DNA from: Phycisphaera mikurensis NBRC 102666
GTDB lineage: Bacteria > Planctomycetota > Phycisphaerae > Phycisphaerales > SM1A02
Length of the DNA stretch: 37,454 nt
Assembly: GCA_945877905.1 (NCBI GenBank)
Contig: CAMDUT010000005.1
Span: 1 to 37,454, forward strand
Direction: 5' to 3'
Shown here: positions 1-37,454 of the stretch, piece by piece
Numbering within the stretch: position 1 is the first letter of the stretch
How the letters are laid out: every line of letters begins with the position of its first letter
The notes under the pieces: model-generated
Seen by the model: the letters and a program-made list of their open reading frames with translations, nothing else
Databases searched by the model: none
What the model was told of the DNA's origin: nothing
Translations under genes and position numbers: made by a program

Positions 1-269
1 GGCTTCGCGCCCTTGCGCTGCAGGTTGACGTCGATGCGGTTCTTGAAGTTGTCGACCACCACGATGTCCTGCAGCCCGTCGCCGTCCATGTCGGCCGTCA
101 CGAACGGGCCCGCCTTCGGGTCGACCTTGAGCACCTCGAGCGGGCGGAAGCCGAAGTGGCGCGCGAGGTCGTCCGCGCGCGCGTGCGACGTGGCCGCGAG
201 CGCCGCCGTGGCCACGGCAGGTGCGAGGATCGTGCGGGGCGTGGCGCGTCGGGCGTCGGGGTGGTTCAT
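1..269 (-). CDS. Exported FG-GAP/VCBS-repeat protein, N-terminal part (runs off the window)
   Basis: This reading frame starts at the ATG complementary to 267-269 and runs off the left edge, so only about 89 residues are visible. The first 33 residues look like a signal peptide (an Arg-rich start, then an Ala/Val-rich stretch ending near SHARA-DD). It is followed by a segment reading FVTADMDGDGLQDIVVVDN, whose D-x-D-G-D-G-x-x-D core is the calcium-binding loop of FG-GAP/VCBS beta-propeller repeats. Such proteins are exported and often have several repeats, but the remainder cannot be seen. The gene diverges from the protease at 343, with the only AT-rich stretch of the gap at 310-316. The function beyond a secreted propeller-type protein is unknown. 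Confidence 0.7.
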   Translation of the reverse strand, partial: MNHPDARRATPRTILAPAVATAALAATSHARADDLARHFGFRPLEVLKVDPKAGPFVTADMDGDGLQDIVVVDNFKNRIDVNLQRKGAK

Positions 270-309
270 TGGTGCTCGTTGGGCAGGGGCGGTCGCGGCG
301 TGCGACGCA

Positions 310-316
310 TATGCTA
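310..316. promoter_or_regulatory. Divergent promoter core (overlapping -10 hexamers)
   Basis: The stretch TATGCTA lies in an otherwise GC-rich gap between divergent genes. It reads TATGCT (310-315) on the plus strand and TAGCAT (316-311) on the minus strand, both fitting TANNNT. The protease start at 343 lies 27 nt downstream of the plus hexamer. The FG-GAP gene start at 269 lies 41 nt downstream of the minus one. No convincing -35 was seen. The assignment rests on position and base composition only. Confidence 0.4.
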
Positions 317-342
317 TGGGTTCCCCGACGGGTCCTGCCTCG

Positions 343-1335
343 ATGAACCACGCCCTCACCGCATCGTTCGCCGCCGCGCTCGTCCTCGCTCCCGCCGCCG
401 CCGACACGGTGCGCCTGCGCGGCGGCGCGTCGATCGAGGGCACCATCCTCAAGCAGACCGACCGCTCCGTGTGGGTGGACATCGGCGCCGACGTCGTGGT
501 GGTCGGCATGGAGCAGGTGGACGGCATCGACCGCAAGGACGCCTCAGCACCGCTCGCCGAGGACGCGTCGAGGCTCTTCTCGACCGCGAAGAACCTGCCG
601 ACGCTCCCGCCGAAGGAGCTGGCCAAGGGCCTGGGGCCCGCGGTCATCAAGGTCAGCACGCCCGGCGGGCTCGGTTCCGGCGTCATCATCAGCCCGGACG
701 GTCACGCCATCACCAACGCCCACGTGATCCAGGGCGAGCGCGCGATCCGCGCCACCGTGTGGCTGCGCCAGCCCGACGGCTCGCTCAAGCGCGTCGACAT
801 CGACGACGTCGAGATCGAGGCCGTGAGCAACGCGCTCGACCTCGCGCTCATCCGGATCAAGAGCCCCGACGGCAAGCCCTTCCACGTGGCGCCGGTCGAG
901 GCCGACGACGCGCTCGACGCCGGCCAGCGGGTCTTCGCGATCGGCAACCCCCTCGGCCTCGAGCGCACGCTCACCGAGGGCGTGGTGAGCGTCCCCTCGA
1001 TGCAGATGGACGGGCGCGCCTACATCCAGACCGACACGCCCATCAACCCCGGGAACTCGGGCGGCCCGCTCTTCAACATGCGCGGCGAGGTGGTGGGCAT
1101 CACCAACATGAAGATCACGCTCGGCGAGAACGTGGGCTTCGCGATCCCCGCGCGCTACGTGAAGGACTTCGTCCGCCACCGCGAGGCCTACGCGTTCGAC
1201 CGCAACAACCCCAACTCGGGCCACTTCTACCACCCCGCGCCGCCGCGCTCCGCGCCCGGCGCGCCGTCGGAGCTCTCCGACGGATCGTCCGCGCCGCCGA
1301 AGCCGGCGCCCGGCGCCGCGGCGCCCGCCAAGTGA
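343..1335 (+). CDS. Exported trypsin-like serine protease, HtrA/DegP type without PDZ domain
   Basis: This 330-residue protein has a short signal peptide (residues 1-20, ending APAAA-DT), a roughly 70-residue N-terminal module and a trypsin-like fold. The catalytic triad is visible as His127 in TNAHVI, Asp166 in LDLALI and Ser239 in NPGNSGGP, in the order and sequence context of the S1C (HtrA/DegP) family. No PDZ domain follows. The chain ends about 90 residues after the catalytic serine in a Pro/Ala/Ser-rich tail, so it lacks the substrate-sensing module of DegP. ATG 343 was chosen because it begins a proper signal peptide; an in-frame ATG at 316 overlaps the likely -10. The next gene starts 8 bp after the stop, so they are probably co-transcribed. 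Likely role: periplasmic proteolysis; the substrate is unknown. Confidence 0.85.
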   Translation: MNHALTASFAAALVLAPAAADTVRLRGGASIEGTILKQTDRSVWVDIGADVVVVGMEQVDGIDRKDASAPLAEDASRLFSTAKNLPTLPPKELAKGLGPAVIKVSTPGGLGSGVIISPDGHAITNAHVIQGERAIRATVWLRQPDGSLKRVDIDDVEIEAVSNALDLALIRIKSPDGKPFHVAPVEADDALDAGQRVFAIGNPLGLERTLTEGVVSVPSMQMDGRAYIQTDTPINPGNSGGPLFNMRGEVVGITNMKITLGENVGFAIPARYVKDFVRHREAYAFDRNNPNSGHFYHPAPPRSAPGAPSELSDGSSAPPKPAPGAAAPAK

Positions 1336-1343
1336 GGAACACC

Positions 1344-3167
1344 ATGCGCATCCACCGACCCGTCCGGGCCGCCCTGTCCGCCTTCCTCGCCACGGCCCCG
1401 GCGCTCGCGGCCGACGGGCCCGTCCCGGTGCGCTCCATCGCGCCCGACACGGCGTTCGTCGTCGTGTCCGCCGACGACTTCGCGCGCACGGTGGAGTCGT
1501 GGAACGCGACGCCGCTCAACGCGTTCCTGCGGTCGGACGCCATGCGCAAGGTGCTCGGCGACGACGGCGGCGCGCAGGACGCGATGGACGAGCGCCTCGG
1601 CGAGCTCGGCGTCCCCGCCGGGTCGTTCTCGTGGCCGAAGGCGTTCGGCGCCGTGCTCTTCACCGTGCACGACGAGGAGCTCGACGCCGAGGAGTCGCAC
1701 GCGATGTTCTACGGCGACTGGGGCGCCGGGGCGGACGGGATGGCCCGCGTCTTCGAGGCCTTCATCGCGGAGGCCGTGAAGAAGGAGGGCGTGACGGTCG
1801 AGAAGGAGACCGTCGCCGGGCGCGAGGTGCAGGTGCTGCGCTTCCCCGAGCGGAAGAAGGACGACCGCCCGGCCGGCGGGATGGACATCCAGGTCAACCT
1901 CGCGCTCGACCGGCCGGTCGAGCGTTTCCACTACTGCCGCGACGGCTCGCGCTTCATCGCGTGCACCGACATGGGCGGGCTCGAGGACGCGCTCGAGGCG
2001 ATCGACGGCAAGCGCGTGGCGAAGCTCCCCGAGCAGAAGGACTTCCGATCGGCGATGGAGCAGCTCGGCGAGGTCGACGTGTCCGTCGCCATCCTCACCG
2101 GGCCGATGCAGAAGTCGCTGACGGGCGAGGGCGCGGGCATGCTCGCGCTCCTGACCCCCATGCTCCAGCCGCTCTTCGGCGACGTGCAGGCGTGGACCAT
2201 CGGCATCGACGTCGACTCGCCGCGCGGGCAGGTCGAGCTGACCTCCGGCATCCTTGTCCCGGGCGAGAAGGTGGGGCTCTGGTCGCTGCTCGGGCCCGCC
2301 GCGCCCATCGAGGCGCCGCCGCCGATGGTCGGTCCCGACGCCACGGCGCTCGGGCGCATCAACGTGCGCCTCAAGGACCTCATGAACGTGGTGAACGGCG
2401 TCGTCGCCAACCTGCCCGAGGAGCAGGCCGCCGAGGTCGACGCGATGCTCATCAACTTCGGCCCCGTCATGACGAAGGCGCTCGAGGCGCTCGGGCCCGG
2501 CATCTGGACGTGGGAGACCGTGCGCCAGCCGCTGACCCCGGAGAGCCGCGTCACCGGGACCGTGATGACGTGCGGCAACCCGAAGGCCGTCGTGCCGATG
2601 ATCACGCAGTTCGGCGGGACGATGGGGCTCGAGCCCCGCGACGTCGACGGCAACACGATCTTCGCCGCGGACTTCGTGCCGTTCTCGGTGGGCGTCTCGA
2701 ACGGGTGGATGGCGGCCGGCGACTCCAAGGTGGTCGAGCAGTCGATGCGCGCGGTGGGGCAGAAGGACCTTCCGAGCGTCGCCGAGAGCCCCGTCTACAA
2801 GGCCGCGGCGCTCGCCGTCGGCGGCGAGCCCGTCGTGAGCTGGGGCTTCCTCGACACCGTCGCGCGCTGGAGCTACGAGCGCAAGATGCTCGAGGAGTTC
2901 GGCGCCGACGAGTCCCGCCTCGACAACGCGGTGGGCCGCGCGGACGACTCGAGCTGGGCGAAGCGCCTCGGCTACAAGGTGCCGGCGAACACCGTCGACG
3001 TCCTCAGGACCATCGACGACGCGACGGTGGCGCGGCACGTCGGGCCGACGGTGTGGTCGATGAAGTCCGACGACCGCGGGTTCGTGACGCGTGCGTGGGT
3101 CATGCAGCCGATGGCGGAGCCGGCGCCGAAGGCGGCGGAACCCGCGAAGGCGACCGAGCGGAAGTGA
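1344..3167 (+). CDS. Large exported protein of unknown function
   Basis: A 607-residue protein with a clear signal peptide (MRIHRPVRAALSAFLATAPALA, cut before ADG). I do not recognise a characterised family with certainty. The N-terminal pattern, DTAFVVVSADDF followed by an amphipathic helix with NAFLRSD, resembles the large exported DUF3352-like proteins that are common in planctomycetes and myxobacteria, but this is a weak resemblance. No catalytic motif was seen. The C-terminus is an Ala/Glu/Lys/Pro tail. The start is fixed by the ATG 8 bp after the protease stop; the protease stop codon TGA forms the start of a TGAGG Shine-Dalgarno. The last 68 bp overlap the end of the convergent hydrolase gene. 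Co-transcription with the protease suggests a shared envelope role, which is inference. Confidence 0.75.
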   Translation: MRIHRPVRAALSAFLATAPALAADGPVPVRSIAPDTAFVVVSADDFARTVESWNATPLNAFLRSDAMRKVLGDDGGAQDAMDERLGELGVPAGSFSWPKAFGAVLFTVHDEELDAEESHAMFYGDWGAGADGMARVFEAFIAEAVKKEGVTVEKETVAGREVQVLRFPERKKDDRPAGGMDIQVNLALDRPVERFHYCRDGSRFIACTDMGGLEDALEAIDGKRVAKLPEQKDFRSAMEQLGEVDVSVAILTGPMQKSLTGEGAGMLALLTPMLQPLFGDVQAWTIGIDVDSPRGQVELTSGILVPGEKVGLWSLLGPAAPIEAPPPMVGPDATALGRINVRLKDLMNVVNGVVANLPEEQAAEVDAMLINFGPVMTKALEALGPGIWTWETVRQPLTPESRVTGTVMTCGNPKAVVPMITQFGGTMGLEPRDVDGNTIFAADFVPFSVGVSNGWMAAGDSKVVEQSMRAVGQKDLPSVAESPVYKAAALAVGGEPVVSWGFLDTVARWSYERKMLEEFGADESRLDNAVGRADDSSWAKRLGYKVPANTVDVLRTIDDATVARHVGPTVWSMKSDDRGFVTRAWVMQPMAEPAPKAAEPAKATERK

Positions 3168-4044
3168 CGTCGGTTCCGGCGCCGTGCGCCGCTGGCACGC
3201 CGAGGTCGGCGTGCGGGATGCCGTCGGTGACGCGCAGTTCGGCGTGCGGGGCGCGCGCGGAGATCGCACGGGCGTCCGCGGCGGGCGAGACCGGGTCGAG
3301 TTCGTCCGCCCACGCGACGAGCCGCGTGGGCCCGAGCTCCGCGGCCGAAACCTGCGTCGGCACCTCGGCGCCGTCGAGCGCGTCGACCAGCGCGAGCACC
3401 GCGCCCACGACGGGACGTGCGGGCAGCCCGCGTGCGCGCAGCCGCGCCGCGAACGGCGTGGACACGCGGTCGTAGGGTCCGAACGCATGGACCTCGGCGA
3501 CCGGGGCGCCCGCGCGCGCGCGGAGCGCGGCCGCGTGGATCGCGACGACCGCCCCGAGCGAGTGGCCGACGATGATGACCGGTCGCCCGGGCGCACGCGC
3601 CTCGGCCTCGGCGATGACGCGCACGACGTCGGCGGGCTCACGGCGGCCGAGCGTGCCGCGGCCGGGCGCGTCGCCATGGCCGCGGAGGTCGGGCAACGCG
3701 ACGAGCGCCGCGCGATCGGTCCACGCCGACGCCCGCCGCAGCGAGTCCCAGCGGGAGCGGCCGTGCCCGTGGAGCATGACGACCACGGACGCTCCTTCGC
3801 CGCCGCGCCCCGTGATCCACCAGCACGGCACCGCGGCGCCGTCGGCCCGCACGGCGGCGTCCTCGAAGGCGCACCCGAGGTCGCCCGGGTCCGCCGGCAG
3901 CCCGTTCGCGAGCGCCCACCCGAGGGTGCGCCTCGGGGGCCTCGTCGCGTCGCGCCAGGCGCCGAGCGCGTACAGCGTCCACGCGATCCCCGCGCCGAGG
4001 GCGAGGAGCCCCGCGAAGCCTGCGGCGTCTGCCAGTCGTTCCAT
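3100..4044 (-). CDS. Membrane-anchored alpha/beta hydrolase
   Basis: A 314-residue protein with an N-terminal hydrophobic helix (about residues 8-29), then an alpha/beta-hydrolase fold. Visible elements are the oxyanion-hole motif HGHG near residue 92, the nucleophile elbow GHSLG with Ser162, a likely acid Asp250 in DELDPV and a catalytic His278 in IPHAD. This order and spacing match serine esterases/lipases of the fold. The substrate cannot be deduced. The ATG overlaps the stop of the upstream cyclodeaminase gene by one base (TGATG), so translation is probably coupled. The last 21 or so codons, Pro/Ala/Ser-rich, overlap the 3' end of the opposing gene ending at 3167. The helix could also be an uncleaved signal anchor. 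Confidence 0.8.
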   Translation of the reverse strand: MERLADAAGFAGLLALGAGIAWTLYALGAWRDATRPPRRTLGWALANGLPADPGDLGCAFEDAAVRADGAAVPCWWITGRGGEGASVVVMLHGHGRSRWDSLRRASAWTDRAALVALPDLRGHGDAPGRGTLGRREPADVVRVIAEAEARAPGRPVIIVGHSLGAVVAIHAAALRARAGAPVAEVHAFGPYDRVSTPFAARLRARGLPARPVVGAVLALVDALDGAEVPTQVSAAELGPTRLVAWADELDPVSPAADARAISARAPHAELRVTDGIPHADLGVPAAHGAGTDVTSARSPSRVPPPSAPAPPSAA

Positions 4045-4643
4045 CAGGCGTGCGCGGCCCCGGCGACGGCGCCCGCGGCGGCAAGCGCCGCGTCCATCCG
4101 CGCGCGCCGCGCCTCTCGCGCGGCGGCGTCGCGCACCGAGGGCAGGTTGACCGCCACGTTGTGCGCCGCGGCGCGCGCCGCGACGCGCGCGAGGTCGACG
4201 GCGATCGCGAGGTCGCTCGCGAGGTTCGCGTTGGTGCGCGCGGCGAGCCCGGAGCACGTCGAGGCCACCTCCGCCGCCGCCTCGAGGATGGCCTGGGGCG
4301 CGTCGATCGCCTCGGCGACCGCCGTGTCCCACGCCGGCCCCTGCCGCGCCGGCGCGTCCTTCGGGAGCTTCCAGAGCGCGTTCAGCGCGCCGTAGGCCTC
4401 GGCGTCGCGGTCGGCGAGCGCGAGCGCGGCGTGGCGCAGCTCGCGAAGCCGTGCGAGCACCGCCGCGTTCGAGCCTTCGTGCGCGGCGAACGCGGGCTTT
4501 CCGAGCGTGAACTCGAGCACCATCGAGCCCAGCGCCGCGGCATGCGCCAGCGTCACCGCGGCGACGGCGCCGCCGCCGGGCGCGGGCGTGCGCGCGGCGA
4601 GCGCATCGGCGAACTCCTCGACGGTGAGCGTTCGGAAGGCCAT
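4044..4643 (-). CDS. Cyclodeaminase/cyclohydrolase family protein (FTCD_C fold)
   Basis: A 199-residue all-helical protein that opens with LTVEEFADALAARTPAPGGG and continues AVAAVTLAHAAALGSMV. The TPAPGGG motif and the small-residue helix after it are the signature of the formiminotransferase-cyclodeaminase C-terminal family. Members convert 5-formimino-tetrahydrofolate to methenyl-tetrahydrofolate or act as methenyl-THF cyclohydrolase (FchA type). The length fits a stand-alone domain. It starts 4 bp after the pheT stop and its own stop overlaps the start of the hydrolase, so it is the middle gene of a three-gene operon. The exact folate reaction cannot be told from sequence; a formiminotransferase partner is not in the window. 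Confidence 0.8.
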   Translation of the reverse strand: MAFRTLTVEEFADALAARTPAPGGGAVAAVTLAHAAALGSMVLEFTLGKPAFAAHEGSNAAVLARLRELRHAALALADRDAEAYGALNALWKLPKDAPARQGPAWDTAVAEAIDAPQAILEAAAEVASTCSGLAARTNANLASDLAIAVDLARVAARAAAHNVAVNLPSVRDAAAREARRARMDAALAAAGAVAGAAHA

Positions 4644-4647
4644 GGAT

Positions 4648-6684
4648 TCAGCCCCGGATCACGGCGCCGAGCCGACCGGTGAGCGCCTCGGCGAGCGCGG
4701 CCATCGCGCCGTCCGCGTCCTCGCGGCGCAGCGTGCGGTCGGGGGCGCGGAACGCGAGCCGCATGGTGACGCTCTTTCGCCCGCTTCCGGTCTGCGCACC
4801 GCGGTACGTGCCGACGAAGTCGACGCGCTCGAGGTTGGCGAGCCGGAGCGAGCGCGCCAGCGACTCCAGGTCCTCCCAGCGCGTGCGCTCGTCGACGATC
4901 GCGCTCAGGTCGCGCTCGATCGCGGGGAACGAGGGCAGCGCCTCGGCGCGCGCCTCGGGCGGGTAGCCGGTCCACAGGGCCTCGAGCTCGAGCTCGGCCG
5001 CGCACGCCGTGCCCTCGACGCCGAAGGCCGCGGTGGCGGCGGGCGCGAGCAGCCCGAAGGAACCGACGGGCCGCCCGTCGCACGCGATGCGAGCCTCGGC
5101 CGCGTACCACGGCGCGCGCGCGTCCGGCGCATCGACGCGGACCGCGGCGTGCTCGCCCGCAAGCGTCCGCAGGATCCGCTCGCACGTTCCGCGCATCCAG
5201 CGCATCGCCTCCTCGGGTGCGGCGGGCCGGTCCGAGAGGAGCGTGAAGGTGGCGCGCTCGTCGTGGGATCCGTCGGGGCGCAGGCGGAAGGCGCGCGCGG
5301 ACTCGAAGAGCCGCAGCTCCGCGAGGCCGGCATCCGCGTTGCGGCGGCGCACCTCGAGGAGGCTCGGGATCACCGAGGGACGCAGGATGGGCGCGCCGCC
5401 CGCTCGCTCGTCGTCGATGCGCAGCGGCTGCTCGCCCGCGCGGAGGAACGGCGCCGCGTGGCGCTCCGGGACCAGCGTGTGCGTCACGCTCTCGACGAAC
5501 CCGAGCCCCACGAGGAGCGACTTCACCGCCCGCGGCGCGGAGACCTGCGGCTCGACCGGCGCCACGCGCACCGAGAGCGCGTCCTTCATCGGGATGCGGT
5601 CGAGGCCGTGGATCCGGCACACCTCCTCCACGAGGTCCACCTCGCGCTCGACGTCGATGCGCCGGGCGGGCACCGTGCAGTCGATCGCGTCGCCGCGGAC
5701 CACGGGGGCGAATCCCAGGGTGTCGAGCGCGCGCACCACCTCCTCGAGCGGGATGTCCGTTCCGAGCACGGCGCGCACGCGCGACGGGCGCACGCGCACG
5801 GAGCGCGCCGGGGGCAGCGGGGCGCCCGCCTCGACGACGCCGTCGTGGAGCGTCCCGCCCGCGGTCTCGAGGATGAGCGCCGCCAGCCGGTCGGCGGCCG
5901 CGTCGATTTCGGACGGGTGCACGCCGCGCTCGAAGCGGTACGACGAGTCGCTCGCGATGCGCAGGCCGCGGCTCGCGGCGCGCACGTCGACGGGGCTGAA
6001 GGTCGCGGCCTCGAGGAGGATGTTCACCGTGGCGTCGGTCACGGCGGTCTCGGCTCCGCCCTTGACTCCCGCGATGGCGACGGGGCGCTCGGCGTCGGCG
6101 ATGACGAGCTCGCCGCCCTGGAGCTTCGCCTCCTGCGCGCCCTCGCCGATCGGCAGGAACCGCTCGCCCGCGCGCGCCCGGCGCACCTGGACCTCGGCGC
6201 CCCGCAGGCGGTCGAGGTCGAACACGTGGGTCGGCTGGCCGAGCTCGAACAGCACGAAGTTCGTGCAGTCGACGAGGTTGTTCCGCGGCACCTGGCCGAT
6301 CGCGCGAAGGCGCCGCTGCAACCACTCGGGGCTCGGGCCGACCTTCACGCCGGTGATGACGCGCGCGGTGTACCGCGGGCACGCGCGGTGATCGTGGTTG
6401 GACACGCGCACGGCCTTCGACGCCGGGCTGCCGGTCGCGCGTGCCGCCGCCGCCGGCGCCCTCAGCGCGCGGCCGCTCATCGCGCACAGCTCGCGCGCGA
6501 GGCCCACGTGGCACAGGCAGTCGCCCCGGTTCGAGGTGGTCTCGATCTCCTGCCACGGCTCGCCGTTGTCGGCGACGTCGCCCCCGTCGAAGTTGAGCCC
6601 CGCGGCGGTGAGGAGGTCGGCCTGCTCCTGCGCGGTGGCGGGCCGGTCGAGGTAGTCGTTGATCCAGGTGACGCTCGTGCGCAT
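4648..6684 (-). CDS. pheT: Phenylalanine--tRNA ligase beta subunit, short form without the tRNA-binding OB domain
   Basis: A 678-residue cytoplasmic protein, the beta chain of the PheRS tetramer that charges tRNA-Phe. The N-terminal strand (MRTSVTWINDYL...AGLNFDGG) runs straight into the B1 segment ETTSNRGDCL at about residue 48. In the usual ~790-residue bacterial form about 110 residues of EMAP-II/OB tRNA-binding domain lie between these points. The rest is present: the B3/4 editing region (QVPRNNLVDCTN...HVFDLD), the B5 domain (around VRPSRVRAVLG...VEEVCRIHGLDRIP) and the C-terminal anticodon-binding FDX-ACB domain (SVTMRLAFRAPDRTL). pheS is not adjacent. ATG 6684 lies 13 nt after a TACCCT hexamer. 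It is the first gene of an operon with the cyclodeaminase and hydrolase genes. Confidence 0.93.
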   Translation of the reverse strand: MRTSVTWINDYLDRPATAQEQADLLTAAGLNFDGGDVADNGEPWQEIETTSNRGDCLCHVGLARELCAMSGRALRAPAAAARATGSPASKAVRVSNHDHRACPRYTARVITGVKVGPSPEWLQRRLRAIGQVPRNNLVDCTNFVLFELGQPTHVFDLDRLRGAEVQVRRARAGERFLPIGEGAQEAKLQGGELVIADAERPVAIAGVKGGAETAVTDATVNILLEAATFSPVDVRAASRGLRIASDSSYRFERGVHPSEIDAAADRLAALILETAGGTLHDGVVEAGAPLPPARSVRVRPSRVRAVLGTDIPLEEVVRALDTLGFAPVVRGDAIDCTVPARRIDVEREVDLVEEVCRIHGLDRIPMKDALSVRVAPVEPQVSAPRAVKSLLVGLGFVESVTHTLVPERHAAPFLRAGEQPLRIDDERAGGAPILRPSVIPSLLEVRRRNADAGLAELRLFESARAFRLRPDGSHDERATFTLLSDRPAAPEEAMRWMRGTCERILRTLAGEHAAVRVDAPDARAPWYAAEARIACDGRPVGSFGLLAPAATAAFGVEGTACAAELELEALWTGYPPEARAEALPSFPAIERDLSAIVDERTRWEDLESLARSLRLANLERVDFVGTYRGAQTGSGRKSVTMRLAFRAPDRTLRREDADGAMAALAEALTGRLGAVIRG

Positions 6685-6697
6685 TGCGTGGGATCGA

Positions 6698-6707
6698 AGG
6701 GTAGCAT
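6698..6707. promoter_or_regulatory. Divergent promoter core with shared TA
   Basis: AGGGTAGCAT contains TACCCT on the minus strand (6703-6698), 13 nt upstream of pheT, and TAGCAT on the plus strand (6702-6707), 10 nt upstream of the GTG at 6718. The two TANNNT hexamers overlap on the central TA. The plus spacing supports GTG 6718 as the lipoprotein start and suggests nearly leaderless mRNA on both sides. Confidence 0.5.
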
Positions 6708-6717
6708 CGCGCGGGAC

Positions 6718-7404
6718 GTGCGTTCCCGTGCGCAGCAACCCCCGTTCCCGGCCCGCCCCGCGGTGCATGGCGCCCGCACGGGCGCGCTCGCGGCGGCCCT
6801 CGCCGCGACGGTCGCGTGGGTGGCCGGGTGCCAGTCGGCGCCGCCGGCGCCCGAGGGCCGGTACCCGCCGGACTTCGCCCTCGACGTGACGGTGCTGCGC
6901 GGCCGCAAGGCCGCGGAGCGCCTGACGGTCGAGGACATGCAGGCCAAGTACGTCCTGCTCCCGGACGGGTCGCTTCATGCGGACGAGAGCCCGTTCATCG
7001 ACATCTCGACGCGGCCCGGGCGCGCCCGTTGGCTCTACGACGACCAGGTGCAGGCCGTGTGGGCCCTCTGCCGGACGCTGGGGTTCGACGACCGCTCGAA
7101 GGCGAACGGCCCGCCGAACCCCGACACGCTGCGCGTGGCCGCCGCCGAGCGCATGACGATCCTGACCATCCGCGCCGAAGGCGAGACCTGGACGTGGGTG
7201 CGCCGTGCCCTGGGGGACGAGCCCGCCGACCCGGCCGTGGCGAAGGTGGTGCGCAGCCTCGCGATCATGGCGTGGATCCCCGACCTCTCGCCCGACTCCG
7301 CGGTTCCCGTGCGCTACGACTTCGGGGCGGACCCCTACGAGGTCTACCGGCAGGTGCGTGAGCGCCGCGGCACGCCGAAGGCGACGAAGGCGGGTGCGCC
7401 GTGA
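6718..7404 (+). CDS. Lipoprotein of unknown function
   Basis: A 228-residue protein (GTG start) with a lipoprotein signal: an Ala/Leu-rich helix ending in the lipobox VAGC, with Cys38 as the acylation site. No known domain was recognised. The mature part holds a conserved-looking core (GRKAAERLTVEDMQAKYVL, then LYDDQVQAVWALCRTLGF) and ends in a Lys/Ala tail. GTG 6718 is preferred because a TAGCAT hexamer lies 10 nt upstream. An alternative in-frame GTG at 6763 would give a shorter, equally good signal peptide. Its stop overlaps the start of the next lipoprotein gene (GTGA), so the pair is co-translated. Likely location: membrane-anchored in the periplasm. Confidence 0.7.
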   Translation: MRSRAQQPPFPARPAVHGARTGALAAALAATVAWVAGCQSAPPAPEGRYPPDFALDVTVLRGRKAAERLTVEDMQAKYVLLPDGSLHADESPFIDISTRPGRARWLYDDQVQAVWALCRTLGFDDRSKANGPPNPDTLRVAAAERMTILTIRAEGETWTWVRRALGDEPADPAVAKVVRSLAIMAWIPDLSPDSAVPVRYDFGADPYEVYRQVRERRGTPKATKAGAP

Positions 7405-7913
7405 CGGCGCCGGCGCGCCTCGCGGCCTGCGCGCTTCTCGCGGCGCTTGCGCTCGCGCCCGCGGGCTGCGAGACGACGCCGCTCGCGCCGCCGTCGGACG
7501 CGGCGTCGCCCACGGGCGGCGTGGCCATGGACCTGTGGTTCGCTCGCCCCGAGTCGCGGCGCTACGAGTGGTTCGTCGTCGGCGCCGACGGCAGCCTGGG
7601 CTACGGCGGCGGCATGAAGGCCTTCGACCGCCAGGTCGAGTGGCGGGGCGCGCTCACGCCCGACGAGGCGTCCGGCCTCCGCGCGATCGTCGACGCCGCC
7701 GGCTGGATGACCGAGAAGGACCCGTCGCGCGCCGGCGGCACCACGCCCGTCGCCGAGATCGTGCTTCGCGCGGGCGGCAAGGAGCGCGCCTTCGACGTCG
7801 CAGGGCCGAGCGCCCCCGTCGACCGTGCGGTCGAGCTCCTCTCGAAGGCCGCCTCGCGCCGCTTCGACGCGTTCATGCAGCGGCTGCCCGAGGCCGGCCC
7901 GCAGCCGCGCTGA
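7401..7913 (+). CDS. Lipoprotein of unknown function, second of a pair
   Basis: A 170-residue protein beginning with GTG inside the GTGA overlap with the upstream stop codon. Residues 1-23 form a lipoprotein signal with the lipobox PAGC (Cys23). The mature part (DLWFARPESRRYEWFVVGADGSLGYGGG) followed by an alpha/beta stretch resembles small planctomycete lipoproteins, but no named domain was recognised. The 4-bp overlap with the preceding lipoprotein gene indicates a two-gene operon and probably a joint envelope function. The Hsp70 gene downstream has its own -10-like TAGGAT and starts 23 bp after this stop. Confidence 0.75.
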   Translation: MTAPARLAACALLAALALAPAGCETTPLAPPSDAASPTGGVAMDLWFARPESRRYEWFVVGADGSLGYGGGMKAFDRQVEWRGALTPDEASGLRAIVDAAGWMTEKDPSRAGGTTPVAEIVLRAGGKERAFDVAGPSAPVDRAVELLSKAASRRFDAFMQRLPEAGPQPR

Positions 7914-7924
7914 CCGGCGGCCCC

Positions 7925-7930
7925 TAGGAT
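7925..7930 (+). promoter_or_regulatory. TAGGAT -10-like hexamer for a leaderless start
   Basis: TAGGAT stands 6 nt upstream of the Hsp70 ATG at 7937, with no Shine-Dalgarno between. A -10 element at this distance puts the transcription start at or next to the start codon. No clear -35 was seen. The same hexamer lies upstream of the genes at 18029 and 36051. Confidence 0.5.
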
Positions 7931-7936
7931 TCCCCG

Positions 7937-9856
7937 ATGGCGAACGCCGCACCCGACCCGATCGTCGGCATCGACCTCGGCACCACCAACTCGCTGGTGG
8001 CCGTGTGCGACGCCGCCGGCCCGCGCGTGCTGCCCGACGCCGAAGGTCATGCGCTGCTCCCTTCGGTGGTGCGATTCCTGGAGGGGGCCCCGCCCGTCGT
8101 CGGCCGCGAGGCCCGTGCGACCGCGGTCGCGCACGCGGCCGACACGGTCCACAGCGCCAAGCGGTTCATGGGTCGAGGCTTCGCCGAGAGCGCCGGGCAC
8201 GCGGCGGGCCTGCCGTACCGCGTGGTCGAGGGCCCTCGCGGGCTCGCGGCGTTCGACGTCGGCGGTGCGGCGGTCACGCCGCAGGAAGTGGCCGCCCACG
8301 TGCTCCGCGCGCTCAAGGCGAACGCCGAGCGGGTCCTCGGCGTCTCCGTGCGCCGCGCGGTGGTGACCGTGCCCGCGTACTTCGACGACGCGCAGCGCCA
8401 GGCCACGCGCGACGCCGCGCGGCTCGCGGGGCTCGACGCCGTCCGCATCGTGAACGAGCCCACCGCCGCCGCGCTCGCCTACGGCATCGGCGCCTCGCGC
8501 GCGCGCCGAGGCACCATGGAGACGATCGCGGTCTACGACTTCGGCGGCGGCACCTTCGACGTGTCGATCCTGCAGCTGGTCCCGGGCGGCCCGGACGACG
8601 GCGAGTTCTTCCAGGTGCTCTCCACCGCGGGCGACACCCGGCTCGGCGGCGACGACCTCGACGAGGCGATCATCGCGCTCCTGGTGGGCGAGGTCCGCGC
8701 GCGGTTCGGCGAGGCGCTCGAGTTCCCGCCCGCGGCGCGCCAGGCCCTGCGCACGTTCGCCGAGCGCGCGAAGATCGCGCTGAGCGAGCGCCTCGATGCG
8801 ACGCTCGAGGTCGACCTCGGCGGCGGCCGCGTGCACCGGCGGACGCTCGCGCGCGCGGAGTTCGAGTCGCTTGCGGCACCGTTCGTCGCGCGGACGGTCG
8901 AGTGCTGCCGGCGCGCCATGCGCGACGCGGGGAACCCCGAGGTGGACCGCGTGGTGCTCGTGGGCGGCAGCACGCGCATCCCCGCGGTGCGCGAGGCGGT
9001 GCGCGCGTGCTTCGGGCGCGAGCCCTACGCGGCGCTCGACCCCGACCAGGTGGTGGCCCTCGGCGCGGCGGTCCAGGCGTCGGTGCTGTCCGGCGGGCGA
9101 CGCGACCTGCTCCTCGTCGACGTGGTGCCGCTCTCGCTCGGGATCGAGACCGTCGGCGGCGCGGTCGCGAAGCTCGTCATGCGCAACGCGAGCATCCCGA
9201 CGCGCGCCACCGAGATGTTCTCGACGTCGGTGGACGGCCAGGTGAACGTGTCGATCCACGTCCTGCAGGGCGAGCGCGAGCTCGCCGCGGACTGCCGCTC
9301 GATCGCCCGGTTCGACCTTTGCGGCATCCCGCCGATGCCCGCAGGCATCCCGCAGGTCGAGGTCGAGTTCCTCGTTGACGAGAACGGCGTGCTCGGGGTC
9401 ACCGCTGCCGAGCGCCGGAGCGGCCGCCGCGCGTCCGTGCAGGTGGTCCCCACCTACGGGCTGACCGCCGAGGACGTCGATCGCATGGAGGCGGAGAGCT
9501 TCGCGCACGCGCGCGAGGACATGCGCGCTCACCGGGTGATCGACCTGTGCGCGAACGCGCGGCTGGACCTGCACTGGATCGCCGACGCCCTGGGCCGAGT
9601 GCGGGCGGAGCTCGAGGCCGGCTACGTCGCGGAGCTGGACGCGTCCATGGCGCGGCTGGCGGGGTTCATCGAGGCGGCCGGCCGGGACCTCCGGGCGGTG
9701 GACCCCGATGCCTTCCACCGGGCCAAGGAGGATCTCGACCGTCTGAGCGTCCGGGTGCACGAGGTGGCGATCGCCCGCAGCCTCCGGGGCGTCGGGACGG
9801 GCGGGCAGGGCGCCGGTTCGCCCGCCGTTCCGCCCGCCGCGGGCGACGCCCGCTGA
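7937..9856 (+). CDS. HscA-like Hsp70 chaperone (DnaK family)
   Basis: A 639-residue Hsp70. The nucleotide-binding domain shows phosphate 1 (VGIDLGTTNSLVAV), the connect and phosphate 2 motifs (VPAYFDDAQRQATRDAARLAG, NEPTAAALAYG, VYDFGGGTFDVS) and the adenosine motif (VVLVGGSTRIPAV). The substrate-binding domain reads closer to HscA than to DnaK: the pattern VSIHVLQGERELAADCRSIARF, then GIPPMPAG and VQVVPTYGLTAEDV, matches the HscA consensus. The C-terminus ends in a Gly/Pro/Ala tail without the DnaK-type acidic end. HscA assists Fe-S cluster transfer from IscU with HscB, but no isc genes, DnaJ or GrpE are adjacent here, so the partner is unknown. It is probably a single-gene unit with a leaderless promoter. 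A second DnaK-like paralogue is the alternative reading. Confidence 0.88.
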   Translation: MANAAPDPIVGIDLGTTNSLVAVCDAAGPRVLPDAEGHALLPSVVRFLEGAPPVVGREARATAVAHAADTVHSAKRFMGRGFAESAGHAAGLPYRVVEGPRGLAAFDVGGAAVTPQEVAAHVLRALKANAERVLGVSVRRAVVTVPAYFDDAQRQATRDAARLAGLDAVRIVNEPTAAALAYGIGASRARRGTMETIAVYDFGGGTFDVSILQLVPGGPDDGEFFQVLSTAGDTRLGGDDLDEAIIALLVGEVRARFGEALEFPPAARQALRTFAERAKIALSERLDATLEVDLGGGRVHRRTLARAEFESLAAPFVARTVECCRRAMRDAGNPEVDRVVLVGGSTRIPAVREAVRACFGREPYAALDPDQVVALGAAVQASVLSGGRRDLLLVDVVPLSLGIETVGGAVAKLVMRNASIPTRATEMFSTSVDGQVNVSIHVLQGERELAADCRSIARFDLCGIPPMPAGIPQVEVEFLVDENGVLGVTAAERRSGRRASVQVVPTYGLTAEDVDRMEAESFAHAREDMRAHRVIDLCANARLDLHWIADALGRVRAELEAGYVAELDASMARLAGFIEAAGRDLRAVDPDAFHRAKEDLDRLSVRVHEVAIARSLRGVGTGGQGAGSPAVPPAAGDAR

Positions 9857-9896
9857 AGGCGACGTCGGCACCGGGCACGATCCGCGGCGAATTCCC

Positions 9897-9924
9897 TTTT
9901 CATTTCGCGTGGCTTTCCTATCAT
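9897..9924 (+). promoter_or_regulatory. Probable sigma70-type promoter of speA
   Basis: TTTTCA (9897-9902) and TATCAT (9919-9924) are separated by 16 bp in a T-rich stretch that stands out from the surrounding GC-rich DNA. The expected start near 9931 leaves a leader of about 30 nt before the speA ATG at 9963. This is the best -35/-10 pair in the window. Confidence 0.5.
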
Positions 9925-9962
9925 CCGCGGTTCGGCGCCTTCCTCCGGCGGCCGATCCCCTG

Positions 9963-11963
<2,001 letters not shown>

Positions 11964-12002
11964 TCGCCGCAACCGGGGCGCCTCGGCCCGGTACCACCGG
12001 CG

Positions 12003-15000
12003 TTGACGCTGCGTTCCGCCTCCATCGCGGCGGTGGCTGTGGTCGTGTCCGGCCTCATGTGGGTCGGGCACGGGGTATCCCCGTCCGGGACCGAATCCGG
12101 GGCGGGCAAGGGCCGCACGGGCGCAACCGCCGCGACGCCGGGCCCTTCGCATGATGAACCCCTGCGGTACGGTCGCGACGTCCGTCCCATCCTGTCGGAC
12201 CGGTGCTTCCTGTGCCATGGGCCCGACCGCGCGAAGCAGCAGGCCGGCCTCCGGCTCGACTCGTTCGAGGCGGCGACCGCGACACGGCCGCACGGCGCGG
12301 CGATCGTGCCCGGCGACCCGGCGGGTTCGCAGGCGGTTCGGCGGCTCCTGACCCGCGACCCCGATGCCGTCATGCCGCCTCCCGACAGCGGCAAGCACGC
12401 GTTGACGGACGCCGAGCGGGCGACCGTGGTGCGCTGGATCCGCGAGGGCGCCCGGTACGAGCCGCACTGGGCGTTCGAGGCGCCGCGCGCGGCGACGCCC
12501 CCGACGCCACCTGAGGCGGCCGACGCGGATGCGCCCGGGCACCCGATCGACCGCTTCGTGCACGCCCGGCTCGCGGCCGCGGACGTGGCGCCTGGCCCCG
12601 AGGCCGACCCCGCGACGCTGTGCCGGCGCGTGTTCATCGACCTCACCGGGCTTCCCCCGACCCCCGAGGAACTGGGCGCGTTCCTCGCCGACTCCGCGCC
12701 GGGCGCGTACGAGCGACTGGTCGACCGCCTGCTCGGCACCGAGCCGTACGCGACGCGGTACGCCGAGCGCATGGCGACGCCGTGGCTCGATGTCGCGCGC
12801 TATGCCGACACCTCGGGCATCCACATGGACGCGGGCCGGCAGATGTGGGCATGGCGAGACTGGGTCATCGAGGCGTTCCGGACGAACATGCCCTACGACC
12901 GGTTCGTGGTCGAGCAGGTCGCGGGCGACCTGATCCCGGGGGCGACCGTGTCGCAGCGCGTGGCCAGCGGGTTCAACCGCGCGCACGTGACGAGCGACGA
13001 GGGCGGGGCCATCAACGAGGAGTACCTGCTCGAGTACGCCGCGGACCGCACGCACACGGTGGGCGCCGCGTTCCTCGGCCTCACCATGAACTGCGCGCGC
13101 TGCCACGACCACAAGTTCGACCCCGTGACGCAGGAGGACTTCTACTCGCTGCTCGCCTTCTTCAACTCGAACGAGGAGCCAGGCATCTACAGCCAGGTGC
13201 CCGACGCGAACCGCGCCTTCGAGCCGTCGATGGACGTGCCGACGCCCGCGCACGCCGAGCGCACCGGCGTCCTGCGCGCCGCGGCCGAGGCCGCGCGCGC
13301 GGACCGCGACCGCGTCGACGACTCCGAGCGCGCGGCGTTCGAGGAGTTCGCCGCGTCGCTGCGCGGCGGCATCGCGTGGGTGCCGTCGACGGTGGTGCGG
13401 GCGGCCAGCGAGGGCGGCGCGACGCTGGTGCCGCAGCCCGACGGCAGCGTGCTCGCCTCGGGGACCAACCCCGACGACGACGTTCACGAGCTGGTGCTGC
13501 GCACCGACGGCACCGGGATGCGCGCGGTGCTCCTGGAGGCCCTCTCTGACCCGTCCCTCGCGGGCGGCCGCGTGGGGCGCGCGGACAACGGGAACGCCGT
13601 GCTCGATGCGATCGAGGTCGAGGCCGTCTCGGTGGCCGATCCCTCGCGTCGCGCGCGCGTGCCGCTCGCGTGGGCGTGGACGGACGTCGAGCAGGCGAAC
13701 GGCGACTTCCGCGTCACCAACGCGCTGCAGGCCGACGGCCGGGTGTGGGCCGTGGACGGGCACGCGCGGGCGGGGGGCCGCACGGCGCTCTTCGTCGCGA
13801 GCGACCCGTTCGGCTTCGAGGGAGGCACGGAGCTGCACGTTCGGCTGGTCTCGCGGTCGCCCTATGCGCGCCACGTGCTCGGGCGCGTCCGCGTGCGGCC
13901 GGGCACGGTGCCCGACGCGCTGCTCGCGCGGATGCCGCCCGCGTCCGGCAGCTGGTACATCTGCGGGCCGTTCCCGGCTTCCGGCGGCGAGGAGGCGTAC
14001 GGCGCGCGCTACGGGCCCGAGACCCGCACGCGGCTCGACGTCGCCGAGCGCTTCGGGTCGCGCGCGACGGGCGAGTTCGAGTGGCGATATGCCCCCGGCG
14101 TCCTCGAGGCCACGCCCGTGCGGCTCGCCGAGGGCGTCGACGCGGAGTTCGTGGCGCGCGAGGCGTGGGTGCCCGTGGCGGGATCCACGGAGCTCTCGCT
14201 CGGGTCCGACGACGGGCTGCAGGTGTTCGTCAACGGGACGCTGGTCCACGAGCGCCGCATCGACCGCGCGGTGGGGCCGGACCAGGAGCGCGTGACGGTG
14301 CCCCTGCGGGCGGGATCCAACGCCATCGTCTGCAAGGTGGTGAACACGGGCGGGCAGGGCGGCTTCTACCACCGCGAGCTCGACCGCCCGGGCGACGTGG
14401 CTCGCGACGCGCTGGTGCTCGCGATGCCCGTCGGCACCGTGGGGCCCGCGGCCGAGGCCGCGGCGCGCGACGCCTGGCGCGCGCACCACTCCGAGGGCTA
14501 CAAGCGGCGCGCGGCGCGCGCGGCCGAGGCCGACGCCGCGCTCGCGGCGCACGTGGCGTCCGCGCCCCGCACGATGGTCATGCAGGAGCGCATGGAGCCC
14601 ACGCCGACGTTCGTCCTGCGGCGTGGGCTCTACGACCAGGCCGACCGCGAGCGGCCGGTGGCGCGCGCGGTCCCGCGCGCGATCGGGGTGCTCCCGCCCG
14701 ACGCGCCGCGCAACCGGCTGGGCCTTGCGCAGTGGCTGGTGGGCGACGCCAACCCGCTCACCGCGCGCGTGGTGGTCAACCGGTTCTGGGAGCAGTTCTT
14801 CGGCCGCGGCATCGTGCGCAGCACCGAGGACTTCGGCTTCCAGGGCGATTGGCCGACGCACCCCGAGCTCCTCGACTGGCTGGCGGTCGACTTCCGCACG
14901 CACGGGTGGGACGTGAAGCGCCTGGTGAGGCAGCTCGTCACGAGCGCGACGTACCGGCAATCGTCGCGCGTGCGCCCCGACGTGGCCGCGTGGGACGCCG

Positions 15001-15659
15001 AGAACCGGCTGCTGGCGTGGTTCCCGCGCCAGCGCCTGGCGGCCGAGCAGATCCGCGACCAGTCGCTGTTCGTCGCGGGGCTCCTGCGCGAGCGCGCCGG
15101 CGGCCCGAGCGTCAAGCCCTACCAGCCCGCGGGGCTCTGGGAGGAGACCAGCATGCCGCAGAGCAACACGCGCAGCTACGCGCAGGGCACGGGCGACGAC
15201 CTGTGGCGGCGCAGCCTCTACACGTACTGGAAGCGCGCCTCGCCGCCGCCGTCGATGCTCGCGCTCGACGCGCCCACGCGCGAGTTCTGCACGACGCGCC
15301 GGTTCACGACGAACACTCCCCTGCAGGCGCTCGTGCTGTGGAACGACCCCCAGTTCGTCGAGGCCGCGCGCGTCGCCGCCGAGCGCACGCTGCGCGAGCC
15401 GGGCGACGACCGCGCGCGGCTCGGGCGCCTGTGGACGCGGATGACGGGCGAGCCCGCGGGCGACGCGCAGGTCGAGGTGCTTGCCGACGCGCTGGCCGCC
15501 GAGCGCGCGCGGTGGTCCGCCGACGCGGAGTCCGCCGCGAGGCTGGTGGCCACCGGCTCGGCGCCGGTGCCGCAGGACATGCCCGCGCCCGAGCTCGCGT
15601 CCTGGACCATGCTGTCGAACGCGATCCTCGCGAGCGACGCCGCCATCGTGAAGGATTGA
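12003..15659 (+). CDS. Planctomycete cytochrome-type protein with DUF1549 and DUF1553 domains
   Basis: A 1218-residue protein with an N-terminal hydrophobic helix (about residues 4-22), likely anchoring it in the envelope. A PSCyt1 domain carries a haem-c motif C68-FL-C71-H72. DUF1549 (PSCyt2) follows with [17 protein letters not shown] and a second CxxCH (C364, C367, H368, in [12 protein letters not shown]). A central insertion of roughly 400 residues includes a beta-rich stretch [16 protein letters not shown] that looks like a carbohydrate-binding/PA14-type module. DUF1553 (PSD1) closes the protein ([31 protein letters not shown]). TTG 12003 was taken as start because it gives the complete signal; the next in-frame ATG (12057) would cut it. 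It is followed after 5 bp by the DUF1501 gene. The pair may act in oxidation or breakdown of complex substrates; the reaction is not known. Confidence 0.88.
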
Positions 15660-15664
15660 GGACC

Positions 15665-17197
15665 ATGCCCATGCCACGCAGCGAGCGCAGCGCACCCGCC
15701 GACCCGATGGAGGAGTACCTCCTCAACCTCACGCGCCGCCGGTTCTTCGGGCGCATGGCGTCGACCATCGGTGCGGGGCTCGGGGGACTGGCGCTCGCAG
15801 GGCTCGGCGGGCGACATGCGCTCGGGGCGGTGCCGGGCGCGGGGCCGGCCGGTGCGCCCGGCCCCATGCAGCTGCCGCCCACGCCGCTGGCCGGGCCGCA
15901 CTTCGCGCCGAAGGCCAAGCGCGTCATCTACCTGCACATGGAGGGCGCGCCGAGCCAGCTCGACCTCTATGACCACAAGCCGCAGCTTGTGGCGCGCTTC
16001 AACGAGGACCTGCCCGACTCGATCCGCAACGGGCAGCGCATCACCACGATGACGAGCGGGCAGAGCCGCTTCCCGGTGGCGCCGTCGGTCTTCCGCTTCG
16101 ACCGGTACGCCAACAACCAGGACGGCATCATGCTGTCGGAGGTGGTCCCGCACACCGGCGGGGTGGCGAAGGACCTGTGCTTCGTGCACTCGCTGCACAC
16201 GCAGGCGATCAACCACGAGCCGGGGATCACCTTCTTCCAGACCGGCACCGAGCAGCCCGGGCGCGCGTCGTTCGGGAGCTGGATGAGCTACGGGCTCGGC
16301 AGCCTGAACTCGAATCTCCCGTCGTTCGTCGTGATGATCACGCAGGGTCCCGGCAACATGCAGGCGCTGAGCGCGCGGTTCTGGGGCAGCGGGTTCCTTC
16401 CGAGCGAGCACCAGGGGTGTCGGCTCCGGGCCGGGCGCGACGCGGTCCTGCACCTGCGCGACCCGGAGGGCGTGACGCGCGAGGACCGCCGCCGCATGCT
16501 CGACCTCCTGGTGCGCCTCAACGAGGAGGAGTTCGCCTCGAGCCTCGACCAGGAGACCCGCACGCGGATCGCGCAGCACGAGATGGCGTATCGCATGCAG
16601 ATGTCCGTGCCCGAGCTCACGGACTTCTCGACCGAGAGCAAGGCGACGCTCGAGATGTACGGCCCCGACGTGCACGTGCCCGGGAGCTTCGCCGCCAACT
16701 GCCTGCTCGCGCGCCGGCTGGTCGAGCGCGACGTGCGCTTCGTGCAGCTCTACATGCGCGGATGGGACCAGCACAACAACCTCCCGGGCGAGATCCGCGC
16801 GCAGTGCCGCGCGGTGGACCAGCCCCAGGCCGCACTCGTCAAGGACCTCAAGCAGCGCGGGCTGCTCGACGACACGATCGTCCTGTGGAGCGGCGAGTTC
16901 GGCCGCACCGTGTACAGCCAGGGCCAGCTCACGAAGGACAATTACGGGCGCGACCATCACCCGCGGTGCTTCACCGCGTGGATGGCCGGCGGCGGAGTGA
17001 ACGCCGGCACGAGCTACGGCAAGACCGACGACTACTCGTACAACGTCGCCGAGGACCCGGTCGAGGTGCACGACCTGCACGCGACGCTGCTGCACCTGCT
17101 GGGCTTCGACCACACGCGGCTCACGTACCGGTTCCAGGGGCGCGACTACCGGCTCACCGACGTGAAGGGGAACGTGGTGCGCGGCCTCATGGCGTGA
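15665..17197 (+). CDS. Tat-exported DUF1501 protein (sulfatase-like fold)
   Basis: A 510-residue protein with a twin-arginine signal: [10 protein letters not shown] at residues 22-31, then a Gly/Ala/Leu-rich helix. The body is a DUF1501 domain, a relative of the alkaline-phosphatase/sulfatase superfamily. Visible landmarks are [51 protein letters not shown] and [17 protein letters not shown], whose Asp and His residues are likely metal ligands. Tat export fits folding with a cofactor before secretion. The start ATG lies 5 bp after the DUF1549/DUF1553 stop, with GAGG overlapping that stop as Shine-Dalgarno. In planctomycetes the two are commonly paired, so they probably work together on the same periplasmic substrate. 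The last 11 bp overlap the convergent methyltransferase gene. Confidence 0.9.
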
Positions 17198-17999
17198 TCG
17201 GCCGCTCGAACCAGACGAGGTGCTGCCACGGAAGGCGCGGGTCGGTGCGCAGCCAGCGGAACCCCGCGGCCTCGAACTCGCGCCGGCACTGGGCCTCGGC
17301 CATCTTGTGGAGTCCCTTGATGGGGACCTCAGGGTCCTCCGCGCGGAACTCGACGAGCGCGACGCGGCCGCCCGGGCGCAGTGCGTGCAGCATCGAGCGC
17401 GCCATTTCCCAGGGATGGTCGAACTCGTGGTACGCGTCGACGAGCAGCACGAGGTCGACCGAGCCCTCGGGAAGGTTGACGTCGAGCGTGTCGCCGAGGA
17501 TCCCCTTGAGGTTCACGAGTCCCTCGGTGCGCGCGCGGGCCTCGAGGAAGGCGAGCATCTCGGGCTGGATGTCGGTGCCGTAGGCGATGCCGGGCGCGAC
17601 GCGCCGTGCCATGGGCACGGTGAGGCGGCCGCTGCCGGCGCCGATGTCGGCGACGGACATTCCGGGGCGCAGGTCGAGCGCGTCGAGCAGGGCGCTGGTG
17701 CGCTCCTCGGACTCGCGCGAGTCGCGTTCGAGCCACGGGATGCCGGCATGCGACATGAAGTGGGCGATCTCGCGGCCGAAGTACGTGCGGCCGATACCGT
17801 CGGCCGTCGGCTCGCACTCGCCGTACGCGCCGGGGGGCGGTGCGTCGGCGGGAGCGGGTGGCGCGGCGGGAGTCGCCTCGGCAGGTGGTGCGGGTGCTGC
17901 GGGTGCGGGCGGTGGCGGCGCGCATGCCGCAAGGGCCAGCAACGCAAGGGCTCCGCTCGCGGTCGCGAGGGCCTGACGCATCGTCCGTCGTTCGAGCAT
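17187..17999 (-). CDS. Lipoprotein-type class I SAM-dependent methyltransferase
   Basis: A 270-residue protein with a lipoprotein signal (lipobox LAAC, Cys26), a Pro/Ala-rich linker (27-58) and a Rossmann methyltransferase domain. Motif I is VADIGAGSG at 116-124. Further SAM-fold landmarks are the acidic end of strand 2 (GTDIQPEM) and [15 protein letters not shown]. The segment [20 protein letters not shown] before motif I is typical of a subgroup of putative methyltransferases in planctomycetes and proteobacteria, often with a signal peptide. The odd point is location: a SAM-binding fold with a membrane-export signal, although no SAM pool is known in the periplasm. Start ATG 17999 lies 6 nt after TACCCT. 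It diverges from the oxidase gene at 18029. The substrate is unknown. Confidence 0.82.
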
Positions 18000-18005
18000 G
18001 GGCGA

Positions 18006-18015
18006 AGGGTAGGAT
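18006..18015. promoter_or_regulatory. Divergent promoter core with shared TA
   Basis: AGGGTAGGAT gives TACCCT on the minus strand (18011-18006), 6 nt before the methyltransferase ATG at 17999. On the plus strand it gives TAGGAT (18010-18015), 13 nt before the oxidase ATG at 18029. The 29-bp gap between the two starts leaves no room for two separate promoters, so the overlapping arrangement is the simplest reading. Confidence 0.5.
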
Positions 18016-18028
18016 TTCCGGACCCGCC

Positions 18029-19132
18029 ATGGAAAATGGGAAAAGACATCCCGGATCATTTTCGTCGCTCGACGAGGTCGAGCGGGCGGCGCTTGACGTG
18101 CTGCCGGTCACCGCGCGCGATTACTTCCGAAGCGGGGCGTGGGACGAGACCACCTTGGCGGAGAACGTCGCCGCCTGGGGCCGGCTGCGGCTCTGGCACC
18201 GCGTGATGCGGGACGTCTCCGAGCGCACCACCGAGTGCGCGCTCCTCGATGGCCCGAGCGCCATGCCCGTCGGCATCGCGCCCACCGCGCTCCACCGGAT
18301 GGCGCACCCGGACGGCGAGCTCGCGACGGCACGGGCGGCGGCGTCAGCCGGCGTCCCGATGATCGTCTCGAGCCTCTCGACCACCGCCATCGAGGACATC
18401 CGCGCCGCGGCGCTCGCCGCCCGCCCCGGGGCGCGCACCTGGATGCAGATGTACGTCGGCCGCGACCGCGGCGCCGTGCGCGCACTGGCCCAGCGTGCAC
18501 ACGCGGCGGGCTGCGAGGCGCTGGTGCTTACGGTCGACACCCCGGTCTGGGGCATCCGGGAGCGCGACGTCCGCAACGGCTTCCGCGTGCCCGAGGGACT
18601 GCGCATCGTGCACCTCGAGCGCCCCGGCGGGCCCACCGGTCACGCCGGCAGCGGCATCCACGAGGCCCTCGCCTGGACCATCGACGCGAGCCTCACCTGG
18701 GCCGACTTCGAGTGGCTGCGCGACTCGACGCCGCTTCCGGTGGTCCTCAAGGGCGTGTGCCGCCCGGACGACGCCGCGCAGGGCGTGTCGCTTGGCGCGC
18801 GCGGCATCATCGTCTCGAACCACGGCGGCCGGCAGCTCGACGGCGCTCCGCCCACCTGCGAGTCGCTGCCGTACGTCGCCGAGGCGGTGGCCGGGCGCGC
18901 GTCGGTCATGGTGGACGGCGGCATCCGCCGCGGCATCGACGTGATCCGGGCGCTCGCCCTCGGTGCGGACGCGGCGTTCGTCGGCCGTCCCGTGCTTTGG
19001 GGACTCGCGGTCGGCGGCGAGGAGGGCGTCGCGCGCGTGCTTGCGCTTCTGCGGGCCGAGCTCGACGTCGCGCTCGCGTTGTGCGGCTGCGCGCGCCCGT
19101 CGGACGTCACCGGCGCCTTGCTGCGGCCCTGA
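18029..19132 (+). CDS. FMN-dependent alpha-hydroxy-acid oxidase/dehydrogenase
   Basis: A 367-residue TIM-barrel flavoenzyme of the glycolate oxidase/L-lactate dehydrogenase family. It oxidises an L-2-hydroxy acid to the 2-keto acid with FMN. Family landmarks are DYFRSGAWDETTLAEN near the N-terminus, GIAPTALHRMAHPDGE, the catalytic SNHGGRQLD with His265 and Arg268, and the FMN phosphate site MVDGGIRRGIDVIRALALGAD followed by VGRP. The length is normal. It could act on glycolate, L-lactate or another hydroxy acid; sequence alone does not decide. It is a single gene with a TAGGAT hexamer 13 nt upstream, divergent from the methyltransferase. Its stop codon lies inside a hairpin shared with the convergent gene. 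Confidence 0.9.
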   Translation: MENGKRHPGSFSSLDEVERAALDVLPVTARDYFRSGAWDETTLAENVAAWGRLRLWHRVMRDVSERTTECALLDGPSAMPVGIAPTALHRMAHPDGELATARAAASAGVPMIVSSLSTTAIEDIRAAALAARPGARTWMQMYVGRDRGAVRALAQRAHAAGCEALVLTVDTPVWGIRERDVRNGFRVPEGLRIVHLERPGGPTGHAGSGIHEALAWTIDASLTWADFEWLRDSTPLPVVLKGVCRPDDAAQGVSLGARGIIVSNHGGRQLDGAPPTCESLPYVAEAVAGRASVMVDGGIRRGIDVIRALALGADAAFVGRPVLWGLAVGGEEGVARVLALLRAELDVALALCGCARPSDVTGALLRP

Positions 19133-19151
19133 GGCCGGGCGCGCGCCTCAG
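19129..19151. terminator. Symmetric hairpin spanning the two convergent stop codons
   Basis: CTGAGGC (19129-19135) and GCCTCAG (19145-19151) form a perfect 7-bp inverted repeat with a 9-nt GC-rich loop. The TGA of the oxidase gene (19130-19132) and the TCA complement of the opposing stop (19148-19150) lie in the two arms. There is no T tract on either side, so intrinsic termination is uncertain. Confidence 0.4.
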
Positions 19152-22069
19152 CGCCGTCCGCCCATGCCGCCCGTCGCGCCCCACCCGCCGCGCGCGCCCG
19201 TCCATCCGCTGAGCGCGCCGTATCCGCGGTACCCGTTCGACCACCCGGCGTAGTTGTAGCCGTAGGGATTCACCGGCCGCGACACCGTGCGGTCGTACCA
19301 GCCCGTGTCCTGGTTGAAGCCGGGGATGCCGCGGTCGTAGTCGTTGCCCCACCGCTGCGCGTAGGTGCCGTACTGGTCGCTCACGCCCCATCCGCCACGC
19401 TCCCATCCACCGCCGTTCCAGCTTCCCGTGCGTTCGCCGGGGGTCGCCGGGACGGGCGACTGCGCGGGGTTCATGCCTGCGTCGCCACGGTCCACGTAGT
19501 TCGTCTCGCCGCGCGCGAAGGCGCCGCGGGGGCTGCCGTCGTAGTTGTGGTTCGGGTCCGGGCGGAACCCGGCATCCGCGCCGCCGTCGCGCGTCGCGGC
19601 ATGCGCGCCGGTGCCGGGATCGCGCTCGACGAGCGTGGCATCCGCGTCGCGCGCCGCATCCGGCTCCGCGGCCGCGCCGTCGCGTCCGCCGGCCGCGGGC
19701 TCGCGCTGCCATCCAGCTTCGGTGCGGCGATACGTGCCGTCGGCGCGACGCTGCGTCACCTGCCCGTCGTGCCCTGCGTACACGTCGTTCGCCACGCCCG
19801 CGGCATGGGTCCAGCGCGCGCCGTTGCCCGACGCTGCGCCACCCGCGGCGCCCTTCGCGGCCGCTGGCGCTCCCGCGCCGAGCGTGCCGTGCGCCCCTGC
19901 GCGCGCCGCCGCGTTCGCGTCGCTCATCGCGCGGTCCCACGCGCGGCGGGCGGTGCCCTGCCAGTGGTTGTTCCACCAACCGCTCCCGTCGCGCCATCCC
20001 CACGGGTGGTAGCCCCATTCCCACGCGCCGGCGAACCCGAGCCCGAGCGCGTAGCCCGTGCAGCAATCCCATCCGGGTCCCCACCATCCGCTGCCGCACC
20101 ACGGCGCGCCGCACCACAGGCCCGCGTCGGCCCAGCCCGGGAACGGCGAGAAGTTCCACGCCCCGAACTCGCACCCGTAGCTCGGCCAGCAGCCGTAGGT
20201 GATCGGCCAGCCCGCGTACGGCCCCCACGTGGGATCGGCGACGTCGTCGGTCGTCGGCACGTCGCCCTGGTCGGTCGCGCCCGGGGTCGCGTACCCCGTG
20301 CCCCAGACCACGGTGCCGTCCTGCACGTAGCTGTTCATCGCGCCCGCGGTGAACGCGAACGTCACGGTCTCCGGCGTCGAACCATAGACCTCGACGAACG
20401 TCGCGGGATACACGGGGCAGGCGGGCGGGATCGAGCCGATGGCCTCCGGAAGCGCGTCGCAAAGCGACCATGGCCCGGCCGCGGCGTCGGCCACGAACCA
20501 CGCACCGTCCTGGCACAGGTACCAGCGCCCGTCGCACGCGACGAGCGGATCGCTCGCGTTCGTCGCGTAGCGCATCGAGGTGCCCTCGATCGGGCGCAGC
20601 CTCGGCGCGCCCCCGAGGAACGAGACCTTCCCCTGCGCCTTCGCGCGCTCGAGCGTCGCCACGTGCACGATGTCCTGCTGGTAGAGCGCGTTCACCGCCT
20701 GCGGCGTGCTGGGCACGCTCGCGAGCACGTTGCCCCAGGGCCCGTGCGGATCGATCGACGCGAAGGATCCCGGGAGCTCGGCGGCCGGCACGTACGCCCA
20801 GGGTCCCGCCGCGAGGTCCGCGGTCGTGAACCAGCGTCCCGAGGCGAGCAGCCACCACCGGTCGCCCGCGTCGTTCGTGAAGAGGTCGCAGCCGGCGTTG
20901 GCGACCGCGCGCAGGCCGTCGGCGACGGCGACGGGGCGCGGCGTGCCGTCGATGCTCACCAGGCACAGGGGCGCCGTGCTCACGACGACGTCGGGAGCGG
21001 CTCGGGTGCCTGCGCCGTCGGATGCGGCGGCGGTCGCCGTGCCGGGACTTCCGTCGCGGGGCATGGCCGTGCCGGCGCGCTCGTTGCGCTTCGGGAGCGC
21101 CGCCTCGATCGCCGCGCGCTGGTCGGGCGTCGGGGTGCGGCCGGCCACGTAGGGCCCTCGAAATGCCGCGGAGTGCATCCACGTGCCGTCCGCGAGCCGC
21201 GTGAACCACGTGCGCGAATCGCGGTCGAAGGCCAGGAGCGACGCGGTGTTCTGCGCGAGCCCCACCGACCCGTCTCCCACCGGGCGCAGGACGGGCGCGC
21301 CGTCGAGCAGCAGCAGCGTCGCTCGGCGCTGCACGACGCGGATCGCCGGCGCTTCCCGCGAAAGGCGTGCCTGCGTCGAGGCGTGCCGCTTCGAGACCTG
21401 CATGTTCCGCATCACGCCGGCGCGGTTCGCGGTGAAGCGCGCCCCCGCGAGCATCGACTGCAGCTCGGTGGCCGCGGCGTCGGCGTTGCGCCCGTCGGCG
21501 AGCGTCGCGCGCTGGACCTCGATGCCCGAGAGCACGATCGCGCCGGACGGGCCGTCGTGGTCCACGCGGGCACCGAACGAGAATGTGCCGAAGGTTGGCG
21601 ACTTCCCCGCGTCGGCCATCGAGAAGGCGCATCGGGCGGTGGCGCGCGCAGGGTCGAGCGTCTCGAATTGCGGTGCGTAGAGGACGTACGTCACGCCGTC
21701 GACGGTCGACTGCTGCGGCCAGAGCGTCTCGCCGTCGTCATGCGCGGGTGCAGGCGGGGCGTCCGGCGGCGGGACGAGTGCGGGCGGCACGGCGGGCACG
21801 GTGCGGGCGGGAGCGGTAGGTCCCGGTGCGGACGTCGCATCGGTCGTGGGCGCAGCCGCCGGGGCCGCGGCCGGAGGGTCGGCGAGGCGCGCGGGCGCCG
21901 CGGGCGGGGTGGGGGTGACCGCAGGCTGCGTCGCGGGCGCGGGCCGGCGCGCGGGAAGGTCGACCGGCGTCGGGGCGTCGTCCTGCGCGCGCGACGGCGT
22001 CGACGGGGCGAGCGCAAGGGCGGCAGCGACGATGACGGCGACGTGGCGGAGCCGAGCGTGCGTTTCCAT
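19148..22069 (-). CDS. Large exported protein with Trp/Gly-rich C-terminal half
   Basis: A 973-residue protein with a signal peptide (cut near SRA-QD at residue 28), a Pro/Ala-rich low-complexity linker (30-112) and a globular region opening LWPQQSTVDGVTYVLYAPQ. That opening, and the later repeated pattern of small WYLCQDGAWFVADAAAGPW-type units, match a family of large secreted proteins sometimes labelled carbohydrate-binding family V/XII in proteobacteria. From about residue 610 to 705 the chain is extremely rich in Trp, Gly, Tyr and Cys. It ends in a Gly/Tyr/Asn/Arg-rich tail. No catalytic motif was seen. The start at 22069 is supported by TACGCT 8 nt upstream. The function is unknown; cell-surface or matrix attachment is a guess. 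Confidence 0.75.
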   Translation of the reverse strand: METHARLRHVAVIVAAALALAPSTPSRAQDDAPTPVDLPARRPAPATQPAVTPTPPAAPARLADPPAAAPAAAPTTDATSAPGPTAPARTVPAVPPALVPPPDAPPAPAHDDGETLWPQQSTVDGVTYVLYAPQFETLDPARATARCAFSMADAGKSPTFGTFSFGARVDHDGPSGAIVLSGIEVQRATLADGRNADAAATELQSMLAGARFTANRAGVMRNMQVSKRHASTQARLSREAPAIRVVQRRATLLLLDGAPVLRPVGDGSVGLAQNTASLLAFDRDSRTWFTRLADGTWMHSAAFRGPYVAGRTPTPDQRAAIEAALPKRNERAGTAMPRDGSPGTATAAASDGAGTRAAPDVVVSTAPLCLVSIDGTPRPVAVADGLRAVANAGCDLFTNDAGDRWWLLASGRWFTTADLAAGPWAYVPAAELPGSFASIDPHGPWGNVLASVPSTPQAVNALYQQDIVHVATLERAKAQGKVSFLGGAPRLRPIEGTSMRYATNASDPLVACDGRWYLCQDGAWFVADAAAGPWSLCDALPEAIGSIPPACPVYPATFVEVYGSTPETVTFAFTAGAMNSYVQDGTVVWGTGYATPGATDQGDVPTTDDVADPTWGPYAGWPITYGCWPSYGCEFGAWNFSPFPGWADAGLWCGAPWCGSGWWGPGWDCCTGYALGLGFAGAWEWGYHPWGWRDGSGWWNNHWQGTARRAWDRAMSDANAAARAGAHGTLGAGAPAAAKGAAGGAASGNGARWTHAAGVANDVYAGHDGQVTQRRADGTYRRTEAGWQREPAAGGRDGAAAEPDAARDADATLVERDPGTGAHAATRDGGADAGFRPDPNHNYDGSPRGAFARGETNYVDRGDAGMNPAQSPVPATPGERTGSWNGGGWERGGWGVSDQYGTYAQRWGNDYDRGIPGFNQDTGWYDRTVSRPVNPYGYNYAGWSNGYRGYGALSGWTGARGGWGATGGMGGRR

Positions 22070-22077
22070 CGAGGCGC

Positions 22078-22083
22078 AGCGTA
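22078..22083 (-). promoter_or_regulatory. TACGCT -10-like hexamer
   Basis: TACGCT (minus strand 22083-22078) lies 8 nt upstream of the ATG at 22069, matching the TANNNT-to-start spacing seen at several other genes here. No -35 was recognised. Confidence 0.4.
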
Positions 22084-22113
22084 GGTTTCCTGCGCTTCAG
22101 GGGCGCCGGAGGC

Positions 22114-22141
22114 TTGCGCGAGGGGGCGCGGCAGGTATCCT
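22114..22141 (+). promoter_or_regulatory. Probable imuA promoter
   Basis: TTGCGC (22114-22119) and TATCCT (22136-22141) are 16 bp apart. The -10-like hexamer is the upstream end of the 22-nt element shared with dnaE2. Transcription would begin within that element, so a protein bound there would block initiation. Confidence 0.5.
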
Positions 22142-22156
22142 AACAAAAACCGTACA
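22135..22156 (+). promoter_or_regulatory. Shared 22-nt element at imuA: candidate SOS operator
   Basis: The 22 bases at 22135-22156 match 25904-25925 upstream of dnaE2 with a single mismatch (A at 22148, G at 25917). No other copy was noticed in the window. Parts are GTATCCT, then AACAAARACC, then GTACA. TAAC and GTAC are separated by exactly 7 bases. The element ends 3 nt before the imuA ATG. imuA and dnaE2 are classic SOS genes under LexA in many bacteria, so a LexA-family site is the leading reading. The sequence does not match the best-known boxes exactly. Confidence 0.65.
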
Positions 22157-22159
22157 CGC

Positions 22160-23062
22160 ATGCGCCTTGAACGCCCCCATCTCTTGGCGGAATGCATCGC
22201 CCGGCTCGAGCGCACGTGCGGTGGGCGCAGCGCCCGCGGTGCGTGCGGCGCGCACGGCCCGTGCGTCGCCACCGGATGGCCCGCGATCGATGCGCATCTC
22301 GGCGGGGGCATCGCGTGCGGTGGGCTGCATGAGTGGTGGGGCACGTGCGAGGACGTGCGTGCCGTGCTCGTGCAGCTTGCATGGCGCGCCGTGCTGCAGG
22401 ACGACGACGGGCATCCCGGGCGCGGCCGCCACGTGGCGTGGGTCGGCCGGGCCGCGTGGCCGATGCCCGACCACCTGGTGCGGGGCCTGCGTGGGCCCGT
22501 CACCGCGATGTTCGGCGCGGCGCGCGTTCCGTCCTGGCCCGACGCGCGGCTGCACGACCGCTCGATCCTGGTCGACGTGCCCGCGCACGACGACGGTGCG
22601 CGCCTGTGGGCCATCGAACAGGCGGCCCGGTGCCCGGGCGTGTGCGCGGTGGTGGCCGACGGTCGGGGACTGTCGATGCCCGCCACGCGCCGGCTGCAGC
22701 TTGCGGCCGCCGGCACGCTGCTCCTGTCCATGCGCGGTCCCGAGCGTCGCGCGGGCGAGCGGCGCACCGTGCCGAGCGCGTGCGCCACGCGCTGGTGGGT
22801 GACGCCCGCCGCCGGCGTCCGCGAAGTTCCGTGGCTGCGCGCGATGCACGCGTTGGCCGGTCGCATCGCGCCCGAGCCCGCGTGGAGCGTGCGCCTCGAG
22901 CGCGCCAAGGGCCTCGGCATCGATCCGGACGCGTGCCCCGAGGCGGTCGCGACCGAGTGGTGGCGCACCGAGGGCGTGCCGGACGCGCCCGCGCGCGTGC
23001 ATCACGCGCACGTCCGTCGCGCGGCGCGCGCCGAGTCGCTGCGCCGTGCCCGCGCATCCTGA
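22160..23062 (+). CDS. imuA: ImuA, RecA-like accessory protein of the ImuA-ImuB-DnaE2 mutasome
   Basis: A 300-residue protein of the ImuA (SulA/RecA-like) family, which supports error-prone translesion synthesis together with ImuB and DnaE2. The order imuA-imuB, dnaE2 nearby and the shared promoter element make the assignment firm. The N-terminal half has VATGWPAIDAHLGGGIACGGLHEWW, matching the degenerate P-loop region of ImuA (LPRGALHE in relatives). Later stretches such as HVAWVGRAAWPMPDHL and GLSMPATRRLQLAAAGTLLL correspond to the RecA-like core. The Walker A motif lacks the usual GKT, as in other ImuA proteins. The start ATG lies 18 nt downstream of TATCCT. imuB follows after 9 bp with a TGAGG formed by the imuA stop, so they are translationally close. 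Confidence 0.85.
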   Translation: MRLERPHLLAECIARLERTCGGRSARGACGAHGPCVATGWPAIDAHLGGGIACGGLHEWWGTCEDVRAVLVQLAWRAVLQDDDGHPGRGRHVAWVGRAAWPMPDHLVRGLRGPVTAMFGAARVPSWPDARLHDRSILVDVPAHDDGARLWAIEQAARCPGVCAVVADGRGLSMPATRRLQLAAAGTLLLSMRGPERRAGERRTVPSACATRWWVTPAAGVREVPWLRAMHALAGRIAPEPAWSVRLERAKGLGIDPDACPEAVATEWWRTEGVPDAPARVHHAHVRRAARAESLRRARAS

Positions 23063-23071
23063 GGCCGTGCC

Positions 23072-24160
23072 ATGCATGCGCGTGCAGAGCCATGGTTCGC
23101 GGCCATCGTGCCGGTGCGCCCGGTGCCGGGGCCCGCGGCGCTGCGGCGGATGGCCGAGCGGTGCCTGAAGTGGACGCCGCGCGTCCATGCCGAGCACGGA
23201 GACGGGGGCGCGGGCGATTGGCCGCTCATCCTGCTCGACCTGCGCGGGTGCCTGCCGGTGCACGGGGGCGCTCCGCGCCTACACGAACGCATCGCACGCG
23301 CGTTCGCGCGGCGCGGCATCGAGCACGCGTGCTGCATGGACGCGTGCGCGGGCGCGGCCGTGGCGCGTGCGACGGCTCACGCGATGGACATGGTCGCGAG
23401 TGGCGCGCCCGGTGCGCCCGCCCCGCGCCCCGCGCCCGTCACGGCGCTGCGCGTTCCCCTGGACCGGCTCGCGATCGAGTCGCTCCGCATCGGCGCGGAC
23501 GCGTGCGCAGCGTTGCGCGAGGTGAACGTGCGGACCGTGGGCGAGCTGCGCGCGATCGGCCGCGCCGCGCTCGCCGACCGGTTCGGGCCCGCGGTCGGCA
23601 TGCGGCTCGACCAGGCGTCGGGCGCGCGTGCGTGGGACTTCGTCCCCGTCCCGCACCCCGACCCGCCGCGCGCCGCGTTCGAGTTCGCCTCGCCGTGCGC
23701 GTGCCCGGAGGCAACGGCGCTCGCCGTGCGCCGCGCGATCGACGACCTGTGCGCGGCGCTCGCGGCGCGCAACCGCGGCGTGCGCGCCATCGCGGTGCGC
23801 ATGGAGCGCGCGGGTCTTCCCGCGGTGCGCGGCACCGTGCACCTGGGCGTGCCCACGCGCGATGCCGCGCACCTGTGGGCGGTGCTGCGGCCGCGCGTCG
23901 AGCGCGTGCACCTTGGGCACCATGAGCTGGGCCAGGGCATCGAGCGCATCGCATTGGTCGCGACGCGCACCGGGCGCGTGCCGGATGGGACGGGCGTGCT
24001 CGTTCCCGGGGCCGGCCCGGCCGGAACCGGCGCGCGCGGCATACGGGCCGCGCCCGGCGCCCACGGCCCGGCCGACGGCGCACGGCGCGCGCTCGGCGAG
24101 CTCGTGGACCAGCTCGTCGCGCGCCTCGGCGACGGGGCCGTGCGCCGACCCGCGACGTGA
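23072..24160 (+). CDS. imuB: ImuB, reduced Y-family polymerase-like mutasome subunit
   Basis: A 362-residue protein of the ImuB family, a catalytically dead Y-family polymerase relative that links DnaE2 to the beta clamp. Typical ImuB proteins have about 450-550 residues. Recognisable parts are AALRRMAERCLKWTPRV, PLILLDLRGCLPVHGG, the helix-hairpin-helix-like region DACAALREVNVRTVGELRAIGRAALADRFG and a little-finger domain up to GIERIALVA. The first ~75 residues of the normal palm are missing and no upstream frame can supply them, because imuA ends 9 bp before in the same frame. The chain stops at RLGDGAVRRPAT, without the usual C-terminal extension, and no QLxLF-type clamp-binding motif is visible. 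It is co-transcribed with imuA. Confidence 0.82.
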   Translation: MHARAEPWFAAIVPVRPVPGPAALRRMAERCLKWTPRVHAEHGDGGAGDWPLILLDLRGCLPVHGGAPRLHERIARAFARRGIEHACCMDACAGAAVARATAHAMDMVASGAPGAPAPRPAPVTALRVPLDRLAIESLRIGADACAALREVNVRTVGELRAIGRAALADRFGPAVGMRLDQASGARAWDFVPVPHPDPPRAAFEFASPCACPEATALAVRRAIDDLCAALAARNRGVRAIAVRMERAGLPAVRGTVHLGVPTRDAAHLWAVLRPRVERVHLGHHELGQGIERIALVATRTGRVPDGTGVLVPGAGPAGTGARGIRAAPGAHGPADGARRALGELVDQLVARLGDGAVRRPAT

Positions 24161-24169
24161 GCGCGTCCC

Positions 24170-24175
24170 TACACT
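24170..24175 (+). promoter_or_regulatory. TACACT -10-like hexamer for a leaderless start
   Basis: TACACT lies exactly 6 nt upstream of the lipoprotein ATG at 24182. It indicates an independent promoter between imuB and this gene, separating it from the imuAB unit. Confidence 0.45.
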
Positions 24176-24181
24176 CGATGC

Positions 24182-24730
24182 ATGCGCGCCCACGCCCTTC
24201 ATGCCGCCGCGGGACTCGCCGTATCGGCCATCGTGGCCGCGCTCGCCGGCTGCAACCCGTATCTCGAGCACTACGAGGGAGAGCGCTTCGCGCCCGTCGA
24301 TGCCGCGCGCATCGTCGAGGCGACGCCCGCCGACGACCGGGCCCGACTCATCGGCGCCAGCGAGTTCCGCACAAGCGACACGGCGCTGCGCGAGCGCCAC
24401 GTGCTCGAGGCCGCGTGCGCGGTCGGCGCGGACCTCGCGACCTGGAGCGTGAAATGGGACGGCCGCGAGACGCAGGTCGACGCCGACCCCATCATGCAGC
24501 GCGGCATCTCCGAGCGCGGCACGTTCGCCACGTACGTCCCGGTCGTGCGCACGCACGACGCGTGGAAGCACGTCGCGCACTTCTACCGAAGCAACGGTGC
24601 CGCCCACACGGGCGCCGCCGGCACGGGAACCGTCAGCGCGGAGCCGGTGCGGCAGGCTTCGCCGGGGTCTGCGCCGCCGGAGCGCCTGCCGCCGCGCCCG
24701 CCACCGCCGGGCTCGCCGCCGGGCCCGTGA
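24182..24730 (+). CDS. Lipoprotein of unknown function between imuB and dnaE2
   Basis: A 182-residue protein with a lipoprotein signal of 23 residues and lipobox LAGC (Cys24). The mature domain (NPYLEHYEGERFAPVD...LIGASEFRTSD) contains a short repeated-looking alpha/beta pattern including TWSVKWDGRETQVDADP and ends in a Pro/Gly-rich tail. No named domain was recognised. It starts 21 bp after imuB but has its own TACACT hexamer 6 nt before the ATG, so it need not be SOS-regulated. The last 98 bp overlap the end of the opposing YHS-like gene; both overlapping ends encode low-complexity tails, so one annotated end may be longer than the functional domain requires. Confidence 0.7.
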   Translation: MRAHALHAAAGLAVSAIVAALAGCNPYLEHYEGERFAPVDAARIVEATPADDRARLIGASEFRTSDTALRERHVLEAACAVGADLATWSVKWDGRETQVDADPIMQRGISERGTFATYVPVVRTHDAWKHVAHFYRSNGAAHTGAAGTGTVSAEPVRQASPGSAPPERLPPRPPPPGSPPGP

Positions 24731-25859
24731 CGATGGCCAGCTCCGGCCCCTTCGTGCCTTCCTTCTCGCCCGTGGGGTACGTCACCCACTGCGTCGGGAG
24801 GCGCAGCGCCTGCGGGCCCGCGTCGCCGAGCGCGTCCATCGTGAGCGACATCACGCGCGACTGGGTGTCACGGCCCATGCAGCCCATCTGCACCATGCGC
24901 CCCGTGGCCTTGTCGATGGCCAGGTGCGTGGCATTGCCCTCGAACCACGTCACCACGTAATCGCAGTCGTAGGGACCGAGCTTGCCGCCGCCGGTGCGGA
25001 TGACCAGGAGCCCCGCCTCCGGCCGCACGCGCGCACGCAGGATGGACCACGGCAGCCGGTTCAGCTGGCGCTCGAACGCGGTGCGTCGCGTGCCGTAGAG
25101 CTCCTGCGCGCCCGGGCCCTCGGGCCCGATGATCGCGCGCTCGGGCGTCAGGATCGTCTCGATCACCGTGGGATCCGCCTTCGGGTCACCCACCTTGCGC
25201 CAGGTGATGCGCTGGCGCGCGCGCTGCGGGGCGGTGATCTCGATCTCCTCGACGCGGTCCCACTCGGCGCCGCTCGCCTGCACGCGCTCGATCGACGACT
25301 GGCGATAGGTCTCGGCCCTGCGGATCGCGTCCTTTCCGCCCGCGTAGGCCACCCAGCGGTCGAACGCGGCCATGCCGTCGATCTGCGCGTCGGGAAGTCC
25401 CGAAGGCAGCTGGTCGTACGGCTCCATGTGGCCGTGCGGATTCGCCTTGAACGTCGTCATGCACTCGGGCGACGCGAAGAAGTAGAGGAGCCCCTCCTCG
25501 ATCGCGTACCGCCGCGCGTCGCCGAGCCCGCCGAGCGGACCCATGCGGCCGCACGCGCCGGCGTCGGTGGCCGCGTAGGTGCGCGGGTCACGCATGAACG
25601 TGTCGCGCGTGTCCTTGGTGGCGAAGACGTAGGTGTTCCCCTCGAACGCGACGGCCAGCGCACGGTCGCCTGCGACGGCCTTGCCCTGCTTGAGCATCAC
25701 CGGGTCGACCGGCAGCAGCCGCTCGGGCCGCACCATCTGCTGCACCGCCGGCGTGGCGCCCTCGGACGGCAGCGAGACCGCCACCGGTTCGGTCTGTGCG
25801 AGGGCGGGGTCGACGGCGAGGAGGAAGGTCAGCAGGGTGGTCGTGAGCGGGCGCGGCAT
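24633..25859 (-). CDS. Exported protein with two YHS-like modules
   Basis: A 408-residue protein with a signal peptide (residues 1-21, ending DPALA-Q). Two N-terminal modules resemble the YHS domain, a small putative metal-binding unit found in copper and sensor proteins. The first is residues 49-96, with AVAFEGNTYVFATKDTRDTFMRDP. The second is 103-141, with CGRMGPLGGLG, GLLYFFASPECMTTFKANP and a second Cys. The remaining two thirds, starting near DAQIDGMAAFDRW, looks like an alpha/beta domain of a lipoprotein-like fold seen in exported planctomycete proteins. The C-terminus is Ala/Pro-rich. Start ATG 25859 is 12 nt after a TACGAA stretch. It is divergent to dnaE2. A role in metal handling is only suggested by the YHS-like part. 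Confidence 0.7.
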   Translation of the reverse strand: MPRPLTTTLLTFLLAVDPALAQTEPVAVSLPSEGATPAVQQMVRPERLLPVDPVMLKQGKAVAGDRALAVAFEGNTYVFATKDTRDTFMRDPRTYAATDAGACGRMGPLGGLGDARRYAIEEGLLYFFASPECMTTFKANPHGHMEPYDQLPSGLPDAQIDGMAAFDRWVAYAGGKDAIRRAETYRQSSIERVQASGAEWDRVEEIEITAPQRARQRITWRKVGDPKADPTVIETILTPERAIIGPEGPGAQELYGTRRTAFERQLNRLPWSILRARVRPEAGLLVIRTGGGKLGPYDCDYVVTWFEGNATHLAIDKATGRMVQMGCMGRDTQSRVMSLTMDALGDAGPQALRLPTQWVTYPTGEKEGTKGPELAIVTGPAASPAVAGAAAGAPAAQTPAKPAAPAPR

Positions 25860-25893
25860 GGCAGAAGCGCATTCGTACCCGGAGCCGCGCGCG

Positions 25894-25903
25894 GTTCCGG
25901 AAC
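25894..25903. promoter_or_regulatory. 10-bp palindrome upstream of dnaE2
   Basis: GTTCCGGAAC at 25894-25903 is a perfect palindrome and abuts the shared 22-nt element. It lies where a -35/-10 spacer would be. imuA has no such palindrome, so it is not part of the shared operator. It is reported because GTTC/GAAC half-sites occur in LexA boxes of other phyla. Confidence 0.25.
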
Positions 25904-25925
25904 GTATCCTAACAAAGACCGTACA
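25904..25925 (+). promoter_or_regulatory. Shared 22-nt element at dnaE2: candidate SOS operator and -10
   Basis: The second copy of the imuA element, 21 of 22 bases identical, ends 8 nt before the dnaE2 ATG. TATCCT (25905-25910) can serve as -10; the following TAAC-N7-GTAC covers the probable start site. This supports joint control of the two mutasome transcription units even though they are separated by two unrelated genes. Confidence 0.65.
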
Positions 25926-25933
25926 TCTGCACC

Positions 25934-28900
25934 ATGCCCGCACCGCCCACGTTCTGCGAGCTCGCCGCCGCCAGCAATTTCTCGTTCCTCGAGGGCGCCA
26001 GCCGCCCCGAGGAGGTGGTGGCCCGCGCCGCCGAGCTCGGCATGCCCGCGGTCGCCGTCGCCGACCGCCACACGATGGCCGGCGTCGTGCGGGCCCACGT
26101 GGCCGCGCGCGAGGGGCCGGTGCGGCTGGTGGTGGGCACGCGCTGCGAGTTCATCCTGGGCGCCGACGACGAGCCGTCGCACGTCGAGCTCGTGCTGCTT
26201 GCCGCCTCGGCCGAGGGCTATGCCCGGCTGTGCCGGCTGCTGACCCTGGGCAAGCGCCGCGCCGGGTGGACGCTCGACCTCGAGGCAAGCGCGCTCGCCG
26301 CCGAGGGCGGGGTGCGCGGGCGCCAGGACGCGCGCGACGCCACCGCGTGCCGCCTGTGGCTGCACGACCTCGTCGACGCCTCGGTGCAGGCGCTCGGCTC
26401 GGGCGAGCCCGGGGGCGACGCGCCCGGCGGGCGCATGCCCGACGCGCCGCGCGCGACGGCGCCGACGGCGCTCCCCGGCGTCGAGGCCATCGTGATGCCG
26501 CCCGAGGGCTACGGCGCCATGCAGCCGCGATTCCTGGAGGCCCTGCGATGGCTGCGCACGGCGTTCGACGGCGACCGGCTGTCGCTCGGTTTCGTCAGGC
26601 ACGCGGGACCGGACGACGCGCTGCGCCTGCTGCAGCTGGAGTGGCTGTCGCAGGAGGCGGGCGTGCCGCTCGTGGCCACGAACGACCCGCGCTGCCACGA
26701 TCCCGCGCGCCGGGATCTGCAGGACGTGCTGACGGCGATCCGAGCGCGCCGCACCGTGGACGAGCTGCGTCGCCTCGAGCGCTCGCGCGCGGTGGACCTC
26801 GCGCACGGGTGCGCATGGGACGGACCGCGGCTCGCGCCCGGGGGCGCGCGCGCCATGGCTGGCCATGACGGCATCGTGCGCATCCTCGACGGCGTGCCCG
26901 CGGGCACGGTGGCGGCGGCCGTCGAGCGCTCGGCGGTCGTCGCTGCGCGGTGCGCGGGGTTCTCGATGGACATGCTGCGGTACCGGTGGCCGTCCGAGAC
27001 GGTGCCCGCCGGATGCACTCCCGACGGCCACCTGCGCGCACTGGCCGAGCAGGGCGCCGCCGAGCGCTGGCCGCCGGCGCAGGGCGGTGTGCCGGCGCGC
27101 GTGCGTGCCCAGCTCGAGCACGAGCTCTCGGTGATCGCCGACCTCGGCTACGCGCGCTACTTCCTCACGGTGCACGGGATCGTCGCCTTCGCGCGCGGCC
27201 GCGGCATCCTGTGCCAGGGGCGCGGCGCCGCGGCCAACAGCGCGACGTGCTACTGCCTCGGCATCACGGCGGTCGACCCGTCGCGCGCCGAGATGCTCTT
27301 CGAGCGCTTCATCAGCCGCGAGCGCGACGAACCCCCGGACATCGACGTCGATTTCGAGCACGAGCGGCGCGAGGAGGTCATCCAGAACGTGTACGCGACG
27401 TACGGCCGCGCGCGCGCCGCGCTCTGCGCCGAGGTCGCGTGCTGGCGCGGGCGCAGCGCGATCCGCGGCGTCGGCGCCGCGCTCGGGATGGACGGGGCCC
27501 TGGTCGACCGCCTCGCGCGCGCGGCCGACTGGTGGGGCGAGCTCGACGGCATCGAGGGCCTGCGCGGCCAGCGCGACGGGCGGTGGCGCGACCCGCCCGA
27601 CCGCCCCGCGCGGCTGCGCGAGCTCGGGCTCGACCCCGCGGACCCGGCCATCGCGAGGCTCTTCGCGCTGGCCGGACAGCTCCTCGGGTTCCCGCGGCAC
27701 CTGTCGCAGCACGTGGGGGGCTTCATCGTCACCGACGCGCCGCTCTGCGAGCTGGTGCCCGTGCGCAACGCGGCCATGGAGGACCGCACCGTCATCGAGT
27801 GGGACAAGGACGACGCCGACGCGATGGGCATGCTGAAGGTCGACGTCCTGGCGCTCGGGATGCTGACGGCGATCCGCAAGGCGATCGACCTCTGCAACGC
27901 GCACCCGGTGCCGGGCGTGCCGCGGCCGCTCGCGTACCGCGACGTGCCGCCCGAGGACCCGGCCGTCTACGAGATGGTCTCGCGCGCCGACACGGTGGGG
28001 GTGTTCCAGGTCGAGAGCCGCGCGCAGATGAGCATGCTGCCGCGCCTGCGCCCGCGCTGCTTCTACGACCTCGTGATCGAGGTGGCGATCGTGCGCCCGG
28101 GGCCCATCCAGGGCGACATGGTGCACCCGTACCTGCGCCGCCGCGACGGCACCGACCAGGTCGAGTACCCGAGCGCGGCCGTGCGCGCGGTGCTCGGGCG
28201 CACGCTCGGCGTGCCGCTCTTCCAGGAGCAGGCGATGGCGCTCGCGGTGGTCGCCGCCGGCTTCACCCCGGGCGAGGCCGACCGGCTGCGGCGCGCGATC
28301 GCGGCGTGGAAGCGCTCGGGGAACCGGATCGCGGAGTTCGGCGCGCACCTCGAGCGCGGCATGCTCGAGCGCGGCTACACACGCGAGTTCGCGTGCCAGG
28401 TGTTCCGCCAGATCCAGGGGTTCTCCGGGTACGGGTTCCCCGAGAGCCACGCGGCGAGCTTCGCGCTCCTGGTCTACGTGTCGGCGTGGATCAAGCGGCG
28501 CCACCCGGCGGCGTTCCTGGCGGCGCTCCTCAACAGCCAGCCGATGGGCTTCTACGCGCCCGCGCAGCTGGTGCGCGACGCGCGCGAGCACGGCGTCGAG
28601 GTGCGACCCGTCGACGTCCTGCGCAGCCGGTGGGACTGCACGCTCGAGGACGTGCCCGGCGCGATGCCCGCGGTGCGCATGGGCATGCGCATGGTGTCGG
28701 GCCTCGCCGGGCACGAGGCGCGCGCCATCGAGGGTGCGCTGGCCACGGGTGCCGGCCCGTCCCCGCCCACCATCGAGTCGATCTGGCGCGCGTCCGGCTG
28801 CGGCGTGCGCGCGCTGCGGTGCCTGGCGCGGGCCGATGCGTTCGCGGGGATGGGCGTCCCCCGGCAGCAGGCGCTCTGGCAGGTGCGCACCCTGCGCGGG

Positions 28901-29410
28901 CTCGCCGAGCCCGTGCTCGACCACGCGGCCGGGCAGGGCGCCACGCTCTTCGACCTCGCGCCGCAGCCGCTGCCAGCGGTGACCCCGCTCCGCGCGGTGG
29001 TGGCCGACTACGCGGGCACCGGGCTCTCGCTGCGCGCGCATCCCGTTTCGTTCGTCCGCGACGGGCTCGCGCGCCGCGGGGCGGTCGAGTGCGCGCGCAT
29101 GGCCGCCTTCCGCCGCGCGACGGTGGGCGGGCTCGTGACGTGCCGCCAGCGGCCCTCGACGGCATCAGGCATCCTGTTCGTGACGCTCGAGGACGAGACG
29201 GGCGTCGCCAACCTCATCGTGCGGCCGCGCACCTATGCGCGGTTCCGTGCGGTGGCGCGCCATGCGTCCGCGCTGGTCGCCGAGGGGCGCGTGGAGCACC
29301 GCTCGGGCGTCACGCACCTCATCGTGCGGCGGCTCGTGGACCTGGGGCCGGACCTCGCCCGCGCCGCCGAGGGCGACGCGGTGGGGCGGCGGTCACGGGA
29401 TTTTCGATGA
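25934..29410 (+). CDS. dnaE2: Error-prone DNA polymerase DnaE2 (C-family)
   Basis: A 1158-residue C-family polymerase, normal length for DnaE2, the damage-inducible mutagenic replicase of the ImuA-ImuB-DnaE2 mutasome. Domains in order: an N-terminal PHP domain (about 6-280), a palm with catalytic PDIDVDFEH (Asp469, Asp471) and a third acid Asp637 in LKVDVLAL, a fingers/thumb region with the family signature CQGRGAAANSATCYCLGITAVDP near residue 425, and a C-terminal OB fold from about 1060. The PHP first motif reads CELAAASNFSFLEGAS; the His in ELHC of typical DnaE2 is Ala here, so PHP metal binding is probably lost. The shared operator is upstream. The last 18 bp overlap the opposing Cys-rich gene. 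Confidence 0.93.
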   Translation: MPAPPTFCELAAASNFSFLEGASRPEEVVARAAELGMPAVAVADRHTMAGVVRAHVAAREGPVRLVVGTRCEFILGADDEPSHVELVLLAASAEGYARLCRLLTLGKRRAGWTLDLEASALAAEGGVRGRQDARDATACRLWLHDLVDASVQALGSGEPGGDAPGGRMPDAPRATAPTALPGVEAIVMPPEGYGAMQPRFLEALRWLRTAFDGDRLSLGFVRHAGPDDALRLLQLEWLSQEAGVPLVATNDPRCHDPARRDLQDVLTAIRARRTVDELRRLERSRAVDLAHGCAWDGPRLAPGGARAMAGHDGIVRILDGVPAGTVAAAVERSAVVAARCAGFSMDMLRYRWPSETVPAGCTPDGHLRALAEQGAAERWPPAQGGVPARVRAQLEHELSVIADLGYARYFLTVHGIVAFARGRGILCQGRGAAANSATCYCLGITAVDPSRAEMLFERFISRERDEPPDIDVDFEHERREEVIQNVYATYGRARAALCAEVACWRGRSAIRGVGAALGMDGALVDRLARAADWWGELDGIEGLRGQRDGRWRDPPDRPARLRELGLDPADPAIARLFALAGQLLGFPRHLSQHVGGFIVTDAPLCELVPVRNAAMEDRTVIEWDKDDADAMGMLKVDVLALGMLTAIRKAIDLCNAHPVPGVPRPLAYRDVPPEDPAVYEMVSRADTVGVFQVESRAQMSMLPRLRPRCFYDLVIEVAIVRPGPIQGDMVHPYLRRRDGTDQVEYPSAAVRAVLGRTLGVPLFQEQAMALAVVAAGFTPGEADRLRRAIAAWKRSGNRIAEFGAHLERGMLERGYTREFACQVFRQIQGFSGYGFPESHAASFALLVYVSAWIKRRHPAAFLAALLNSQPMGFYAPAQLVRDAREHGVEVRPVDVLRSRWDCTLEDVPGAMPAVRMGMRMVSGLAGHEARAIEGALATGAGPSPPTIESIWRASGCGVRALRCLARADAFAGMGVPRQQALWQVRTLRGLAEPVLDHAAGQGATLFDLAPQPLPAVTPLRAVVADYAGTGLSLRAHPVSFVRDGLARRGAVECARMAAFRRATVGGLVTCRQRPSTASGILFVTLEDETGVANLIVRPRTYARFRAVARHASALVAEGRVEHRSGVTHLIVRRLVDLGPDLARAAEGDAVGRRSRDFR

Positions 29411-32400
29411 CTTCGCCGGCTCCGCCGCGGCCTTGGCGGGTGCAGGCGCACCCACGCCCGCGGGCTGGGCTGCGGGTGCGACCGTCGGCGCCGTCGGCGG
29501 CGGACGCCGTCGCGGCGGCGGAAGCTGCTTCGGGCGCTGCGGGACCGTCACGCCCGGGGGCGGCGCCACGGGGTCACGCATGGGCGTGCGGGGCATCGCC
29601 GCGGGCGGCACCGACGGCGGGTTGCGGAACCGGCCGGGCTTGACGTCGCCCTTGGGGTCGAGTCCCTCGAGCACGCCCTCGAACGGCGCGCCGCAGAAGA
29701 TGGTCGCGAGCTTCACGCACGACGCATCCCACGAGTCGTCGCAGCAGTCCGGGTCCGCCGCGCACACGAACTGGCAGCAGCCGCCGTCGCTGCAGCCGGG
29801 GTTCAGGTGCGCGGTGAAGCAGCTGCCGCTCGCCGGGTCCCCGCACACGCCCACCTCGCACTCGCACGACGGGGTCTTGCGGGCCAGCTCGACGCAGTTG
29901 GCGTCCCAGCGGGTCTCGCAGCAGAAGGAGTCGAGCGCGCACACCGCGGTGCAGCACGCCTCGTTCGAGCAGTGCGGCACCGGGCTCGCGACGCAGCAGT
30001 TCGGCAGCTCGTCGCTGCCGCAGGTGGGTGCCGGGCATGCCTCGTCCTGGGCGTCGCAGAGTTCGCGCGCCGTGGAGGCGCAGCCTCCGTCCCAGGTGTT
30101 GTCGCAGCAGAACGGGTCGACCTTGCAGACCGTGTCGCAGCAGTCGGCGTCGTCGCACCCGCCGTTGTCGTGCGCGCTGCAGCAGCTGCCTGCGCACGGG
30201 TCGCCGCAGGTGAATCCGCATCCGCAGTCGGGGATGGCGCGTGCCTCGTCGACGCAGTTGATGTCCCAGGTCGACTCGCAGCAGAAGGGGTCGAGCTTGC
30301 ACACGGCGTCGCAGCACGTGGCGTTGGTCGACGCGGGGTCGGCGTGGACGCGGCACGGCGGGCCCGCGGACTCGTCGCCGCACTCCGGCAGCACGCACAC
30401 GTCGGCGTTGTCGGGGTCCTTGGCGAGCGCCACGCACTCGTTGTCCCACTCGACGATGCAGCACTCGGGCCGCAGCTTGCAGATCGCCCCGCAGCACTGG
30501 GGCTGGTTGCAGCCGGGGGTCTCGTGGAAGTCGAACGGGGTGCCGGCGTCCTGCATGCCGCAGGACCGCGCGCAGCGGCGCTGGGCGATCTCGACGCACA
30601 GGGCGTCCCACGCGAACTCGCAGCAGGTGATGTCCTCGCGGCAGACCGTGTCGCAGCAGTTGGGGTCGTCGCAGAAGGGCTCCGCGTGGAGCTCCAGGCA
30701 GGGCTTGTTGCAGCCGGAGCCGCACCCGACGGGACCGCAGCAGTGCAGCCGCGCCAGGCTCACGCACTCCTGGTCCCAGTCGTTCTCGCAGCACGTCGGG
30801 CTGATGTTGCACACGACGGTGCAGCAGCTGCCGCGGTCGCACCCCGGGTTGTCGTGCACGCTGAAGCAGTCGCCGGCGCACGGGCACGGCCACGGCTCGC
30901 CGGACTGCTGCTGGCACCGCTGGCGCGCGATCTGGACGCAGTTGGAGTCCCAGTCGCCGTTGCAGCAGATGGGATCGATGATGCAGGTCGCGTTGCAGCA
31001 GGACGGGTCGTCGCACCCCGGGCCCTGGTGGATCGCGAAGCAGTCCCCCGACGAGGGGCACGAGCCCGGCGACACGCAGATGCCGGCGGCCTGCGTCACG
31101 CACTCCTGGTCCCATGCGTCCGTGCAGCAGCGCGGCGAGATGCTGCAGACGGTGCGCATGCATTGCGCGGACGCGCATCCCGGGCTCTCGTGGGCCTCCA
31201 GGCAGCCCTCGCGCCCGATCTGCGTCGGGAACGTGGCGGTGCAGAGCTGGTCCGCCTGGAACGCGCACACCGAGTCCCAGCGCGTCTCGCAGCAATAGGG
31301 GTCGATGAACTCGCAGATCTTCTCGCAGCAGGCCTGCTGGCTGCAGCCGGTGGTCCAGTAGCTGCCAACCCAGCAGCTGCGCGGCGACTCGCCGCAGGTG
31401 TCGCCGGGGGCGTCGCACTGGACGTTCGCCAGCCCGACGCAGATGTCGTCCCAGGCCTTGCCGCAGCAGATCGGGTCGAGGGCGCACACCCGCTGGCAGC
31501 ATGCCTCGTCCGAGCAGTTGGGGGTGCCGTGCGGCTCGAAGCAGCTCCCCGCGAAGAGGTCGCCGCAGGAGTCGCACGTCTGGGCCGCGAGCTTCGCGCA
31601 GTCGGCCGACCACTCGATCTCGCAGCAGGTGGGGTCGATCTTGCAGACCGCGTCGCAGCAGCCGGGGCGGTCGCACCCCGGGGTCGCGTGCGCCACGAAG
31701 CAGCTTCCGGTCACCGGGAACACGCCGTCGGGCTGCAGCACGCAGCCCGGGTTGATGGTGCAGAGCTGGTCCGCGCCCCGCACGCAGACGCTGTCCCACG
31801 AGGCGAAGCAGCAGTACGGGTCGCGCTGGCAGATGATCTGGCAGCAGAAGGGGTCCGAGCAGCCGCCGTCGCGGTTCTCCTCGAAGCAGCTGATCGCGTC
31901 GCCCTCGGGCGTCTCGCGGCCGCACACGCAGTTCTGGTCCGCGCACTGCGGCTCGGTGAACGCCAGCAGCGTGCACGAGACGTCCCACGCGTTCTCGCAG
32001 CAGAAGGGGTCCTTCGCGCACACGGCCGCGCAGCAGTCGCCGTCGTTGCAGTACGGCGTCGGGTGGATGATGCAGCAGCTCCCGGCGGAAGACGACCCGC
32101 AGCCCGTGCAGCGCTGGGACGCCAGGTTGACGCAGACCTGGTCCCACGTGACGTTGCAGCAGTCGGGGCTGACCTCGCAGACCGCCTCGCAGCACGCCTC
32201 GTTCGAGCAGTACGGTGCGTCGTGCACCTCCTCGCAGTCGCCCGCGACCACCGCGCCGCACTCCAGGCACCGCTCGACGGCGAGGTCCGCGCAGTTGGCG
32301 TCCCAGCGCGTCGAGCAGCACGACGGGTCGAACGTGCACACGAGCTCGCAGCACGCCTCGTCGTTGCACCCGGCGGTGTCGTGCGGCTCCAGGCAGCTCG

Positions 32401-33814
32401 CGTCGGTGATGCCGCACTGGTTGCACGTCTTCTTCGCCAACGCCGCGCAGTTCTCGTCCCAGATCTGCGAGCAGCACGTCGGGTCGAAGTCGCACACGGT
32501 GGTGCAGCAGTCCGGGTCCGTGCACCCGCGACCCGCCGGCTGGGCCTCGAAGCAGCTGCGCGTCGAGCCGTCGGGGTTGAACTCGCCGCAGCCGGTGATG
32601 ACCGCGCTGCACGACGGGTTGCGCACGAACGGCGTGTCGCTCACGGCGGTGATCGTGAACAGGCCGTTGGTCATCCGGTTCGCGATCACCGGGTTCGACG
32701 CAGAGCGGCATCGGTACGGGTGGATCGGCGCGACCTGCGTGCCCGCGGAGCCGATCGGGCCGAGCTCGTTCTTGTCGCCGCGATTGGCGAAGACGCATCC
32801 GTAGGTGGAGACCTGCTCGCCGCGGATCAGGGTCATCGCGTCGACGATCGCGTCCCACGGGGGAAGGGTGCCCGACCCGGGCACGAGCCAGGGCAGCGCG
32901 CACTGCGTGTCCGGGTCGTTGAACGCGCCGCTCACGCGCTGGCCGACGGCGGGGAAGGCGCGCGTGTTCGCGGGGTCCGGGTCGCGGTACACGATGAGGT
33001 GGGTGACGTTGGTGCTGATCTCGTTCGGGAACGTGATCCCGCCGACCGTGCCGGGCAGGGCGAGCGAACCTCCCGGCGGCAGCGGGAACTCCCACTGGCG
33101 CGAGTTCAGCGGGACCGCGTCCGGCACCGGCGTCGCGGCCACGAACGAGCCGTCCGTGACCAGGGACAGGCCCGACGAGAAGTCGGCGTTGACCGGGTCG
33201 TTGACCCACGGCATGCCCTCGAGGTCGACGACGACGCCGATGGTCCCGTAGAGCGCCGTGGCGCTCGAGCTGCGTGCGACCTTCAGGTAGAACCAGCCCT
33301 CGCCGTAGAGCCGCGTCGAGTTCGACGGGTCCGCGGGGTTCGGGATGTCGATCGAGGGGAATGCGCCTGCGGGCGCGTTGAGCGGGGTGCGGATCTCGAC
33401 GTACCGCGACTGCGGGATCGCGGGGTTCGTCTGCGACGCCGGCTTGCCGACGCGCACCTCGGAGATGATGGCCCTGGGCAGCTTGCCGATCGCGGGGTTC
33501 GCCGCCATCTGCACCAGGCGCTCGAGGTAGTTGAGGTCGTTCTGGTCGATCAGCCCGTCGTAGTTGAAGTCACCCCACTGGCAGTAGACGCCGGAGGCCG
33601 CGAGGTTGTCGCGGATGCACGCGGCCCAGAAGTCCACGTCGTCCGCGTTGACGCGCTGGTCGTTGTTGAGGTCCCCAAGGAACAGCGACTCGCGCGCGAG
33701 GTTGCATGCGCCCGCCGGGTCCGTGCATTGCGCACGCGCGTCCCGCAGCACGCCGAGGAGGCTTGCGACGAGGGCGAGTGCGAGCAGGAACGACGAGCGG
33801 ACTTCACGAACCAT
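29393..33814 (-). CDS. Giant secreted Cys-rich repeat protein with dockerin-like calcium loops
   Basis: A 1473-residue protein. Residues 1-28 form a signal peptide (cut near ARA-QC). Two EF-hand-like loops follow, DLNNDQRVNADDV and DFNYDGLIDQNDL, the dockerin type I pattern. A non-repetitive beta-rich region runs to about residue 420; its start (ISEVRV, then YVEI) faintly resembles lamin-tail domains. Then come 17 tandem Cys-rich repeats (421-1380) and a Pro/Ala-rich, basic tail (1381-1473). Start ATG 33814 is chosen because it begins the signal peptide; the in-frame upstream extension adds an implausible segment. The gene stands alone between uppS and dnaE2. I do not know a characterised family with this repeat. 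A disulfide-stabilised extracellular, adhesive or protective role is inference. Confidence 0.85.
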   Translation of the reverse strand: MVREVRSSFLLALALVASLLGVLRDARAQCTDPAGACNLARESLFLGDLNNDQRVNADDVDFWAACIRDNLAASGVYCQWGDFNYDGLIDQNDLNYLERLVQMAANPAIGKLPRAIISEVRVGKPASQTNPAIPQSRYVEIRTPLNAPAGAFPSIDIPNPADPSNSTRLYGEGWFYLKVARSSSATALYGTIGVVVDLEGMPWVNDPVNADFSSGLSLVTDGSFVAATPVPDAVPLNSRQWEFPLPPGGSLALPGTVGGITFPNEISTNVTHLIVYRDPDPANTRAFPAVGQRVSGAFNDPDTQCALPWLVPGSGTLPPWDAIVDAMTLIRGEQVSTYGCVFANRGDKNELGPIGSAGTQVAPIHPYRCRSASNPVIANRMTNGLFTITAVSDTPFVRNPSCSAVITGCGEFNPDGSTRSCFEAQPAGRGCTDPDCCTTVCDFDPTCCSQIWDENCAALAKKTCNQCGITDASCLEPHDTAGCNDEACCELVCTFDPSCCSTRWDANCADLAVERCLECGAVVAGDCEEVHDAPYCSNEACCEAVCEVSPDCCNVTWDQVCVNLASQRCTGCGSSSAGSCCIIHPTPYCNDGDCCAAVCAKDPFCCENAWDVSCTLLAFTEPQCADQNCVCGRETPEGDAISCFEENRDGGCSDPFCCQIICQRDPYCCFASWDSVCVRGADQLCTINPGCVLQPDGVFPVTGSCFVAHATPGCDRPGCCDAVCKIDPTCCEIEWSADCAKLAAQTCDSCGDLFAGSCFEPHGTPNCSDEACCQRVCALDPICCGKAWDDICVGLANVQCDAPGDTCGESPRSCWVGSYWTTGCSQQACCEKICEFIDPYCCETRWDSVCAFQADQLCTATFPTQIGREGCLEAHESPGCASAQCMRTVCSISPRCCTDAWDQECVTQAAGICVSPGSCPSSGDCFAIHQGPGCDDPSCCNATCIIDPICCNGDWDSNCVQIARQRCQQQSGEPWPCPCAGDCFSVHDNPGCDRGSCCTVVCNISPTCCENDWDQECVSLARLHCCGPVGCGSGCNKPCLELHAEPFCDDPNCCDTVCREDITCCEFAWDALCVEIAQRRCARSCGMQDAGTPFDFHETPGCNQPQCCGAICKLRPECCIVEWDNECVALAKDPDNADVCVLPECGDESAGPPCRVHADPASTNATCCDAVCKLDPFCCESTWDINCVDEARAIPDCGCGFTCGDPCAGSCCSAHDNGGCDDADCCDTVCKVDPFCCDNTWDGGCASTARELCDAQDEACPAPTCGSDELPNCCVASPVPHCSNEACCTAVCALDSFCCETRWDANCVELARKTPSCECEVGVCGDPASGSCFTAHLNPGCSDGGCCQFVCAADPDCCDDSWDASCVKLATIFCGAPFEGVLEGLDPKGDVKPGRFRNPPSVPPAAMPRTPMRDPVAPPPGVTVPQRPKQLPPPRRRPPPTAPTVAPAAQPAGVGAPAPAKAAAEPAKSSKIP
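29675..32554 (-). repeat. 17 tandem Cys-rich protein repeats, about 56 residues each
   Basis: In translation each unit follows the order C..(x)H..PGC, then CC..VC..DP.CC, then WD..C and a Cys-containing spacer; total 960 residues. Length variation is confined mainly to the spacer after the last Cys. Units 9 and 14 lose one or two of the conserved cysteines (CMRTVC in unit 9; no Cys in ADPAST of unit 14), and unit 13 begins with Pro instead of Cys. The DNA copies have diverged, so this is an old protein-level repeat, not a recent DNA duplication. Confidence 0.9.
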
Positions 33815-33829
33815 GGGGTGCTGCGTCCG

Positions 33830-33839
33830 AATAGATATA
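33830..33839 (-). promoter_or_regulatory. AT-rich candidate promoter of the Cys-rich gene
   Basis: On the minus strand 33839-33830 reads TATATCTATT, the most AT-rich patch of the window, 15-25 nt upstream of the ATG at 33814. It could hold the -10, with a short leader. The rest of the 90-bp gap to uppS (33815-33904) shows no gene; an imperfect inverted repeat around 33880-33895 might end the purA-uppS transcript, but this is weak. Confidence 0.35.
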
Positions 33840-33904
33840 CGATCGTCCGAGCATGGGAAGGGCAGGGGAACCACCGGATTTTCAAAGATTCCCGGACCTT
33901 GGCG

Positions 33905-34634
33905 TCACGGTGCCGGGACGCCCCGTGGCAGCCCCCCGTAGGTGCGTTGGCGCGCGCCGAAGTCATCGAGCGCTGCGCGCAATTCGGCCTCCCGGAACTC
34001 GGGCCAGAGCACGTCCGTCACGTGCAGTTCGGCGTAGCTCAGTTGCCACAGCAGGAAGTTGGAAAGGCGCCGCTCGCCCGCCGTCCGGATGAGCAGGTCC
34101 GGGTCGGGCAGGCCGCGCGTGTCGAGCGCACCCGAAATCGCGTCCTCGTCGATGTCCGTGGGCCCCAGTTCGCCCCGGCGGACCCGTTGCGCAAGCGCGC
34201 GCACGGCGTCGACCATCTCCTGGCGCGCCCCGTAGTTCATCGCCAGGCACAGCGTCATCCCGCGGCAGCGGCTCGTCTCGTCCTCGGTGCGGTCGAGCTC
34301 GGCGAGCACCGGCGCGGGGAGTCCCTCGCGACGGCCGATGCGGCGGAATCGCACGTCGTTGGCGAGCATCATCTGGCGCTCGAGCTGCAGGTGGTGCCGG
34401 GCGAGCTCCATGAGCGCCGTCACCTCGTCCTCCGGCCGCTTCCAGTTCTCGCTCGAGAACGAGTAGAGCGTCAGCGCCTGCACGCCGAGGCGTGCGCATT
34501 CCTCGACCACCCCTCGCACGCGACGCGCGCCCTCGCGATGCCCCGCGATGCGCGGCAACCCGCGCGACTCGGCCCAGCGGCCGTTGCCGTCCATGATGAT
34601 CGCGACGTGCCGTGGAACGCGCGCCGGCGCGGGT

Positions 34635-34642
<8 letters not shown>
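33905..34642 (-). CDS. uppS: Isoprenyl transferase (undecaprenyl diphosphate synthase)
   Basis: A 245-residue cis-prenyltransferase. It condenses isopentenyl diphosphate onto farnesyl diphosphate to make undecaprenyl diphosphate, the lipid carrier for peptidoglycan and surface polysaccharides. The pattern HVAIIMDGNGRWAESRGLPR carries the catalytic Asp18; GHREGARRVRGVVEEC, LYSFSSENWKRP, DLLIRTAGERRLSNFLLWQ and the C-terminal DVLWPEF are all family landmarks. Length is normal. Its ATG lies 8 bases inside the 3' end of purA, so the two are translated as an operon. Cytoplasmic, membrane-associated. Confidence 0.95.
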
Positions 34643-35996
<1,354 letters not shown>

Positions 35997-36032
35997 CGGG
36001 CGCGGGTCCTTGGGGAGCACCGGATCGTACCC

Positions 36033-36042
36033 ACCCTAGGAT
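36033..36042. promoter_or_regulatory. Divergent promoter core with shared TA (purA/hemW)
   Basis: ACCCTAGGAT reads TAGGGT on the minus strand (36038-36033) and TAGGAT on the plus strand (36037-36042). The plus hexamer is 8 nt before the hemW GTG at 36051. The minus one is 36 nt before the purA ATG; a second TACGAT (36029-36024) lies closer. This is the fourth divergent TA-centred pair in the window. Confidence 0.5.
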
Positions 36043-36050
36043 TGCGTTCA

Positions 36051-37265
36051 GTGAAGGACGTCACGCTCCAGCAGGCCCCGGCTGCACGAACCGCGGCGGA
36101 CGCGCTCGCGGGCACCGAGCCGCGCTTCGAGGGCGCGTACGTCCACGTGCCGTTCTGCTTCCACAAGTGCCACTACTGTGACTTCTACAGCTTCGTCGAC
36201 TCCGAGGATCGCCAGGAGGCGTACGTCGAGCGGCTCGAGCGGGAGCTCTCGGCGCTCGCGCCCTGGGTGCGCGCGCCGCTCGCCACCGTGTTCGTGGGCG
36301 GCGGCACGCCGACCTTGCTCCGGCCGCCGCTCCTGGCGCGCGCGCTGGGCGCGGTGCGCGAGCGCCTCGGCGCCTCGCCGGGCGCGGAGTGGACGGTCGA
36401 GGCCAACCCCGAGACGGTGAACTCGGAGGTGGCCGCGACGCTCGCGGCGGCCGGCGTCACGCGCGTCTCGCTCGGCGCGCAGAGCTTCGACCCGCGCCAC
36501 CTGAAGACGCTCGAGCGCTGGCACGACCCGGCGAGCGTCGGCCGCGCGGTCACGTTCCTGCGCGCGGCGGGGATCGGCCGCGTGAGCCTCGACCTCATCT
36601 TCGGCATCCCCGGCCAGTCGGTGGCGGACTGGGAGCGGGACCTCGACGCGGCGCTCGCGCTCGCACCCGACCACCTCAGCTGCTACGGGCTCACCTACGA
36701 GCCGAACACGGCCATGACCGCGCGCCTGCGGCGCGGCGACTTCGAGCCGTGCGAGGATTCCTCCGAGGCGCGCATGCTGGAGGTCGCGTGCGAGCGTCTG
36801 CGCGCGTCCGGGTTCCGCCGCTACGAGGTGAGCAACTGGGCACGGGCGCGCGACGCCGACCCGCACGCCGAGGAGTGCGCGCACAACATGCTCTACTGGC
36901 TCGACCGCGACTGGCTCGCGGCCGGGCCGAGCGCGTCGGGCCATGCCGGCAACGTGCGGTGGAAGAACGTGCCGCGCCTGGGCGACTGGCTCGCGTCGGA
37001 AGGCACGAGCCCGGTGGTCGACGTCGAGCGCGCGACCCCCGACATGCAGGCCGGCGAGCGGCTGATGATGGGATTGCGCCTCGTCGACGGGCTGCCCGAG
37101 GCCGAGGTCTCGGCGATCCTCGCGATGGGCGAGCGCGGCGCCGGGCGCGGGCGCGCGATCTCCCGCGCGACGGACGCGGGCCTGATGGAGCGCGCCGGCG
37201 GGCGGCTGCGCTTCACGGAGCAGGGCATGATGACGGCGAACGCGACGCTCGCGGACCTGGTGTGA
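36051..37265 (+). CDS. hemW: HemW, radical SAM haem chaperone (HemN-like)
   Basis: A 404-residue radical SAM protein of the HemN-like HemW family. The [4Fe-4S] motif is C36-FHK-C40-HY-C43, followed by DFYSF; GGGTPTLLRP and EANPETVN are the SAM-fold landmarks, and FGIPGQSVADWERDL and the CYGLTYEPNTAM region mark HemW. It lacks the extra cysteine after the third cluster ligand that true coproporphyrinogen dehydrogenase (HemN) carries, which favours HemW, a haem-binding chaperone, over HemN. GTG 36051 was chosen because TAGGAT lies 8 nt upstream and no Shine-Dalgarno is needed. The gene begins with about 25 extra residues before the fold. It stands alone, divergent to purA and convergent to sdhB. 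Confidence 0.88.
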   Translation: MKDVTLQQAPAARTAADALAGTEPRFEGAYVHVPFCFHKCHYCDFYSFVDSEDRQEAYVERLERELSALAPWVRAPLATVFVGGGTPTLLRPPLLARALGAVRERLGASPGAEWTVEANPETVNSEVAATLAAAGVTRVSLGAQSFDPRHLKTLERWHDPASVGRAVTFLRAAGIGRVSLDLIFGIPGQSVADWERDLDAALALAPDHLSCYGLTYEPNTAMTARLRRGDFEPCEDSSEARMLEVACERLRASGFRRYEVSNWARARDADPHAEECAHNMLYWLDRDWLAAGPSASGHAGNVRWKNVPRLGDWLASEGTSPVVDVERATPDMQAGERLMMGLRLVDGLPEAEVSAILAMGERGAGRGRAISRATDAGLMERAGGRLRFTEQGMMTANATLADLV

Positions 37266-37289
37266 GGCGCGGCGAGTCCGCACCGCGCC
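37266..37289. terminator. Hairpin after hemW
   Basis: GGCGCGG (37266-37272) and CCGCGCC (37283-37289) form a perfect 7-bp stem with a 10-nt loop immediately after the hemW stop. No T tract follows, so termination is not certain; it may serve either strand. Confidence 0.35.
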
Positions 37290-37294
37290 CAACG

Positions 37295-37315
37295 TGCGCG
37301 GCGCCGTCCCGCGCA
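37295..37315. terminator. Second hairpin in the hemW-sdhB gap
   Basis: TGCGCGG (37295-37301) and CCGCGCA (37309-37315) form a perfect 7-bp stem with a 7-nt loop, 9 bp before the sdhB stop. With the hairpin at 37266-37289 it fills most of the 58-bp convergent gap. No T tract. Confidence 0.35.
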
Positions 37316-37323
37316 ACCGGGGC

Positions 37324-37454
37324 TCAGCCGCCGAGGTATCGCTTCACGCCGCGGATGGTCGACTGGCGCCCGATCTCGGCGATCGACTCCGTGAGCGGGA
37401 TCTCCTTCGGGCACACCTTCACGCAGTTCTGCGCGTTGCCGCAGTCGGCGATGC
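37324..37454 (-). CDS. sdhB: Succinate dehydrogenase/fumarate reductase iron-sulfur subunit, C-terminal end (partial)
   Basis: The last 42 codons of a gene that runs off the right edge. The visible chain IADCGNAQNCVKVCPKEI, followed by PLTESIAEIGRQST, matches the C-terminal Fe-S region of SdhB (CGNAQNC..VCPKEIPLTE), with cysteines for the 3Fe-4S and 4Fe-4S clusters. It transfers electrons from the flavoprotein SdhA to quinone in complex II. The gene is convergent to hemW; sdhA and the membrane subunits would lie beyond the window. Confidence 0.88.
   Translation of the reverse strand, partial: IADCGNAQNCVKVCPKEIPLTESIAEIGRQSTIRGVKRYLGG

Follow-up and report, generated by a model that had tools for sequence, protein, structure and literature searches.

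Results

An exported protein with seventeen cysteine-rich units

The window analyzed here, by which we mean the whole stretch of 37,454 nucleotides, encodes on its minus strand (29393..33814) an exported protein of 1473 amino acids that carries a long array of cysteine-rich units. The open reading frame runs from 33874 to 29393, and translation likely starts at its Met21, at 33814, 90 bases past the end of uppS. As read from their translations, the neighboring genes are uppS, which encodes undecaprenyl diphosphate synthase and lies upstream (33905..34642, minus strand), purA, which encodes adenylosuccinate synthetase (34635..36020, minus strand), and a convergent dnaE2-type gene for DNA polymerase III alpha (25934..29410, plus strand). 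At their 3' ends, the array gene and dnaE2 share 18 bases (29393-29410 of the window). The order purA-uppS-array-dnaE2 is found within the genus of the window, and uppS also adjoins the array in L059, L181 and L196.

The protein begins with a signal peptide, MVREVRSSFLLALALVASLLGVLRDARA followed by Q (33731..33814), read by eye from its basic n-region, hydrophobic core and AxA site. It is followed by a dockerin-like pair of Ca-loop motifs (aa 66-119, 33518..33679), which scores 17.7 bits against PF00404, below the cut-off of 22.9, while the homolog L059 scores 23.1, above it. Next comes an N-terminal domain of about 300 residues (aa 122-430, 32585..33511) for which neither the protein itself nor three homologs gave a Pfam match at E<=10, lamin-tail models included; an IISEV..YVEI motif in this domain bears a faint resemblance to lamin-tail domains. 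The array occupies aa 440-1404 (29663..32557) and holds 176 cysteines, and the protein closes with a proline-rich, basic tail (29396..29662; 14 K/R, 4 D/E and 27 P in 88 residues) that is present in every congeneric ortholog checked. All these features lie on the minus strand. The ratio dN/dS, taken only from the closest ortholog (L202; the dS of 0.51 against L208 looks unreliable), is 0.20 for the array and 0.09 for the N-terminal part.

A preliminary description of this DNA had placed a 17-unit cysteine-rich array at 29675-32554. We confirm 17 units, at 29663..32557 on the minus strand, with a framework that is far beyond chance: a protein regular expression for the core of the unit gives 16 matches, compared with a mean of 0.002 and a maximum of 1 in shuffled sequences, and a degenerate DNA pattern gives 11 matches and none in 100 dinucleotide shuffles. 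The count of about eight cysteines per unit given at that time was too low, since units typically have 10 or 12 and ten is the rule. Seven units have 10 cysteines (unit 1, 32402..32557; unit 2, 32243..32401; unit 3, 32084..32242; unit 5, 31709..31894; unit 6, 31550..31708; unit 7, 31376..31549; unit 12, 30545..30706), and four have 12 (unit 4, 31895..32083; unit 11, 30707..30874; unit 15, 30005..30190; unit 16, 29828..30004). Nine cysteines are found in another four (unit 8, 31211..31375; unit 9, 31049..31210, where C4 is replaced by Met; unit 13, 30365..30544, which lacks C1; unit 17, 29663..29827) and 11 in the remaining two (unit 10, 30875..31048; unit 14, 30191..30364, which lacks C1 and C2 and has a C1'). 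Altogether, cysteine makes up 18% of the array residues. The framework as first drawn stood in its tryptophan and in the CC that precedes it, both present in 17/17 units, with Asp after the Trp in 16/17; it did not stand in its histidine, present in 13/17, or in PGC, which occurs in only some units.

Tandem Repeats Finder detected no DNA-level repeat in the array region, and the mean amino-acid identity among the window units is 42%, which together indicate that the array is old and not a recent expansion. A recent tandem expansion is further contradicted by the greater likeness of orthologous units to one another than of units within one array. The linkers between units differ by about ten residues.

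Predicted fold and pairing of the cysteines

The preliminary description had proposed structure prediction for one and for three units. AlphaFold2 models of a single unit (unit 2, with 72 diverse units as input; pLDDT 86, pTM 0.68) and of three units (25 natural triples as input; pLDDT 90, pTM 0.62) predict three short helices in every unit, with the invariant Trp between helices 2 and 3. In 535 units, a conserved Asp stands just before each of the three predicted helices (in 66%, 81% and 93% of the units), positions that would suit helix caps. Three sub-types of unit can be told apart: type I (C3C4, planctomycete style), type II (myxobacterial, CxHxxC...CxxC) and type III (C1' and a shifted Cys).

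The number of cysteines is even in 168 units of tandem arrays and odd in 42 (p 2e-19, uncorrected for relatedness). Moreover, among the 535 non-redundant units, C5 and C7 are never lost one without the other (6/6), the loss of C1 and C2 is mostly joint (41 both, 11 singly), and an extra Cys beside C1 accompanies an extra, third Cys after C8 (61/82 versus 48/294; p 9e-23, a value that ignores relatedness). The even counts and the paired losses support self-contained disulfides. The disulfide-rich character proposed earlier is backed by cysteine parity and co-loss, which fall short of chemical proof. From these patterns we infer that C1-C2 and C5-C7 would form disulfides, and the way in which cysteines swap suggests that C4, or C1' in the types without C4, may pair with a Cys after C8. 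In this regard, units 8 and 9 (31375..31049) both have an odd number of cysteines, which is kept in four orthologs (L202, L203, L208 and L196), and since they are adjacent, an inter-unit bond between the neighbors is possible.

A search of 14 genomes of the genus (that of the window and 13 others) brought up neither DsbA (PF01323) nor VKOR; these are draft MAGs, in which a divergent oxidase could be overlooked. DsbB and Thioredoxin_4 were not found in the genome of the window. These negative results stand against hundreds of exported cysteines. Three relatives (G019, G020 and G024) carry units together with DsbA-VKOR, so that no simple correlation is seen. The missing Dsb enzymes would be explained if the cysteines were reduced or metal-binding, in a metallothionein-like store of thiols or metal, and a cysteine content as high as that of the array would also fit. 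We consider such a store very improbable, given that the protein has a signal peptide, a strict framework, an invariant Trp and predicted helices, that disulfides account better for parity and pairwise co-loss, and that the three relatives just named combine units with DsbA-VKOR.

Comparison with named families

The preliminary description had recognized no known family, and this holds for Pfam, NCBIfam, PHROGs and PADLOC, and for the PDB searched by profile and by fold. The whole protein gave no credible match to the Cys-rich unit in the first four libraries, its Pfam scan gave no match of any kind to the array, and 72 single units searched against Pfam and NCBIfam likewise gave no credible match. 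The profile and Pfam search proposed at that time brought up no named domain family with the same Cys and Trp pattern, and the unit profile found no convincing chain in the PDB. Foldseek searches with the models of one and three units returned nothing from the PDB at E<=10 and nothing significant from BFVD; since Foldseek is weak for chains so small, the novelty of the fold is less certain than that of the sequence. The literature searched held no description of this Cys-rich repeat. We are confident that the unit is a real and widespread domain that none of the libraries searched has named.

The second half of the window unit (C..C.....CC......C) is akin in cysteine order and spacing to the somatomedin-B domain. 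Given that the 72 units had no Pfam match to somatomedin B (PF01033) and that no profile or fold match emerged from the PDB, this identity was rejected, and we treat the likeness as chance or convergence.

The closest idea for function comes from TraA of Myxococcus, in which the Cys-rich repeats have been proposed as a rigid stalk bearing a head at the N-terminus (PMC3325183). TraA resembles the protein described here in being bacterial and exported and in having numerous Cys-rich repeats in tandem. The model of its repeat, TIGR04201 (Myxo_Cys_RPT), has 22 positions and three invariant cysteines, whereas the window unit has about 50 residues, ten cysteines and predicted helices. The best match to TIGR04201 in the genome lies on another contig and scores 14.7 bits, with a cut-off of 25, and the array protein has none, so this identity was also rejected. 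None of the tests run showed the TraA repeats and the window units to be related.

Distribution of the unit

The distribution was established with the degenerate DNA pattern, no stretch of 7-10 columns being conserved enough for an alignment-based scan. The earlier supposition that similar repeats exist unnamed in planctomycete proteins proved right but too narrow, as units also occur in Myxococcota, Bacteroidota and others. Among the matches listed are Phycisphaerales, other Planctomycetota, Myxococcota (Sorangium, Minicystis, Corallococcus and Paraliomyxa), Flavobacteriales, Crocinitomicaceae, Wenzhouxiangella and some IMG/VR contigs, the unit being common, among these matches, in one Phycisphaerales family and in Myxococcota and less frequent in Bacteroidota and other groups. 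An even sample of 392 Planctomycetota genomes contained 9 positives, all in the family of the window, where 9 of the 10 listed members were positive. The genome of the window has 25 unit matches and that of Paraliomyxa has 55; Myxococcales MAG_56 (G426, L103) has at least 150 unit copies in a genome of 7.2 Mb. PLSDB and INPHARED, databases of plasmids and phages, gave no match, and we rejected plasmid or phage cargo; a few IMG/VR contigs carry convincing units. In two IMG/VR contigs classed as viral (L047 and L048), the unit lies behind a BACON domain, close to the C-terminus of a protein of 1.1-1.2 kaa.

Most other proteins with the unit have one to four copies. The exported proteins concerned combine one unit or a short run of units with a peptidase (M43, M36-like or S8), MopE repeats, dockerin or a T9SS sorting tail, and secreted proteases are frequent bearers of the unit. 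In many single-unit proteins the C-terminus is a dockerin-like DLNxDGxVxGxDLGxLLxxWG tail, resembling a signal for sorting or anchoring. With the definition of this widespread extracellular module, unnamed in the libraries searched, a part becomes recognizable in many secreted proteases and surface proteins.

Conservation of number, order and framework

The copy number of tandem repeats in bacterial surface proteins is generally regarded as variable. The seven complete congeneric orthologs examined (L202, L203, L204, L205, L206, L208 and L210) each carry exactly 17 units, in one and the same order, as counted by alignment and a looser motif; a stricter regular expression gave 13-16 in several. 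At 54-89% identity, these seven orthologs keep 176/176 cysteines, in agreement with the result from a Cys-neutral matrix, and orthologous units correspond position by position along the array. In other genera, the 17-unit arrays (L196, L092 and L233) are in register at an offset of 0, and the 19-unit arrays (L216 and L200) at an offset of +2, their two additional units standing at the front (permutation p 0.0005 for the unit-by-unit register across genera). In diverged orthologs the non-framework columns are mostly at 8-25% identity, while Cys, Trp, Asp and Ala of the framework are at about 90-100%, a pattern of free and kept columns that points to a scaffold and not to a conserved binding face.

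The head of the protein is less constant than the array. In L092 and L233, the 17 units directly follow the signal peptide, with no dockerin-like head. One gene for an exported FG-GAP protein, in which the HExxHxxGxxH motif was not seen, lies between uppS and the array in L092 (array at L092:4064-6913). In the vicinity of the L233 array uppS was not seen, and the product of the gene just upstream has an M12B reprolysin-like domain, FG-GAP repeats and an HExxHxxGxxH zinc site of the M12B type; this neighbor keeps a link to proteases possible. The headless arrays and their differing neighbors indicate that the array is the constant part and that its cargo or partner can differ.

Discussion

We propose, with a probability of roughly 45%, that the array is a fixed-length, disulfide-stiffened surface stalk or spacer. 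Each unit would be a bead of about 50 residues that folds independently, contains three short helices and is held by five, sometimes six, disulfides, and 17 such beads in fixed order would stack into a stiff, exported stalk or spacer of set length. As for the direction, anchoring and cargo of such a rod, it would most likely hold the dockerin-like N-terminal part at a distance from the cell, and its basic, proline-rich tail would probably lie near an anionic envelope. Since framework and unit count are frozen and the outward positions are free, we favor a structural spacer or stalk of set length over a ligand-binding scaffold. The long, disulfide-stabilized rod of the preliminary description remains an inference, the three-unit model being confident residue by residue, with a pLDDT of 90. 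Against a stalk, the pTM of that model is only 0.62, the rod shape being a prediction, and the variation of about ten residues in the linkers suggests that the chain may be flexible. Also against it, the arrays of L092 and L233 have no head to carry, a stalk is an unnatural reading for the proteins with one to four copies, and DsbA and VKOR were not found in the 14 congeneric genomes, nor DsbB in that of the window. A stalk with a dockerin head has the added difficulties that the dockerin scores below its cut-off and that its cohesin partner was not found in the genome.

Planctomycetes are also reported to have Cys-rich YTV proteins, which occur in cell-wall preparations (PMC8567305). They share with the array protein their richness in cysteine and their planctomycete origin, a likeness by description alone, whereas they are reported only in Planctomycetales and the relatives of the window belong to Phycisphaerales. 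By analogy with what has been proposed for the YTV proteins, the array could belong to a wall or coat that is covalent and rich in cystine, cross-linked by bonds between molecules, instead of being a free stalk. An array in such a coat would need no head, as in L092 and L233, and the odd cysteine number that units 8, 9 and 17 have across species would leave cysteines for outside bonds. Nevertheless, the even counts of most units allow most bonds to close within the unit, the total of 176 is even, the adjacent odd units could pair mutually, and exactly 17 units would be unnecessary for a coat protein. Overall, we think that a cross-linked envelope protein is unlikely.

A third reading is a binding role for the units, with ligands or peptidases as targets, by which the array would organize exported proteolysis, and the single copies on proteases would be substrate- or surface-binding modules. 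Consistent with this, M43, M36-like and S8 peptidases carry one to four copies, the array of L233 is preceded by the M12B reprolysin-like/FG-GAP gene and that of L092 by a related neighbor with FG-GAP repeats, and the units are position-specific and stand in fixed order. In addition, the 'planctosome', a surface complex of dockerin, lamin-tail and M12B peptidases, is proposed for the freshwater Nemodlikiaceae in the passages of one study that treat the complex (PMC6461901). That work likewise concerns freshwater Phycisphaerae, and the relative L092 comes from one of its MAGs; those same passages make no mention of Cys-rich units (PMC6461901). The genome of the window differs in having no cohesin: it has 24 dockerin-type matches and 0 matches to cohesin PF00963, so that docking by cohesin is not supported there. 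Non-framework positions that are mostly at 8-25% identity even between orthologous units, with no shared binding face seen, and an upstream neighbor that in the genus of the window is uppS and not a peptidase, argue against a binding role, to which we would give low odds.

Returning to the stalk or spacer, it is tempting to go one step further and regard the repeat number as a heritable ruler, with 17 beads whose order is frozen across the family, built from a new helical domain of ten cysteines and oxidized outside DsbA, DsbB and VKOR, although this extended version is doubtful. The fixed copy number, unlike that of the usual variable repeats, opens a length or ruler function to direct testing, and the array raises the question of how a genus without a recognized Dsb pathway would make up to 88 disulfides. 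The unit can also be found in what is likely a recent tandem expansion, unlike the frozen array of the window: in Paraliomyxa miuraensis (G420:C72:465638-467767), five units with equal scores follow one another at an exact spacing of 330 bases.
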